A stretch of 64,000 bases of DNA from Pseudomonadota bacterium (GTDB taxonomy: Bacteria; Pseudomonadota; Gammaproteobacteria; Acidiferrobacterales; UBA6901): contig JAJYEX010000001.1 in the NCBI GenBank assembly GCA_021785515.1, forward strand, positions 1-64,000, given 5' to 3'. Shown one piece after another: positions 1-64,000 of the stretch (position 1 is its first letter; each line of letters starts with the position of its first letter). The notes beneath the pieces were generated by a model. It was not told the origin of the DNA and did no database searches. It saw only the letters and a list, made by a program, of their open reading frames with translations. The translations under genes were made by a program, and so were the position numbers.

Positions 1-41
1 AGGCTGCCCTTGAGAAAGGTCCTGCGGGTTACGGTGGTCAC
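1..41 (-). CDS. Start of a Tat-exported protein (partial)
   Basis: Only the first 13 codons lie in the window; the gene runs off the left edge. A GTG start at 41 is preceded by AGGAG with a 6-nt spacer. The peptide begins MTTVTRRTFLKGS, which contains the twin-arginine pattern (S/T)RRxFLK of Tat signal peptides. The product is therefore probably exported folded, often as a cofactor-containing enzyme. Nothing further can be said about its function. It lies downstream of the RND gene on the same strand, 147 bp away. Confidence 0.6.
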   Translation of the reverse strand, partial: MTTVTRRTFLKGS

Positions 42-187
42 AGTGGTCTCCTGAACAGTCATCTGGGATGTCGGGTACACCTATTGCGGTCCGCTGCGGC
101 CTGCACGGTGACGGCGGGCGGGGTGGCTGTAGCGGTACAGCATAATTAGGTTACCGCGCAGGGGTGGAGACGTTGAGATTACGGTGT

Positions 188-3100
188 TTATTCCGCAGCC
201 ATGCCGCTGGAAGAGGATGCGTCTGTCCCGGATTCCGGCGACACGACGTTGTGGCTGCGAATCAGGATGTTACGCAGAGGCGGTATCCACAGGATAGTGG
301 CCACAGCGCCGGCGGATACACCGCCAAGAAGCGCGGCGGCGAGCGGCCACAGCAGCCCAAACTCAGCGCCTCCGGCCACCGCCAGCAGGACACCGCCAGC
401 CAGGGCGCAGGCGGCGGGCCGCAGCACCGCCGAACGTGCCCGCAAGCCGGCTGCCACGAGCACCAGACGGCGACCTCTCCCGTGCGGCAGGTCGCAGTCC
501 ATGCGATCGATCAGGGTTACCGCCAGCCCGATTGTGATGGCTGCGGCCAGAAGCAGCCCGACCCATCCCGGAGCACAGAGTTCGCTCCTGCCTAGACCGA
601 GCGCAACCAGACTGCCCGCGACCGCATACGGCAGGCACAGCAGGATCATGAGCGGCCGGCGCACACCGTGATAACGCCACAGCAGCGCGACCGCAATCAG
701 CAGCAATGCAAGCAGCGCAACCGTGGTCATTTCCCGGGCAAGTCCCCGGGTCGCCGCAGGAACTCCGGTGAACGACAGCCGATATCCGGCGGGCAGCCGC
801 AGCCGGGCAACACCCTGCTTTAGCAGCCGGATGTCACTGCCGGATGCACGGGAACCGAGCACTCCGGTAACCCCGATCACGGGCTGTCCTCGGTCGCGGC
901 GATACTCTGCCATTTCCTGCACGAACCCGACCGTTGCCACGTCACCGAGGTACACGGCGCGGCGGGTTCGCGTCTCCCCTTTCAGAAGGAGACGTGAAAG
1001 CCGGGCGGCACTGCCGGACGACGGTGGAAGAACAACCCGGATGCTACGCCGGCGATCACCCTCGAGAATGGTGCCGACCACCAGGCCGCCGTGCGCCACG
1101 CGCAGTGCTCCGGCCACCTGCGCCTCGCTCACACCGCGTTCCGCAGCCAGGACCTTATCCAGATGCAGGACTGGATCGTTCGCAACCGCTGCTGAAGTCA
1201 GCCACACATCACGCATTTGCGGCAAACCACGCAGCAGGTGCGCAACGCGGTCCGCCGTGCCGGTGAGCCCGGGACCGAACGGGCCGGTCACCTGGATTCC
1301 GATCTGCCGTTCCAGTGCCTGCCGCAGTGGCGCATGGCGATAGGCGGGGCCGGCCCCGGGAAAGGCGGGGAGCGTAGACTGCAGCTGGACACCGCTCAGA
1401 CCGGAAGTCACCGCCTCCCGCTCGAAATCGGTAATCCACCGCGCAGCCGCGGGGACGCTGGGCCGGCCCGCCAGCATCACCCGCAGGCGTACGCGGGCGA
1501 ATTGTCGGCCGCGCGCCACGGAGATCACCTGGGCCACGTCTTTCGGGGTGCGCGCAATACGGATCAGTTCTGGTACCTCGGCCAGCAGCCGCCTGGAGGC
1601 AGGCTTGCTGTTGGCCCTCATGCGCACCAGCACCTGGCTGGTTTCGGGTGACGGGAAGAAGCCGGCACCCCGCGCCAGCAAGATCGTCATCACAGCGACA
1701 CCAACCAGTACCAGTACCGATCCTGCAAGGACGGATCTGGGCCTTGCCGCACAGCCCGCAATCCACGCCGCATACCATCGCGCCGGGCGGACTGCGCGGC
1801 GATGTCCGGGACCGCCGGTGCCGTGCCCGCCTCCCAGTACCGCAACGGCGAGAATCGCCGACAGACCGGACACCGCTGCGATCGCGACGGCCAGATCGCG
1901 AAACAGCAAGCTGGCCGGCCCCGGAACCAGCACCAGCGCACACAGGACAATTACCAGGGGCAGCACGATGCCGACAGCGCGATACGCGGCGCGGTGTCCG
2001 GCATGCGCGGGGTCGGATCTCCTCCCGGCGTACGGCTGCAGCGAAAGCGTGGGCAACAGACACAGACCGGCGCCCAGACCCAGTCCGTACAGATCCATGA
2101 AGTTAAGCGACATGCCCAGTCCCAGCAGCACGACGCCGGTGGCCAGTAGCGCCGCCAAACCGACCACCACCGGCAGGACCCCGGGGCGCTGGGCCCCGAT
2201 GGGAAAAAGCGCAATGACCACGGCAAAACCCAGGGCGCCGGCAACCAGGGCCCCGAACCGGTGCAGCAGGCCCGTCAGCGACTTCGCAAGATACGACCGC
2301 ACGTGCACCTGTACGCCTGGCGGCACCAGCCCGTTCGCCTCCAGCCACGCCGTACGGGCCCTGATGGCGCTGGCGGCGGCAAACGGACCGACACCCGGAG
2401 GGCGCTCCAGCACCAGGCGCACGGCCGGCACCCCATTGAGTCGCACGTCCGGCCCAGGGCGATGCACGCTGCGAACTGTCGCCACCCGCGACAGGGCCAC
2501 GATGTTGCCATCCGGCAGTCTCACCGGCAGCGCCCCGATCGCCGCCGCCCCCATATGCGCACCGACCGCGAGATATCCGGATGGCGCCTGGGCCTCACCG
2601 ATGCGCACCGCCTGGACCACATTGCCGAACGCCAGTCCCAACCTGGCGAGCCGCCGCGGGTCCGGCTGCACGCGAATCTCACGCACCGGACCGCCCTCGA
2701 TCCGGCCGCGGCTTACCTGGGCGAGCGAGATGTACTGCGGCATCAGATGCTGGACCACCCAGCGCCGCAATACCGGCAATGGCCATGCCGGGTCGGTGAC
2801 CAGCACCCGTCCGGCAACCGCACCGCTTGCGGGAATCGGGGCGACTACCGGCTGGCCGGCATAGGCCGGTAACGGAGGGCTGCGCGCCAGCAGAGTGCGC
2901 AGATGCGCCAAGGCCTGGCGGCGCCTGGCGTTGCTCCCGAAATACAGCGTGATCCGCGCGCTGCCTTCGGAGCTCGTGCTGCGCGCATCACGCAGGCCGG
3001 CACGGGCAAGCACATCGAGCAACGGCCGCGCCACCCGCCGGTCCACGACCGACGCCGGGATACCCGGTGCCGCAACCGTGATACGTATCGCTGGATATTC

Positions 3101-3229
3101 GAGATGGGGCGGCAAGCCAGAACGCAGTCTCTGGAATGCAAACACCCCGGCCGCGGCGACCAGCAGCAGCAGCGCCGCCGCCGCAACCGGATGGCGGCGA
3201 TACCGCGGGTCTATGCTGTGGTCGATCAT
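188..3229 (-). CDS. RND-superfamily permease lacking the proton-relay residues
   Basis: A protein of about 1,013 residues with the RND (AcrB/CzcA) layout: one N-terminal membrane helix, a long periplasmic loop, a helix cluster, a second loop and a C-terminal cluster. In the middle cluster, where the family carries an Asp pair or equivalent in TM4, the sequence reads LYGLGLGAGLCLLPTLSLQP with no acidic residue. The C-terminal cluster also lacks the usual Lys/Asn context. Proton-coupled transport is therefore doubtful. No membrane-fusion or outer-membrane partner is next to it. I chose the ATG at 3229; a GTG at 3253 is also possible, and neither has a clear ribosome-binding site. Substrate unknown. 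Confidence 0.75.
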   Translation of the reverse strand: MIDHSIDPRYRRHPVAAAALLLLVAAAGVFAFQRLRSGLPPHLEYPAIRITVAAPGIPASVVDRRVARPLLDVLARAGLRDARSTSSEGSARITLYFGSNARRRQALAHLRTLLARSPPLPAYAGQPVVAPIPASGAVAGRVLVTDPAWPLPVLRRWVVQHLMPQYISLAQVSRGRIEGGPVREIRVQPDPRRLARLGLAFGNVVQAVRIGEAQAPSGYLAVGAHMGAAAIGALPVRLPDGNIVALSRVATVRSVHRPGPDVRLNGVPAVRLVLERPPGVGPFAAASAIRARTAWLEANGLVPPGVQVHVRSYLAKSLTGLLHRFGALVAGALGFAVVIALFPIGAQRPGVLPVVVGLAALLATGVVLLGLGMSLNFMDLYGLGLGAGLCLLPTLSLQPYAGRRSDPAHAGHRAAYRAVGIVLPLVIVLCALVLVPGPASLLFRDLAVAIAAVSGLSAILAVAVLGGGHGTGGPGHRRAVRPARWYAAWIAGCAARPRSVLAGSVLVLVGVAVMTILLARGAGFFPSPETSQVLVRMRANSKPASRRLLAEVPELIRIARTPKDVAQVISVARGRQFARVRLRVMLAGRPSVPAAARWITDFEREAVTSGLSGVQLQSTLPAFPGAGPAYRHAPLRQALERQIGIQVTGPFGPGLTGTADRVAHLLRGLPQMRDVWLTSAAVANDPVLHLDKVLAAERGVSEAQVAGALRVAHGGLVVGTILEGDRRRSIRVVLPPSSGSAARLSRLLLKGETRTRRAVYLGDVATVGFVQEMAEYRRDRGQPVIGVTGVLGSRASGSDIRLLKQGVARLRLPAGYRLSFTGVPAATRGLAREMTTVALLALLLIAVALLWRYHGVRRPLMILLCLPYAVAGSLVALGLGRSELCAPGWVGLLLAAAITIGLAVTLIDRMDCDLPHGRGRRLVLVAAGLRARSAVLRPAACALAGGVLLAVAGGAEFGLLWPLAAALLGGVSAGAVATILWIPPLRNILIRSHNVVSPESGTDASSSSGMAAE

Positions 3230-3397
3230 GCCGTGCACGCCAGGATCCGGCACACGCCGTCAGGTGAGGTCCGGACAGCCATGGGCGTCGCTCCGCTCCG
3301 GGCCGGACCCGCCACGCCGCCAACGGCTGACTCTCACCGGCGCCTGACCATGGCACCGGACGCGAGCCGACACTGCCCGGCCGCCGCTCAAGCCCGC

Positions 3398-4021
3398 CTA
3401 AGCCAACGCACGCTCGAGCTCCTGCCGGATGGCACGCGCAGCTCCAGGGCCAAAGCGCGTCCGGCCCTGCTCAAAAACGTCGGTAAAGGCATACTCATAG
3501 TGCATGTCCTGCAGACCGAGGCATCCGAAGACACGGTTCTCGTAGGAATAATCGTCCGGCTGCGGATATAGGGCGGGCCAGCCGGACTCGCCGGGTGCAA
3601 GCACCGGTCCGAAAAACATGACACCCGGAAGATTCCGGGCGCAGAGCACGCCGCTGCCCGCGGTACGGCCCGACATAGGAAGCAGTTCAATCGTGCGCGT
3701 CAGCTTGCTCCGGCCTTCCAAAACCACGTCCGCCTTGCCGGCAAGGGCTGCGGTCTCCGCGGCAAACACGAGGCTTTCGGCCCCGGTCGCGGTCCGCCAC
3801 CGGTCGACGTCGACCGCTCCGAACCGGCTCGGGAAGAATAGATAGCGGATCGGGGCCAGGGCAAGGAGACTGGCTTCAATCTGCGGGTCATAGTGCGGAG
3901 TGTTGATCAGCACACCCCCGGCGGCGTCATCGGCCAGGTAATACACCGCAGCCGCCCCGTCACTCTCCACCCGATAGACGCTCCGGTCACGCAGCGTGAC
4001 GAGGCAATCAATCACTCCCAC
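3398..4021 (-). CDS. Degenerate metallo-beta-lactamase-fold protein
   Basis: A 207-residue soluble protein. Its order of segments matches MBL-fold hydrolases: a hydrophobic strand ending VLINTP, then [18 protein letters not shown] where the HxHxDH zinc motif would be, then [12 protein letters not shown] where GHTxGS would be. All zinc ligands at these places are replaced, so it is probably not a metal-dependent hydrolase. The start is GTG at 4021, which overlaps the end of rppH by 10 nt, so the two genes are probably translated together. The fold assignment rests on my reading of motif spacing; specific function unknown. Confidence 0.55.
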
Positions 4022-4494
4022 GCCCCGGCCAGCAGCGGCGCGAGCTCGTTCAGCGCCTGTTCGTAGACCCGGCGCTTGAATGCGACGATATCCTCAAGCG
4101 GACTCCAGTAATCGACCCAGCGCCAGGCATCGAATTCGGGATCTTCCGTCAGGTCGAGCCGCACCATCCCCTCATCCGCGACCAGCCGCAGCAGAAACCA
4201 GATCTGCTTCTGTCCGCGAAACTGGGTATGGCGAGCGGTACGCAGGTAACGCCGCGGGATGTCATAATGGAGCCAGTCCTGTGTACGGCCCATGACGTGC
4301 ACATGATCGCGGTCCAGTCCGACCTCCTCCCGCAACTCGCGATACAGCGCCTGTTCCGCGGTTTCGCTGCGCTTGATTCCGCCCTGCGGAAACTGCCACC
4401 CATCCTGACTGCGGCGGCGCGCCCAGAAAACGAGGTTGTCACGGTTACACAGAATGATCCCGACGTTTGGCCGGTAACCGTTCTCATCGATCAT
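4012..4494 (-). CDS. rppH: RNA pyrophosphohydrolase RppH (Nudix)
   Basis: A 160-residue Nudix hydrolase that converts 5'-triphosphate RNA to monophosphate and so starts mRNA decay. The Nudix box [20 protein letters not shown] followed by VGL is complete, and the N-terminus [17 protein letters not shown] is nearly that of E. coli RppH. That match fixes the start at 4494 rather than at a longer upstream extension, although no good ribosome-binding site is visible. C-terminal residues [10 protein letters not shown] are typical of the family. The stop overlaps the following MBL-like gene. Confidence 0.95.
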
Positions 4495-4709
4495 AAAGAA
4501 TAGGGGGAAGTACCCAGGTTGCTCACAGTGATTGGTCGGATTCTTCCACGAACCGCTGCCATCGGCAACGTGCCACCATATTACCCCCGCGTGACAGCGC
4601 CGGATCCCCGTCACCCGGGGATGTCATCATTTGCCGACGGTTTCTTCGGCAGCGGCGCGCCGCCTGTTATCCTAGGCCGCCTGAAACCGACCCTGCCAGG
4701 AGCAACCCA

Positions 4710-5366
4710 TTGACTCTCGCGATCTTCGACCTCGACAATACCTTGCTGCAGGGCGACAGCGATCATGCCTGGGGCGAATATCTGGTGGAGGTTGGGGCGG
4801 TTGACGGCGCCCAGTTCACACGCGACAACAACCGCTACTACCAGGCCTATCTGGACGGTACGCTCGACATCTTCGAATTTCTTGAGCGGCATCAGCTCAA
4901 ACCCCTGGCGCGGCATGATCGCGTTACGCTGGAGCGCTGGCGCGCGGAATTCCTGCACACAAAAATCCTGCCACTCATTGTTCCCGCCGCCAGAGCACTG
5001 GTGGAGAAACATCGCAGCCAGGGACACACACTGATGATTATTACGGCCACGAACCGCTTCATCACTGCCCCGATAGCCGCGGAGTTCGGCATTTCCCATC
5101 TCATCGCCACCGAACCGGAGGAGAGCAACGGGCGCTTCACCGGCAAAGTTGACGGCGTGCCGAGCTATCGCGAAGGAAAGGTGACGCGCCTGCGCAGCTG
5201 GCTGTCAGAACACCATCAGGATCTCGACGGCAGCTGGTTCTACAGCGATTCCCATAATGACCTTCCGCTGCTCGAGCTGGTGGACCATCCGGTCGCCGTG
5301 AATCCGGACACGGTACTCGCAAGCCAGGCGCATGCACGCGGCTGGCCGATGCTGAAGCTGCGTTGA
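4710..5366 (+). CDS. HAD-superfamily IB phosphatase (SerB-like)
   Basis: A 218-residue HAD hydrolase of subfamily IB (the TIGR01490-type group that includes phosphoserine-phosphatase-like enzymes). Motif I FDLDNT is at residues 6-11 with nucleophile Asp7. A Thr motif follows in MIITATNRF, and a late acidic motif in YSDSHNDLPLLEL. The start is TTG at 4710, with AGGAG eight bases upstream. The gene ends just before btuC (5 nt to the btuC ATG) and heads that operon, but a role in cobalamin metabolism is not shown. The substrate cannot be decided from sequence. Confidence 0.85.
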   Translation: MTLAIFDLDNTLLQGDSDHAWGEYLVEVGAVDGAQFTRDNNRYYQAYLDGTLDIFEFLERHQLKPLARHDRVTLERWRAEFLHTKILPLIVPAARALVEKHRSQGHTLMIITATNRFITAPIAAEFGISHLIATEPEESNGRFTGKVDGVPSYREGKVTRLRSWLSEHHQDLDGSWFYSDSHNDLPLLELVDHPVAVNPDTVLASQAHARGWPMLKLR

Positions 5367-5371
5367 GACCC

Positions 5372-6343
5372 ATGCGGCGCGCGGGTGCAACCCCCTTCCT
5401 GCTGGCGCTGGTACCGCTAAGTCTGCTGTTTGCCGTCACCAGCGGCAGCGTGCATCTCGGATGGACCGCGGTCTGGCACGCCCTTACCGGACGGGCGCCT
5501 GCGCTGGATGCAACCATTGTCTGGCGCCTGCGTCTGCCCCGGGCGGGGGCGGCATTTGCCGTCGGTGCACTCCTGTCGCTGTCCGGTGCACTCCTGCAGG
5601 TACTGTTACGCAATCCGCTCGCCGACCCCTACGTGCTCGGAGTGTCGGGCGGTGCGGCCGTCGCCGCGCTCGCTTCCATGCTGCTCGGCCTGGGCAGCGC
5701 CTGGGTCGGACTGAATGCCTTCCTTGGCAGCCTGACGTCGATGGCGGTGGTCTTCGGCCTGAGTCGTCTTCGCGGACCATGGACCCAGACCAGGCTGCTG
5801 CTTACCGGCGTCGTGGTCGCGGCCGGATGGGGTGCGGCAATCAATTTCATGCTCGCGATCTCACCGGGCAGTGACGTGCAAGGCATGTTGTTCTGGCTGA
5901 TCGGTGACCTGTCCTTTGCCAATCATGCTGTCTGGGCTTATGCGACGCTGGCCGCCGGGCTGCTGATGTCGCTGCCGCTGGCGCGCAGCCTTAACCTGTA
6001 TGCCCGGGGAGAACTCGCTGCCGCCTCTTTGGGGGTACGCATCGGGCTGGTGCGCACCATAGTCTATGTGCTCGCCTCGGTCATGACCGCGAGCGCCGTA
6101 ATGCTGGCCGGCAGCGTCGGTTTCGTGGGCCTGATCATTCCCCATCTGCTGCGGCTGCTCGGTGATTCAGACTATCGGCGTCTGATACCGGACTCGGCAC
6201 TCCTGGGCGGCAGCTTTCTGGTGGTCTGCGATACGCTGGCCCGCAGCGCCCTGGCACCGATGCAGCTACCCGTCGGCGTGGTCACGGCGCTGCTCGGCGT
6301 GCCGGTATTCCTGGCGCTGCTCACGCGGGCCCGCGTCCCATGA
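5372..6343 (+). CDS. btuC: FecCD-family ABC permease, probable vitamin B12 permease
   Basis: A 323-residue inner-membrane permease of the BtuC/FecD/FhuB family with about ten membrane helices. The family signature NPLADPYVLGVSGGA is present, as are the C-terminal GSVGFVGLIIPHLLRLLG coupling-helix residues that contact the ATPase. It overlaps the ATPase gene by 4 nt (ATGA). An upstream TTG at 5363 would add three residues. Siderophore permeases share these signatures. The vitamin B12 assignment rests on btuB, btuF, cobC and a cobalamin riboswitch lying within 9 kb. Confidence 0.85.
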   Translation: MRRAGATPFLLALVPLSLLFAVTSGSVHLGWTAVWHALTGRAPALDATIVWRLRLPRAGAAFAVGALLSLSGALLQVLLRNPLADPYVLGVSGGAAVAALASMLLGLGSAWVGLNAFLGSLTSMAVVFGLSRLRGPWTQTRLLLTGVVVAAGWGAAINFMLAISPGSDVQGMLFWLIGDLSFANHAVWAYATLAAGLLMSLPLARSLNLYARGELAAASLGVRIGLVRTIVYVLASVMTASAVMLAGSVGFVGLIIPHLLRLLGDSDYRRLIPDSALLGGSFLVVCDTLARSALAPMQLPVGVVTALLGVPVFLALLTRARVP

Positions 6344-7104
6344 CGCTGCTGGAAACTTGCGGCCTGCGGCTGGAGCTCGGGGGGAAAGTGCTGTGCGACG
6401 GCCTGGACCTGGAAATGGGATCCGGGGAAACCTGGGTCATCCTTGGCGCCAACGGCAGCGGCAAAACCACACTGCTCCATACCCTCGCCGGACTGCGTGG
6501 CCCCGACGCCGGGCAGGTCCGCCTCGACGGCCGCGACATCCGCACGCTGTCGCCGCGGACGACAGCACTGCGACGCGGTGTGCTTCTGCAGGAGACCGAA
6601 TCAGGCCTCGCGGCCAGCGTCCTGCAGACGGTGCTGACGGGCCGCCATCCGCACCATCCTGCCTGGGGATGGGAAACTGCTGCCGATCACAGAACGGCGG
6701 CGGCGGCACTGGCGGCCGTGGATCTGGACGGGTTTGCCGGGCGACCGCTCACAACGCTCTCGGGCGGAGAACGGCGGCGCGTCGAAATCGCGGCACTTCT
6801 CGCCCAGGACACGCCCATCTGCCTGCTCGACGAACCCACCAACCATCTCGATCTGCGCTTCCAGGTCAAAGTACTGGAGCTGATGACGAGACTGGCCGCA
6901 AAACCGGGACACCTCAGCGTCATGGTGCTCCATGATGTCAATCTGGCCCTGCGATTCTGCAGTCACGGCCTGCTGCTGGCCGGGGGTCACCACCGTCATG
7001 GGCGCCTCGAAACCATCCTCGACACCGATGCACTCGAATGGATCTACAGCTGCCCGTTCCGGGAAGCCGGCACCAACGGTCAGCGCGTATTCCTTCCTGC
7101 ATGA
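6340..7104 (+). CDS. btuD: ABC transporter ATPase, probable vitamin B12 importer
   Basis: A 254-residue FecE/BtuD-type ATPase. Walker A is GANGSGKT, the signature is LSGGERRRVEIAALLAQD, Walker B is CLLDEPTNHLD, and the switch His is in VLHDVNLALRF. It pairs with the permease it overlaps. The binding protein is not adjacent; the btuF gene at 13,296-14,177 is the likely partner. Confidence 0.87.
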   Translation: MTLLETCGLRLELGGKVLCDGLDLEMGSGETWVILGANGSGKTTLLHTLAGLRGPDAGQVRLDGRDIRTLSPRTTALRRGVLLQETESGLAASVLQTVLTGRHPHHPAWGWETAADHRTAAAALAAVDLDGFAGRPLTTLSGGERRRVEIAALLAQDTPICLLDEPTNHLDLRFQVKVLELMTRLAAKPGHLSVMVLHDVNLALRFCSHGLLLAGGHHRHGRLETILDTDALEWIYSCPFREAGTNGQRVFLPA

Positions 7105-7123
7105 AACATCCTGCATGAAAAGG

Positions 7124-7151
7124 TTGGACGCGGAAACAATTCATGTATACT
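7124..7151 (+). promoter_or_regulatory. Sigma70-type promoter for the GGDEF-EAL gene
   Basis: TTGGAC at 7124-7129, a 16-bp spacer and TATACT at 7146-7151. It lies 98 bp before the ATG at 7250. A second TATACT at 7215-7220 has no recognisable -35 element. Confidence 0.6.
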
Positions 7152-7249
7152 ACAAACCCGTGTCCGAACCCCCAAACGCCGGATCCGGCCGCCAAACACT
7201 GGCGGGAAACCGCGTATACTCTCGCCCGCTCCCTTCGTTTTTTCTGAAC

Positions 7250-9610
7250 ATGCACAACTGGCGGTTCCCGACCTCGCTGCGTACACGCATGGCCGTGACG
7301 CTGTCCGTTCTGATCGCGCTGGTCACCATGACCGCCCTGGTATATCTGGTGACGCGGTTCGCCGGGTTCCAGGCGCAGTTCCAGGCGCAGTCCAGTCTTG
7401 CTCTGGCGAAGCTTGAGAGACCGGCGCTGCAGCAGCTGGTCGCCACCCAGGATCGCACCGGCATTCGCCGGGTTCTGCACCGAATGGCTGGCGAACCCGG
7501 GGTGGCTGCGGCCCGCATTGTAGGAGTCGACGGCTCCGTTCTCTACGGTGAGGGGCATCTGCCGCAAGCGGCCGGACAGCTGATGCGGTTTCTGACCGGG
7601 ACCGGCGGGGTGCGTAACGTAACGCTTGTGCTGAATCCGGGTTCCCCGGACCGGACCGCGCTGCAACTCAGCCTTTCGAACCGCACCCTGCGCCAGGAGG
7701 CCTTCCGGCTGATGCTCAGCAGCATCCTGTTCCTGGGATCGTTGCTGGGCGTAAGTCTGGCCATCACCTACTCGCTCCTGAAACGTTTCACGGCGCCGCT
7801 GAAACCGCTGACAGAAATGGCCCGTCAGGTCTCGCGCGGCAACTGGACCCCCAAAGTCACGCTTATCGAATCGGGCAGCCGGGAACTGCAGGAACTCAAC
7901 AAGGCGTTTGCCGACAGCTCGGCCACCATACGCCACTACGTCCGCAACCTCGAAGAAACGCGCGAGCTTCTGGAACACAGCGAGAACCGGCTGCGCACGC
8001 TGATCAACGGCATGCACGAGATCCTGTTCGAACTCGACCGGGAAGCCAACATCAGCTTTCTCAATCCCGCCTGGGAACGGCTCACCGGCTTCAAGATCGA
8101 GGACGCGCTTGGGCGACCGTTTGCGGATTTCGTCATGGAGAAGCGGGCAGCGGCGGAGTTCACGCCACAGAATCTCGCGGGAATGCAGGAGAAGAACCGC
8201 GAGATATGCCTGCGGAGTGCGGCAGGAAAGCGTATTTGGGTGCAACTGGATGCCGACGCCCAGCACGACTCCTCAGGCCGGTTCACCGGTGTCATTGGCA
8301 CCCTCGGCGACATCACCCAGAGCGTCGAACTCAACCGGCTCCTGACCAAGTACCAGGATGACCTGTACTACCTTTCGGTCACCGACCCCCTCACCGGCCT
8401 TTATAACCGTCGTCATTTCGATACCCAGCTCGAAGCCATTCTCGGCGAGCACCTGCCCAAGAATCAGTCGGTCTGCCTGCTGATCGTCGATCTGGACGGC
8501 TTCAAGTTCATCAATGACACCTACGGGCATCCGGCCGGAGACGATGCCCTGCGCGCCATTTCCGGCCTGCTCAAGAAGACCATCCGGCGTAACGACTATA
8601 TCGCGCGGCTGGCCGGGGATGAATTTGCCATGGTGCTCAAGAACACCACGGTCGCGGACGCCACCCACATCGCCGAAAAACTGCACGCGGCGATCAACGG
8701 GACCTACATCAACCTGCCAGTCGGCCACATCCAGCTGCAGTGCAGCATTGGTGTCGCCGAGGCGCCCACGCATGGGCAAAAGGCGCAGGATCTGGTCAGC
8801 GCCGCCGATGTCGCCCTCTATCACAGCAAGCGCCGCGGCCGTAACCGCGTGGAGGTTCTGTCGCCGGACATCAGCCGGGCGCTCATGTCCATCTTCAGTC
8901 AGGGGTTTCAGCTGCGCAATGCGCTCGAGAAGGGTGACCTCATGCCCGCCTTCCAGCCGATCTGCGACATCCGCACCGGGAAGCCGATTGCCTACGAGGC
9001 CCTGGCACGCATGCACCATGGCGGGGCAACCATAAAGGCCGGCGACTTCATCGCGGTCGCGGAAGAACTGGGCCTTACCCGGGAAATCGATCTGCACATC
9101 ATTGAACAGGCGCTGCTGCTGGCGCCGTCGGGCTACGGTCTGTTTCTCAACCTCGACCCGAGCTCGTTCAACGATCGCGGGTTCGTCACACAACTCGCGG
9201 AACTGGTCGGCCCGGCATGCCGCTCCGGCAAGTCCATCGTCATAGAGATCACCGAACGCGAGAACGTCCCGGTTACCGACACCCTGCTGGCCGATATCCA
9301 GGCTCTGCGGCGCCTCGGATGCAAGCTGGCCCTGGACGACTTCGGCAGCGGCTATTCAACCTATCACTTCCTGAACCTCTTCCGCCCGGAGTACCTCAAG
9401 ATCGAGGGCACTTTCGTGCGCGGCATGCTCGAGCACGAGTCCGACCGCAAAATCGTCGAACACATTCACGAGCTGGCGATGTCTTTCGGCATGGAGACCA
9501 TCGCCGAAAGCGTGGAAAACGAGGACACGCGCAACGCCCTGATGAGCATGGGGATCCGCAATGCCCAGGGCTGGCACCTCGGCCTTCCGCAGATCCTGCA
9601 CAAGCGTTAG
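7250..9610 (+). CDS. Membrane GGDEF-EAL cyclic-di-GMP protein with HAMP and PAS
   Basis: A 786-residue protein. Order: membrane helix at about 13-36, periplasmic sensor region, second helix at about 155-177, HAMP at about 178-230, PAS at about 245-360, GGDEF at about 375-540, EAL at about 555-780. The diguanylate-cyclase motif reads AGDEF (455-459), a variant found in active enzymes. The EAL motif is intact (583-585), with ITERE, DDFGSGYS and AESVE for metal and substrate binding. It could both make and degrade c-di-GMP. Frame continues upstream, but ATG 7250 is the first start that gives a sensible membrane N-terminus; its ribosome-binding site is weak. Confidence 0.9.
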   Translation: MHNWRFPTSLRTRMAVTLSVLIALVTMTALVYLVTRFAGFQAQFQAQSSLALAKLERPALQQLVATQDRTGIRRVLHRMAGEPGVAAARIVGVDGSVLYGEGHLPQAAGQLMRFLTGTGGVRNVTLVLNPGSPDRTALQLSLSNRTLRQEAFRLMLSSILFLGSLLGVSLAITYSLLKRFTAPLKPLTEMARQVSRGNWTPKVTLIESGSRELQELNKAFADSSATIRHYVRNLEETRELLEHSENRLRTLINGMHEILFELDREANISFLNPAWERLTGFKIEDALGRPFADFVMEKRAAAEFTPQNLAGMQEKNREICLRSAAGKRIWVQLDADAQHDSSGRFTGVIGTLGDITQSVELNRLLTKYQDDLYYLSVTDPLTGLYNRRHFDTQLEAILGEHLPKNQSVCLLIVDLDGFKFINDTYGHPAGDDALRAISGLLKKTIRRNDYIARLAGDEFAMVLKNTTVADATHIAEKLHAAINGTYINLPVGHIQLQCSIGVAEAPTHGQKAQDLVSAADVALYHSKRRGRNRVEVLSPDISRALMSIFSQGFQLRNALEKGDLMPAFQPICDIRTGKPIAYEALARMHHGGATIKAGDFIAVAEELGLTREIDLHIIEQALLLAPSGYGLFLNLDPSSFNDRGFVTQLAELVGPACRSGKSIVIEITERENVPVTDTLLADIQALRRLGCKLALDDFGSGYSTYHFLNLFRPEYLKIEGTFVRGMLEHESDRKIVEHIHELAMSFGMETIAESVENEDTRNALMSMGIRNAQGWHLGLPQILHKR

Positions 9611-9823
9611 CGCCAGCAACGCCGGCACATCCCGCGCGGTCAATCCACGGCAGCAATGTCCCCTTTTCCCTGGGGACTCAGCCTGCAAATGGGCCTTGTT
9701 CCGGGCGGCTGACCGCCGGGCTGCACTCTGGCAGCGTTTCGCCCCATCGACGCCTTCACCACAGACTGTTGCGAATCAGAACAGGGGCATTACGACTTTG
9801 GTCTCACACGGCAGATCATCCGC

Positions 9824-9852
9824 TTGACAGCAGACAACCGAACACATATCGT
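9824..9852 (+). promoter_or_regulatory. Promoter of the riboswitch-btuB transcript
   Basis: TTGACA at 9824-9829, a 17-bp spacer and TATCGT at 9847-9852. Transcription would begin near 9859, just ahead of the riboswitch aptamer. Confidence 0.65.
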
Positions 9853-9863
9853 CGCCACCAGCT

Positions 9864-10096
9864 ACAGGTGCCCTGCAGCGCACAACGCTGGGGGGTGAAA
9901 CGGGAAGCTGGCGGGCCCGGCAGATTTCGGTGCCCGGATAATTCCAGCGCTGCCCCCGCAACGGTGATCGAGTTGCGGCAAATCATTTAGAGCCACTGCG
10001 TGCATGAGCGGTCCGCGGGTTTTGCGGACACGTCGCGGGAAGGCCGATTTGCCGGTTCGCAAGAACAGCTCGTAAGCCCGGAGACCGGCCTGAGCT
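9864..10096 (+). promoter_or_regulatory. Cobalamin riboswitch
   Basis: Ordered elements of the cobalamin aptamer are present. They are ACAGGTGCCC at 9864, GGGTGAAACGGGAAGC at 9893, the B12-box core GCTGCCCCCGCAACGGTGA at 9949, AGCCACTG at 9990, GGGAAGGC at 10036, and a closing segment GTAAGCCCGGAGACCGGCC at 10072. High adenosylcobalamin should turn off btuB expression. The leader between aptamer and start codon is about 120 nt. I could not decide whether control acts on transcription or translation; no U-tract terminator is visible before btuB. Confidence 0.95.
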
Positions 10097-10218
10097 ACGT
10101 GGCAACGCTGCGGTGGGCAGCCGGTCGCGCCTACCGGCGTCCGATCAGTCCTCCCCAGCAGTTTCGTCTGTCGTTAATCATGCCAGTTGCGCACGGCGGG
10201 TGCGCAGGGGAGAAACAC

Positions 10219-12075
10219 TTGGCTACCAGATCGTTTGCTCCGGTCCTGTCCGGAATAGTGCTTGCAGCGGTAACGGCAACCTGTCGCGCCAGCTCCAGCG
10301 ACGCCACGGCTGAGCCCATCATCGTCACCGCATCCCGGATATCGCAGACCGAAAACCAGGCGCTCGCCTCCGTGACCGTCATCACGCGCAAGCAGATCGA
10401 ACAGACGCAGGCAAGCAACATGGTGGAGCTGCTGCGCACGGTGGCGGGGATTGACGTTGCCCGCGCTGGAGGACCGGGCGCGCAGACCAGCGTTTTCATG
10501 CGGGGCACGAACTCGAATCACGTGCTGGTGTTGATCGACGGCGTGCGGGCGGCAGACGCCACCGGCGGGAGCTTTGCCTGGGAAAACCTCGATCCGTCGC
10601 AGATTGAGCGTATCGAGATCGTGCGCGGTCCGCGCGCGACCCTGTATGGCTCTGATGCGATCGGCGGAGTGATCCAGATCTTTACGCGCAAACCGCGCGG
10701 ACCCGTGGCACGCCTCGAGCTCGGCAGTTTCGGTACGCACGGTGCGGCGATCGGTGGCGGCACCACTGCCGGCAAAATCCGCTTCTTCGCTGATGCTTCA
10801 TACCGCGGAGCAACCGGATTTCCGGCAACCAACCCATCGGCGGGCCCGTATCTCTACAGCCCCCAGAACGACGGCTACCAGCAGCACAGCGTCACCGCCG
10901 GCATGGATGCGCCCCTGGGAACCAGCGCATCCCTCGGACTGACTGCCTGGAACGCGATCCAGAGCACCCAGTTCGATCCGGCAGGCGATTTCAGTCGCGC
11001 CGAGAACCGCGTGGTAAGCCTGAATCTTAGAGACACTACGACCACCGCTTGGACCCAGAGCGTGCGCATCGGCAATGCCTTCGTGAACCTGGATTCCTAC
11101 GGCAGTGACCTGTCGCAGATCAGCACCCATCGCAACTCCTTCGACTGGAAAAACAATATCGGCCTTGGCCAGGACAGCGTGCTCACCGCCGGATACAGCT
11201 ATGTCAACGACATCGGTTTTTCCAATGACATCACCAATGCGGTGCTCTACAACGATTCGGTTCACGACAATGCCGTATTTGCCGACCTGCTGAACAGTTT
11301 CGGCGACCAGCAGCTGCAGTTCGGTCTGCGCCGTGACGAGCAGAGCACGTTCGGCGGACACACCACGGGACAGGTTGCCTGGGGCTGGAATCCCGACCTT
11401 GCATGGCGCTGGTTTGCCTCCTATGGCACCGCCTTCCGCGCCCCGGATTTCAACGAGTTATTCAGCCCCGGCTACAGCGGCTTCTTTGCCGGCAATCCGA
11501 ACCTGCAACCCGAGACCTCACGCAGCACCGAAATCGGCACCCGCTACCGCCTGACGCCAGCCCAGAGTCTGCGCGCGAGCATCTACTACACGCGGGTCAG
11601 CAACCTGATCGATTTCAGCGGGACAAACGACCAGGCCATCAACATTGACCGCGCCAGCATGCGCGGACTGGAGCTGCGCTACGCATGGCATCGTGGCCCC
11701 TGGAGCTACGACGCTAACGCGACGCTGCAGAAGGCGGTCGATGACCTCACCGGGGCCTATCTGCTGCGGCGGCCAAATCGGAAACTGTACATGAGGCTGC
11801 AGCGGGCGTTTGCCCGGCATGAGGACCTGGGCACGGAAGTCTTCGCCGCCTCGGACCACTACGACGTCAGCAACATCACCTACACCACCGTGGACATACC
11901 CGGTTACGCGGTCATGGACCTGTACGGCACGTACCCGCTGTCACGAAGCTGGACCGCCGAGGCGCGTCTGAACAATGTGCTGGACCAGCACTATCAGATC
12001 GTTTCCGGCTACAACACGCCGACACGCTCGGTGTTTTTTGTTCTGCGCTACGCACCGGGACGGTCACGGTCGTGA
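10219..12075 (+). CDS. btuB: TonB-dependent vitamin B12 receptor BtuB
   Basis: A 618-residue outer-membrane receptor, close to E. coli BtuB in length. The start is TTG at 10219, with GGGGAG six bases upstream. This start gives a signal peptide (ATRSFAPVLSGIVLAAVTAT), whereas the longer open frame does not. A TonB box EPIIVTASR precedes the plug domain, which includes SVFMRGTNSNHVLVLIDGVR and RGPRATLYGSDAIGGVIQI. The barrel ends in ...VFFVLRYAPGRSRS. The riboswitch upstream makes cobalamin the substrate. It overlaps the tonB-like gene by 4 nt. Confidence 0.95.
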   Translation: MATRSFAPVLSGIVLAAVTATCRASSSDATAEPIIVTASRISQTENQALASVTVITRKQIEQTQASNMVELLRTVAGIDVARAGGPGAQTSVFMRGTNSNHVLVLIDGVRAADATGGSFAWENLDPSQIERIEIVRGPRATLYGSDAIGGVIQIFTRKPRGPVARLELGSFGTHGAAIGGGTTAGKIRFFADASYRGATGFPATNPSAGPYLYSPQNDGYQQHSVTAGMDAPLGTSASLGLTAWNAIQSTQFDPAGDFSRAENRVVSLNLRDTTTTAWTQSVRIGNAFVNLDSYGSDLSQISTHRNSFDWKNNIGLGQDSVLTAGYSYVNDIGFSNDITNAVLYNDSVHDNAVFADLLNSFGDQQLQFGLRRDEQSTFGGHTTGQVAWGWNPDLAWRWFASYGTAFRAPDFNELFSPGYSGFFAGNPNLQPETSRSTEIGTRYRLTPAQSLRASIYYTRVSNLIDFSGTNDQAINIDRASMRGLELRYAWHRGPWSYDANATLQKAVDDLTGAYLLRRPNRKLYMRLQRAFARHEDLGTEVFAASDHYDVSNITYTTVDIPGYAVMDLYGTYPLSRSWTAEARLNNVLDQHYQIVSGYNTPTRSVFFVLRYAPGRSRS

Positions 12076-12701
12076 CCACGCGGCTCCCGGGATTCCTGCT
12101 GCTGTCGCTGTTCGCCCACGCCGCGCTCCTCGCGACGATGCGGGCTCCGGAATCCCTTCCGGCGGCAGCGCGCATCCTGGATATCAGCCTGCTGTCACCG
12201 GGTTCCGGATCCGTCACCAGGGAAATGCCGAACCGGCACCGCAATCCGGCTGAAACCCGGACACGCACCCCTGCGGCGGCCCCTGCGATGCGCCGGGTTC
12301 CGTTGCCGACGCACCGCGCCAGCGTGCGAGCTGCCGCCGTGCAGTCGGCCGTGCGGCCCATGGCCGGGCAACAGACACGAGCCCGAAACAGCGCACCGGG
12401 CACCGCTCGTGGCCGCCGCATGATTCGCGCAATATGGAACGCATCCCTGCCCTACTTTCACTACCCTCTGCTCGCTCAAGAGGAGGGCTGGGAAGGCCGG
12501 GTCATCATACAGGTGCAAATCGACCATGGGGGCTACCTGAGCCACGCGCAAATCGTCGACAGCTCGGGTCACGCGCTGCTCGATACCGCCGCTCTGCGCA
12601 CTCTGAGCCACGTGTCCCGGCTTCCATCCGGGTTCCTGCCCGCGCGCACCACCCCCTTTGACCTGCTGGTGCCAGTGGTGTATAGGCTCACGGAAAGCTG
12701 A
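12072..12701 (+). CDS. TonB-family energy transducer
   Basis: A 209-residue protein with an N-terminal membrane helix (LPGFLLLSLFAHAALLATM), an Arg/Ala/Pro-rich periplasmic spacer and a C-terminal TonB domain (YPLLAQEEGWEGRVIIQVQI then ALLDTAALRTL). It would pass proton-motive energy to BtuB. No exbB or exbD is adjacent, so it must share those proteins from elsewhere. The start is a GTG overlapping the btuB stop (GTGA). The spacer is richer in Arg than in the usual Pro-Lys repeats. Confidence 0.87.
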   Translation: MTTRLPGFLLLSLFAHAALLATMRAPESLPAAARILDISLLSPGSGSVTREMPNRHRNPAETRTRTPAAAPAMRRVPLPTHRASVRAAAVQSAVRPMAGQQTRARNSAPGTARGRRMIRAIWNASLPYFHYPLLAQEEGWEGRVIIQVQIDHGGYLSHAQIVDSSGHALLDTAALRTLSHVSRLPSGFLPARTTPFDLLVPVVYRLTES

Positions 12702-12714
12702 GGAACGGCATACC

Positions 12715-13278
12715 GTGGGCCACCGCCTCACCAAAATATACACCCGCACCGGGGACGACGGGACAACCGGGCTGGGAGATGGCACGCGTGTCGCCAAGGA
12801 CAACGCGCGGGTAGAAGCCCTGGGCACGGTGGACGAACTCAACAGCGCGCTGGGATTGCTGCTCACCGAATCGCTGCCCCCGGAAGTCGTCAGCGCCCTG
12901 ACCGGCATCCAGCACGCACTCTTCGACCTTGGAGCAGAACTGTCGATACCCGGCCACCGGATCGTGTCCGACCGGCGTACCGATGAGCTCGAGTCCCAGC
13001 TCGACCGCTGGAATGCCGAGCTGCCACCGCTCAAGGAATTCATACTTCCGGGCGGTGCCCGTCCGGCCGCGCTGTGTCATCTCGGACGCAGCATCTGTCG
13101 CCGGGCGGAACGGCGCGTATACAGCTTGTCCCGTCTGGAGCCGGTATCGCCCGCAGCGCTGCGCTACCTGAATCGCCTGTCCGATCTGCTGTTCGTGCTG
13201 GCGCGCTTGCTCAATCAGGCGGCGGGCAGCGGCGACGTGCTGTGGCAGCCGACACCGCGCGACGAGCCAGGCAGCTGA
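12715..13278 (+). CDS. Cob(I)alamin adenosyltransferase, PduO/MMAB type
   Basis: A 187-residue enzyme that makes adenosylcobalamin from cob(I)alamin and ATP. The N-terminal ATP-binding motif is intact (KIYTRTGDDGTTGLGDGTRV), followed by VEALGTVDELNSALG. The C-terminal half has ILPGGARPAALCHLGRSICR and RYLNRLSDLLFVLARLLN, also diagnostic. The start is GTG at 12715 with GAGGAA about nine bases upstream. It is the last gene of the riboswitch-controlled unit, so uptake and activation of B12 are regulated together. Confidence 0.93.
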   Translation: MGHRLTKIYTRTGDDGTTGLGDGTRVAKDNARVEALGTVDELNSALGLLLTESLPPEVVSALTGIQHALFDLGAELSIPGHRIVSDRRTDELESQLDRWNAELPPLKEFILPGGARPAALCHLGRSICRRAERRVYSLSRLEPVSPAALRYLNRLSDLLFVLARLLNQAAGSGDVLWQPTPRDEPGS

Positions 13279-13295
13279 AATTGCGCTCTCAACCG

Positions 13296-14177
13296 CTACC
13301 CCCGGCCACGCGCCATTTCCAGATCGGCACAGATCGCGCGCGCGCCCTTCAGAATACGGGGCCCGGGTTGCACGATTAGCCCCGGCTTTACCAGATACAG
13401 GTGATTCTCGCGCACCGCCCGCAACACCCGCATGCGCCGCCATCGTGCCAGATCAGCCGCGGCGGCAGCCGGAGGCTCGCTGATGATGATTGCGTCCGGG
13501 TTGGCCCGTATGACATCCTCGCGTCCAACCTGCGGAGCGATGCCCGGCAGCTGCGCGAACACATTCCGCCCCCCGCACAGGTCAAGCACGCTGTTCACGA
13601 TCTGCCGGCGGGTAAGTGTGATGAGCGGCCTGGACCAGACCTGGAAAAAAACGGTCAGGCGCCGTCCGTGGGCGTAAGCCGAGCGCAGCGCCAGCAACTT
13701 GGCCCGAAATGCGGCGGCGGACTTGCGCGCCTGCACCTGCGTTCCGGCCAGCCGTCCCAGCCGTTCGATCAGCGCGGGAATCTGGTCCAGACGCCTCGGT
13801 TCGGTGAGAAACACCGGGATACCCAGCTGTCGTAGACGCGCAATGCCCTGCGGGCTGTTGCCACTGGCCCATCCGACTGCCAGCGCAGGATGCAATGACA
13901 GGATCCGGCCAAAGTCCAGCTGACGACTGTCCCCGATGCGGGGCAATGTCCGTGCCGCCCGCGGATGGTCGCTGAATGCCGACACCCCTACGACATGACC
14001 GCCGGCACCAGCGGCGAACAACAGTTCCGTGACATCCGGCGCCAGACTTATGATGCGCTGCGCGGGGTGCGCGAGCACAACCACCTTTCCCTGATCATCG
14101 GTAACGCGGATGCGGGCCTCGGCGCTCGCCGTAAACAGCGCGAGCACCACCGCCAGCCAGCGTACCCGTGCGCTCAC
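13296..14177 (-). CDS. btuF: Periplasmic cobalamin-binding protein BtuF
   Basis: A 293-residue binding protein of the BtuF/FepB fold. A signal peptide (about residues 1-21) is followed by QRIISLAPDVTELLFAAGAG, the typical opening of BtuF. LDFGRILSLHPALAVGW and VGREDVIRANPDAIIISEPP match the family. It should deliver B12 to the BtuCD pair at 5,372-7,104. The GTG start overlaps the cobC stop (GTGA), so it is translated with cobC. Confidence 0.87.
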   Translation of the reverse strand: MSARVRWLAVVLALFTASAEARIRVTDDQGKVVVLAHPAQRIISLAPDVTELLFAAGAGGHVVGVSAFSDHPRAARTLPRIGDSRQLDFGRILSLHPALAVGWASGNSPQGIARLRQLGIPVFLTEPRRLDQIPALIERLGRLAGTQVQARKSAAAFRAKLLALRSAYAHGRRLTVFFQVWSRPLITLTRRQIVNSVLDLCGGRNVFAQLPGIAPQVGREDVIRANPDAIIISEPPAAAAADLARWRRMRVLRAVRENHLYLVKPGLIVQPGPRILKGARAICADLEMARGRG

Positions 14178-14788
14178 GGTCGTCCGCCGTGAAAAACCAG
14201 CACCGGCAACGCGCCGCTCCCGCTCTCCTCAATCCGGATACGGGTTATACCGGCATTTTGCACGTCGATGCGGAACGCATGCTCGCGCGGCATTCCCAGA
14301 ACGATGCTGATGACCATCCGGATCACACCCGCATGCGCAACGACCAGGACGCGGCGGCATGCATGCCTGACGGTAAGGTCCTGCCAGGCCGCCTGCACGC
14401 GCGCATGAAAATCCGCCAGGGATTCCGCACCGGGCGGGCGGTTGCCTGCCGGGTCGCGCCGGAACCGATGCAACAGATCCGGATCAGCACGAACCAGCTC
14501 CTCGGCAGTACGCCCTTCCCATGCCCCGAACCCGATTTCCCGCAGACGCGGATCCTCGTGTGCGGGCAAGGCCAGACGGGCACCGAGTTCGTGCGCAAAC
14601 TCCGAGCAGCGTCGCAACGGCGAGGTGACGATTGCGTCCCAACACCGCAAGCCGCTCACGGCCGCGCGCATCTGCTCCCACCCCGTATCGCTGAGCGGAT
14701 CGTCGATCTGGCCGCGATACCGCCTGCCGCCAACCGGCTGCCCGTGCCTCATGAGGTCGACCAGCGTCGCGTCGCGCTGCGTCATCAC
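14174..14788 (-). CDS. cobC: Histidine phosphatase, probable alpha-ribazole phosphatase CobC
   Basis: A 204-residue phosphoglycerate-mutase-family phosphatase. The catalytic RHG motif is in LVDLMRHGQPVGG, with SPLRRCSEFA, IGFGAWEGRTAEEL and the second His in VVAHAGVIRM. CobC removes the 5'-phosphate from alpha-ribazole phosphate or adenosylcobalamin phosphate late in nucleotide-loop assembly. The family has several substrates; linkage to btuF and the B12 locus supports this one. Confidence 0.8.
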   Translation of the reverse strand: MMTQRDATLVDLMRHGQPVGGRRYRGQIDDPLSDTGWEQMRAAVSGLRCWDAIVTSPLRRCSEFAHELGARLALPAHEDPRLREIGFGAWEGRTAEELVRADPDLLHRFRRDPAGNRPPGAESLADFHARVQAAWQDLTVRHACRRVLVVAHAGVIRMVISIVLGMPREHAFRIDVQNAGITRIRIEESGSGALPVLVFHGGRP

Positions 14789-14874
14789 CCGCCTCCCTGC
14801 AGCTGAACCCGCGGTTCATTGCGACCGCCGCAACCGTATGACATACCTGACGCGGGGTTGGCGGGTATGCCGCC

Positions 14875-15804
14875 TCAGCGCACAAAGAAGCCGAAAAGGT
14901 GCGCGCCCAGCATCAGGATGGCCACACCGAGCCAGAACAGCAGCACCCGCCACACCAGCGCCACCACACGGCGGACATCGCCGGCATCCGCCGCATCGGA
15001 ACGCGCTATGATCTTGTTGCCGTAGGCATCCTCATCCGGCTCTTCGCAGGACTGGAGATGCATGGCGCCGAATCCCGAGGCCAGCAATGGGCCGCTGTTG
15101 ATGTCAGACCACATCCCGGCCTGGCGGCGCCAGCAATGCAGGGCATCTTCAAAACTGCCCATGATGGCGTAACTCAACGCGGTGATGCGCGCCGGGATCC
15201 AGCCCAGCAGATCGTCCAGACGCGCCGCTGCCCACCCGAACTCCACAAACCGCTCGCTGCGGTGACCCCACTGCCGGTCAAGTACGGACGCCATGCGCTG
15301 CAACAGCGCGCCCACCGGCCCCAGGATCACGAACCAGAATAACGGGGCGATAACCAGCGAGTTCGCCTGCTTGAGCACCGCCTCGACCGTGGCGCGGGCC
15401 ACTGTGGTATCCGTGTACTCCGCAACGTCCTTGCCGGTCAGATCGCGCAGATGCGTCGCGGCCTCAGCCACGTCTCCGGCATCAAGGGCCGCCGACACGG
15501 CCTGCGCCGCACTGCCCAGCCGATACAGATCCACACAAAGGTAGACCATCGCAACATCGAACAGAAATTTCAGGACCCAGGTGATCTCCCCGAGAATCAG
15601 GTCGGCCAGAAACACGGCCGCCAGCATCGGCACCACGGCAATAAATACCGCGCTGATCCCCTGCACACGGGTGCCACCGTTAAAGCGCTGTTCGATGGAT
15701 TCGGCCCAGTCCCCATACCAGGACCACAGCCGCGCACCGTTGCGCATGGGCGCCGTGCGATCCAGAAAGATGGCCAACAGGATGGTGAACAGGATATAGA
15801 TCAT
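14875..15804 (-). CDS. ampE: AmpE-like inner-membrane protein
   Basis: A 309-residue membrane protein of the AmpE/CobD-CbiB superfamily. It begins MIYILFTILLAIFLDR, has further helices near residues 50-95 and 145-165, and ends in a hydrophobic helix. It lies 67 bp downstream of ampD in the same orientation, as in many Gammaproteobacteria. AmpE is regarded as a sensory membrane partner in beta-lactamase induction; its biochemical role is unsettled. Start chosen at 15804 (GGGAAAG just upstream), not at the long in-frame extension. The nearby cobC is probably coincidental. Confidence 0.82.
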   Translation of the reverse strand: MIYILFTILLAIFLDRTAPMRNGARLWSWYGDWAESIEQRFNGGTRVQGISAVFIAVVPMLAAVFLADLILGEITWVLKFLFDVAMVYLCVDLYRLGSAAQAVSAALDAGDVAEAATHLRDLTGKDVAEYTDTTVARATVEAVLKQANSLVIAPLFWFVILGPVGALLQRMASVLDRQWGHRSERFVEFGWAAARLDDLLGWIPARITALSYAIMGSFEDALHCWRRQAGMWSDINSGPLLASGFGAMHLQSCEEPDEDAYGNKIIARSDAADAGDVRRVVALVWRVLLFWLGVAILMLGAHLFGFFVR

Positions 15805-15871
15805 CGTCTTTCCCGGAAAACTTTCCGCAGCCCATGACACCGCCCGGCACCACGCTGCACGTTGGTACTCA

Positions 15872-16462
15872 TTATATATGGGAGAGTGACTGCCTGTAAC
15901 GGGACCAGTCAAAGGATGGGCCTGGGTCGGTCTTGCGACCTGGCGCGATGTCCGAATGGCCGTAAATCCGCCTGGGGGTGATACACGGATAGGCAGCAAG
16001 GATGGCGCGGGTGACGGCCGCCAGCACCTCATACTGGACATCGGCAAACGGCACGCCGTCCGCCCCCTCCAGTTCGATGCCGATAGAAAAGTCATTCACC
16101 CGGTTGCGGCCCTCGCAGACCGAGACCCCGGCATGCCAGGCGCGTTCCGTGAACGGCACAAACTGCAGGAGCTGCCCGTCGCGCCGGATCAGAAGGTGCG
16201 CCGAGACCTTGAGATCACGGAGTCCCTCATAGAACGGATGGTCCGACGGGTCCAGGGTATTGCAGAACAGCCGTTCGATATCGCCGCCCCCGAACCGGCC
16301 TGGAGGCAGGCTTATCGAATGAATGATCAGCACCTCGACGGGGCAATCTGCCGGACGCGTATCACGGTTCGGGGACAGGAGGAAGCGGGCGCCTGCCATG
16401 CGTCCGCTGCCAGGATCCACACCGATTGCGGACGGAATCGGGGACCGTTCATCCACAGCCAT
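15872..16462 (-). CDS. ampD: 1,6-anhydro-N-acetylmuramyl-L-alanine amidase AmpD
   Basis: A 196-residue zinc amidase of the amidase_2 family, acting in the cytoplasm on recycled muropeptides. Zinc ligands are seen in VLIIHSISLPPG, YGHSDIAPGRKTDPGP (His and Asp). NDFSIGIELEG is the conserved core. No signal peptide is present, as expected for AmpD rather than secreted amidases. The ATG at 16462 has AGAGG just upstream; an in-frame GTG at 16489 is a poorer start. Confidence 0.92.
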   Translation of the reverse strand: MAVDERSPIPSAIGVDPGSGRMAGARFLLSPNRDTRPADCPVEVLIIHSISLPPGRFGGGDIERLFCNTLDPSDHPFYEGLRDLKVSAHLLIRRDGQLLQFVPFTERAWHAGVSVCEGRNRVNDFSIGIELEGADGVPFADVQYEVLAAVTRAILAAYPCITPRRIYGHSDIAPGRKTDPGPSFDWSRYRQSLSHI

Positions 16463-16698
16463 CGCACCTCTCGTCGTTGTCCAGACCAATAATATACCCC
16501 ACGCGGGCCGGCCGCACCGGACCGGATGTCACCCGGGTCTCTTGCGGTTTCCGGCCAGTGTGCAACACTATCAATATAGTGATGGGCTGTTGCGTTCAGG
16601 GGTGGTTTTTTTCGCCCTGACGGGGCTGAGGGGTTGGCCGTCTGTCGTGACAGTCCAGGCTGCGCCGGGGCCCGTCCGGCATATCGAGGACTGAAACG

Positions 16699-16986
16699 AT
16701 GCGGAAACCGAAAAAGCTGGTGATAGTTGCGGCACTCGCCGGGCTACTGATGGGAGTGTCGGCGCCACAGGCCTATGCCTATGAACAGGGTGATGGTGGC
16801 GCGGTCCTGCTCGACCTGCTCATCCTGCGGCCGATAGGTTTGGTGGCCACCGTGGCAGGCTCGGTCATCTTTGTGGGGGCCCTGCCCATATCTCTGGTTT
16901 CCCGCAGCGTCGGAAAATCCTTCGATGTCCTCGTGAAAGAGCCAGTGCATTACACCTTCATTCGTCATCTCGGCGACGAGCACTGA
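16699..16986 (+). CDS. Small membrane protein with signal sequence
   Basis: A 95-residue protein of unknown function. Residues 1-27 look like a cleavable signal peptide ending AQAYA. A hydrophobic helix at about 48-70 follows DLLILRPIGLVATVAG, and the tail reads PVHYTFIRHLGDEH. The RPxGLVAT and YTFxRxLGD elements recur in a small, unnamed proteobacterial membrane family, from memory. It stands alone between ampD and the dehydrogenase. Confidence 0.6.
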   Translation: MRKPKKLVIVAALAGLLMGVSAPQAYAYEQGDGGAVLLDLLILRPIGLVATVAGSVIFVGALPISLVSRSVGKSFDVLVKEPVHYTFIRHLGDEH

Positions 16987-17033
16987 CCGGCCAGGCCGGA
17001 CCGTAGTCCGGGTCCAGGACGGACCCACGATGT

Positions 17034-18242
17034 TCAGGTGCGCGCCCGCAGGATTTCCCTGATCTCCGCATTCTCCAGGACAATGGGGTTGGTCTGCATG
17101 CTGCTGCCCCGGCATCCTGCGATGATCGCATCGAATGCCGCCGCCGTCACGCCATAGGCACCCAGACGCGGCAGCGCCAGGCGCTGCGTCCAGTCCGCAA
17201 GCACTTCGACCAGCCGCTCACGGGCAGCATCATCGGACAACCCGTTATCTCCGCCCAGCAGCCGCCCGGCATGCGCATATTTCCCTAACGAGGGATGTGA
17301 CCGGGCGCGCTGCTTGAGCGCAGCGATGTTCACTTCAGTGGCGACTGCAACCAGACTGCCGCAAACCACTCCGTGGGGAACCGGGAAAAAGGCGCCGAGC
17401 GGTGAAGCCAGCCCGTGGACCGAACCGAGACCCGCCTGGGCCAGATTGATCCCGGACAGCAGCGCAGCGTAGGCCATGGCGGCACGCGCCGCACCCGCCT
17501 CCGGGCCACGTTCGTACCAGGGAATCAGACCGTCGCGCGCCGCGGCGAGACCGCTTACGGCGAGAGCGTCGGTGAATGGACTTGCCCGCTGCGAAACGTA
17601 GGACTCAAGGAGCTGGGTGAGCGCGTCCATTCCGTTGGCTGCGATCAGGGCCTGAGGACAGCTGCGCAACAGGTCCGGGTCGACCACAGCGTAGCGCGGA
17701 ACCAGACAGTCGTGACGGAAGGATTTCTTGAACCCGTCCGGACCCCTGACGCTGAGTACGGCATTCTTCGTCGCTTCACTGCCGGTGCCGGCAGTCGTGG
17801 GCACGGCAATGTACGGCAGGGACGGCCCGTGGTACGGCAGTTGCCGCCCGACTCCCTCCAGATAGTCCATAACGGAAGTGCTGCACGGCAAGAGTCCGGC
17901 GACCGCCTTGGCGGCATCCAGAACACTGCCCCCTCCGATGCCCACCACCAGCTCGATTCCCTCTCCCCGCCACGCAGCGACCGCCGCGTCGATCAGCTGT
18001 GGAGACGGCTCCGTGTCCACGGTCAGGTCGGCGCAATCCATGCCGGCGGCACGCAGCTCCGCCAGCAGCTGCGGCCAGCGCGGCGTCTCCCGCAGTGACC
18101 GTCCTCCGGTAACGAGCAAAACCCGTCTCCCAAAATCCCGGGCAATGGCCGGCAGCTCGCAGAGCCGCCCTGCACCGAACAGCACCCTGGGCAGGTTTCC
18201 GATGACGAAGGGTTGCCGTATCACGGATTCACTACCTGACAT
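17034..18242 (-). CDS. Iron-containing alcohol dehydrogenase
   Basis: A 402-residue group III (Fe-ADH) dehydrogenase. The NAD-binding motif is VVGIGGGSVLDAAKAVAGL. Metal ligands are provided by the segments NGMDALTQLLESYVS and HGLASPLGAFFPVPHG. PTTAGTGSEATKNAV is the family signature before them. Start at ATG 18242, with AGGTGGG upstream. The substrate cannot be told; neighbours give no pathway. Confidence 0.9.
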   Translation of the reverse strand: MSGSESVIRQPFVIGNLPRVLFGAGRLCELPAIARDFGRRVLLVTGGRSLRETPRWPQLLAELRAAGMDCADLTVDTEPSPQLIDAAVAAWRGEGIELVVGIGGGSVLDAAKAVAGLLPCSTSVMDYLEGVGRQLPYHGPSLPYIAVPTTAGTGSEATKNAVLSVRGPDGFKKSFRHDCLVPRYAVVDPDLLRSCPQALIAANGMDALTQLLESYVSQRASPFTDALAVSGLAAARDGLIPWYERGPEAGAARAAMAYAALLSGINLAQAGLGSVHGLASPLGAFFPVPHGVVCGSLVAVATEVNIAALKQRARSHPSLGKYAHAGRLLGGDNGLSDDAARERLVEVLADWTQRLALPRLGAYGVTAAAFDAIIAGCRGSSMQTNPIVLENAEIREILRART

Positions 18243-18614
18243 GCGGGACGCCCACCTGTGGCAAGGCCAGCCGGCACACTGTCGTATTGCGCCACTTGCG
18301 AGAACGCTGATTCCGCGGTTCCCCTGTCCGCGTCCCGCGGCGGACTGCCGTCTTCCCGGGAAAACCGGCGTTCGGGGCATGCTTTGTCTGCGCCTTGATT
18401 GGGATCACGGGTATCACAATGCTCTCGGTCTGGAATTTTTTACCCCGGCCCCATGATACTATCTGGCATCCATCGCCCAAAGCCGCCCTGCCCTTCTGCG
18501 GCGATGGAACGATTACCCCAAACCGCGATCAACAGTTATGATTTGCAACCGGGTACGCAGCGGCGGCCTGGACGGATATTACCCATTCCAATTAAGCGAT
18601 AGGAGTCGCGATCC
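18243..18614. other. Intergenic region between dehydrogenase and GST genes
   Basis: This 372-bp region between divergent genes contains no open frame worth reporting. It must hold the promoters of both genes, but I see no strong -35/-10 pair. AGGAG at 18602-18606 serves the GST start. Confidence 0.5.
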
Positions 18615-19223
18615 ATGAAGCTCTATTTCACCCCCGGCGCGTGCTCGATGGCGCCACACATTGTCCTGCGTGAGGCGGGGCTGCCCTGCACCCTGCAGAA
18701 AGTTGACCTCTCCAAGCACCAGACTGACGCTGGGGAAGACTTTTACCACATCAACCCCAAGGGCTATGTACCGGCCTTGCAGCTCGATAACGGTGAGCTG
18801 CTGACTGAGGTCGCTGTTATCCTGCAGTACCTCGCCGATCAGAAACCGGCATCCGGCCTGTCTCCGAAGGCTGGAACCATGGATCACTACCGGGTGATCG
18901 AATGGCTAAACTACATCTCCTCCGAGGTGCACAAGCAGATTGGGCCGATGTTCAATCCCAAGATCACCCCGGAGTGGAAGCAGGTGCAGATGGATACGCT
19001 CGCCCGCCGCTTCGATTACCTGTCGCAGCGCCTGGGCGGCCACGAGTTCCTGTATGGAGACCGGTTTACGATCGCCGATGCCTACCTCTTTACGGTGCTC
19101 AACTGGACGGGGTTCCTGAACATCGACCTCGGAAAATGGCCGCCGCTTCGCAGTTACATGGCTAAAATAGCTGCCCGCAAGGGAGTCAGCGAGGCAATGC
19201 GGGAAGAGGGGCTGGTCAAATAA
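18615..19223 (+). CDS. Glutathione S-transferase
   Basis: A 202-residue beta-class-like GST. The N-terminal thioredoxin-fold domain carries MKLYFTPGACSMAPHIVLRE, in which Cys10 is the usual catalytic residue of beta-class enzymes, and NPKGYVPALQLDNGELLTEV binds glutathione. The C-terminal helical domain has FTIADAYLFTVLNW. It is cytoplasmic and probably acts in detoxification or thiol stress. AGGAG is nine bases before the ATG. Confidence 0.92.
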   Translation: MKLYFTPGACSMAPHIVLREAGLPCTLQKVDLSKHQTDAGEDFYHINPKGYVPALQLDNGELLTEVAVILQYLADQKPASGLSPKAGTMDHYRVIEWLNYISSEVHKQIGPMFNPKITPEWKQVQMDTLARRFDYLSQRLGGHEFLYGDRFTIADAYLFTVLNWTGFLNIDLGKWPPLRSYMAKIAARKGVSEAMREEGLVK

Positions 19224-19229
19224 TACGGA

Positions 19230-19262
19230 CTCCCGCGGCCGCACCGGCAGTGGCCGCGGGAG
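19230..19262. terminator. Strong hairpin between convergent genes
   Basis: Perfect 11-bp arms (CTCCCGCGGCC and GGCCGCGGGAG) with an 11-nt loop. There is no T-run after either arm, so it may be a bidirectional stop or an RNA-stabilising stem rather than a classical intrinsic terminator. Confidence 0.5.
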
Positions 19263-19303
19263 CCGGAATCCGGGACCGGAGGACAACCCGACCGGTCATC
19301 AAT

Positions 19304-19867
19304 TCATGCGGGTGAATGCCGGATGATCCAGTCACTGAAGGTCTGCAGGTATTTCCGAAGGAAATCCTTCGTGCCGTCGTTCGTCAGATTCCCGCGCTCG
19401 TCAAAGAGCTTCGCGCTGCCACCGATGTAGGCTTCCGGCTGTTGCAGCACCGGCACATCCAGAAAAACGAGTGATTGCCTCAGGTGGTGGTTGGCGCCGA
19501 AGGCGCCGATCACTCCCTGAGACTGGCTGATGACCGCTCCCGGCTTTCCGCCGAACACACTCTGCCCATACGGACGCGAACCGACGTCGATGGCGTTCTT
19601 GAGCGGTGCCGGCACCGAACGGTTGTACTCGGGGGTTACGAACAGCAGCGCGTCAGATTTCCGGACCGCCTGGCGGAACGCCGTCCAGGAAGCCGGCGGG
19701 CTCGCCCCATCGAGATCCTCGTTGTACAGCGGAAGATCGGCAATTTCCACAATGTGCAGTGCAAGCGATGAAGGAGCAAGCTTGGCAGCGGCCAGCGCCA
19801 TCATGCGACTGAATGACCCTTTGCGCAGACTGCCGACTAGTACAGCCACACTGTATTGGCGACTCAT
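19304..19867 (-). CDS. NADPH-dependent FMN reductase (ChrR/azoreductase type)
   Basis: A 187-residue flavodoxin-fold reductase. VLVGSLRKGSFSRMMA binds the FMN phosphate, and LLFVTPEYNRSVPAPLKNAIDVGSR is the signature around the flavin. GGKPGAVISQSQGVIGAFGA completes the site. It would reduce quinones, chromate or azo compounds with NAD(P)H. It converges on the GST gene. Confidence 0.9.
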   Translation of the reverse strand: MSRQYSVAVLVGSLRKGSFSRMMALAAAKLAPSSLALHIVEIADLPLYNEDLDGASPPASWTAFRQAVRKSDALLFVTPEYNRSVPAPLKNAIDVGSRPYGQSVFGGKPGAVISQSQGVIGAFGANHHLRQSLVFLDVPVLQQPEAYIGGSAKLFDERGNLTNDGTKDFLRKYLQTFSDWIIRHSPA

Positions 19868-19904
19868 CAGAAAACCCCGTGCTGCGTTGGTTACGGATCG
19901 AACG

Positions 19905-20288
19905 CTATCCTAGCACTTCGGGCTGCCCGTTCGCCACGGGCGATATGCTGACGACACCTTCCTCGATCTGCGCCCTGCTATGGGCCATCTCGGCCCGCAG
20001 CTGGCGCGCGATGCGCCGGCGCGTGACACCGAGCCGGCGGATCAGCCAGTAGCTCGCGGCCGGTATGACCAAAATTGCTCCGACCTCACTGAGCCCGAAA
20101 CCCCAGAGCGCGAGGACGATGGGTGGGTGCGGCAGTACTGCAAGACGGCCGGATGCCAGAAATGCGAACGCGCCGAGCACGGCCAGCACTCTGGCGACAC
20201 GAACGCTCCAGGACCCGTGGTAACGCCGCAACGCGGCCGCATGCGCCTCCTTGATGAGTTCCACGGAGGCTGATTCGACGCTGTTCAT
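19905..20288 (-). CDS. Hypothetical two-helix membrane protein
   Basis: A 127-residue protein that I do not recognise. It has two hydrophobic helices (about 32-57 and 60-82), a basic cytoplasmic stretch RRLGVTRRRIARQLRAEM and an acidic tail. The ATG is at 20288. It reads in the same direction as the FMN reductase, with 37 bp between them. Confidence 0.5.
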   Translation of the reverse strand: MNSVESASVELIKEAHAAALRRYHGSWSVRVARVLAVLGAFAFLASGRLAVLPHPPIVLALWGFGLSEVGAILVIPAASYWLIRRLGVTRRRIARQLRAEMAHSRAQIEEGVVSISPVANGQPEVLG

Positions 20289-20620
20289 GCTGGGGCGTCC
20301 TCGTACGGTACGCGATGGGATATATTAAGGTTTAGTCCATGATCAGGTCCGGGGCAATCCCGGAGGTCGGCCCGATAGGTCCGTTCCGGCCCGCGACCCC
20401 GGGTGCAGGACCCCGGACAGGATCCGGCCAGAACCTGCTCCGACCCGGTGAGCCAGCGCTTGCTGTGGCCCGATCGGTGCCGCGCAGGACCATCCTAAGC
20501 GGAATAGGTTTCTAGATCATTACGTTAGCGTTCCATGCGCGGCCGCACCAGGTCCAGGACCGAGCCCATTGCCAAGCCGCAAACCCGCAAGCAGATACTC
20601 CTGTGCCTATGGGACTGGTG
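20289..20620. other. Non-coding stretch
   Basis: About 330 bp of GC-rich sequence between two leftward genes. I see short CCGGG-rich repeats but no gene, tRNA or clear regulatory element. Confidence 0.4.
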
Positions 20621-21889
20621 TCAGGACAGAAAGTTCGCCTCGGAAGGGCGCGCATCCGGAATCGTCACGACCAGCACAGCCCCGATCAACACATAGATTC
20701 CCAGCGCCACAACGGCCGCCTGGTAGCCGCGCCTGCCCTCTCCCAGCACCGTCAGAATCGCCGACCAGGTTGCATCCCCCAAAACGCTCGCGGTGCGCCC
20801 CGAAAGATTATAGAGGCCCCAGACTTCCCCCGATATTTCAACCGGGGTGAGGGCCGTCAGAAACACGCGGCTGCTGGTCCACACCCCGGCGAGACCGATG
20901 CCGGCAAGCGGCGCGACCACAATCGTAAACAGCTGCTTGGCGTCCAGCCGCAGACCGCCGATGTGGATCGAACTGCCCGGACGGATTGAAAGCACCGCAA
21001 CGAACAGCACCATCCATACGGCCAGATCGACAAGCACCGCGCGCTTGGGACCGATGATCCGCAGCAGCGGGCCAAACAAAAGCCAGGCCGACAGCATGGC
21101 CACGACGATCGCGGGCCCGAACAGCGCGGCAATCTGGCCTGCCTGAAAACCCATCACGTTGCGCGAATAAAGCCCCATCAGGGTGATCACTGAGGCCACC
21201 GCATTCTCATAGAGAAAATCGGCGACCAGGAAGCGGAACAGAAACCGGTGCTTGCGCGCATCGCCGAAGGTGCGGCGGATACGGCGGTAGGCCGCAGCCA
21301 GATCCACCCTTCCGGCGTGTCGGCGCACGAAGTCCGGGGCCAGAAACATCGCCGGCATAGCCAGCAGCAGGTAAATAAGGGCCATGGGCAGAAAGACGCG
21401 GTAAGCCAGCGCATTAGTCGGAACCAGACGGCTTAGCCCGAGCATGCACAGCAACGCACCGCCGTATCCGACCCCGACGGTCATGCTCACCACCCCGGAG
21501 ACATTGCTTCGGGTACTCACCGCGGGAAGCATCGCGGTAAAGAAGGCGAAAGCACCGTTTACGCAGATATAGGCCAGGATGAACAGCAGCATTGCGGCAT
21601 GAACGGTTCTCGTCCAGGTCAGCCCGGCAGTCGCGATCACCGCCGCAAATACAAAAAACCGCAGATACGGCTGGCGCCGGCCGCTATGGTCGGAGGCCGC
21701 ACCCAGCAGAGGTGAGGCTACCGCAATGATCAGAGCGCCGGTGGTGACGGCCCAGCCAAAATCAGCCCCCGGCTCCCGGAGCACAGCCTGGAGGAAGGCC
21801 CCGAAATAAGTCGACACGATGATCAGCGACCATGAAGAATCCCCCGCCTCGAACAGGGAATACCTGAACAGCACCTGCCACCACGGCAT
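20621..21889 (-). CDS. MFS transporter of the UMF1/Atg22-like family
   Basis: A 422-residue inner-membrane transporter with about twelve helices. The opening FRYSLFEAGDSSWSLIIVST and the loop LLGAASDHSGRRQPYLRFF resemble UMF1-type MFS proteins. The ATG at 21889 shares its A with the stop of a 28-codon leader ORF (TGATG) and has no ribosome-binding site of its own. It should therefore be translated by re-initiation. Longer in-frame extensions up to 22,033 have no ribosome-binding site either. Substrate unknown. Confidence 0.8.
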   Translation of the reverse strand: MPWWQVLFRYSLFEAGDSSWSLIIVSTYFGAFLQAVLREPGADFGWAVTTGALIIAVASPLLGAASDHSGRRQPYLRFFVFAAVIATAGLTWTRTVHAAMLLFILAYICVNGAFAFFTAMLPAVSTRSNVSGVVSMTVGVGYGGALLCMLGLSRLVPTNALAYRVFLPMALIYLLLAMPAMFLAPDFVRRHAGRVDLAAAYRRIRRTFGDARKHRFLFRFLVADFLYENAVASVITLMGLYSRNVMGFQAGQIAALFGPAIVVAMLSAWLLFGPLLRIIGPKRAVLVDLAVWMVLFVAVLSIRPGSSIHIGGLRLDAKQLFTIVVAPLAGIGLAGVWTSSRVFLTALTPVEISGEVWGLYNLSGRTASVLGDATWSAILTVLGEGRRGYQAAVVALGIYVLIGAVLVVTIPDARPSEANFLS

Positions 21890-21975
21890 CAGGCGGCCAG
21901 TTTCGCGCGCAGGGACCGTGCCGGACATAACGTCAGCGGGAGCGGCGTCGCCGGTGAGCCCGGAACAGGTGACAT
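21889..21975 (-). CDS. 28-residue leader ORF coupled to the transporter
   Basis: An ATG at 21975 is preceded by a full AGGAGG (21981-21986, reverse strand) with a 5-nt spacer, better than any other signal here. The peptide is MSPVPGSPATPLPLTLCPAR followed by SLRAKLAA; it then stops in TGATG, overlapping the transporter start. It is too short to be an enzyme. A frameshifted N-terminus of the transporter is the alternative, but the peptide is not membrane-like. Confidence 0.5.
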   Translation of the reverse strand: MSPVPGSPATPLPLTLCPARSLRAKLAA

Positions 21976-22610
21976 ACCGGCCTCCTGCACGCCTGCTCCC
22001 ACAGCGTCGTTGCACCAGCAGAGGGAATCGCAAGCGACCCGGGGTCGCCGGACAACAGCGACGGCCCCAGAATGAACGGTCCCGGAGAATGTAAGTTGAT
22101 GGAGAGCATCAGCATGATGTCCTGGAGGATCCTGCAGCCTACCAGAAGATTACGCGGAAATCCCATGGTGAAGCCCAGTCGAATTGCGCATTAGAGCCAG
22201 CAGGCGCGCGCAACCGATATCATGACAGTTCCCGAAAAGGCAATGGTGGACTTTAATGAACAATAGGTGACCGTCTCACCCGATGGATTGGTTGCGGGCC
22301 CGGCTGTCCCTGATGAAGACCCTGGCAGCACTTCAATAAAGAGGCTGTTGTGACCTGCGCTTGCGCTCCTGACGCCCTGGCAAGCGTGCATAGACAGCCG
22401 CGCGGACGTTTCGGTCCAGTAGACGCGACGCAACCATGCATTTCAGGAATGGCCGCTGAGAATCGGCATTACCGGGGCTTCCCGCCCGGATTCTGGCAGG
22501 ATATCGTTGTAATTAAAGATACCGCCGGTCGCGCACGGCACGGTCATGATGCGCGACACCGGAAGACCCCAGACCATCTGGATGCCGTTTCATCGACGCG
22601 TGGAGGCAGC
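21976..22610. other. Intergenic region with no recognisable gene
   Basis: About 630 bp between divergent genes. Open frames exist on both strands (for example 22,191-22,433 reverse) but show no family features, ribosome-binding sites or codon pattern that convinces me. The GGAGG at 22601-22605 serves the cupin gene. Confidence 0.4.
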
Positions 22611-23096
22611 ATGTCGAAAGCCCATCTTCCAGAAGCCATTGTCGCGGCCGAGGCAGCGCCGCGGGCCAACCCGTCAATCTATCCGCCACCATTTGCGGCG
22701 CGTATGACGGGGCGTGAGAAGCGCCCTCTGGGCGATATTTTCGGGTTAGGCAATTTCGGGGTGAACCTCACGCGCCTCGCTCCAGGGAGCATGTCAGCGC
22801 TGCGCCACGCCCATGCCAAGCAAGACGAATTCGTATATATCCTGTCTGGAAGTCCGGTGCTGATTACCAACCAGGGGGAGACACCGCTCGCCCCGGGGAT
22901 GTGCGCCGGCTTCAAGTCCGGCAGTGGAAACGCTCATCACCTGATCAACCGCTCGACCGAGGACGTGCTCTATCTGGAAATCGGGGACCGGACCGGTGGC
23001 GACTCGGTATCCTATCCCGACGACGACCTCGTCGCCGTGCTGGATGAACACAAAACATGGCGGTTCCGCCACAAGAATAACGGAACACCGTACTGA
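22611..23096 (+). CDS. Cupin-domain protein
   Basis: A 161-residue single-domain cupin. The first cupin motif appears as RHAHAKQDEFVYILSGSPVL and the second as PGMCAGFKSGSGNAHHLINR, with His and Glu ligands for a metal. The ending YLEIGDRTGGDSVSYPDDDL is common in a family of small cupins often found beside sugar or aromatic-acid genes. GGAGG lies five bases before the ATG. Substrate unknown. Confidence 0.85.
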   Translation: MSKAHLPEAIVAAEAAPRANPSIYPPPFAARMTGREKRPLGDIFGLGNFGVNLTRLAPGSMSALRHAHAKQDEFVYILSGSPVLITNQGETPLAPGMCAGFKSGSGNAHHLINRSTEDVLYLEIGDRTGGDSVSYPDDDLVAVLDEHKTWRFRHKNNGTPY

Positions 23097-23126
23097 TGAT
23101 CACCGCCCCCGCACCTGCAGATACCA

Positions 23127-23672
23127 AGGCCGGTCACGTGACCATCAAGGTGCCGTTCGAAACCACGGTCATCGAACGCTACCAGCGGCGTGAGGCCTCA
23201 GTCGAGGAGGCGCAAACGAGATGTATCTCGCCGGTGTCTCGGTGCGCGGGGTCGAGAACATCACCGAGGCGGTGTGGGCACGCGGGTGTCTTCCGGCACG
23301 GCGTCAACACTCAACCAGAAATGCGGCCGAGGACTGATCAGCGGCGATGACCACCGCTTCGTGCGTGGTGGAGAAACTCAAAGAGATGAAGCTCCCCAAG
23401 GCCGCCTTGGTCATCAAGCGCGCCGCGCCTGATACGCTTGCCTGCTATGCCTTCCCGGACACCCATTGGCGAAGCTTGCGGACCAATAGCCCCATAGAGC
23501 GTCTCATGCGCGAGATCCGCCGCCGCAACCGGGTAGCCGGTGCCGTGCCCGCCGGGCCGCCGGCTCTCATGCTGGTCGCAGCCCGGTTTCGGCGCATCGC
23601 CACAACCCGCACTGGGGCACCAGGCGCTATCTGGCCATGGAAGCGTTGACACAACCCTGGGCGAAGAAGTGA
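23127..23672 (+). pseudogene. IS256-family transposase remnant
   Basis: Fragments of an IS256-family (mutator-like DDE) transposase in shifting frames. The N-terminal part reads TTVIERYQRREASVEEA then MYLAGVSVRGVENITEAVW. The C-terminal part reads CYAFPDTHWRSLRTNSPIER, MREIRRRNRVAGAVP and ALMLVAARFRRIA, then, after a frameshift, RRYLAMEALTQPWAKK. The catalytic middle is deleted, so it is inactive. It begins just after the cupin gene; no terminal inverted repeats were found. Confidence 0.8.
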
Positions 23673-23724
23673 CGGCTGCCTGAAACCAGATGCCGCCGCT
23701 AATGAAGGCGCGAAAGATTGTCAA

Positions 23725-24051
23725 CGCTACCTGAAAACCCCGCAGGTCGCCAACTTTAGACAGCGCCAGAGCATCAATGCGATTTTTGCCGTCACCGACA
23801 CCGGAGCCTTCAGGTATGTGCTCTACAGCGAACAGTTCAGCGCCAGGCCGTTCGTGCAATTACGCAAGCACTTGATGCGCAGGCGCACCCGCAAAGTCCT
23901 CCTGGTGCTTGATCGCCACCCTCCCGCGAAACCAGGCCCATCACCGAATACGTCGCTTCCTTGAGAATGGGCCGCTCGAGGTGCATTTCTTCCCGGCTAC
24001 GCCGCGGAGTTGAACCCCGCTGAGGTCGTCTGGAAGCATCTAAAGCGGTAA
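23725..24051 (+). pseudogene. IS630-family transposase remnant
   Basis: A decayed C-terminal half of an IS630-type DDE transposase. Readable pieces are RQRQSINAIFAVTDTGAF, TRKVLLVLDRHPPAKPGP and, after one frameshift, AAELNPAEVVWKHLK, which carries the final catalytic Glu region. The start and N-terminal HTH are missing. Confidence 0.7.
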
Positions 24052-24226
24052 AAAGTGCGCAAGCACCCGCCGCGAAAAGGAGCATCACTACAAAAAAAGC
24101 GGGTGCGTGCCGACCTCAAACGTCCGAAATCCTCCCGCCGCGCGGGTGCGGGCATTATTTGGGCGCTGAGCGCAGCCTGTACGCACCAGGCAATAAGCTG
24201 CCCCGCGCCGCCCCTGCAATTCCGTC

Positions 24227-25108
24227 TTAAAAGATCCCAGGAAAAACACTGCCGCGGTCTTTGGCTGACACAAAGCCCCATTTCTTCAATATTTTCTGAC
24301 CTCTTTCGGACAGCACGAGATCCCGGAAGTCGTGGTCTAGTTTTTTGCGCTCAGGTCCAACAAAATGAAATTTCGATTTCTTGAGCACTGATATCGTAAA
24401 TTCAACCCGAGAATTGAATTTTCGAGGTATGACCGCTCCATTGATGCACGCACCGGCCCTTGTTTGACCTGCGATCTGCGATGCATACACAATCCCCATC
24501 TGGGCCTTGCCGGCCTGCAACCGGGACACTATTTGGGCCGGACTCGTAACCGTTTGAGCGCGCATCAGGATTGATCGTTTTGCCCCAGGGTAGCTGCTGT
24601 TAATTGCAGAAAGCATTTTCATCGTGTGAGATCCGGCCGGACTGAGTTCCGGATTGGCTATCGTCAACTGCGCGTTGTTACCTGTCATAAGACGCACAGC
24701 GTTCGATTCCGTTACACGGCCTATGGGCGCATCTTGCCCCGGGTTGTAGCAGGGCGTGGCAAGCGCAAGATAGTCATATCCTACCGTGCTCGCCAGATTT
24801 ATGCTGGAGCTGCCCGAAAGCTTGTTCTGGTACTTGTTGCCCGCCGATATGTAAACGTCCGGGGGAACGCCCTGAACGATAGCGGTGTAAAAAATGCCGG
24901 ATGCCGTGAACTCGTAGTGCAGCCTGGCATTTGGATGCTCCTTTTCGAAGACATAGCCGATTTCACGTAGCGGCTGCTCGATGGCGTCCGATGCAAACAC
25001 CCGAATCGTGATATGCGGTCTGGTGCTCGCGTTGGCCGCTTGCGCGCCAACCGCAAGGCAGGTACAGACCGAAAGTGCAGACATGATCGACAAACATGAT
25101 TTCTTCAT
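24227..25108 (-). CDS. ModA-like periplasmic solute-binding protein
   Basis: A 293-residue binding protein with a signal peptide (about 1-24, ending AQA). The fold features of molybdate/tungstate or sulfate-type binders are present: TIRVFASDAIEQPLREIGYVFEKEHP, YEFTASGIFYTAIVQGVPPDVYIS and MGIVYASQIAGQ. GGGGGA precedes the ATG. No ABC permease or ATPase genes are adjacent, so it is an orphan. The ligand could be an oxyanion, which would fit the sulfur locus beside it, but the sequence does not prove this. Confidence 0.75.
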   Translation of the reverse strand: MKKSCLSIMSALSVCTCLAVGAQAANASTRPHITIRVFASDAIEQPLREIGYVFEKEHPNARLHYEFTASGIFYTAIVQGVPPDVYISAGNKYQNKLSGSSSINLASTVGYDYLALATPCYNPGQDAPIGRVTESNAVRLMTGNNAQLTIANPELSPAGSHTMKMLSAINSSYPGAKRSILMRAQTVTSPAQIVSRLQAGKAQMGIVYASQIAGQTRAGACINGAVIPRKFNSRVEFTISVLKKSKFHFVGPERKKLDHDFRDLVLSERGQKILKKWGFVSAKDRGSVFPGIF

Positions 25109-25217
25109 TTGGTCCCCCGGTGCAATTTGTCATGAAATTGGCCTGGCCGATAAATACCAGAAGTTTCCGCCCGAATACCTGACAGGCTCGGTGCTGCGTT
25201 TCGACTTACACTGGGCC

Positions 25218-25721
25218 CTACGACCAAACGTAGTACGAATACCCTTGCGCCTCCTTCTTCAGTATGTACATGACCCCACTTGGATAGGCTACGCCGACAA
25301 ATGGGAACAACTGGCTGCGCTTGACATGAAAGGCTATCAACGCCGCATCACAGGCGAGGAATCTCACGCCCATGGCGTTCAGCCGCCTTAGGTTGTTGTA
25401 GTTTGCCGCGTCATACTGTTTCATAAAATAGTGAATGGCAGGGCCTGGCGCGACGAGGATTGCCTTAACATGCACACCGTGCCCGATCATGCTGACCAGA
25501 TTATGCGTAACTACCAGCGCCACCGCCGGCCACAGCTTCGGGTTCGCCGGAACCTGAAATACCACCTTGAGCGTATGGTGCTGATAGTAGTGGGTCGAGT
25601 GACCGTCCCTCACCGGATTGGCCGATCCGGTCTGGGCAAACGCTGAAAGCGGTAGACACATCAGCGCCCACAGCACCATACGCCGGAAACCGAACACCTT
25701 GTTTGGATTCTGTATCATCAT
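25218..25721 (-). CDS. Secreted DsrE-family sulfur-transfer-like protein
   Basis: A 167-residue protein with a signal peptide (RRMVLWALMCLPLSAFAQ) and a DsrE-like domain. The likely active Cys is in GVRFLACDAALIAFHVKRS. Downstream LFPFVGVAYPSGVMYILKKE is shared with its divergent paralogue at 26,276. Cytoplasmic DsrE proteins carry persulfide sulfur; this pair is periplasmic and next to sox genes, so handling of zero-valent sulfur outside the membrane is a reasonable inference. AGGAG is four bases before ATG 25721 (ATG 25718 also possible). Confidence 0.75.
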   Translation of the reverse strand: MMIQNPNKVFGFRRMVLWALMCLPLSAFAQTGSANPVRDGHSTHYYQHHTLKVVFQVPANPKLWPAVALVVTHNLVSMIGHGVHVKAILVAPGPAIHYFMKQYDAANYNNLRRLNAMGVRFLACDAALIAFHVKRSQLFPFVGVAYPSGVMYILKKEAQGYSYYVWS

Positions 25722-25926
25722 TTTTCTCCTGGCCCTCCCTGGCTCCCTCAAGGATAAATCTATTGGCCCGACCGCACCTGCATGTGACCAGGCCACCGCT
25801 TTTTCGGGCGCGCTTCCGCATGCACGATTCACGTGCGCCAGCGAAGCGCGTGAAGTGTAAATATCCCGCCAGCATCCCGGCCGATCGTTCATTGCGCTTC
25901 GTTTCCAGTCAGCGCAAATCCACTTA

Positions 25927-25946
25927 TAGAACGAATATTCGTTCTA
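25927..25946. promoter_or_regulatory. Operator palindrome 1 (TetR-type)
   Basis: A perfect 20-bp palindrome, TAGAACGAATATTCGTTCTA. It starts 4 bp past the -10 box of the leftward dsrE promoter and so covers its start point; a bound protein would repress it. Its core recurs at 26197-26214. Confidence 0.75.
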
Positions 25947-25950
25947 CATA

Positions 25951-25979
25951 CATATACGAATACCGCTTGCGAATGTCAA
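25951..25979 (-). promoter_or_regulatory. Promoter of the leftward dsrE gene
   Basis: On the reverse strand, TTGACA (25979-25974), a 17-bp spacer and TATATG (25956-25951). The start point would be near 25944, inside operator 1. The leader to ATG 25721 is about 220 nt. Confidence 0.6.
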
Positions 25980-26155
25980 GGGTGCGATACGGATTGAGCA
26001 TTTCGGCTAAAGGAAATGCGTTGCTTGCCGGATGGGGTTGCTTCTCTCCTGAGTTACGCTGGATATAACGCGTATTCTCACTCTACCGTCGATATTTTTT
26101 TCGTTCATCACAGCTCTATTGTCTGTCGCGCAGACCTCGATCAGACACGCCTCTG

Positions 26156-26184
26156 TTGACAAGTGCTATCTTCCAAAGTATACC
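26156..26184 (+). promoter_or_regulatory. Promoter of the rightward dsrE-sox genes
   Basis: TTGACA at 26156-26161, a 17-bp spacer and TATACC at 26179-26184. The start point would be near 26191, about 5 bp before operator 2. Confidence 0.65.
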
Positions 26185-26196
26185 CATTAGGCGACA

Positions 26197-26214
26197 AGAA
26201 CGAATATTCATTCT
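26197..26214. promoter_or_regulatory. Operator palindrome 2 (TetR-type)
   Basis: AGAACGAATATTCATTCT, identical to the core of operator 1 except for one base. It lies just downstream of the -10 box of the rightward promoter and 62 bp before the dsrE ATG. Confidence 0.7.
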
Positions 26215-26275
26215 ATATGGATGGATGATTTGACCAGGGCAGTTCGTACTATTTTTCGATGGAGGAAAATTTCTA

Positions 26276-26839
26276 ATGAGAAGCCATATTTTATCAGCAG
26301 TCAGTTTTGTGGCGGCACTTGCGTTGATGACCGTGCCTGTTATGGCCAGTGCTGGGGAGGCGGTCTCCTTTCCGGGCGTACCCAATATTCCGGTATCCCG
26401 AGAATTGTCGTTCGGCGGTTTTTTTCGGCATCACCGACCCGTTAAGATCGTGTTTGCCGTTGCCCAGCCAGGGGTTCAGACAGCCGAATCTCTGGTAAAC
26501 GCTGCACTGGTCATAAAGTACCTGGAGAGCAAGGGGTACCGATACAAGATTCATTTCGTATTTTATAGCAACGGTGTTTTGGTTGCAGACCGGCTTAGCC
26601 AGAAATACAGCGCAGGATGGGCGCCGCTTCTGGAAGCTCTGCACAAGAAGGGCGTTACATTTTCCGTGTGTCACAACGCGATGGTGTTGCTGCATGTAAA
26701 GTCGAACGAACTTTTCCCGTTTATGACGGTTGCACCTGCCGGAATACTTTCCATTGTTGAATACGAGGAGAAGGGGTACATGCCTATCTTCAATCCGAAT
26801 TCGATAACCGGTGCTGCACTTATCCACCCCGGACACTAG
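26276..26839 (+). CDS. Secreted DsrE-family sulfur-transfer-like protein (paralogue)
   Basis: A 187-residue protein with a signal peptide (residues 1-26, VPVMASAGE). The DsrE-like domain includes KIVFAVAQPG, YRYKIHFVFYSNGVLVA and the Cys segment GVTFSVCHNAMVLLHVKS. LFPFMTVAPAGILSIVEYEEKGY matches the leftward paralogue, so the two arose by duplication. GGAGG lies nine bases before the ATG. It leads a run of genes into soxY, soxZ and soxB. Confidence 0.78.
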   Translation: MRSHILSAVSFVAALALMTVPVMASAGEAVSFPGVPNIPVSRELSFGGFFRHHRPVKIVFAVAQPGVQTAESLVNAALVIKYLESKGYRYKIHFVFYSNGVLVADRLSQKYSAGWAPLLEALHKKGVTFSVCHNAMVLLHVKSNELFPFMTVAPAGILSIVEYEEKGYMPIFNPNSITGAALIHPGH

Positions 26840-26896
26840 GAATTCGGACCCGGCTCGGGGCTTGTTTAGCGCATTGCTGGTGGTAAAGGACGGCGT

Positions 26897-26943
26897 TCCG
26901 GCCGAAGGGACTATATAGAGGCCCTGAAGTTCTTTCGGCCGGA
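26897..26943 (+). promoter_or_regulatory. Long hairpin ahead of soxY
   Basis: Inverted 10-bp arms TCCGGCCGAA and TTCGGCCGGA enclose 27 nt. The hairpin ends 40 bp before soxY. No T-run follows. It could be an mRNA processing or stability element, or weak attenuation between dsrE and soxYZ. Confidence 0.4.
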
Positions 26944-26982
26944 CGCGTCTATATCGATGTGGATCAGGTTAGGAGCAAAAAA

Positions 26983-27495
26983 ATGGCAAGCAATATGACT
27001 TCTCGGCGGACTTTTTTGCAAACCGTTCTGGTGAGCGGAACGGCCGTCGTTACTGGGGCAGCATTCGGCGGAATCGGACAGGCTTTCGCCGGGGATGTCC
27101 AGGGCTGGCCGAAGGAACCCTTTTCGCAACACGCTTTGGCAGCCGCGATGACCGACTGCATCGGAACCACCAAGGTGCCGGTTACGTCCAAAATTACGCT
27201 GCGCGCACCCACCATTGCCCAGAATGGGGGCTCTGTTCCCATTACGGTGTCGGTCGACCATCCGATGACACCTGACGACTATATCCAGACCGTTTATCTT
27301 TTTGTGGACCACAACCCGGATCCTCTTGCGGCAGAATTTCACTTCACTCCGGCCAATGGCCAGGCGTACGTTGAGAGCCGCATAAAGATGAAAAAAACCG
27401 ATCATGTGCGGGTGATCGCCCAGACCAACAAGGGAGTGTTAATGGCGTCAAAACCGAAGGTCGTCAAAGTAACGATCGGCGGTTGTGGTGGTTGA
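26983..27495 (+). CDS. soxY: SoxY sulfur carrier protein
   Basis: A 170-residue periplasmic carrier. Thiosulfate is bound covalently to the Cys of the C-terminal GGCGG motif, seen here as the last residues KVTIGGCGG. A Tat signal SRRTFLQTVLVSGTAVVTGA opens the protein. AGGAG at 26971-26975 sets the start at ATG 26983. soxZ follows 30 bp downstream. soxA and soxX, which load the carrier, are not in this window. Confidence 0.95.
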   Translation: MASNMTSRRTFLQTVLVSGTAVVTGAAFGGIGQAFAGDVQGWPKEPFSQHALAAAMTDCIGTTKVPVTSKITLRAPTIAQNGGSVPITVSVDHPMTPDDYIQTVYLFVDHNPDPLAAEFHFTPANGQAYVESRIKMKKTDHVRVIAQTNKGVLMASKPKVVKVTIGGCGG

Positions 27496-27525
27496 ACGTA
27501 TTCACGTCAGAACGAGAGGCAAGCC

Positions 27526-27858
27526 ATGACATCATCTAGCGGCAGTCCAATAATGCGCGCACCGTCGCACGCCAAGAAGGGCGAAATCATCGAAGTGCGG
27601 TCGCTTATCCGCAGCCCGGAGTCAACGGGCTTTCAGAAAAACAAGCAAGGCCGGATCATTCCCGCCCACTTCATTCAGACCGTAACGGTAACCTTTAACG
27701 GTAAACCCGTGTCGCACTTTGATCTGGGCACGGCCATCAGCAAAGACCCCTACCTGGCATTTCGGATGAAAGCCGAAAAAAGCGGTTCGCTGAAAATGGT
27801 CTGGAAGGACAACAAGGGCGGACGTTGGTCTGCGACGGCCCATATCACGGTCACTTGA
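27526..27858 (+). CDS. soxZ: SoxZ, partner of SoxY
   Basis: A 110-residue protein that forms the SoxYZ heterodimer in the periplasm. It has the usual GEIIEVRSLIRSPESTGF opening and the ending RWSATAHITVT. As in other SoxZ proteins there is no signal peptide; it travels with SoxY through Tat. GAGAGG lies six bases before the ATG. Confidence 0.95.
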   Translation: MTSSSGSPIMRAPSHAKKGEIIEVRSLIRSPESTGFQKNKQGRIIPAHFIQTVTVTFNGKPVSHFDLGTAISKDPYLAFRMKAEKSGSLKMVWKDNKGGRWSATAHITVT

Positions 27859-28267
27859 GGCATCCACGTGCCGCGGGCGTGGCCTGAAATGGCGTTGCGC
27901 CGGGACAGTACTGGTCTGGACGTGGCGGCTGCATTTTTCAACGCTATTCGGGGTAATGATGCACCGATCGGACGGATAGGACGGTCCCGCCGGATATCCG
28001 GGATGACCAGCCTTCTTTCCGAAAAGCGGCTTCCGACAGGCTTGAAGTCGGCACGTTCGCTGTTTCAGCAGATATGCTGCTTACCGCTGCCTGCTGGACT
28101 TCGGCCAGGTCGTTGCCGCCTGAGCCTGCACTTCTCGACTGTGCACTGACCCGCGATTTCGGCACGGCTTGCGAAACGAGCCACCTGCTACGCCGGCATC
28201 GTCATCAAGACATAAAGAGGCAGACTAAGGTGATGCGCTGCGTTTGTATCAGAGTCAGGAGATACGA
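27859..28267. other. Gap between soxZ and soxB
   Basis: About 410 bp without a convincing gene. Short frames on both strands (27,868-28,149 forward; 27,944-28,165 reverse) lack family features. AGGAG at about 28,258 serves soxB. A separate soxB promoter may lie here, but I cannot point to one. Confidence 0.4.
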
Positions 28268-29995
28268 ATGAATTTAACGAGGCGTGATTTCCTACAATTG
28301 ATCGGGGTGGCCGGTTTGGCCGGATTTTTCTCTCCGGGTGCCATTAGAGCGGGTTGGGGCGCAGACGGTGATCCGTACGAGATTCCGGATTTCGGCAATG
28401 TGACGCTGCTGCACATGACTGATTCTCACGCACAGCTTTTACCGGTGTGGTGGAGAGAGCCGGGAGTCAATATTGGCGTCGGTGCCGAATGGAACAAAAC
28501 GCCTCACATAGTGGGCAAGTGGAAGCTTGACTACTACGGCGTATCGGCGGACAGCCCGGAAGGGTACGCTCTGTCGTGCCTGGACTATGACGCGATGGCC
28601 AACAGATACGGGAAAATCGGGGGCTACGCGCACATTGCGAGCCTCGTAAAACGCTATCGCGATCACCTCGGATCGAGGGCCATTCTTCTGGACGGCGGGG
28701 ACTCCTGGCAGGGATCGGCCACGAGCCTTTGGACCCAAGCAGCCGACATGGTTGGCGCGCAGAATGTGCTTGGCGTCGATTATTTTACCGGGCATTGGGA
28801 GTTTACCTACGGCCAGGATCGGGTTGAATACCTGATAAAAAAGAAACTGAAGGCGAACTTCCTGGCGCAAAACGTATTTACCATCCCCTGGGGCGATCCG
28901 GTTTTTCAGCCTTACGCGATACACGAGACTGCTGGCAGGAAGGTGGCGATTATCGGTCAGGCCTTCCCGTTTACGCCCATCGCCAACCCTGCTTACATGA
29001 TTCCAAACTGGGAATTCGGCATCCATACCCGTCATATGCAGAAAATGGTTGACGAGTGCCGCCAAAAGCACAAGGCGGATGTCGTGGTTGTGCTGTCGCA
29101 TAATGGGGCAAATGTGGACAAAAAGCTTGCCTCTCTGGTTAGCGGAATAGACATCATATTCGGCGGACACACCCATGAAATCATGGGGCCGCGTCCCGTT
29201 AAGGTAGGCAAGACACTGGTGATCAATACCAGCACAAATGGAAAGATCCTTGCCCGATTTGATCTCGATGTCGGAAAAGGAAAACTCAAGGGATGGCGCT
29301 TCCACTATCTGCCGGTGATCTCCAACATGATCCCGGCGGACCAGGAGATGGAATCCTATATCCACCGGGCACGTGCACCGTACCTCGACAAGCTGTCCGT
29401 GCCACTGGCCACCACGGAGAGCCTCCTATATCGGCGCGATAACTTCAATGGAACATTTGATCAGCTTCTGTGCAATGCCTTGATCGACGAGATGGATTGC
29501 GAGGCCGCGTTTTCTCCAGGATTCCGGTGGGGCTACTGCAAGCTGCCGGGAGAAACCATTACCATGGAAGACGTGATGGCACAGACCGCCATAACCTACC
29601 CGAATGTGACGGTATCGGAATTTACCGGAACGCAGATCAAGAACATCATGGAACAGGTCGGCGATAACATCTTCAATAAGGATCCATATTACGTTCAGGG
29701 CGGCGATATGATCCGTGTCGGGAATATCCAGTACACATTCAATCCGGACGAAACAATCTACCACCGCTGCAGTGACATGATGCTGGGCGGCAAACCAATG
29801 CTACCGAACAAGAAATACAAGGTCGCAGGATGGGCATCGATGCAACAGGTCGAAGGAAAGCCGGTGTGGGAGGTATTCTCAAACTGGCTGCGCGCACAAA
29901 AACACGTGCGCGTTGAAAAAATGGACCTCCCGCGGCTCACCAGCAACATGCGCACTAACCACGGTATCGCATACCCCAAAAAATACCAGCTATGA
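28268..29995 (+). CDS. soxB: SoxB thiosulfohydrolase
   Basis: A 575-residue dimanganese enzyme that releases sulfate from SoxYZ-bound sulfane-sulfonate. A Tat signal (LTRRDFLQLIGVAGLAG) leads. Metal-site motifs of the 5'-nucleotidase fold are present: LLHMTDSHAQLLP, DGGDSWQGSA, DYFTGHWEFTYG and FGGHTHEIMG. The C-terminal domain supplies the substrate pocket. The ATG at 28268 has AGGAG seven bases upstream. Confidence 0.96.
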   Translation: MNLTRRDFLQLIGVAGLAGFFSPGAIRAGWGADGDPYEIPDFGNVTLLHMTDSHAQLLPVWWREPGVNIGVGAEWNKTPHIVGKWKLDYYGVSADSPEGYALSCLDYDAMANRYGKIGGYAHIASLVKRYRDHLGSRAILLDGGDSWQGSATSLWTQAADMVGAQNVLGVDYFTGHWEFTYGQDRVEYLIKKKLKANFLAQNVFTIPWGDPVFQPYAIHETAGRKVAIIGQAFPFTPIANPAYMIPNWEFGIHTRHMQKMVDECRQKHKADVVVVLSHNGANVDKKLASLVSGIDIIFGGHTHEIMGPRPVKVGKTLVINTSTNGKILARFDLDVGKGKLKGWRFHYLPVISNMIPADQEMESYIHRARAPYLDKLSVPLATTESLLYRRDNFNGTFDQLLCNALIDEMDCEAAFSPGFRWGYCKLPGETITMEDVMAQTAITYPNVTVSEFTGTQIKNIMEQVGDNIFNKDPYYVQGGDMIRVGNIQYTFNPDETIYHRCSDMMLGGKPMLPNKKYKVAGWASMQQVEGKPVWEVFSNWLRAQKHVRVEKMDLPRLTSNMRTNHGIAYPKKYQL

Positions 29996-30250
29996 CGCTA
30001 CGCCGGACCCAGACCGCAGCTGTCTACGGCCGACGCGTTTTGCGCAGTATCACGTGCCGCACGGAAGTTGCGCTGCATGTGATGCATTTTGGTACCCGGG
30101 CACGAGGCCGCACCAAAGGAACGGAAATGGGAACGTGATCCGGCGCGATCGCGCCTTCTTTGCGTCAACAACGGCCGTGCACGACTAACATCAGGAGCGG
30201 GACAGGGCCAAGACGCCGTGCTCAACAGCACACAGCGGCTTGGGACAATG

Positions 30251-30856
30251 CTATGATTTGGCTACTGCCCGCCACGCACATTCCCAAACCTCTTTCTCGT
30301 GACGATAAAGCGGTTCCTTGATGCGGCCCTCGATCCTGTGATGGATCATGCGGAGCGCCCCGCCAAACAGTGATGATACGGCAACCATCAGGGAAAGCTC
30401 CCGGATCTCTCCGCTGGCCATGCCCTCCTTGACCATATTTCTCATCAGCTCGAAGGGCTTGGCCGAACACACAGGCGTCTCGTCAGGAAGAAATTCCTGG
30501 AGCTTCGCACCCAGCATAAAAGCAATGGCTTCTGGTTCTTGCTCTGTCAGCTGAAACAATAGCTTGATAACTGCCCGGGAGCGCTCACGCAAGGCAGTGT
30601 GACGCACATTGATATCGGCCATTTCCCGGCTCATCCGGTCGATGTATGTGACATACAAGGCCTTTGCAATGCCTTCCTTGTCACCGAAATAATGATATAT
30701 GGACCCGATGCTGACACCCGACTCCTGCACAATGTCCTGAATTGGGGTGTTAAAGTAGCCTTTGTGCACAAACAGTCTTATTGCGGCATCGAGCACACGC
30801 AAACGCGTAGGCCGCGAATCTACAACTTCCTGAATATTCTTTTGTGCTGCTCGCAT
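30251..30856 (-). CDS. TetR-family regulator, likely reader of the dsrE-sox operators
   Basis: A 201-residue repressor. The N-terminal HTH is intact: RVLDAAIRLFVHKGYFNTPI then VQESGVSIGSIYHYFGDKEG. The C-terminal domain binds an unknown ligand. ATG 30856 has GGGGGAG eight bases upstream; a GTG at 30865 is poorer. It converges on soxB, and is the only regulator near two TetR-type palindromes at 25,927 and 26,197. No such palindrome lies at its own promoter. Confidence 0.85.
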   Translation of the reverse strand: MRAAQKNIQEVVDSRPTRLRVLDAAIRLFVHKGYFNTPIQDIVQESGVSIGSIYHYFGDKEGIAKALYVTYIDRMSREMADINVRHTALRERSRAVIKLLFQLTEQEPEAIAFMLGAKLQEFLPDETPVCSAKPFELMRNMVKEGMASGEIRELSLMVAVSSLFGGALRMIHHRIEGRIKEPLYRHEKEVWECAWRAVAKS

Positions 30857-30952
30857 ACGGATCACTCCCCCTTCCGAGAATTACGTCGCCTATCCGCTTT
30901 GCAGTGGTCTTAACCGCCGGCCAAAATACTGATTATCATATATAAAATTATA

Positions 30953-32500
30953 TCATGCTTTTTGCACAACGAGAGCACACAACGCAAACACCGACAAGGC
31001 TACGGCGAGCACCAAGGGGCCTACGATAGCGTGCGGCTCTTGCCCGCTCAGGACAAGTACGCCACATGCGACCAGGATGGCCATTGCCAGCCAGCCAAGC
31101 CGGCTGTTGGCAGCCGACATCTTGACACGGTACGAGCCCGCGCCCAACAAGAGCGTTGCGCCCACGAGGCTGACGATTCCGACAATTGCCCCGACCCAGA
31201 CAGGGTCGACACCCAAGACAAATTTCCGTGTCGAAAAGCCGCCCAGCACGTTCCAAAGCAGGCCGCTCCCGCTTCCCAAGCTCAGGGATATGACCGCAGC
31301 GCCCTTCTTCACGACAGGCCACGCCAGCAGCGCAATGGTTGGGGCGAAAATCGCTCCATTTCTGATAGTTAATGAAAACATCTGCCACCAGGCGAGGTGG
31401 TCTGGCCTCACCAACGCATAAGTCACGACCAATATCGCCTGGATCGGCAGACAGACCTGAACGCACAGCTTGGCCCGACTGCCGATTTCGCTGCCAAGAA
31501 GCGGATTAATTACGTCAGCTCCCATGCTCGATGCACCCGAAAACATCAGCGGGGCCGACCAGGCCAAGGCTGAAGCCCATACCGCCAGCGCCATGACGGT
31601 CGCAACCCCCTTCGGTGTGTAATGCAAGAAGAATTCAGGAAATGCGAGAATTCCCTGCAAGTGTCCATTGGCGGTAGCCGCCTTGACACAAACACCAATG
31701 ACGGCCGACAACACTGAGAAAATCCCGATCGATACCATGGCCCATCGTAACCCCCTGCATGCGATACGCCGATCAGATGCTGCCATCAGGATCTGGAACT
31801 CCGCCTGCGCACTGACGACAGCCAAAAGGTCGGAAAATATCCATACCAGAATCGTCGATACTCCGACTCCGTTCCACTTGATGTACCGGGCAGGAAGCAG
31901 GCTGGAGGCCAAACTGATCGGAACCGCATGGATCGAAAATGCCACTCCGACCAACAACCCGACGGTGATCATGATAAAATTTGCAATCTGCACGTACGCC
32001 AGCGCCCATATCCCTCCGTACAATATGTACGACAACATGACCGCAACCGTTCCCACCAACGTAATCAGAAGCCGCCACCCCGTGACGGACTGGATGAACG
32101 CTGCAGCCGCCAACACGTTCGCCATGGCAAATATCGGAAACGTCAGACTGAAAACCACCCCGGTAATACTGCCGGCAAGCGTACCGAAGCGTTTACCCAG
32201 AAGCCCGCTATTGGTTACGTAAGTCAACTTGGAGAATGGCGAATTCAGCAGAACACCGCCGGCAACGGCCATGATACCGACCCCGACTCCAAACCAGATT
32301 GCGGAGATTCCGAACAGGTAGGCGCTTTCAACTTCCACGATGAATATCCACGAACACCAAAGCGCGCTGATCATGAAAAAGACTTGCTTGGCGGTGAATT
32401 GGCGTCCGCCGGTTATGAAATCCAAATTGGCTGCCTTCCGGCGCCCGAGACGTCCGAGATAAACCAGCAATCCGGTGTAAATTAGAAGTAAAAGAACCAT
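30953..32500 (-). CDS. Sodium:solute symporter family (SSS) protein
   Basis: A 515-residue transporter with about 13 membrane helices. LYTGLLVYLG-type opening is followed by ITGGRQFTAKQVFFMISALW and GGIWALAYVQIANFIMITVG, as in the SSS (PutP/SglT) family. Na+ or H+ would drive uptake; the substrate is unknown. It lies upstream of the tetR gene on the same strand (97 bp). The ATG at 32500 has a poor ribosome-binding site; a TTG at 32554 would add 18 residues. Confidence 0.8.
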   Translation of the reverse strand: MVLLLLIYTGLLVYLGRLGRRKAANLDFITGGRQFTAKQVFFMISALWCSWIFIVEVESAYLFGISAIWFGVGVGIMAVAGGVLLNSPFSKLTYVTNSGLLGKRFGTLAGSITGVVFSLTFPIFAMANVLAAAAFIQSVTGWRLLITLVGTVAVMLSYILYGGIWALAYVQIANFIMITVGLLVGVAFSIHAVPISLASSLLPARYIKWNGVGVSTILVWIFSDLLAVVSAQAEFQILMAASDRRIACRGLRWAMVSIGIFSVLSAVIGVCVKAATANGHLQGILAFPEFFLHYTPKGVATVMALAVWASALAWSAPLMFSGASSMGADVINPLLGSEIGSRAKLCVQVCLPIQAILVVTYALVRPDHLAWWQMFSLTIRNGAIFAPTIALLAWPVVKKGAAVISLSLGSGSGLLWNVLGGFSTRKFVLGVDPVWVGAIVGIVSLVGATLLLGAGSYRVKMSAANSRLGWLAMAILVACGVLVLSGQEPHAIVGPLVLAVALSVFALCALVVQKA

Positions 32501-33182
32501 GCCAAAATTTAGCCTATCTTCGTTGAATCGGCGTGTCTGGCGGCACGTCGACAATCATTTCTTAATCTGGCGCCCCCGATGGAGAAGCAACCGGGGCAGT
32601 CAGCGTGGTTTCCTTGTTATTATGCTCATTCCGATTTGAACCTATAGAATAGCCACTCACCACCTTTGGTACTAGACCGTACTCGGGCAAGCAACAACGG
32701 ACTGCTGCTCACATGGACAAATTTTCTGGCTCTGCCGACTTTTATGTAAATTCGTGACGCATCCTCGCCAATTCGAGCCATTCTCAGGTAGAGTTCCAAC
32801 CGGGCAGGCGGGCATTTTTCAGAAATTAATCTGGATGCTGCAGGAACCCGGGACAGCTTGATGCCTGGGGTCTTTCTGGTCAAATTGCACATCTCCTGAA
32901 CCGCATCGACTCGGAAGATATGACGCTGGTTGGGGCTGAATGTTGCACGCTTCAACTTAGCGGATCGGCCATCATCCCGGAACCTTTAGGGAATACCAGC
33001 TGGATCGCCGCCAGGTGGACGCCTTTTTCCTTTGGTGTCTGTCATGCACCATTAAGCTGGCCGTGCGCAGCGAAATTTTTAAGATAAATTTGGTGCTCGC
33101 TTCCAGCAGCGATATCCTCTACTACACCCACCACTGAAAGGTCCGGCATGCTGCAGAGATCGCGATGGGTCCTGGTGCCCCG
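32501..33182. other. Non-coding region of lower GC
   Basis: About 680 bp between divergent genes. A reverse 109-codon frame at 32,626-32,955 exists, but it has no ribosome-binding site that I can see and no family feature. I leave it unassigned. Confidence 0.35.
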
Positions 33183-34070
33183 ATGACACTGATTACGGAA
33201 ATTGCCGCAGAAATTTCACAAGTCACCGGAAGCCGGTTTGACCCGCTCCGCAGGTCCTCCATCCCAGGGGGCTGCATCAACCGGACCGAAATTCTTGAAG
33301 GCCGCGGCGAACACTATTTTCTGAAGCTGAACACCCCCGAACACCATGAGATGTTCGCGGCAGAAGCGGCCGGACTTCGCGAGATTGGACGGACTGGCGC
33401 AATCCGCGTGCCAGCACCGATATGCTGGGGTGTTGCCGACGGACATTCTTACCTCGTGCTTGAGTATCTGGAGTTGGGCAGGGCCGATGCGCAGACGGCG
33501 AAAAAGCTGGGTTACGGTCTGGCGCAGCTGCACCAGATCCACAGCGAATGCTTCGGCTGGCACCGCAACAACACGATCGGAACCACCCCGCAGATCAACA
33601 CGCCATCGGCACACTGGAGCGACTTCTGGGGCCGGCAGCGCCTGCGTTTCCAGCTGGACCTTGCAGCGCGTAAGGGGTACCGAGGCTCTCTGCAGCGCGA
33701 TGGCGAGCGCGTACTCGCCGTTCTGCCCGCCCTGCTGGATGGTCATCAGCCGCAACCCTCGCTACTGCACGGAGACCTCTGGGGAGGAAACTACGCGGCC
33801 GACAGGAACGGGGAACCAGTCATTTTCGACCCTGCCGTCTATTTTGGTGATCGAGAAACGGATTTAGCAATGACAGAATTGTTCGGTGGGTTTCCTGCGG
33901 AATTTCAGGAGTCCTATCGGGAGCGGCTGCCGCTCGACAGCGGCTACCGGATACGCAAGAACCTCTATAATTTATATCACATCCTCAACCATCTTAATTT
34001 GTTCGGCGGCGGCTATCAGGCCCAGGCCGAACGCATGCTGGTCTCATTGCTTCAAACGGTAGGCGCCTGA
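33183..34070 (+). CDS. Fructosamine/ketosamine-3-kinase family protein
   Basis: A 295-residue kinase of the fructosamine-kinase fold, which phosphorylates sugar adducts on proteins so that they fall off. It carries IPGGCINRTEILEGRGEHYFLKLN near the N-terminus, the catalytic HGDLWGGNYA and FDPAVYFGDRETDLAM for Mg-ATP. ATG 33183 is favoured because family members begin close to this point; ATG 33165 is also in frame. No partner genes are adjacent. Confidence 0.9.
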   Translation: MTLITEIAAEISQVTGSRFDPLRRSSIPGGCINRTEILEGRGEHYFLKLNTPEHHEMFAAEAAGLREIGRTGAIRVPAPICWGVADGHSYLVLEYLELGRADAQTAKKLGYGLAQLHQIHSECFGWHRNNTIGTTPQINTPSAHWSDFWGRQRLRFQLDLAARKGYRGSLQRDGERVLAVLPALLDGHQPQPSLLHGDLWGGNYAADRNGEPVIFDPAVYFGDRETDLAMTELFGGFPAEFQESYRERLPLDSGYRIRKNLYNLYHILNHLNLFGGGYQAQAERMLVSLLQTVGA

Positions 34071-34747
34071 GCGGTTCAATGAACCCTACGGCGTATTCCA
34101 CCCTTGGATCCCCTCACTTTTAGTTGCTGCGAGAAGTGGCGTCAGGCACCGCGCGCCCCGATCTAAGCGCGGATCAGTACATTCTCGAGCCGGGCAGTCC
34201 GGCCTTGCGGACTTTGTCGCTTGCGGAAGGTGGTCATTGGTCTCCTGCCATAGTTGAACTGTGGCAAGAAGCCGAGGTAGATTCGGCGATAACCCGTTGA
34301 TTGCTAATGGTTCCGGTGCGCAGACTCGAACTGCGGATCTACTGATTACGAAGTGCATCAGGGCACTTTTGGCGTCTGCCCCTTTTCATGAAAGTTCGCC
34401 ATAACAGTATGATTTTATTGTTGAATATGGTTAGTTTGTGTTAGGCCTGATTAGCCCGTTTTAGCCAAAAACTTGGGCCAAGTGGACCAAAAATTTACGA
34501 CGTCAGACCGGCACCCAGTCGGAGTTGCGCTCACCCCCGACGCACCCAGCCCACTCTTCCGACAAACTGCGGCGAAGTTCTGCTCCGCTACGCACCGAGC
34601 GCTTCTGATCCGCAGATCGGAAGCGCTTCCTCATGCCCTCCGCGGTCCAAAAACCTCGAATTGGCAAGGATCTTGGCCAGTATTCTAGCCTGTTTCGCCA
34701 TTGCGCTCCGCCACAATTGATAGTGAATGGAACGCAGAGCGTTATGT
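34071..34747. other. Junction region with a tRNA-derived repeat
   Basis: About 680 bp with no complete gene. It marks the switch from core genes to accessory DNA and contains repeat copy 1 (34,313-34,352). The rest is AT-richer and shows nothing I can name. Confidence 0.5.
34313..34352 (-). repeat. tRNA-3'-end repeat, copy 1 (att-like)
   Basis: On the reverse strand this 40-bp block reads as the 3' half of a tRNA: anticodon-loop-like TTCGTAATCAG, a T-arm with TTCGAGT, and the acceptor 3' strand. Just outside it the sequence continues into ACCA. It matches copies 2 and 3 at all but one base. No 5' half of a tRNA adjoins it, so it is a fragment of the kind left by tRNA-targeting integrases. 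Confidence 0.7.
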
Positions 34748-34849
34748 ATGAATACCATCGACACTCCGGGTGGACCACCTAGCCGACGGATCTACACCGT
34801 CGCGGAGGCGGCCGCCATTATTGGTATCCACCGGATCACGCTGCCGTGA
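34748..34849 (+). pseudogene. Truncated excisionase-like HTH fragment
   Basis: A 33-codon reading frame ending RRIYTVAEAAAIIGIHRITLP. This is the start of a MerR/AlpA-type helix-turn-helix (xVAEAAxxxGIHRxTLY), cut off where it meets the 3' end of higA. It is probably a relic of an integrative element's excisionase. Confidence 0.45.
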
Positions 34850-35129
34850 GCCGCACTTTGCTGACCTTGGCCAGATTGACGTGCCGCTTGGCCTGCCAAA
34901 GATCATAGGCGTACTGCATGGCAAGCCAGCTTTCGGGTGAACGTCCGAGCGCCTTCGAAAGGCGCAGCGCCATCTCCGGGCTGATGCCGCTCGTACCCTT
35001 CAGGATGCGATTGAGCGTGGACGCCGCCACACCGAGCTTGACTGCGAGCTCCCGGCCGCTGAGTTGGTTAGGCTTGAGATAAACGTCCACAATGAATTCA
35101 CCGGGATGGGGAGGGTTATGCATAGCCAT
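34836..35129 (-). CDS. higA: HigA antitoxin
   Basis: A 97-residue XRE-type antitoxin. It begins MAMHNPPHPGEFIVDVYLKP, the HigA hallmark, followed by the HTH LAVKLGVAASTLNRILKGTS. It neutralises HigB and represses the operon. The toxin gene comes first and the two overlap by 4 nt (ATGA), which is typical of higBA. A palindrome in the promoter is its probable operator. Confidence 0.93.
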   Translation of the reverse strand: MAMHNPPHPGEFIVDVYLKPNQLSGRELAVKLGVAASTLNRILKGTSGISPEMALRLSKALGRSPESWLAMQYAYDLWQAKRHVNLAKVSKVRLTAA

Positions 35130-35407
35130 CAGTGATAGTCCTCATAGCCCAGAACGTAAGCGTTTCCACCCTTGAATTCGAAGGTCAATCGCCAGTTCCC
35201 ATTGACCCACACGGACCAGCGGCCGCGTTCAGAGCCTTTCAAGGGGTGAAGACGAAATCCCGGGATGTTTATGTCTTCGATCGTGCAGGAAGTATCCAAA
35301 GCAGCCAACAGCATGCGAAGGCGCCTAGCATGACCGGGTTGGATTCCCGCCGCACTACCCGACTCAAAGAACTTCCTGAGCCCCTTGTGCCGGAACGATA
35401 GAATCAT
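35129..35407 (-). CDS. higB: HigB toxin (RelE-like mRNA interferase)
   Basis: A 92-residue toxin of the HigB/RelE fold, which cleaves mRNA on the ribosome. It shows FRHKGLRKFFESGSAAGI, RLRMLLAALD and the C-terminal GRWSVWVNGNWRLTFEF. ATG 35407 lies only six bases beyond a TATAAT box and has no ribosome-binding site, so the message may be leaderless. A TTG at 35413 would be inside the promoter. Confidence 0.92.
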   Translation of the reverse strand: MILSFRHKGLRKFFESGSAAGIQPGHARRLRMLLAALDTSCTIEDINIPGFRLHPLKGSERGRWSVWVNGNWRLTFEFKGGNAYVLGYEDYH

Positions 35408-35413
35408 AATCAA

Positions 35414-35442
35414 ATTATAGCATGTTGCGCATCGCGCAACAA
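35414..35442 (-). promoter_or_regulatory. higBA promoter
   Basis: On the reverse strand, TTGTTG (35442-35437), a 17-bp spacer and a perfect TATAAT (35419-35414). The start point falls at or next to the higB ATG. Confidence 0.65.
35423..35441. promoter_or_regulatory. Probable HigA operator
   Basis: A 19-bp palindrome with perfect 8-bp arms (TGTTGCGC and GCGCAACA) around ATC. It fills the spacer between -35 and -10 of the higBA promoter, the expected place for autorepression. Confidence 0.65.
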
Positions 35443-35619
35443 AGTCAGGTCAATCGTTCAGGAGTGCCCGAGCAAACCCCCGGGGAAGGAAGGATTCCTT
35501 CGTCACCCTGTCGGCACCCCCGGCACTGACAACCATATCGGTGAGGCTGGACAGATGACGGATCTGGCCTCCAGGTTCGCAGATCCGCAGGAGTTCCTGA
35601 TCATGTCGCGGGAACACCG

Positions 35620-35966
35620 GATCGGCTTCACGGGTGTTTTGGATCATGGACAACGGCTTCTCGCACCGCAGAGAAGTCTGCATCAGGCGCTTGCAGCGAC
35701 GCTGGCCCACGACCATCCCCGTGCATACGCCCATGCACGCCAGTTCGCTCAATCAGGTCGAGGTGTACTTCTCGATCGTTCAGCGCAAGGCGCTCACGCC
35801 CAACAACTTTCGCTCCCTGGCTGAACTCAAGGATCGCCTGTTGCGCTTCCAGGATCACTACGGTGCCGTTGCTCACCCTTTCCAGTGGAAATTCACTTGC
35901 GAGGACTTGAAGACGCTGCTCTCCAAGGTCCAAATGCATGAAAAAATCTTCCCCAAGGCAGCCTGA
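35620..35966 (+). pseudogene. IS630-family transposase C-terminal fragment
   Basis: The frame carries SLNQVEVYFSIVQRKALTPN, the last catalytic segment (Glu of DDE) of IS630-type transposases, and the tail DHYGAVAHPFQWKFTCEDLK then TLLSKVQMHEK. Upstream pieces (VFWIMDNGFSHRREVC) are weaker. The N-terminal two-thirds is absent. It differs from the remnant at 23,725, so at least two IS630 types have been present. Confidence 0.75.
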
Positions 35967-36760
35967 CAAATACGTCACCGAACTTACGGGCTACAGTACT
36001 AAGCAACCCGAAACAGCCGGATGCCCGCACACGACACCTCGACCCGCTATGGTCGTGATTGAACTGACCTTCACTAATTATCTAAATTACTTGCTTGTAT
36101 GAGTATCGCCCCTGGGAATGGACACGGCTTCCTTAACATTCACGGGTCGCAAGATGCCATCGGACTCAGGCGGCTTTGCGCGGTTTTAGATGACCCGAGA
36201 CTTCAATTGCTTGTGAGTAATTCCTCATCCGGCACCGAAATAATGTCCTTTAAATAGTGTGCCTTTTATGGATTGTCTTGCCGCATTCAGATCTTGACTT
36301 ATTCTAAACTCCCAGCGTACGGTGCTGTCAGGAAGAGGAGCGGTCGCGGCATAAAGTTAATACAGACCTATAAGGTCGGCCCCGCGATCAGAAACCGGAA
36401 TACCCGGTCACGGCCGATTTCGATCAAGAAGGCCTCCGGACTCCGATAACAATCAGTTGAAGGATCCGCACGGAGGAGCTCGGCATGCGCACGCAGGCTG
36501 GGGTGAGGAGCAGGGTTGTTTTTTGCGTCGTTCGACAGTTCTTCTTTAGTTCATTCCAATCACCTGTTCATCCGTACTCCCCCAGGCGGAATGCGCTGCA
36601 GGAAAGTGCGCCCGCGAGCCTCGGGCGCAATACCCAGATGCGGCACAAATCGGATCCCGGCCACCGTGGAGGCATTGCACAAGTGGATGGATCGATACGA
36701 GGCATCAATGGATGCGCTGCCAAGGCTGGCGTGCTCGACAGCCGCGGGCGGAGGATTCGC
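35967..36760. other. Intergenic region with no assigned gene
   Basis: About 790 bp. A 52-codon frame at 36,098-36,256 exists but has no recognisable features. GGAGG near 36,749 serves the next gene. Otherwise nothing stands out. Confidence 0.35.
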
Positions 36761-37465
36761 ATGAAGGTTCAATTGCTGGTTTCGGATTGGTGTGCGTCCT
36801 GTCGTCAGGCGGAGATGGTGTGGCGCGAGGTGTCGGAGGAACGCGACTTCGAGTTCAGCGTGGCGCACCTGGCGCAGCCGGAAGAAAGAGAACTCGTCAA
36901 CCGGTTACATTTAAAGGCGATCCCGGCTCTTGTGGTCGATGACAAGCTGGTGGCGGTCGGCTTCCTGAATAAGCGACAGGCGCTGGATATTGTTGCGGCG
37001 GTGCCGCCCAAGACGGTCTCGCGCATGCGCCACGTCGGGCTCGGCATGTCGTTGAGCGGACGGGGGGCAGTGTATTCTTCCATGCTGTACCTTATCGCTG
37101 CAGGCGGCTTTCTGGCGTTCAATGGCTTATTATTCCTGAGTGGCTTCGCGCGCGTTGCGCCTCTGCACCTATTTACCCTCGGTTTCCTGACGTTTCTTGT
37201 CTATGCCCTTGCCGAACACATGCTTCCGCGATTCACCAGTAACCCGATCCGCACGGGTGCGATGGTCTGGTGGCAGCTCGGAATGGCGATTGCCGGAGTA
37301 TTGGCGATGGTCGCCGGATCTGCATCCGGGCTGCGCTGGCTTGCGCTCGCGGGGGCGGCTTCCGCCTTGCTTGCGCTGCTGTTGTTTGTCTTGCGCATAT
37401 GGCCGGTACTCTGGCCGCAAAGCCGGGAAATGGTTGCAGACAGGCAAAGCGGTATCCGTGCCTGA
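36761..37465 (+). CDS. Thioredoxin-fold domain fused to a four-helix membrane domain
   Basis: A 234-residue protein. Residues 1-80 have a thioredoxin/glutaredoxin-like fold: MKVQLLVSDWCASCRQAEMV with a CASC redox pair, and a cis-Pro in KAIPALVVDDKLV. Residues 105-225 hold about four helices, including PLHLFTLGFLTFLVYALAEHMLPRF, which has a His pattern like NnrS or heme-copper-associated membrane proteins. It lies upstream of cyo but on the other strand. A role in oxidase or copper assembly is only a guess. GGAGG precedes ATG 36761. Confidence 0.65.
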   Translation: MKVQLLVSDWCASCRQAEMVWREVSEERDFEFSVAHLAQPEERELVNRLHLKAIPALVVDDKLVAVGFLNKRQALDIVAAVPPKTVSRMRHVGLGMSLSGRGAVYSSMLYLIAAGGFLAFNGLLFLSGFARVAPLHLFTLGFLTFLVYALAEHMLPRFTSNPIRTGAMVWWQLGMAIAGVLAMVAGSASGLRWLALAGAASALLALLLFVLRIWPVLWPQSREMVADRQSGIRA

Positions 37466-37479
37466 GACGTCGCGCGCAG

Positions 37480-38067
37480 CGCCGCTCGTGCCGCCACAGT
37501 TCGTGGCCCAACGCCGTGTCGGCAACAAGAATGATGGCAACGATGCCGATACCCTTTACGCGGTGTACCGGAACCCCCGGATTCGACCCGCTCAGGTAAA
37601 GACGCTGTATCAACCAGATTCGCGGGCTGCTGGGCGAGCGTGGCGTGATCAGGCGTGCTGGCACAGGCGGGTTCCAAGCCCTGATTAAGCGGATCAACCA
37701 GGAAGACCTTCCGGAAGTGACCCCTTCCCTACAGCACCAAGTCGCGCTGATACCCGCACATATCGGGGAAATCGACGCCCACTTGAAGGCCCTTGAGTGC
37801 GAGCTCGATAGCGCCTATCAGGGTTCGGTCGTCGCGCAGCAGGTGCACACCATTTTCGGGGTGGGCCTGATCACCGCGACGGCATGTGCCGCCGAGCACG
37901 GCGGCGCAGTCGAGCGCTTTCACGACAGTCGCGAGTTTGCCGCCAGCATTGGAATTACACCGAGGGAACACTCCTCTGGAGAGAAGCGCCTCCGGGGCAC
38001 CATCAGCAAACGTGGTAACGCCTACCTGCGCCAACTGCTGGTGCAGTGTGCCCATATCATCTGGTAA
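37480..38067 (+). pseudogene. IS110-family transposase remnant
   Basis: The start with the first catalytic Asp is missing. FVAQRRVGNKNDGNDADTLY (the second acidic cluster) is followed by a deletion and frameshift, then QIRGLLGERGVIRRAGTGGF. The C-terminal IS116/IS110/IS902 domain is nearly complete: TIFGVGLITATACAAE and FAASIGITPREHSSGEKRL, with the catalytic Ser. It is a different lineage from the intact element at 45 kb. Confidence 0.8.
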
Positions 38068-38104
38068 CCGTCCGGTCACCGCCCTCTTGACGGAACAACC
38101 GGCG

Positions 38105-38279
38105 CGTTGATCTCGTCCGTGTAGACGTCGTGGGCCTGGGCCGCTACCGAGACCGAAGCGCCGGGCTCGAGGGTATCCTCCACGATGCGCCGCTTCTCGG
38201 CGATGGTGCGCAGCCGCCGTGGCCGTCTCGACAGGTCGCGGTCGTGCCGTTTTGCTATTGCCTTGCTGTTCGTGTCCAT
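38105..38279 (-). pseudogene. Fragment of an IS66/IS3-type HTH protein
   Basis: The sequence RRLRTIAEKRRIVEDTLEPG then ASVSVAAQAHDV is the N-terminal helix-turn-helix of transposase accessory proteins (IS66 TnpA or IS3 OrfA type). The homology stops abruptly after HDV. No other part of the element is present. Confidence 0.55.
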
Positions 38280-38717
38280 CTTCTCCCCTCAAGGACACAG
38301 TGATCATGTCCGTTATCATTAGGACACGTAGCAGTAACACGACTGGGTGTGGGAGGTCTAGAGTGTAGAGGCCGGACGCTTACTAGCAACTTGCATCGGA
38401 TGTACGCCTGCCGAGATGCAAAGCGAAACCATGGCCGGCGGGTGACACCACAACGGGCGAAAAAGTCGGGTCCTATAACGTGGCCACGACTAGGTCAGCC
38501 GGAACATGAGTGATGGGATAAACAGAAAGACGGATAAGCGGATCGTATCGCTTCGATATTTCCGGCGGATCAATTCGACACACGGCGACGCAAGTACAGG
38601 CGGGCATGCTATCGCGCCGATAACTCGCCATAGCTGACAGACATCCATGCCCTCAGAAAAATACCGCGATGGTCCGCAGGCTCTGACGCGCAGTCGCGAA
38701 TGTCGAGCCTTGCCCCG
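38280..38717. other. Gap downstream of cyoD
   Basis: About 440 bp between IS debris and the end of cyoD. cyoE (heme O synthase) would be expected here in many operons but is absent; no gene or terminator with a T-run was seen. Confidence 0.5.
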
Positions 38718-39050
38718 CTACATCATGCGCGAGTGCAGGACGGTCATGATCCAGAGCGAGCCGCAGACCATGATCCCGACGATCAGCCCCGTGAGGAGGA
38801 TCGCCTGCACGTTCCAGGTCTGATCGGAGGACCGGTCCAAATGTAGGAAGTAGTGCAGCTGCCCGACGATCTGCGCCACGGCGGCCAGCGCGAGTCCTCC
38901 GTATATCCAGTCCGCCGAGATTGCACCGCGGCCATATATCACCAGCGCAAACGGGATGACCGTCAGCACAATCGACACGATAAATCCGACGATATAACCC
39001 TTCAGGCTTGCGTGGCTGATGCCCGGGATATGAACCGCTTCGTTGTGCAT
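38718..39050 (-). CDS. cyoD: Cytochrome bo3 quinol oxidase subunit IV
   Basis: A 110-residue subunit with three membrane helices, including GYIVGFIVSIVLTVIPFALV and the conserved QIVGQLHYFLHLD. It stabilises the CuB site during assembly. The ATG at 39050 overlaps the cyoC stop by one base (TAATG), which decides the start. Confidence 0.95.
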   Translation of the reverse strand: MHNEAVHIPGISHASLKGYIVGFIVSIVLTVIPFALVIYGRGAISADWIYGGLALAAVAQIVGQLHYFLHLDRSSDQTWNVQAILLTGLIVGIMVCGSLWIMTVLHSRMM

Positions 39051-39715
39051 TACATCACCCCCCGCAAATAGACAATGGTGAACACTCCGATCCATACCAC
39101 ATCCAGAAAGTGCCAGAACATGCTGAGCCGGATCAGGCGCGACTGGTTTTGAGGTGTTAAGCCCTTCTTCATGACCATGAAGATCATCGTGGCCATCCAG
39201 ACAAGCCCCAGTGTCACATGAGCGCCGTGCGTCCCTACCAGCGTGAAAAACCCGGTCAGAAACCCGCTCCGGTCCGGACCATTGCCGGCAGCCACCATGT
39301 GGTAGAACTCGTTGACCTCCATACTGATGAACCCGAGCCCCAGCAAAAAGGTGACCATCAACCAGCCAACCACCCCGCCCTTGTTCATACGGTTCATTGC
39401 CAGCACGACGAACCCGTAGGTCACGCTGCTGACGAGCAGGAACATGGTTTCACCGAACAAATAGGGAAGATCGAACAGCTCCTTGCCGGTCGGTCCGCCT
39501 GCGTAGCGGTGGCTCATCACCGCGAAGCCCGTGAACACGGTGGCGAACAATATGCAGTCGGTCATGATATACAGCCAGAAGCCGTCTACCGTCCTGGAAA
39601 TAGCCGCCGCGTGCCCGTGATCTTCGTGCTCTTGAGATGCGGAATGACCTGCGGCGTGTTCCTTTACGGAATAGCCTGCGGCTACGGAAAGGTCTGCGAC
39701 AGTTTTTGTCGTCAT
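39050..39715 (-). CDS. cyoC: Cytochrome bo3 quinol oxidase subunit III
   Basis: A 221-residue five-helix subunit. [20 protein letters not shown] and [16 protein letters not shown] resemble Cyo[15 protein letters not shown] and [17 protein letters not shown] are diagnostic of oxidase subunit III. The N-terminus has a His-rich stretch ([18 protein letters not shown]). The gene overlaps cyoB by 4 nt. Confidence 0.96.
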
Positions 39716-41763
39716 GATTGCTGCGCCTCATGAACGAGAATGACCGGAGTATGAGTATGTTGCAATGCCTGGCCAGACAGCAGCGGATCGGTCTCCTTCA
39801 GCTGCTTAAACCGCGCCTCTTCAATCTGCTGCACTTCGGCGGCAGGCACGTAGTAGTCGACGTCGTCGTTCATCGCCCTGACGATCACAGTCACAAGCGT
39901 CGCGAGCGCACTCAGCACCACCAGCCACCAGATGTGCCATATAAGCCCGAATCCCAGCACGAAGGACAAGCCTCCGAGAACAAAACCTGCTGGCGTGTTC
40001 CTGGGCATATGAATATCGCGGTACTGCTTTGGCTCTTTGTACGCGATCCCCTTCTCCTTCAGGTACATGAACTCGTCGATTTCATGTACCGGATCGATCG
40101 TGGCGAAGTTGTAGAAGGGCGCGGGAGAGGCCGTTGCCCACTCAAGGGTACGTCCGTTCTGCCAGTAGTCTCCGGTTACGTCACGGGTCCTTTCGCGGTT
40201 ACGGACGCTGACAACCAGCTGGACAATCTGGAAAACAATGCCGAGCACCACGACCATCGTGCCGACGAAGGCAATCTCCAGCCAGGGATGCCAGGCAGGG
40301 TTCGTGTAATGGTTGAGCCGCCGCGTCATGCCGAGGAAGCCCAGCACATAAAGCGGCGCAAACGCCATCACAAAACCGATTATCCAGGCCCAGAAAGCGC
40401 GCCGTCCCCATTTCTCATCCAGGCCGAACCCGAACGCCTTCGGAAACCAGTAGGAGTATCCGGCGAACATGCCGAACAGCGTTCCCGTAATGAGCACATT
40501 GTGGAAGTGCGCTACCAAGAACTCGCTGTTGTGCAGGACGAAATCCGCCCCGGGGAGCGCAAGCATGACACCGCTCATGCCACCGAGGGGAAAGAGCACA
40601 AGAAAGGCCAGGGTCCACAACATCGGGGTCTCAAAGCGCACCTTCCCACGGTACATCGTGAACAGCCAGTTGAAGATCTTCACGCCGGTCGGAATGGCGA
40701 TGAGCATGGTAGTGATGCTGAACACGGAATTAACCGCGGAGCTTGCGCCCATGGTGAAGAAGTGGTGCAGCCAGACACTGAAGGAAAGAATGGTGATGAC
40801 GGCCGTCGCCCACACCATGGTGGTATAACCGAACAGCCGCTTGCCGCAGAGAGTGGCGACCACCTCCGAGTAGACACCGAACGCGGGCAGGATGACGATG
40901 TAGACCTCCGGATGCCCCCATATCCAGAAAAGGTTGGCGTAAAGCATCACATCGCCGCCCAGGGTATTGGTGAAAAAGTGCATACCCAGATAGCGGTCAA
41001 GCGACAACATCGCCAGCGTCACGGTCAGCGGCGGGAAGGCAAGCATGATCAGGATCGCCGTACACAGGACACTCCAGGTGAAGATCGGCATCTTCATCAG
41101 GGTCATTCCGGGAGGCCGCATCCGCAGAATGGTCACGGTGAAATTGATCCCGGTCATAAGGGTACCGATTCCGCTGAGCTGTATGGCCCAGTCCCAGTAG
41201 TCCACGCCGGTGCCGGGGCTGTAGTGGATACCGCTCAATGGCGGGTATCCGGTCCAGCCGGCGCGGGAAAAATCTCCAACGCCAAGCGATACCATGATCA
41301 GCATCGCGCCCGCAACAGTCAGCCAAAAGCTCAGCGAGTTCATGAACGGGAACGCGACGTCACGCGCGCGGATCTGCAGCGGAACAACCACATTCATCAG
41401 ACCGACGATGAACGGCATCGCCACGAACAGGATCATGATCGTGCCGTGTGCGCTGAAGATCTGTTGATAGTGGTCCGGCGGCAGGTAGCCATGATCCGGG
41501 CCGAACGACATCGCCTGCTGGGTCCGCATCATGATGGCGTCGCTGATACCACGCAGCAGCATGACGAACGCCAGGATGATGTACATGATCCCGATTTTCT
41601 TGTGATCGACACTGGTCAACCACTCGCGCCACAGATATCCCCATTTCCCGTAGTAGCTAATAAGGCCCGCGATGATCAGCGCGCCCAGCATGGTAAAGGC
41701 TACGGCACCCATGATGATCGGTGCGTGATAGGGGATCGCCGATAGAGTTAGTTTCCCAAACAT
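39712..41763 (-). CDS. cyoB: Cytochrome bo3 quinol oxidase subunit I
   Basis: A 683-residue catalytic subunit. All heme and CuB ligands are visible: the low-spin heme His in [11 protein letters not shown], the cross-linked His-Tyr in [15 protein letters not shown], the His pair in WLHHFFTMG, and [11 protein letters not shown] for the two axial ligands. It reduces oxygen to water with ubiquinol electrons and pumps protons. Length agrees with E. coli CyoB (663). It lies 13 bp after cyoA. Confidence 0.97.
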
Positions 41764-41776
41764 GACTGTTTCCTCG

Positions 41777-42706
41777 TCAATGGCTGGAGCGGAATGATCG
41801 GAGAGCCAACTGTTCCTGGGCGCTAGTGAGCTTCCGGCCCTGGGTATATTTGGCGATGACGTCCGAGAACAGAGTGTTCGGGCTGACGTCTGAATAATAG
41901 GTCACCGGATTAACCAGGCTGGGTTTCTCCAGCTTCCTGTAGGTGGCGAAATCCAGCTGTTTGGGAGAGCGGTGCACCTTGGCGACCCAGGTTGCGAAGC
42001 CCTGGGGCTTCATGGCGATGACTTTGAAATGCATTTTGGAGAAGCCGACACCGCTAATCTGGGTGTTAAGTCCGGTGAAGGTTCCCGCTCGGCTCGCCAA
42101 CAGATTGAGGCGGGTCATCATGCCTGCCATAGCATAGATTTGCGTCCCGAGCCGCGGGATGAAAAACGAGGTCATCACCGTGTCCGACGTGAGATGGATG
42201 TTCAGGGGTGTCCCGACCGGTATCACCATCTGGTTGACAGTCGCGAGGTGCTGCTCGGGATAGATGAACAGCCATTTCCAGTTCAAGGCAATGACATCGA
42301 TTGGCAGGGACTTCACGGCGACGCCGTTTTGCTTTACCACAAGACGCTTGTACGGGTTGAGCTTGTGGGTAGTGATCCACGAGAGCACAGACAGCCCAGC
42401 CACGATCAAAATTGGGATCATCCAGACCACGAGCTCGATCTTGTTCGAATGCGCCCAGTTCGGTTTATAGGTTGCGTTGGTATTGCTGGCTCGATAGCGG
42501 CGAGCGAACCAGAACGTCATGACGATCACCGGGATCACCGGGATCAGCATCAGCAGAAATGCGATCACGATCAGATGCATTTCGGAGCGGCCGACAGGTC
42601 CAGCAGGATCAAGCAAGGGAGAGTTTGTGAGGCTACAGCCGTCCAGGAGCACCAGCGAACCCAAGGCAAGCCACCTTGTGCCCTTGAAAATACGAGTCTT
42701 CAGCAC
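41777..42706 (-). CDS. cyoA: Cytochrome bo3 quinol oxidase subunit II
   Basis: A 309-residue subunit with a lipoprotein signal (LVLLDGCSL), two membrane helices and a cupredoxin domain. [20 protein letters not shown] and [18 protein letters not shown] are typical, and the CuA-binding Cys pair of cytochrome c oxidases is absent, which marks it as a quinol oxidase. It is the first gene of the operon. Confidence 0.96.
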
Positions 42707-43524
42707 AGCACACCCCTTAAATACAAGACATTATGCGTCAGCTGAGGGCAAAAGTTGACCCTAGCACGAGCTTATAGGCGTCTCTACATTGAACGGCGCC
42801 GGTTACGATCTGAACGGCAACATCTTATCGTATTGCGTGAAGGCCTACGAGAAACTTAGCGCACTTCTTGACGTCGACGTGCGCGGAAGTGTATGCGAGC
42901 TTTAGATTCTTTGTAAGATGAAAATACTTTTGAACGGATCAAAAAAGTTTTTCCGCTAATATACTCAATCTGCGGTTCATACGAGCCGCGACGGGTGCGA
43001 ATACCCCCGGAATAATCTGCTTGCCGACCGTCACACAGCGCCGAACATCAGTCCCTCTGCACGGGGTTCACATGCGCCGCAGGGGAGCATCAACAATCAC
43101 CCCGATGATTCCAATGCACTACAAATGAGCATTAATGATGACTGCCGGAGCAATGGGTTACGGCATCTGCACGTAGGCTGCGCTCAATATCGCCATGCGC
43201 GTCCGCACTGTTTCGGCCGATGGCGAGCGACAGCGGGCGCGCGCCTGCGGGCAAGCAGCATTCGGGAAGACCACCAGTGACTGGTAGATTTGTGGCGCAC
43301 GTGTCTGGGATTATTAATGCCGGTGCGCAGACTCGAACTGCGGACCTACTGATTACGAATTCTCAACATATTTACATTTTGATCAATAGGTTAACGTACT
43401 TTTTCATCCAAAATGACGTGAAATTGAATCCATGCGAGGTCAATTACTTGGAGGTATCTTGAAGCGTTATTTTGGATGACTCGCGAGCCGGTACCCGCTC
43501 AACTCGATGTGCGACGCGCCGATA
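42707..43524. other. Upstream region of cyoA and left flank of the toxin module
   Basis: About 820 bp without a gene. The reverse strand has a CATAAT box about 30 bp before cyoA, but its -35 is poor. It contains repeat copy 2 (43,320-43,359). Reading frames that give GAQTRTADLLITN here come from that repeat and are not proteins. Confidence 0.45.
43320..43359 (-). repeat. tRNA-3'-end repeat, copy 2 (att-like)
   Basis: Identical over 40 bp to copy 3 and one base different from copy 1. On the reverse strand it runs from an anticodon-loop-like segment through the T-arm to the acceptor strand. The expected CCA is replaced by TTA just outside. Confidence 0.72.
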
Positions 43525-43553
43525 TTGATACGCCCGGCCATCTGCCGTACACT
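43525..43553 (+). promoter_or_regulatory. Promoter of the DUF1778-GNAT operon
   Basis: TTGATA at 43525-43530, a 17-bp spacer and TACACT at 43548-43553. Transcription would start near 43,560, so translation must begin at ATG 43566 or 43587. Confidence 0.5.
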
Positions 43554-43565
43554 ATGCCTTGGTCG

Positions 43566-43880
43566 ATGGTCAAACGGGCTCACCCCATGGCACGCCAAAA
43601 ACAGGTTTCCCGCGCGCGCGCTGAACGCTTGGAGGCGCGCATATCTCCAGACCAGAAAGCGCTGTTCCAGCGGGCAGCGGCACTGCAGGGCCGAAGCTTG
43701 ACGGATTTTGTCGTCTCGAGCGTCCAGGAAGCTGCCGCGCGAACAATCGAAGAAATGGAAATTATTCGATTGACCGCCCGGGACAGCCGCGTGTTTGCCG
43801 AGGCATTGCTCCATCCACGTGCACCCAACGAAAAACTGCGCGCGGCGGCACGCCGTTATCTGAAAACGATCGGCAGCTGA
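43566..43880 (+). CDS. DUF1778 antitoxin (TacA-like)
   Basis: A 104-residue antitoxin (97 if ATG 43587 is used). It has a basic N-terminus and a ribbon-helix-helix RLEARISPDQKALFQRAAAL then QGRSLTDFVVSSVQEAAART, as in DUF1778 proteins paired with GNAT toxins. The C-terminus (RVFAEALLHPRAPNEKLRAA) would wrap the toxin. Its stop is directly followed by the GTG of the toxin gene. Confidence 0.87.
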   Translation: MVKRAHPMARQKQVSRARAERLEARISPDQKALFQRAAALQGRSLTDFVVSSVQEAAARTIEEMEIIRLTARDSRVFAEALLHPRAPNEKLRAAARRYLKTIGS

Positions 43881-44396
43881 GTGGCGGAAACCGTCCCGAC
43901 CGCTTTCCGGATTGAACCGCTCGGAGAACGGCACGACCGAGCGCATTTTTCCTGTGGCGTTGATGCGCTGGACCGCTACCTTCGCGCACAGGCCGGTCAG
44001 GACAGTCGCAAGCATATTGCTTCCTGCTTCGTTCTCTTAACCGGCAATGAATCCGTAGCGGGCTACTATACGTTATCGGCCATGGGAATTGCGCTCGTCG
44101 ATTTGCCGGCGGCGCTGGCAAGGAAGTTACCGCGCTACCCCGTCGTTCCTGCAACCCTGATGGGACGGCTTGCCGTGGATCGTCAACATCAGGGCCATGG
44201 CCTCGGGGAACTCCTTCTTTTCGATGCTTTCAGCCGGACACTGCGCAGCGAAATCGCCTCCTATGCCTTCGTGGTTGATGCTAAGGACAATTCGGCGCAA
44301 GCATTTTACGAACATTACCGTTTTCTGCAGCTAGCGGGCACTGGACGACGGTTGTTTCTGCCGCTCGCTGAAATTGCGATGCTTTTCAGCAAGTAG
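43881..44396 (+). CDS. GNAT-family acetyltransferase toxin (TacT-like)
   Basis: A 171-residue GNAT protein. Known relatives acetylate aminoacyl-tRNA and stop translation. FSCGVDALDRYLRAQAGQDS is the family opening, and RLAVDRQHQGHGLGELLLFD is the acetyl-CoA loop. SAQAFYEHYRFL closes the fold with the catalytic Tyr region. The GTG start abuts the antitoxin stop (TGAGTG). Confidence 0.9.
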   Translation: MAETVPTAFRIEPLGERHDRAHFSCGVDALDRYLRAQAGQDSRKHIASCFVLLTGNESVAGYYTLSAMGIALVDLPAALARKLPRYPVVPATLMGRLAVDRQHQGHGLGELLLFDAFSRTLRSEIASYAFVVDAKDNSAQAFYEHYRFLQLAGTGRRLFLPLAEIAMLFSK

Positions 44397-44488
44397 TTGC
44401 AATCGGCCACATCGACGGGACTCAGCCCTTGAAATACCTGGAGCAGAGAGAACGGCAAAAATGCTGAATTTCTTGCATAGAGATGGTG

Positions 44489-44528
44489 CCGGTGCGCAGA
44501 CTCGAACTGCGGACCTACTGATTACGAA
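44489..44528 (-). repeat. tRNA-3'-end repeat, copy 3 (att-like)
   Basis: Same 40 bp as copy 2, with ACCA next to the acceptor end on the reverse strand. Copies 2 and 3 lie in the same orientation and enclose the toxin-antitoxin pair. No 5' tRNA half follows at 44,529 onward. Confidence 0.72.
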
Positions 44529-44717
44529 TGGCTTTTTGCCCCTTTTTCGATCAATGACTTGCAGGTCATTTTTCCGATAATGCGATTCATGATCAATAAC
44601 TTGTATGACTTGGTATGACTTGGTATGAATACCAATTCAGCCCGGTTTTTTTGATGCCTTTTCCCAAATTTTTCCCAATCGCCGGACAGGCGACCAACTG
44701 ATTTCTGCTCAGTTGCG

Positions 44718-44747
44718 TGTGTGATATCCTGTACAACATATCACACA
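44718..44747. repeat. Perfect 10-bp inverted repeat
   Basis: TGTGTGATAT and ATATCACACA flank a 10-nt centre. It lies 26 bp ahead of a strong promoter and may be an operator. Confidence 0.5.
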
Positions 44748-44773
44748 ACGCATTGATCACTAAAAGAAAAGTA

Positions 44774-44801
44774 TTGACACTGTTGTGTAGTGTGTTATAC
44801 T
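44774..44801 (+). promoter_or_regulatory. Strong orphan promoter
   Basis: TTGACA at 44774-44779, a 16-bp spacer and TATACT at 44796-44801. No believable gene follows before the IS1111-type element at 45,018. A stem with perfect 7-bp arms (CCTCTAC, GTAGAGG) lies at 44,849-44,868, so a small RNA or a truncated transcript is possible. Confidence 0.5.
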
Positions 44802-45032
44802 GTGGGACAGGTGTACTGATATCTATCTGGGCCGCGGGACAAAAGAAACCTCTACCCCCAAGTAGAGGGCGAGGCGCATTACCGCACCGCGGGGCTCTCG
44901 AAGATAGAGGGAAGTGGGTTTCCAGGAAAAAACCCAACCCCAAAAAAGTCCACCCTGCTCGAAGACCACGGTGCACCGCAGCACTGTGGGAGCGACTGCC
45001 TGATCCTTAACCCCTATATGGTCTCCCCCCGC

Positions 45033-45301
45033 ATTGCAAGGCTGCGTGGTTGCGATGACAGGAACAGGTTGCTGCCATATATCCGGCCTCGATGTGGGAG
45101 AGCGAGCTCCCGGGCCACGATGTGATGCGCGCGTATCGTCCTTATCAACTTTTCGGTTTCGGGAACCGTTGGGTTAGCCAGGTTTTCAATACGCCGGTCT
45201 GACCTGGAGTGTCATCGTGTCACGCTGCCTTTGCAATCCTTGGGTGAGCACCTCCTGCCATCACGTTTTCGTATCGCCGAATGGCTTCAACGCCATCCCC
45301 T
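45033..45301 (-). ncRNA. Candidate guide (seek/bridge) RNA region of the IS1111-type element
   Basis: This non-coding end follows the transposase gene, where IS1111-group elements are known to encode the RNA that pairs with target and donor DNA. I infer it from position and length only; the fold and the guide loops were not worked out. Confidence 0.3.
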
Positions 45302-46315
45302 TCATGCAGCCTGGTAGCGGCCGCCGTTGTGCACAATCGCCCAGCCGATCCGTGCCATCTTATTGGCGAGCGCCACCGTCGCCTTGTTGATGCCGCGGGT
45401 TTCCCGCAGGCGGTTGATCCAGCGGCTCAAGGCGTCATCCCTGCCCTTGGCCGCGATCACGACAGAGCGGGCACCATGGATCAGCAGGCTGCGCACGTAG
45501 CGGTCGCCACGCTTGGTGATACCCAGCAAGACATTCTTGCCGCCGCTCGAGTGCTGGCGCGGCACCAAGCCGAGTGCCGCGGCCGCATCCCGGCCGCGCC
45601 GATACTGATGGCCGTCTCCGACCGCGCTGACGAAAACACTCGCCACGATCGGGCCATAGCCGGGCACCGTCTGCAGCCGCTCCACCCGCTCGTCCTCCCG
45701 GGCCGCCGCAGCGAGTTGTGCCGTCAGGGCGTCGATGTGGGCATCGAGCTCCCCCAGCTGGGTTTGGCCCTGGGCGAGGAGCCGGCGAAAGACCTCGTTC
45801 AGACCGTTGCCCGCATCTTCCAGCACCCCCGGTATCGCACGGCGTAGCGCACCGATCCCTTGGGGGATCGCAATGCCATATTCACCGAGCAAACCGCGAA
45901 GCCGGTTCGCCAACGCAGTGCGCGACTGAATGACCCCTTCCCGCAGCCGCACCAGCGATTGCATGTCCTGGCGTGCTACGGTCTTGATCTCCACAAAACG
46001 CATTCCCGGTGAGCGCACCGCTTCACTGATCGCCCGTGCGTCGTTGTAGTCATTCTTCTGCCCGCGCAAATGCGCCTTCACATACTGCGGCGGGATCAGC
46101 TTCACCTCGTGCCCGAGTCTGGTCAGCTCCCGCCCGAAATAATGGGCACTCGCACAGGCCTCTAGGCCGATCCGGCAGCGCGGCGCGTTCGCAAAATACT
46201 TCAGCACCTGGCTGCGGGACAGCCGTTTCTTCACTCGCTCTTTGCCCTGTGCGTCCATTCCCACTATATGAAACACGTTCTTTGCCAGATCCAATCCCAC
46301 GGTTGTAATATCCAT
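45302..46315 (-). CDS. IS110-family (IS1111 group) DEDD transposase
   Basis: A 337-residue recombinase, full length. The RuvC-like DEDD domain has TVGLDLAKNVFH, RIGLEACASAHYF and GQKNDYNDARAI. The C-terminal domain has TVPGYGPIVASVFVSAVGDG and LVPRQHSSGGKN with the nucleophilic Ser. AGAGGAG is seven bases before the ATG. It appears functional. Confidence 0.95.
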   Translation of the reverse strand: MDITTVGLDLAKNVFHIVGMDAQGKERVKKRLSRSQVLKYFANAPRCRIGLEACASAHYFGRELTRLGHEVKLIPPQYVKAHLRGQKNDYNDARAISEAVRSPGMRFVEIKTVARQDMQSLVRLREGVIQSRTALANRLRGLLGEYGIAIPQGIGALRRAIPGVLEDAGNGLNEVFRRLLAQGQTQLGELDAHIDALTAQLAAAAREDERVERLQTVPGYGPIVASVFVSAVGDGHQYRRGRDAAAALGLVPRQHSSGGKNVLLGITKRGDRYVRSLLIHGARSVVIAAKGRDDALSRWINRLRETRGINKATVALANKMARIGWAIVHNGGRYQAA

Positions 46316-46647
46316 TTTGGTCTCCTCTCGCTTATCAGCGATGGCATGTAACCACTTCCATCTTGGCGCATTCGACGCCGGTTAAAAAGCGGGGGGAGAC
46401 CATCACTGCGTGCGCTGGCCCAAGACGGACACGATTCTGTTTGATGGCGGACAGCATTCTGGAACCATGACGGACACCGTTCTGGCGGGATGGCGGACAG
46501 TTTGTTCCGCCTGTCAGAACCCTGTCCGCCATGCCCAGCGCCCCCATGACCGGATAAGCCCGGACGGTCTCTCGGTAGCCCCTCGACGCAAGCCTTAATC
46601 CTGTCACCCTGACGCCTTTTTCGGACTCACCGAAGAGGAGGAAGGCT

Positions 46648-47555
46648 GTGGCACAACCGAGGCTTGCCATGCGACACATCAAAACCATCCTGCGTCTGCA
46701 CTATCTCGGCGGCATCGGTAGCCGCCGCGCCATCGCCCGCGCCGTGGGCGTCGGCAAGACGGCGGTCGCCGACTGCCTGAAACGCGCGCGGGCCGCCGGC
46801 TTGACCTCCTGGACCGCGATCGAATCGCTCGATGAGGCGGCTCTCGAAGGAAGGCTCTACCCGAATGAGCCCCACTCGGCGCGGCGCGCACCGCGAGCGC
46901 TGCCCGACTTCGTCCGCATCCGCGAGGAGCTCACGCGGCGCGATCATCACGTGACACTCATGCTGCTGTGGACGGAGTACAAGGCTGAACACCCGCAGGG
47001 CTATCAGTACGCGCAGTTCACCGAGCTCTACCGCCGATTCGAGAAGAATCTCTCGGTCGTGATGCGTCAACACCACCGGGGTGGGGAGAAATGCTTCGTC
47101 GACTTCTGCGACGGGATCCCTCTCACCGATCCCCTGACCGGAGAAAGAATCCCGACGGAGCTCTTCGTCGGCGCCTTGGGGGCGAGCTCCTACACGTTTG
47201 CCTGGGCGACCCTGGGGCAGACGATGCCGGAATGGCTTGATGCCCACGTGCGGATGTACACGGCTTTCGACGGAGTCAGCGCCATCACCGTGCCCGACAA
47301 TCTGCGCGCAGGCATCAAGCACCCCGACCGCTATGAGGCAGAAGCCACCGAGAGTTACCAGGAGCTCGCCCGCCATTACGGCACCTGCATCATTCCGGCA
47401 CGTGTCAGGAAACCCCGCGACAAGGCGAAAGCCGAAGCGGCGGTCTTGGTCGCCCAGCGCTGGATCCTGGCGGCACTGCGCCATCGGACGTTTTACCACC
47501 TGAACGAGCTCAACGCGGCGATCGGCGATCTCACGGTGAAGCTGAATGCGCGCGT
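46648..47555 (+). pseudogene. istA: istA of the outer IS21, 5' part
   Basis: Begins at GTG 46648 with AGGAGGAAG upstream. It carries the HTH (GIGSRRAIARAVGVGKTAVA) and most of the DDE core, including VDFCDGIPLTDP and PDNLRAGIKHPDRYEAEATE. The frame is cut after KLNARV at codon 303 by the inner IS21. Joining 47555 to 50178 restores one open frame of 517 residues, so the break is recent. Confidence 0.9.
47551..47555. repeat. 5-bp target-site duplication of the inner IS21
   Basis: CGCGT at 47551-47555 is repeated at 50173-50177, directly outside both ends of the inner element. Confidence 0.85.
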
Positions 47556-47748
47556 TGCGTATTCCGGCCCAATTCTGCCACTGATTCCGGAGCAAAGCTG
47601 CCACCCGTTCCGGGGTAATCCTGCCACTGATTCCGGCCCAATCCTGCCACCCCAGTAAAGGGGGGGTTGGTCCCGGCCTACCGACGCGGTTTAACCAGCC
47701 GTTATCGTGCTTCTCTTGATCCAAACAACGGAAAAGGGAGTGGCAGCG

Positions 47749-49287
47749 ATGGCGGCAGCGAGGTTACCCATGCGTCAGATACGCGAAGTCCTACGCCTGA
47801 AGTGGGCGTGCGGGTTCACCAATCGCCAAACGGCGCAAAGCCTGAACATTTCGCGTCCGGCGGTAGCCGAGTACGTGAAGCGCGCCGAAGCCGCGGGGAT
47901 CACCTGGCCGCTGCCGGCGACACTCGATGATGCAGCCCTTGAATCGAAACTGTTCCCGCCGCTCATCGTGGTTAAGTACCCCCGTCCATGGCCCGATTAT
48001 GCGCTCATCCACCGCGAGCTCGCCCGCAAGGGCGTGACACTCACGTTGTTGTGGGAAGAATACAAGGCTATCTATCCCGAGGGGCTTCAGTACAGCCAGT
48101 TCTGCGAGCATTACCGCCGCTATGCGCGCACGCTCGATCTGTCCATGCGCCAGGTGCACCGCGGCGGCGAAAAATGCTTCATCGACTATTGCGGCCAGAC
48201 CGTGCCCATCTGTGATCGCACCACGGGCGAGGTGCGCCAGGCGCAGATCTTCATCGCCGTGCTGGGTGCTTCCAACTACACCTACTGCGAGGCCACGTGG
48301 ACGCAGCGCCTGCCCGACTGGATCGGCTCCCATGTGCGAGCCCTCCAATACTTCCAGGCCGTGCCCGAGCTCCTCATCCCGGACAATTTACGCTCGGGCG
48401 TCACACACGCGCACCGTTACGAGCCCATCGTGAATGAGACCTACGCCGAGATGGCCGCGCACTACGGTAGCGCGATCCTGCCCGCGCGCGTTCGCCGTCC
48501 CCGCGACAAGGCCAAGGTGGAGGTCGCCGTGCAGATCGTGGAGCGCTGGATTCTCGCGCGATTGCGCCATGAGACCTTCTTCTCGCTCGGCGAACTCAAC
48601 CGGGCGATCGCGGCTCTCCTTGCGCGGCTGAACGCGCGTGCCTTCCGCAAGCTTGCGGGCAGCCGGCAAGAACTGTTCGAAACTCTCGATCGCCCCATGA
48701 TGAAGCCGCTGCCAGCGGCCCCGTACGTGTTCGGCGAATGGAAACGCGCGCGCGTGCACATCGACTACCACATCGAGGTCGATCGCCACTACTACTCCGT
48801 ACCGTATCAATGGGTGGGCCGGCAGCTCGAGGTGCGCCTTACCGCGAATACCGTAGAAGCGTTCCATCGCGGCAAACGCATCGCCTCGCATGTGCGCACT
48901 CACCTGCGGGGTGCTCACACGACAGTACCTGAACACATGCCGCGCACGCACCGCGAATACGCGGAATGGACGCCAAGGCGCCTCATTGAGTGGGCCGAGA
49001 AGACGGGGCCCGCCACGGCACGCCTGATCGAGACCATCATGGCCGCCCGGGCCCATCCGCAACAAGGCTTTCGCTCGGCCCTCGGCGTCATGCGGCTTGG
49101 AAAAAGCTACGGGCGTGAGCGTCTGGAAGCCGCCTGCACGCGTTCGCTCGCGCTCGGAGTCAGAAGCTACCGCTCGCTCGAATCGATTCTGCGCCAAGGG
49201 CTTGATCGATCGCCACTGCCGGAGCGCGCCGATACGCCGGCCCCGATCGCGCACGAGAACGTGCGCGGGCCGGATTACTACCAGTAA
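47749..49287 (+). CDS. istA: IstA transposase of the inner IS21
   Basis: A 512-residue DDE transposase. An N-terminal HTH (GFTNRQTAQSLNISRPAVAE) precedes the integrase core, with CFIDYCGQTVPICDR, LIPDNLRSGVTHAHRYEPIV and ILPARVRRPRDKAKVEVAVQ. The C-terminal SH3-like region follows. ATG 47749 has GGGAG nine bases upstream; an in-frame start at 47707 is less likely. It is 32 bp before istB. Confidence 0.93.
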   Translation: MAAARLPMRQIREVLRLKWACGFTNRQTAQSLNISRPAVAEYVKRAEAAGITWPLPATLDDAALESKLFPPLIVVKYPRPWPDYALIHRELARKGVTLTLLWEEYKAIYPEGLQYSQFCEHYRRYARTLDLSMRQVHRGGEKCFIDYCGQTVPICDRTTGEVRQAQIFIAVLGASNYTYCEATWTQRLPDWIGSHVRALQYFQAVPELLIPDNLRSGVTHAHRYEPIVNETYAEMAAHYGSAILPARVRRPRDKAKVEVAVQIVERWILARLRHETFFSLGELNRAIAALLARLNARAFRKLAGSRQELFETLDRPMMKPLPAAPYVFGEWKRARVHIDYHIEVDRHYYSVPYQWVGRQLEVRLTANTVEAFHRGKRIASHVRTHLRGAHTTVPEHMPRTHREYAEWTPRRLIEWAEKTGPATARLIETIMAARAHPQQGFRSALGVMRLGKSYGRERLEAACTRSLALGVRSYRSLESILRQGLDRSPLPERADTPAPIAHENVRGPDYYQ

Positions 49288-49319
49288 CTTCAACTCAACC
49301 TCCAAGGAGGCATCCGACG

Positions 49320-50069
49320 ATGTTGCATCACCCGACGATAGAAAAACTGAACGCGCTGCGCCTCACCGGCATGGCGCAAGCACTCGCGCGCCAGAGTGAA
49401 TCTGCCGACATCGCGCAGCTCACCTTCGAGGAGCGCCTAGGACTGCTGCTCGATCAGGAGGCCACCTGGCGCGATGGCAAGCGTCTCACTGCTCGATTGC
49501 GCCTGGCGGCACTGCGCCAAAACGCCTGCCTCGAAGACATCGACTACCGCACAGCGCGCGGACTGGAGAGGTCGGTGATGACGAAACTTGCCACCGGTGA
49601 CTGGTTGCGCCAGCGGCTGAACTGCCTCATCACGGGACCGGCCGGTGTCGGCAAAAGCTTCATCGCCTGCGCGCTCGCGCACCAGGCCTGTCGCGAGGGG
49701 TTCAGTGTGCGTTACCTGCGCCTGCCGCGGCTGCTGAACGATCTTACTGTTGCCCGTGGCGATGGACGCTACCGCAAGCTGCTCGCGAGCCTTGCCCGCA
49801 CTGACGTCATCGTGCTCGATGACTTCGGGCTCGCCGCCCTGAATGAGGACAACCGCCGCGATCTGCTGGAAATCCTTGAAGATCGCTACCAGCGCCACTC
49901 CACCATCGTCACCAGCCAGTTCCCGATCGAACGCTGGCATGACCTGATCAATGATCCCACATTGGCCGATGCCATCCTCGACCGGCTTGTCCATCACGCC
50001 CACCGCCTTGCGCTGAAGGGGGAATCTATGCGAAAACGTAAATCGCAACCGGAGACGGACAACACTTAA
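49320..50069 (+). CDS. istB: IstB helper ATPase of the inner IS21
   Basis: A 249-residue AAA+ ATPase that controls target choice by IstA. Walker A is GPAGVGKSF, Walker B is VIVLDDFGL, and TSQFPIERWHDLINDPTLAD is the family signature. AAGGAGG lies ten bases before the ATG. Confidence 0.95.
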   Translation: MLHHPTIEKLNALRLTGMAQALARQSESADIAQLTFEERLGLLLDQEATWRDGKRLTARLRLAALRQNACLEDIDYRTARGLERSVMTKLATGDWLRQRLNCLITGPAGVGKSFIACALAHQACREGFSVRYLRLPRLLNDLTVARGDGRYRKLLASLARTDVIVLDDFGLAALNEDNRRDLLEILEDRYQRHSTIVTSQFPIERWHDLINDPTLADAILDRLVHHAHRLALKGESMRKRKSQPETDNT

Positions 50070-50177
50070 ACCAACAGCCGCGTCGCTGCGCTCCGATTAA
50101 GTGGCAACGTTGCCCCGGAATGCGTGGCAGCCTTCAGACCGGAATCGGTGGCAGGAATCGCCGGAATACGCACGCGT

Positions 50178-50823
50178 GATGCGTCACCTCAAGGCTTCGC
50201 GAAGAGAACTCTACGAGCGGCTCGATAAGCCGGCGCTGAAACCGCTGCCGGCTGAGCCTTACGAATATGCGCGCTGGAAGCGGGTCACGCTCAACATCGA
50301 CTACCACGTGCAGTTCGAGGATCACTACTACAGCGCCCCGTATACGCTCGTCAAAGAGACGCTCTGGGTGCGCGCCACCGCGCAGACCGTGGAGCTTTAC
50401 CACAAAGGCAAGCGGGTGGCCTCGCATCCGCGAAGTGCCGTGAAGTTTGCCTATAGCACGGTTCCCGAACACCGCCCGGCCGCCCACCGGGCGTATCTCG
50501 ACTGGACGCCCTCGCGGCTCATTGAGTGGGGTAAATCGATCGGACCCGCCACCGCATCCCTCATCGAATACGTCATCAGCCACAAGCCCCATCCCGAGCA
50601 GGGCTACCGCTCTGCGCTGGGGATTCTGCGGCTGGCAAAGCAGTTCGGGCGAGAACGTTTGGAGCGCGCCTCGGCCAAGGCGTTTGCGATCCAGTCGCCT
50701 TGCTACAAGACGGTGAAGACGATGCTCAGCCGCAACATGGAAGACTCCCCCATCGCACCGCGCAATGAGGACACCCAGCGGCTTGGGGCCGACAACGTGC
50801 GCGGGCGCGGGTACTACCACTGA
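50178..50823 (+). pseudogene. istA: istA of the outer IS21, 3' part
   Basis: The C-terminal 214 codons of the outer IstA, starting MRHLKASRRELYERLDKPAL. An open frame begins at GTG 50101 inside the inner element's right end, but its first 25 codons are IS terminus and not protein of the family. Confidence 0.9.
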
Positions 50824-50933
50824 CGCCGCTTGCGACCCAAGGAGAACGCCGATGACCTGACCCGAAGATCCGCACCCCGCGGCTCACCGAGTGAGTTGTT
50901 ACACGCTTTTTACTTAACCAGAGGAATCACCAC

Positions 50934-51698
50934 ATGTTGAACGAACCCACCCACGAGAAACTGATCACGATGAAGCTCTTCGGGCTCGCCCAGGGCTTCA
51001 AGGAGCGATTGAGCCGCGTCGACCACCAGAGCTTGAGCGCGAGCGAGCTCATCGGGTTGCTCGTCGATGATGAATACCTCTACCGCGAGAACAAGCGGCT
51101 CACCGCTTTGCTCAAAACGGCGAAGTTCAAAGACCACCGCGCCTGCATCGAGGGCATCGACTACGCAGCCGGGCGCGGGATCATGAAGACCCGCATCCTC
51201 GAGCTCGCGCACAACCGCTGGGTGAGCGAGCACCAGTCGATCCTCATCACGGGGCCGGCTGGCGCCGGAAAGAGCTTCCTCGCCCAGGCGCTTGGGGTTA
51301 ACGCCTGCCGTGCCGGATTCAGCACGCACTACGTGCGTCTGCCCGCGCTTCTTCAGCAGTTCGTGCAGGCGCGCGCCCAGGGGACGTATGCGCAGCTGCT
51401 GAAGCGCCTCGGCCGCTTCTCGGTCCTGCTCATCGATGATCTCGGATTGAGCAGTCTCACCGAGGGGGAGAGCCAGGACCTGATCGAAACCCTCGAGGAG
51501 CGCTACGGCACGGGTTCGACCATGGTGACGTCACAGCTGCCCGTGGCCGACTGGCATGAGTACCTCGGGGGCGGGCGAATCGCTGATGCCATCCTCGACC
51601 GGTTGATCCACAATGCGCACCGCATCGAGCTTGCTACCCGCGAATCGATGCGCAAATCTGCCTCCGCCTTGCCCCAAGGCGGACAGTCTGATAAATAA
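50934..51698 (+). CDS. istB: IstB helper ATPase of the outer IS21
   Basis: A 254-residue ATPase with GPAGAGKSFLAQALG (Walker A), VLLIDDLGLSSL (Walker B) and TSQLPVADWHEYLGGGRIAD. It is whole, but its istA partner is broken, so it could act only with IstA from another copy. Confidence 0.93.
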   Translation: MLNEPTHEKLITMKLFGLAQGFKERLSRVDHQSLSASELIGLLVDDEYLYRENKRLTALLKTAKFKDHRACIEGIDYAAGRGIMKTRILELAHNRWVSEHQSILITGPAGAGKSFLAQALGVNACRAGFSTHYVRLPALLQQFVQARAQGTYAQLLKRLGRFSVLLIDDLGLSSLTEGESQDLIETLEERYGTGSTMVTSQLPVADWHEYLGGGRIADAILDRLIHNAHRIELATRESMRKSASALPQGGQSDK

Positions 51699-51775
51699 CT
51701 GACCTGCTTGCGTCGCGATGCTCCGAGGGTGTCCGTCATCATCAGATCGGGTGTCCGGCTTGGATGGAATGCGCA

Positions 51776-52124
51776 CAGTCTCGAAGCGGTGCTCGAAGCG
51801 GATCGCGGGCGCCGGCCGCAATGCCCGCACTGCCTCCTTCACGGTGCTGTAGCCGCCGGTGAACCCGAGCGGCTTGATCTCGCGCAACAACCGCGCTGCC
51901 GTGAGGCCCGGGAAAGCGCGCAGCCGATCGCGCAGGAACTCAAGATACGCATCGACGCGCTGCGGGCGTGGCGCGCGTGGGCCGTAGGCCGGCGGTTCGA
52001 GGCCGCGGGCAATGTACTTGCGCACTGTCTTGCGATCCAAGTCGAGCCGGCGGGCGATCGCCGAAACCGACAAACCCTGCCGATGCAACTCCAGAATCAT
52101 GAACAGTCTCCCCGTGGTGAGCAC
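51776..52124 (-). pseudogene. istA: istA of the third IS21, N-terminal fragment
   Basis: GTG at 52124 starts the N-terminal HTH: LSVSAIARRLDLDRKTVRKY, then GYSTVKEAVRALRPAPAIRF. The frame is lost after RFEHRFET, where the outer IS21 end begins. The catalytic core is absent. Confidence 0.85.
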
Positions 52125-52222
52125 ACCGCCTCCTCTTGCGTCCGCCTGTGGACGCCTGCAGGTATGGTGCTCGAACTTAAAGGCTGAGGAAAATTACTCT
52201 GCCACTTCCGGGGAGTATTGCA
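51776..52222 (-). mobile_element. Third IS21-family element, left fragment
   Basis: On the reverse strand it begins TGCAATACTCCCCGGAAGTG then GCAGAGTA, an IS21-type end with the recurring GTGGCAGAGTA element, at 52222. It ends where the outer IS21 has inserted. The rest of the element is missing from this window. Confidence 0.7.
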
Positions 52223-52483
52223 CTGGCGTCTACAACCTACCGGCGCTCCGATCGGTGCACCGAGTGCCACTTCAATCTGAGTGGCTACCGCATCGAGCGG
52301 GCAAGGAAAGAAAACACCCGCCGGCTGACCCACCTGATCCTCTTCTGTGGGGTTCCGGGACTCACCCTCCTCTTCGCAGGGACGACGTTCTTTGCCGGTC
52401 AGGACCTGCTCTATTTCCTCTGGCCCGGGGGCGGTCTGCTGGGGGCCGCCGCCTTGGCGGCACTGCGCCTGGCGCAGGTTTGA
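52223..52483 (+). pseudogene. 5'-truncated zinc-ribbon membrane protein
   Basis: An open frame with no start codon begins exactly at the third IS21's end. It reads RCTECHFNLSGYRIERARKE (half of a zinc ribbon, one CxxC), then two membrane helices: LILFCGVPGLTLLFAGTTFF and LYFLWPGGGLLGAAALAALR. The first part of the gene was probably removed by the insertion. Function unknown. Confidence 0.5.
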
Positions 52484-52645
52484 TTCGCCGGCCTGAGATC
52501 ATTCCGGCTTGATCGACGACCCGACGCCGGATCCGCACGAAGCCGGCGTATGGCTCAAGCCATCGGTCAAGGCCATTCCCACTCAAAAAAGAACGGACCC
52601 TGAAGGCAGGGAGTGGTGTCCGTTGACGGGCACGGAGGAAACGCC

Positions 52646-52870
52646 ATGCAGGCATTCGGGATTGATGAGTGGTGCAGCCGGCTTCGGATCTGCCGCCGCC
52701 AGGCGGAACTGATGCTGTCACGCGGGGAGCTGCCGGCACCGATCCGCATCGGCCGGCTGCGCCGCTGGACGGGCGAGCAGATCGATGCGTGGCTTACGCG
52801 GCGCACGGAAGAGGCCGGGCACGGAGCGGTCGCGCCCGGCCCCGGCCGTCCGCGGGGTAGCGCGCGATGA
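52646..52870 (+). CDS. AlpA/excisionase-like HTH protein
   Basis: A 74-residue DNA-binding protein: GIDEWCSRLRICRRQAELML, then IRIGRLRRWTGEQIDAWLTR, the usual HTH_17 layout. Such proteins act as excisionases or as regulators of integrative elements. GGAGGAAACGCC precedes the ATG. It overlaps the next gene by 4 nt (ATGA). Confidence 0.75.
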   Translation: MQAFGIDEWCSRLRICRRQAELMLSRGELPAPIRIGRLRRWTGEQIDAWLTRRTEEAGHGAVAPGPGRPRGSAR

Positions 52871-53179
52871 GGCATCGCTTCGTCCATCCGGACGCGCTGC
52901 CGGGTGGCTGGGAGCGGATCGAGGGGATCATGCATATGCCGGACACGGAGGAGACCGAACCCGGTTACCTCCGGCGCGAACTGCCGCGCGGCGTGCCGGG
53001 GCGGATCGGGCAACTCCTCGACGCCGCCCGCGGCGGGGCGTCCATCCCTGAGATCGCGCAGCGCCTCGGGGTGACCCCCCCGCCGCGTGCGCCAGCTGAT
53101 CAATGACCCGGTCGCGATCCGAAGTGCGGCGGGGATCGCGGCCGTACAGGGCGATCTCTTCGCGGGGGTCGGCCGGTGA
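52867..53179 (+). pseudogene. HTH protein interrupted by a C7 frameshift
   Basis: The frame from ATG 52867 ends at 53106 after 79 codons. A run of seven C's lies at 53075-53081. With six, the frame would continue GVTPRRVRQLINDPVAIRSA to a TGA at 53177-53179, giving 103 residues with a complete helix-turn-helix (IPEIAQRLGVTPRRVRQLI). That restored stop overlaps the next gene's GTG (GTGA), as do its neighbours. It may be a true mutation, phase variation or a sequencing error. Confidence 0.6.
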
Positions 53180-54021
53180 CTGGAATCATTCGCGCGCCGC
53201 GCCCGGAGCGCCAGTACACCCAGATCCGCAATGAGGTGGCACGGGATGACCGGCTGTCCTATCGAGCCCGGGGGGTGCTGGTGCGCCTCCTGTCCAATGC
53301 CGACGGATTTCAGATGACCGCCGCCAACCTCGCTTGCGAGGGGCGGGAGGGACGGGGCGCCATCCTGACGGCCCTGCGGGAGCTGCGGGAAGCGGGCTAT
53401 ATCCGGACCACCAAGAGCCAGGATCAACAGGGCCGCTGGTCGACCGAAACGTACGTCTATGACACCCCCCAGCCGACCGGAGTCCAAAAACCGGACTCCG
53501 GTTCACCGGACTCCGGTTCACCGGATGTCGGTTTCTTCGACGCTAAATACAGAACACCAATAGAACACCCATTAGAAACAGAGCGCGCTACCGCGCGCTC
53601 TGCTAAGGCCGCCTCGGTTGAAAGGAAACCATCGAAACGCGCCGACCCAGAGGCGGTTGTCCCCGGTCCCCTGCCTGACGACTGGGTCCTGCCCCGAGAT
53701 TGGGAAGCCTGGGCGAACAAAGCCCGCCCGGAGCTCGCAGGCGAGCTCAAGCGCATCGCAAGTGCGCTCCAAGCGGTGGGGACGGCCCGCAGCCCGCCCC
53801 GATCGTGGGAGGCGGAGTGGCGGTTATGGATCGCGCGCGAGCGGTCGGCTTCTCAACCATCCAGGAACGGAGGGACGAACCATGCAGCACATCGGTCAGC
53901 ACATCAACGAAGGCCCAGCCTCGCGGAACGCGCGAGCGCCGCACGGCGCGAATTCGAGCGCGCTCGATTCGAGGAGGATCGTGCATCTGTGGGAGCGGAT
54001 GATCCACCTGTACGGACATAA
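53176..54021 (+). CDS. Replication-initiator-like HTH protein
   Basis: A 281-residue protein. The N-terminal winged helix YTQIRNEVARDDRLSYRARG, MTAANLACEGREGRGAILTA and LREAGYIRTTK resembles phage and plasmid replication regulators. The C-terminal part has PDDWVLPRDWEAWANKARPE and WEAEWRLWIARE, as in phage replication proteins. GTG 53176 overlaps the preceding reading frame. The last 140 nt overlap the next gene in another frame. Confidence 0.6.
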   Translation: MTGIIRAPRPERQYTQIRNEVARDDRLSYRARGVLVRLLSNADGFQMTAANLACEGREGRGAILTALRELREAGYIRTTKSQDQQGRWSTETYVYDTPQPTGVQKPDSGSPDSGSPDVGFFDAKYRTPIEHPLETERATARSAKAASVERKPSKRADPEAVVPGPLPDDWVLPRDWEAWANKARPELAGELKRIASALQAVGTARSPPRSWEAEWRLWIARERSASQPSRNGGTNHAAHRSAHQRRPSLAERASAARREFERARFEEDRASVGADDPPVRT

Positions 54022-54364
54022 GTTTTCCGCGGTGTTCGGCGAGCGCGCGACGCGCCCGGACGGGTCGTTGACGGATGTGGCGCAAACCTGGGCCGGCGGA
54101 TTGCGCGCAATCACCGGCGCGCAACTGGCGGCGGGTCTTCGAACCTGCATCGAATCGGGCGATGCGTGGCCCCCCAGCCTGCCGGCGTTTCGGGCGATGT
54201 GCAGGGCGGAACGCATGCCGCGCTGTCACCAGGAGGCCGGCGCTCGCCCGGAGCTTGCCTATATGGCTCTGCCCCGGCCGGCGTTGACACCGGAGAAGCG
54301 GAAGGAATACCTGCGCAATATGCGTGCTGCACTGAAATCGCCCACCCGCAAAGATGAAGGATGA
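53882..54364 (+). CDS. Phage replication protein P-like
   Basis: A 160-residue protein. HLWERMIHLYGHKFSAVFGE then TWAGGLRAITGAQLAAGLRT and SGDAWPPSLPAFRAMCRAE follow the pattern of replication protein P, which loads the host helicase. GGAGG is eight bases before ATG 53882, so I accept it despite the 140-nt overlap with the preceding gene. Together the two genes would form an initiator and helicase-loader pair. Confidence 0.65.
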   Translation: MQHIGQHINEGPASRNARAPHGANSSALDSRRIVHLWERMIHLYGHKFSAVFGERATRPDGSLTDVAQTWAGGLRAITGAQLAAGLRTCIESGDAWPPSLPAFRAMCRAERMPRCHQEAGARPELAYMALPRPALTPEKRKEYLRNMRAALKSPTRKDEG

Positions 54365-54543
54365 AAAAAGGGCTGTCCGGATTTGAGTGTGCTTCCATCT
54401 TCATTTCACAACGTGGCCTGATGCCGGGTTCCCATATCAACGTTTTGGATAAATTGCTGGTCAATGGCCGTTCAGGCCAGGTATCAATTTATCGTGGTGA
54501 TCACTACGGATACGGAAGGCAGGATGTCAGCGAGGCCGTGTGA
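54361..54543 (+). CDS. Possible small ORF
   Basis: A 60-codon frame whose ATG overlaps the stop of the preceding gene (ATGA). The peptide (MKKGLSGFECASIFISQRGL...) has no recognised feature. It is listed because the coupling is suggestive; it may not be real. Confidence 0.2.
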   Translation: MKKGLSGFECASIFISQRGLMPGSHINVLDKLLVNGRSGQVSIYRGDHYGYGRQDVSEAV

Positions 54544-54680
54544 AAACACCGCACTGAATCGTTGCGATACGAAGGCCGCGGTTCAAATCAGGGCTATATT
54601 TTGCAGGGCCGAATCTGCTTAATCGATTTGGAGTGTTAATGGAATGGTCGCCCCCTCCCTACACGGCATCTGATGTGCCA

Positions 54681-54705
54681 GAGTGAAGCCGTAGCGGTTT
54701 CACTC
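54681..54705. terminator. Hairpin between convergent operons
   Basis: GAGTGAAGCCG and CGGTTTCACTC form an 11-bp stem (one G-T pair) around TAG. It lies between the rightward replication genes and the leftward defence genes. No T-run follows. Confidence 0.4.
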
Positions 54706-54736
54706 AACGAGAGAGGAGGGCATCGGCGGTAGCTGC

Positions 54737-55969
54737 TTAAGTGATGATAGGGTCAAAATGGTTCCTCAGGACGTCCGCACAGCTACTAGTTTCCCAGTTA
54801 AATGGAACCAGCGGGTTGGTAATTAAATGAGGCTGAATTCTGTGGAACCATCCTTGCCAAGGTAGGACCAGCACCCCAACGACTTTGGACAATGGTGTGC
54901 CGTCTCTATTCATCAAAAGTCTTATATAATCAGAAAGATATTCCCCTGATGGAATATCACGTGCATGAATGACTACCAGTCCTGGCGCAGCCTCATTTTG
55001 CAGTTGTTCGGCTGCTGGGGTCAATGCATTGCTTAGCATTCTCTTGAACAATTGTGGGTCAAGCGTGTTTGAGAAGCTGACTGACGATCCTTCCTTGATC
55101 TCGGAGGACCAGAAAATTCCTTGACCCAATCCAACGACTGCGATCAGCGCTGGCCACACATCCCTTTGTCGAGCAATTTCTATCTGCTCCAGCAGAAATT
55201 TCGTGATTTTTCTCGCCGCCGCTCGTGAGTCCTCTTCACTTGACCGCGCTCGGATCAGGTGTTCCGACACCTCTGGTACGATATTAAATTTAACCAGAAG
55301 CCCTGCGCTGCTTGCAGCGTTCATTATGTCATGTGACAATGCATCATAAGCCGCATCCAGCCACGCAGTAACCCTGCCAACCTCCAATCGCTTGCATTCG
55401 ATCGCGATCTGTTCAGAACCCTTTGCCACGCGGATATCTGGCATCTTTCCCTTAGAAGGTTTTGGGATGGGAAACTCCACCCGGAATCCCTCGCCCAAGA
55501 AGCAGTCCGCGATATCGAGTTCCATGGCCGACGACTCACTGCGCTCACCGCTGCGTAGTCCATTTATGACAATATGGCTTCCAGGTATCCCCTGTATCCG
55601 TCGTAGCCGCGCGGAAAGCCTAAGCATGAACTCGCGGCTGGTATATGCTCGGTAAAAAATAGATCGGATAAACACATTGTCGAAATAATTGCCGCTATAA
55701 GACCGACACCATTCTGCGGTAAAGACCGTTTTCAGGTAGTCAAATGCTTGCGTCACCTCTTCAATAGAACGCGGTGTGACCTCGACCCAATTATCTTCAA
55801 GCCACCACGGGTCTGCCCACCATTCTCCGGTTTTTCGGAGGTCCTCTTCGCTTATGGCCATTCCGCTAGTGAGACTCGCCTTCCAACGTATAGTGGATAG
55901 CTGATCATTTCCTCTTTTCTGACGATTGCAAAGCAATTCCTCGCATTCGTTGCTGTGATCTCGTCCCAA
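54737..55969 (-). CDS. PD-(D/E)xK nuclease-like protein, partner of SIR2
   Basis: An open frame of 410 codons from TTG 55969; ATG 55861 (374 residues) is another possible start, and neither has a clear ribosome-binding site. The nuclease fold is seen at residues 149-193: MELDIADCFLGEGFRVEFPI, then MPDIRVA, then IAIECKR, which gives the E...PD...ExK pattern with Asp178, Glu191 and Lys193. The N- and C-terminal regions are unfamiliar. It follows the SIR2 gene by 13 bp. Lower GC than the neighbours suggests transfer. I infer an antiphage role. Confidence 0.6.
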   Translation of the reverse strand: MGRDHSNECEELLCNRQKRGNDQLSTIRWKASLTSGMAISEEDLRKTGEWWADPWWLEDNWVEVTPRSIEEVTQAFDYLKTVFTAEWCRSYSGNYFDNVFIRSIFYRAYTSREFMLRLSARLRRIQGIPGSHIVINGLRSGERSESSAMELDIADCFLGEGFRVEFPIPKPSKGKMPDIRVAKGSEQIAIECKRLEVGRVTAWLDAAYDALSHDIMNAASSAGLLVKFNIVPEVSEHLIRARSSEEDSRAAARKITKFLLEQIEIARQRDVWPALIAVVGLGQGIFWSSEIKEGSSVSFSNTLDPQLFKRMLSNALTPAAEQLQNEAAPGLVVIHARDIPSGEYLSDYIRLLMNRDGTPLSKVVGVLVLPWQGWFHRIQPHLITNPLVPFNWETSSCADVLRNHFDPIIT

Positions 55970-55982
55970 AAAAACTGTTCGA

Positions 55983-57083
55983 TTACGTCAAAGCAGCTTC
56001 GATGGCCGTTACGTCGAGGCCTTCCTCGAAAAAATTCTCGCGTTTCCGAATTCCTCGTCCAAAGAACCGCTGATAATTGTGGTAGGTGTCGGTATTATTG
56101 TGTCCTTTAGTTACAACCACAAAATCAGGCTCCTTATTTCGAGACACTTGAATGCGTTTCAGGAGGTGCTTGAATTCATAATCTGCAGCGGGCAGCGAAT
56201 AGCCTATAAACACCCATTTACGCGCATTCCGAAGGATATCTTCGGCTGTTAGCCATGAACGTTGAAACATAGGGAAATCGAGCGCTTTAAGATAGCTGAA
56301 TGTGGCCATTCGCGTCGTAAGGCGGACTCCTGTGCACTCTGGGCATTCCCAGTATGGGGCGTTATTACTTGGGTTATTTTCGTCGTAGAGTTGCTTGGCA
56401 ATCTTTGGGGAGTCCTTCGAATCGAACCAATATAGTTGACGACAGTTATCGCAATAGAGCCAGTTCGTCGAGCCATGCATCTTGACGATTCTTAGCGAGC
56501 CCAGATCGGTCTTTTTTTTCTCTCGCTTAATTGCTCCCACCTTTTTCGGGAAGGAAGCGGGCAGTGCAGCGCATCCGTAGTTGAAGGAACTAATCCGTTT
56601 AACTCGCTGGATCATCTGTTCAATAACCGTGTCCCAGTTCATGCATATGAATGCCGTGCTATTCGAGTCAACTTTTTTGAAGAATTCGGAAAGGCCTTGA
56701 AACTCACGCGACGTCTGATTTGTTACATTATTGAACCGCTCATCTAACATCCAGATGATCCGTGCGATGAGGGCGCGCCGAAGTTTCCGCAATTCCTTGG
56801 GCGGGTATTTCGAACCTAGATGGTGTCCCGCATTGGCCGACAGGTCAATCGATGTAAATATGTCCTCAAGATCAGGCCAAAACGCCGATTTCGCGTCGAC
56901 ATTGTGATCGAACGCGTCATGCACGAACAGCGACAGATCTTGGACAAGCGCCTGATTCTTGTGACCATCTTGGTGCCGCGGTTCGAGAAGTGCCTCCGTA
57001 AAGTCACTCTGAAGCGGGAGACCAGCGTGACGAGAAAAGCCCGCGCCAACGATAATTGCGTTGTGAATCCCTTTTGAGTTCAC
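55983..57083 (-). CDS. SIR2-family NADase-like protein with a zinc ribbon
   Basis: A 366-residue protein. The SIR2 nucleotide-binding motif is IIVGAGFSRHAGLPL (residues 10-24). The catalytic region has ICMNWDTVIE (Asn149, Asp151) and KMHGSTNW (His203). A zinc ribbon follows with CDNC and CPEC, and GYSLPAADYEFKHLL closes the fold. Bacterial SIR2 proteins of this type destroy NAD+ in phage defence. GTG 57083 has AAGGAAG upstream; TTG 57122 has no ribosome-binding site. It is the first gene of the pair with the nuclease. Confidence 0.8.
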   Translation of the reverse strand: MNSKGIHNAIIVGAGFSRHAGLPLQSDFTEALLEPRHQDGHKNQALVQDLSLFVHDAFDHNVDAKSAFWPDLEDIFTSIDLSANAGHHLGSKYPPKELRKLRRALIARIIWMLDERFNNVTNQTSREFQGLSEFFKKVDSNSTAFICMNWDTVIEQMIQRVKRISSFNYGCAALPASFPKKVGAIKREKKKTDLGSLRIVKMHGSTNWLYCDNCRQLYWFDSKDSPKIAKQLYDENNPSNNAPYWECPECTGVRLTTRMATFSYLKALDFPMFQRSWLTAEDILRNARKWVFIGYSLPAADYEFKHLLKRIQVSRNKEPDFVVVTKGHNNTDTYHNYQRFFGRGIRKRENFFEEGLDVTAIEAALT

Positions 57084-57486
57084 CGGAGCTTCCTTATCTG
57101 TCGTTGTTTGTATCAGTTCCAAATTTTCTGAGTTCTAGTTAGGTGCTTGCTTGCTGCATAAAGCTTAGCGCTGATGGGTCTCGGTAGCCACCAACAATGC
57201 ATTAACCTCACTACGCCACTGATACCAAAAATTGGTCAGGCCAGTGGGTCAACGGCTTCAGTCTATCGGTATTGGACGCCAATGTTCAGCTGCCCGATGT
57301 TGACACCGGCGGCAACTAGCCAAATTGCGGACGTAGGGCCCGACGTATTTCGGGGTCGTTTTGGCCGACATCCCTCCGACGGCGCGTCCAACCGTCGCTT
57401 TCTCCGCCTTGTGGAACGCTTTCCGTCAGGCCGACGATTAGCCTCGATGCGGGTCGACATGCGCGATCCGTGCATGCGGTGTTCCT
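57084..57486. other. Upstream region of the SIR2 operon
   Basis: About 400 bp. It separates the defence pair from the leftward plasmid-type operon, whose genes read toward it. No gene was recognised; the SIR2 promoter should lie near 57,100-57,180 but no clear boxes are visible. Confidence 0.35.
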
Positions 57487-58203
57487 CTAGTCCGGAGTTG
57501 CGCCGCAGACCTCGATCGTCCGCAGCACCGGGCCAGCGACACCCTGGATGACGATCTGGACATGCCCACACTCCCCGGCGCCGGTGCGCACGGTGTGCCA
57601 TCCCCAGGGCAGGACTTTGCCATCGAGATACTGCGCTTCGATGCCCACGCCTGCACCGAGCAGCAGGGCGAACGCCAGAGACCCCGCGACCACGGACCAC
57701 GATCGCGCCATCTTCCCCGCCAGGCCCACCCGGATCTGATCCCGGGCAGCGTGGGCCGCCGCCGTCTGCATTTCCCGGATCAATTCCTCACGGCGCGCGC
57801 TCGCAGCGGTGCCGAGCTGTTCGGTTGCCTGGGCGATAGCCGCAGCCGCCTGCTTCGCCGCCCTGTCGATGCTCGCTGTGCCGGTGGCGGCGATGAGATC
57901 GGTGATTCCCTTTCCCGCGTGCTCGACGACGCCCTTCAGATCGGCTGCGGCTTTCGTGGACCCGCGGTAGATCGCCTCCGGCAGTCCGGCGAGTTCCTGT
58001 CTGGTTGCCGTCGCCGCCTCGCCCGCCGCGGCGGCGGCTGCCCAGGCATTGATGAAGGCCTTGACCAGGAGCCAGGCCGTGTCGTGATCCGCCCGGATCC
58101 CCATGGCGGCGGCGTTCTCAATCAGCGCCTCCCGCCATTCCGGCGGAAGGCCCCGAAGGGCCTCCTGCTTAGGGGAGGTCTGATCTGGCGTTGCTTTATC
58201 CAT
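57487..58203 (-). CDS. Plasmid-type membrane protein of unknown function
   Basis: A 238-residue protein. PPEWREALIENAAAMGIRAD and an Ala-rich helical middle, probably coiled coil, precede a membrane helix at about 178-200 (VVAGSLAFALLLGAGVGIEA). The C-terminal part is periplasmic, with two Cys. AGGAG is ten bases before ATG 58203. It is last in an operon with a ParA-like ATPase and an HTH protein, in the order of stbA-stbB-stbC plasmid modules; I cannot confirm that it is StbC. Confidence 0.5.
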   Translation of the reverse strand: MDKATPDQTSPKQEALRGLPPEWREALIENAAAMGIRADHDTAWLLVKAFINAWAAAAAAGEAATATRQELAGLPEAIYRGSTKAAADLKGVVEHAGKGITDLIAATGTASIDRAAKQAAAAIAQATEQLGTAASARREELIREMQTAAAHAARDQIRVGLAGKMARSWSVVAGSLAFALLLGAGVGIEAQYLDGKVLPWGWHTVRTGAGECGHVQIVIQGVAGPVLRTIEVCGATPD

Positions 58204-58210
58204 GGGTTTT

Positions 58211-58951
58211 TTACTCCTGGTGTGATGCCGGGTAGAGGGTGGCCACGCACTGATGCGCCGCGGGGAGCCACTGACGTCCGAAGAAGAGCCGTTCACCGAA
58301 GGTGAGCGCCGATTCGGGCTTCGCCAGATCCGAGAACGTCCCCGGCAGGCTCAGTACCTTGTCGACCAGGGACTCCGGACGCAGTGCCGGCATCGCGGCT
58401 TCCAGTCCGCCCGCCGACAGGAATGCCGCGCGTGCCCCGTTGCGCACGAAGTCAAACCGCTCGCTTTCCGGTTGCAGGAACAGCGGATAGACGATGCAGC
58501 GCCGTTCGGGGGCAACGGCCCCCAGGAGCCCCTCGCGCAGCGACCGGATCGCCGATTCGCTGGAGGTCCGCTGGTGTCCCAGGGAGTAGTAGACGTAGCT
58601 GCCATGTCCCAGGGACTGCCCGGCTTCGATAAGGAGCCCCGCCATCGTGTCCAGCGTGTCGCCTGCGGCAGCCGGCAGGTTCACCACGATCTCGGTGTCC
58701 GACCCGAGTCCCTCCAGGGCTTCGGCGAACTTGATCACCGCCGCCTCCGCGGCACCGGCGCGGTTGAGGTTGACGGCCCGAAGCGCGATGCCCGGGACCT
58801 CCTTGAACCGTTGCGCGATGTCCGGTTGCCCCAGGTCGCCTTCGATGATCGCCACCGGCAGTCCGGATGCGATCAGATAATCCGCAAGCACTGCGCTCGT
58901 CAGGCTCTTGCCGGTGCCACCTTTGCAGCCACTGCTGTAGAAAATAGACAC
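58211..58951 (-). CDS. ParA/StbB-like ATPase
   Basis: A 246-residue deviant Walker-type ATPase. SSGCKGGTGKSLTSAVLADY contains the KGGxGKS loop; IIEGDLGQPDIAQRF follows, and VVNLPAAAGDTLD is the Walker B region. Such proteins place plasmids or mobilisation complexes in the cell. It lies 7 bp before the 238-residue gene and 28 bp after the HTH gene. Confidence 0.75.
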   Translation of the reverse strand: MSIFYSSGCKGGTGKSLTSAVLADYLIASGLPVAIIEGDLGQPDIAQRFKEVPGIALRAVNLNRAGAAEAAVIKFAEALEGLGSDTEIVVNLPAAAGDTLDTMAGLLIEAGQSLGHGSYVYYSLGHQRTSSESAIRSLREGLLGAVAPERRCIVYPLFLQPESERFDFVRNGARAAFLSAGGLEAAMPALRPESLVDKVLSLPGTFSDLAKPESALTFGERLFFGRQWLPAAHQCVATLYPASHQE

Positions 58952-58979
58952 AGGTTCACTCTCCGTAGGGTTGAGGGGG

Positions 58980-59360
58980 TTAGTCGATGACTTTCACGCC
59001 GCTCGCCGCCAGAGCGGCCGCGTTCTGCTCGGGGGTCTTCGGTGCCGCTCCCGGCGGCGGGCGTTGCAGCCGCTCGCGGGTCAGATCCGCCGCCGACGGT
59101 CGCGGTGCGGGAACGCCCCGGGCCGGTGGCGCGGTCAGTTGTCCCGACGCGATACGCTGGGTGACGCGCCGGTACGCTTCGGCGAGCGGTTTGGCTTTCT
59201 GGGCGTCGAGGTCCATGGCCTGCGCAATGTCCGCCCACGACCACCCGTGCCGCCGGGCGGAGGTGATCTGCGCGTACTCGCGCAGTACCAATATTCCGAG
59301 TCCTCGGGAACCCGGTGGGTAGTTGCTGGCGAGGTCTGCGAGCCTGGTTTTGTCTGTCAT
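58980..59360 (-). CDS. Small HTH protein, StbA-like position
   Basis: A 126-residue protein with a helix-turn-helix-like segment (ITSARRHGWSWADIAQAMDL) and a Pro/Ala-rich tail. It is the first gene of the ParA-like operon and lies next to a hairpin-rich region. A DNA-binding role in plasmid stability or at oriT is inferred from position. Confidence 0.5.
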   Translation of the reverse strand: MTDKTRLADLASNYPPGSRGLGILVLREYAQITSARRHGWSWADIAQAMDLDAQKAKPLAEAYRRVTQRIASGQLTAPPARGVPAPRPSAADLTRERLQRPPPGAAPKTPEQNAAALAASGVKVID

Positions 59361-59401
59361 GGGTACCTCCTTGAAAGTGATGTTCCTATAAGTGGTGTGC
59401 C

Positions 59402-59525
59402 GCGGAAATTCACGGGCGTTCGTCTTTCATAGGCCAGAAACCTCACGCGGCGTGAAGCATCACGGGGTGATGCGGAAATTCCTCAAACGCTGCGCCCAAA
59501 CCGCGCCGAGGCACGGCTTTGCCTC
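59402..59525. other. Hairpin array, candidate oriT
   Basis: Three perfect stems follow one another: TCACGC/GCGTGA (59443-59455), GCATCAC/GTGATGC with a GGG loop (59457-59473), and GAGGCA/TGCCTC (59508-59525). The 10-mer GCGGAAATTC occurs at 59402-59411 and again at 59472-59481. It sits between the StbA-like gene and the relaxase pseudogene, where an origin of transfer is expected. Confidence 0.4.
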
Positions 59526-59639
59526 ACGGGCGATGCGTCTAAGCGGTGTTGAAAGCGTGCTGATTCGTGGGTTTCGTGCGGGGATTCTGATTTTGATGTG
59601 GCGGAGACGGGTCAAAATCGAGGGGTTCCACGGAGTCAA

Positions 59640-60695
59640 GGCGGAAGTAGACGGTCACTCTGCGAGTGACCTGTACACACAATCGCACCGAATGGTGCTG
59701 GGCGAGGCGGCAGTCGATCACTCAGATACCGACAACCCGCACACGCATATCTTGCTTCGCGGCCGTGCTGCCAATGGTCAGAACACGGTGGTCGCGCCAA
59801 ACTATTGGCCGACGAGCTCAATGACCGGGGCTATCTGGTGGTAGATGGCATCTATGGGCGCGCGCACTACGTCCGCCTGCCGGTCGGCGCCGACCTGATG
59901 GCACTGCCGGTGGGTGGCATCGTGGAAGTGAATTCTGCCGGACGGGAACGTTTGGTGGATCGCAACGTCGCGGGCCTCGTGCGTGACGGTCTTTACCGTA
60001 GCGTTGACCATCTTGCGCAGCTTCGATAAGCAGGAGCCTGCGGACTCACAAACCGCAGTCAATACCCATGTGCGCAGACGCGAAGCACTATGTCGCACCG
60101 GAGCCGTGGAGCAAATAAGCGATGGCGTTTGGCGCTTACCGCCTGATATCTTGTCGCGCGCTCAAGCGCACGATACGCAACGAGCCGCAGGTGTTGCCAT
60201 CGAATTGCGCTCGCAACTTCCTATTAACAGCAAGTGCGCGCCCAGGGCGCGACATGGCTGGACCATCAATTGGTGGGTAATAGCGGGAATCTTTCGGCGC
60301 AGGGTTTCGGCGCGCAGGTGCGGGATGCGTTGCAGGATCGGGTGGATTTTCTCGTCGAGCAGGGCTTGGCCGAGCGGCGCGGACAGCGTGTGGTTTTAGC
60401 GCGCAATCTGTTATCCACCTTGCGCGACCGGGAACTGGCTGCGGCGGGCAAATCGCTTCAGGACGCAACCGGGCTCAACTTTCGCCCACTGCTTGATGGG
60501 GCACGCGTCAACGGTCTTTACCGCCGTTCTCTCCAACTCGTCAGTGGCCGCTTCGCGATGCTGGATGATGGCACGGGTTTCAGCCTGGTGCCGTGGAAAC
60601 CGGTGATCGAACAGCGGCTGGGACAGACCATGACTGCTGTTGTCCGAGGTGCATCGGTCATCTGGGATATGGGACGGCGGCATCTTGGCCGATAG
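59640..60695 (+). pseudogene. Relaxase/mobilisation nuclease-DUF3363 pseudogene
   Basis: Pieces of a VirD2-like relaxase with a DUF3363 tail lie in three frames. The HxH metal motif is in DHSDTDNPHTHILLRG. Then come ADELNDRGYLVVDGIYGRAH, REALCRTGAVEQISDGVWRL and, in a third frame, AQGATWLDHQLVG and RFAMLDDGTGFSLVPWKPVI. At least three frameshifts and a shortened N-terminus rule out function. It shows that this stretch was once a conjugative or mobilisable element. Confidence 0.82.
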
Positions 60696-60977
60696 GCGTA
60701 GGGCTATTTTTAAAATGGTGGCCACACCGTTGCCAGCAAAGCATGTGCGCAGCTAACAGTCGGAGCTTCAATATTGGTGGTGGGGTGGAACCCTGCGCCA
60801 AATCTATGTAACTCAGCGCCTTAGAACCGCTGCGAACTACTGCGGAATGGTGCGGATTCCAGCCCTTTATGCGCTCAATCCAACCAGTTCTTCGGGGCCG
60901 GGGTCAGCAGTCAAGTGAATCAGACAGGACGCCAGTTCGATTCTCATTTGCGGAATTGAACCCGCGTCCGCAATTGA

Positions 60978-61723
60978 TCAAAGCAGCCGCACCGGGCGTG
61001 CAATCTTAGGTCTTCGAGCTTGGCTGGCAGTCTGGAGGTTGGCCGACTTGGAGAGGATTCGCAGCATCGCCTGGTTGTGGTGGTAGTCCCGGAAGGCATC
61101 CGCGACTGCCTTGTCGACGAATGTGGGCGTCGTCTGCCCATCAGCCGGAGCGGACACGATTCCGTCTGGGATGTCACCTGACCAGCCCTGGCCGCCCGAA
61201 AGCCACTGACGATGTGTGAGAAGTTAGGCCAAGCGTGATCCAGATGGGCGTCGTCGATGCTGATCATCACGCCAGTAAGTTCGCACGCAACCAGCCCGTG
61301 AGCGTCCCCGTACTCTGCGAAGGCCTGCTTCTTCGCCAGCACGAGATCGAGTGCGACAGCCTCCCGGCATGCACCGTAGAATTCCTTTGACCGGTCCCCT
61401 GGGATGCCTTTGACGGCCCAGATGTACGAAAAGTCCGTGGCGGACCCGTCCTGGCGCACCACCCAGAAGCCAGAGTTGCTCCAGCCCGTCCCGGTGTTCA
61501 GGCGCCGCTCAAAGTGATCGATCTGGCCGCAACCCTTCGCCGGCTCACCAACGTCGTCAAGAATCGGGTCATATCGTTCGATGAGCGCCACGAGGTCGGC
61601 GTGGTCCCCTGGTTCAGAGATGCGATCACCGTCCTGGTACCGGTGTAACAGGGCATTGTAGTGGTCCAGTGCGCTTTTTTGGGTCCGGACGCTACGGGGT
61701 CCGATCTCGACGGGTTTTGCCAT
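60978..61723 (-). pseudogene. DCL-family (DUF3223) protein of the CBASS operon, frameshifted
   Basis: The third gene of the CBASS operon, 12 bp after the CD-NTase gene. ALDHYNALLHRYQDGDRISE then DHADLVALIERYD and FWVVRQDGSATDFSYIWAVK match DCL (DUF3223) proteins. Near 61,200 the frame shifts: the uninterrupted frame gives an Arg/Thr-rich tail that ends at 60,944. The alternate frame gives QWLSGGQGWSGDIPDGIVSA, DAFRDYHHNQAMLRILSKSA and a stop at 60,978, which looks like the proper C-terminus. It is either a recent mutation or a sequence error. Function of DCL proteins in bacteria is unknown. Confidence 0.65.
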
Positions 61724-61735
61724 GCCTTACTCTCT

Positions 61736-62629
61736 TTACCACTGATTCCAGAGATCAACCGCTGCCTCGACAAGTGCATCACAGTTCGTCTGAGACCAGC
61801 AGGTGTGGTAGCCATCACGTAGCAAGTAATACTGTTCGTTGGCGCAAACCAAGTCAGTCTTGGCCGCATCCTGCCGATACCAGTTGAGGATGTTGACCAT
61901 GCAGTCCTCGAGGCTGTGGGTGAATTTCTCATTCGGCACGTTGTACAGCAGGCCCTCGATGTAGTACGACGGAGCGACGCCTGCCTTGATCAAGCCTTCG
62001 TCAACCATCTCACTGCGAATATTCTTCAACACACGAACCATGGGTTTGAGCCACTTCGATGATGCCTGATGCTTCGCCGTCAGATTTGCCAAATGCTGCT
62101 TCGGGTAGTTCGCAATTCGTTCGCCGGCAGCGTTGAAGAAACAGATTCCTTCGACGTACTCGGAGTCGCTCGCTGACCGGAACTTGAAGTACCGCCGGAA
62201 TTGCGTCGCGACAATCACATCCGACTTGCGCCGTGAACCACTCGCACCGATGGCAATTGCCTTGTCGCCAGTTTTCACTGCCGAGCCGTATTGATCTTCA
62301 AGCACCGACAGCACGTCCCGCTTGAAGTCGGTGTGCGTGTAAGTCGCGTCGCTGAATGCCTGCTTGTAGGCCGACTTTTCGTCATCGGACAGCGATTCGA
62401 GATCGCTGTGGAAGCAGTCATCGAGCCGGATGACGATGTCCACGTCGCTCTCGGCATAGATATTCGTGTCGTTGCCGTATGAGCCTTGAAGGAACACCTT
62501 GAAGTTCTTGCCAGCGTAGGGCGTGGTGCTGGCCTCCAAGACACTTTTGATCGTGTTATAAGTATTGCTCGACTGGGTGATCGAGCCCTGATGTGACCAC
62601 GTTTCGAGCTGTGATTCTGGAATAGGCAT
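61736..62629 (-). CDS. CD-NTase (CBASS cyclic-oligonucleotide synthase)
   Basis: A 297-residue nucleotidyltransferase of the cGAS/DncV-like group. The motif is [20 protein letters not shown] (Gly49-Ser50, Asp62, Asp64), and the third carboxylate is in RKSDVIVA (Asp137). On phage infection it would make a cyclic nucleotide that activates the patatin effector. AGGGGGAAAG precedes the ATG. Product and clade cannot be fixed by eye. Confidence 0.9.
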
Positions 62630-62641
62630 CTTTCCCCCTGG

Positions 62642-63622
62642 CTATATCAAATACTCGCGAAGCTGTTGCTCCCGTGACGCGAACGACTCCCGCCCTCGCT
62701 GGAACAAGATGTCCAGCTTATTAAGGTCGTGCTCCAGCAGATCGGTCGCCATTTCAGGGGTGACGTAGGAGTCACTGATCCGAATGGTCGGTATGTCATG
62801 GAAAAGGATCTGCCGCAGTTGGTCCATCGACTGCGTGTTGATTTCCAATGTCTTCTGCAGCAACTGCACGCTAACGAGATATTTCTTCGCCAGCCTCATC
62901 AGGAAGCTCGGCTTCGGGTCGGGGTAGACACCCACGCCAACACTCACAAGCCGGATGTCCTTGCGGTCACTTTGCTGTGCCTGGACTGCGTCGGCGATCG
63001 CGTACAGCGTCGGGTTATTTGCGCAGTACCCGCCATCGATCAGCTCGATGTCCTCACCCATTGATGTTCTTACGATCGTCCGCTCAAAGAACGGGTAAGC
63101 TGAGCACGATGCCTTGACGGCGTCTGCGATGCTTACGCCAAAGCCCGGGACGAACGTGCCGACACGTCCATGCGCTTGGGCAACGCTGCCCTTGAAGATC
63201 ATCGGGCGCTCGGTCAGCCACTTGGCTGTGACGATCCCTATACCCGTTTTCACATCATCGAACGCTGTATTGCCGAAGACCTCGCTCGCCAGATTTTTCA
63301 GTGCCTGCGACCTGGCCGGAGCGGTCTTCTGTGACATCACGGTAGGCACGTGCTTGCGGTAAAGCTGCAAGATGGAATCGACGTCGTGGCCGAGCGCAAT
63401 CAGTGAGGCGATGATCGCGCCCGTGCTGGTCCCAAAAACCAGATCGAATTTTTGGTGCAGTGGGCACCCGACCATAGCCTCGATTTCCTTGAGTACCCCC
63501 AGCGTGTAAAAGCCCTTGGCACCGCCGCCGTCTAGTGTAAGGACGCGCAGCAAGGCAGATGACGTCGAGACATCCTTCGATTCCACCATTTTCAACGCCA
63601 TCCCCAGAACTGATGAACACAT
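62642..63622 (-). CDS. capV: Patatin-like phospholipase, CBASS effector CapV
   Basis: A 326-residue phospholipase. The oxyanion loop is LTLDGGGAKGFYTLGVL, the nucleophile is Ser66 in FGTSTGAI, and the catalytic Asp196 is in ELIDGGYCANNP. CapV enzymes are switched on by a cyclic nucleotide and degrade the inner membrane, killing the infected cell. It is the first gene of the operon, 12 bp ahead of the CD-NTase. Starts at 63622, 63601 and 63589 are all possible. Confidence 0.9.
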   Translation of the reverse strand: MCSSVLGMALKMVESKDVSTSSALLRVLTLDGGGAKGFYTLGVLKEIEAMVGCPLHQKFDLVFGTSTGAIIASLIALGHDVDSILQLYRKHVPTVMSQKTAPARSQALKNLASEVFGNTAFDDVKTGIGIVTAKWLTERPMIFKGSVAQAHGRVGTFVPGFGVSIADAVKASCSAYPFFERTIVRTSMGEDIELIDGGYCANNPTLYAIADAVQAQQSDRKDIRLVSVGVGVYPDPKPSFLMRLAKKYLVSVQLLQKTLEINTQSMDQLRQILFHDIPTIRISDSYVTPEMATDLLEHDLNKLDILFQRGRESFASREQQLREYLI

Positions 63623-63794
63623 GCAATATCGGCGATCATCAGCCCAATCCCGGGACTGAAATCGTGCCGCGCCAGCGTCTCTGGCTTGAGGTGAAGCTCT
63701 GCGAAATTTTGCATGGCGCCCGTACCGGTCCTTTTATCGCTGCGCCGCCAATTATTATCACAATGCGACGTACGAACGAATCAAAATAGAGTCA

Positions 63795-63823
63795 TGGACA
63801 GATTCTAGAGCAGATAATATACT
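63795..63823 (+). promoter_or_regulatory. Promoter of the capW-like gene
   Basis: TGGACA at 63795-63800, a 17-bp spacer and TATACT at 63818-63823. It lies 50 bp before the ATG at 63874, in the region shared with the divergent capV. Confidence 0.6.
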
Positions 63824-63873
63824 TTCCGCAATAACCAGCACAAGCATTCGCTAACCCGAACGAGCCAGTCAGG

Positions 63874-64000
63874 ATGTCGAACGAACAGCTTACAGATCTA
63901 ACCCAGCCACAACGCGACCGGCTCGCGTTTGTGGAGTTGCGCGTGCGCTTCATTGGGGAGATACGCCGTCAGGACTTGGTCACGCGGTTTGGCATCCAGT
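63874..64000 (+). CDS. CapW/BrxR-like WYL-domain regulator (partial)
   Basis: Only the first 42 codons are in the window. They read MSNEQLTDLTQPQRDRLAFV, then ELRVRFIGEIRRQDLVTRFG, the winged-helix start of BrxR/CapW regulators (RDRLxxIELRLxFxGExRRxDLxxRFG). These regulators repress defence operons, including CBASS. Its divergent placement beside capV supports this. The WYL domain lies beyond the edge. Confidence 0.75.
   Translation, partial: MSNEQLTDLTQPQRDRLAFVELRVRFIGEIRRQDLVTRFGIQ

Follow-up and report, generated by a model that had tools for sequence, protein, structure and literature searches.

A SIR2-like gene and a PD-(D/E)xK nuclease-like gene as probable defence cargo between replication and partition genes

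A SIR2-like gene followed by a PD-(D/E)xK nuclease-like gene, both intact and co-directional, was found at positions 54737-57083 (minus strand) of the window, the 64,000-nucleotide stretch of DNA that was analysed. The pair is a real feature and is probably defensive. With confidence evenly balanced, the locus was interpreted as defence cargo in a replication/partition hotspot of a decayed mobilizable element, combining a rare stand-alone SIR2 NADase effector with a divergent nuclease and acting through abortive infection. The nuclease would contact and cut (or sense) foreign DNA, infection would be the trigger that releases NAD+ hydrolysis by SIR2, and the loss of NAD+ would stop the infected cell. 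Defence is favoured by catalytic residues that are intact and conserved, by the defence-type settings of the nearest SIR2 relatives and of the nuclease-core relatives, by the cargo hotspot that forms the slot and by a CBASS-type operon 4 kb away. The pair is a new variant assembled from known parts. It is plausible that the two genes, which may be co-transcribed, operate as one system through cooperation of both proteins. The more specific proposal, a novel two-gene antiphage system of a zinc-ribbon SIR2 NADase and an undescribed PD-(D/E)xK nuclease, the SIR2 being used elsewhere in 5-methylcytosine and phosphorothioate restriction loci, is tentative and was given clearly less than even weight. 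If the pair works jointly, a SIR2-nuclease combination would be added to the known SIR2 defence systems.

Layout and composition of the locus

The pair and its junction comprise the following features.

55983..57083, minus strand: SIR2-like protein, 366 aa, with GAGFS, N149/D151, H203 and CDNC...CPEC
54737..55969, minus strand: PD-(D/E)xK nuclease-like protein, 410 aa from a TTG start or 373 aa from the ATG at 55858
55859..55982, minus strand: inter-gene junction with two candidate nuclease starts (TTG without a Shine-Dalgarno sequence; ATG)

The GTG at 57083 was taken as the most likely start codon of the SIR2 gene because AAGGA precedes it and three SIR2 relatives start at the same alignment column. 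For the nuclease, the gap of 13 bp reported in the initial annotation holds if the TTG start is used. Tight spacing is nevertheless not certain, since the TTG lacks a Shine-Dalgarno sequence and a distance of 124 bp separates the SIR2 stop from the earliest in-frame ATG. As the nuclease start is uncertain, translational coupling is uncertain as well. Within the junction (55859-55925, minus strand) there is a short ORF of 18 codons, whose ATG is preceded by AAAGAGG and lies out of frame with the nuclease, and whose end coincides with the nuclease's first in-frame ATG; read by eye, this is a possible coupled leader.

The stop-free frames span 366 and at least 373 codons. Neither length is expected by chance, because the longest frame in 2000 Markov-simulated 2.35-kb sequences was 295 codons. 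The pair has a GC content of 0.49, against 0.67 for the DNA towards the replication gene and 0.66 for that towards the partition genes, in agreement with the earlier description of a pair lower in GC than its surroundings. The surroundings lie at 60-70% GC and the edges of the step were placed near 54.3 and 57.2 kb.

The best alternative is that two independent solo defence genes, each acting alone, became neighbours in a cargo hotspot; this is a serious reading, though less likely than not. A single acquisition is suggested instead by the shared strand, the short gap with either start, the matching low GC of the two genes (0.486 and 0.496) and their similar GC3 (0.54 and 0.51).

The SIR2-like protein

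The SIR2 NADase-type effector motif set (GAGxS, catalytic Asn/Asp, His) is present, with GAGFS at residues 13-17, NWD at 149-151 and the histidine at 203. Two cysteine pairs (C211/C214 and C247/C250; CDNC...CPEC) follow the catalytic histidine and form a probable zinc ribbon. The intact catalytic residues and ribbon cysteines were thus located as first annotated. Pfam matched SIR2_2 (E 0.0016) and SIR2 (E 0.051), both below the curated cut-offs, and PADLOC SIR2 models matched with E-values down to 2.5e-7. When the protein was aligned with three relatives over the whole length (44-45% identity), the motif residues were invariant. Judged from these motifs, the protein is a probable NADase effector of a rare subfamily. 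AlphaFold models of the SIR2 protein and the nuclease had pLDDT values of 41 and 38, too poor for use, because relatives are too few.

Loci of the SIR2 relatives

Close relatives of the SIR2 protein (44-45% identity) numbered three. One was carried by a Rhizobium plasmid, the single positive among 72,556 plasmids searched. The genome-wide scan returned one genome, a Sphingomonas, and one further genome was found among 176 sampled from the genus of that Sphingomonas genome. Neither window protein had a relative in the viral contigs and the phage collection that were scanned.

In Sphingomonas sp. Leaf343 (L009), the SIR2 protein was 45% identical to that of the window and had the cysteine ribbon and catalytic residues in common with it. 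In Rhizobium acidisoli (L002), SIR2 is followed by Vsr, and an IS21 element separates these two genes from a HATPase_c_3 ATPase gene and a C5 methylase gene; the Dcm gene and the paraMORC-like ATPase are 5-8 kb from SIR2-Vsr. The third relative lies in a Dnd-type locus (L042), in a neighbourhood with cysteine desulfurase and SMC-like genes. The two compact arrangements are as follows.

L009:2214-9128: Dcm (C5 methylase), HATPase_c_3, HEF_HK, Response_reg_2 and SIR2, an operon-like run with genes overlapping or nearly touching
L042:7283-11213: DndB, then SIR2 after about 15 bp, then a RES-domain protein

The DndB-SIR2-RES order of L042 places two candidate NAD-consuming proteins beside a phosphorothioation gene.

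DNA-modification loci therefore house all three close relatives, two of Dcm/paraMORC type and one of Dnd type. HEF_HK and Response_reg_2 have been described as restriction-modification-associated, two-component-like proteins, in loci that contain varied type II nucleases (Bellieny-Rabelo et al. 2021, PMC8011034); SIR2 is unmentioned in that paper. From its relatives' loci, a small sample of three, the SIR2 subfamily appears to be a portable effector that is joined to defence systems based on modification. Its occurrence across three DNA-modification loci suggests that NAD+ depletion serves to back up restriction of this kind.

These loci bear on the reading of the pair as the remnant of a larger DNA-modification system, with SIR2 as the effector, the nuclease as the restriction enzyme, and the methylase and ATPase genes lost. 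The presence of every close SIR2 relative in a Dcm/paraMORC or Dnd locus and the varied type II nucleases of published HEF_HK/Response_reg_2 loci (PMC8011034) are in its favour. The likeness to that published type of locus lies in the 45% identical SIR2 of L009. The window SIR2, however, adjoins a nuclease, and no methylase, GHKL ATPase, DndB, HEF_HK or Response_reg_2 response regulator was found around the pair in the window. Response_reg_2 had no match anywhere in the genome, although control genomes were likewise without a match. Both ORFs are intact and the pair is free of internal decay, and the remnant reading was considered unlikely.

The nuclease-like protein

The PD...ExK site reported for the second ORF was recovered, with motif residues E150, P177-D178 and E191-C-K193. 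No significant match to the protein was obtained with Pfam, NCBIfam or PADLOC, and none with PHROGs. With phmmer, residues 150-200 matched the Hjc resolvase 1ob8 at an E-value of 0.023. With hhalign, the core matched a 9-member nuclease family at an E-value of 1e-9 over 105 columns. The core homologous to the phrog_37220-type family corresponds to about residues 119-230. A fold search with the low-confidence nuclease model returned noise only. Because the AlphaFold models were too poor, assignment of the fold rests on the short motif and the core match, from which the second protein is predicted to be a very divergent PD-(D/E)xK nuclease.

Searches of 369 genomes from the class and 398 from the phylum, and of plasmids, phages and viral contigs, brought up no full-length relative of the nuclease. 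A scan of genome contigs, which detects close relatives only, also returned no full-length relative, and when the nuclease was the sole query of the genome-wide scan, none of the 20 pattern matches was a relative.

The phrog_37220-type proteins are about 450-490 aa long, with an overall identity of ~20-26% to the window nuclease, and have the core E...PD...ECK(R) in common with it. Homology to the family over the full length is absent; the 105-column core alone aligns. The window nuclease differs from these proteins in its N- and C-terminal parts, where relatedness was undetectable, and in having a SIR2 neighbour. A resemblance between its C-terminal half and the phrog_37220 proteins, proposed by eye, was rejected since the score of 18.0 lay within the shuffled range. 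A weak match to its C-terminus in family member L039 was discarded, being antisense inside another gene. In the comparison with the PD...ECK protein of the Dnd locus L042, just 19 residues around the motif aligned.

The nuclease-core relatives are solo genes, located either in viral contigs of prophage-like character or in islands on plasmids, the latter with Dnd, type I R-M and abortive-infection genes as neighbours. The viral contigs L014-L025 carry a phrog_37220-type PD-(D/E)xK protein. In L014 an integrase and a repressor-like gene adjoin it, which makes that gene a candidate solo prophage defence gene.

Co-occurrence of the two genes

The pair was absent from every other genome, plasmid and viral contig searched, and when the fetched loci were compared in six frames, both proteins occurred together in the window's own genome only. 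Close SIR2 relatives elsewhere have other partners or stand alone. A lack of co-occurrence in other genomes had been named beforehand as refuting the cassette, and on the SIR2 side such a lack was observed: none of the three close relatives had a nuclease relative nearby, and this SIR2 was not found near nuclease-core relatives in any of the fetched loci. The differing partners of the three 44-45% identical SIR2 proteins thus lend no support to the initial annotation of a two-gene cassette. The claim is weakened by this restriction of the pair to its own genome, yet it stays plausible, as the searches yielded no near relative of the nuclease by which to judge it. Solo genes would account for relatives of the two proteins that are separate, and never together, in loci from other genomes.

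Comparison with known systems

The pair does not fit DSR, Thoeris, SIR2-HerA or SIR2-pAgo, as had been stated at first: the partner gave no ATPase, TIR or pAgo matches and the SIR2 protein has 366 aa. The two-gene layout including SIR2 is common to SIR2-HerA and PD-T7-2, but the window partner has no ATPase profile match and carries PD...ExK. The SIR2 NADase motif set is held in common with DSR1/DSR2, Thoeris ThsA and SPARSA. In DSR1 and DSR2, long proteins of roughly 1000 aa upwards, the SIR2 domain is followed by a C-terminal sensor, whereas the window SIR2 is short, lacks such a sensor and gave no Dsr model match. Unlike in Thoeris and SPARSA, neither ThsB (TIR) nor pAgo/APAZ lies beside it. 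No PADLOC model matched the gene adjoining SIR2, and the flanks of the pair are replication- and partition-like.

Element and cargo slot

The surrounding element contains the following features.

53176..54021, plus strand: replication-initiation-like protein on one side of the pair, matched in PHROGs to replication initiation protein and HTH DNA-binding protein entries (E 1e-16 to 5e-16)
57429..59689, minus strand: partition backbone, comprising a ParA-like protein (58211-58951) and two small proteins
59805-60695, plus strand: DUF3363 relaxase, split into separate ORFs
61736-63622, with 60944-61723, minus strand: CBASS-type operon with a DUF3223 gene, 4 kb from the pair

The pair is flanked by the replication-initiation-like and ParA-like proteins, which bears out its described position between replication and partition genes. 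The decayed character attributed to the element was likewise upheld, by the broken relaxase at 59.8-60.7 kb. In one genome of the same genus, the segment 57429-59689 was present at 92% identity and the DNA on its left side was different, with Multi_ubiq and ThiF-family genes at the same edge of the partition backbone (L036:2525-4774). In a second backbone copy of that congener, 72% identical, a replication protein and the partition genes are just about 1 kb apart. This short interval, together with the other cargo in the congener, identifies the position of the pair as a cargo slot.

The nearby operon encodes a patatin phospholipase (NF053870, E 2e-152) and a nucleotidyltransferase (NF053871, E 2e-142). 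This phospholipase/nucleotidyltransferase operon is named DS2 by NCBIfam, and its PADLOC scores are those of a CBASS effector and cyclase. A DUF3223 protein (PADLOC HamC2) follows 12 bp after it, the last ~80 residues extending beyond the model match. That nearby and equivalent slots are filled by unrelated defence modules is also consistent with two solo genes.

The location between replication and partition genes could alternatively suit a non-defence addiction or maintenance module, in which a toxic nuclease or NADase is restrained by its neighbour. This is very improbable, as the SIR2 relatives lie in restriction/modification loci and neither protein matches a known antitoxin family; defence cargo in the hotspot is the preferred interpretation. 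Elsewhere in the window, a GNAT-like acetyltransferase (43881-44396, plus strand) resembles, by eye, toxin-antitoxin acetyltransferases.
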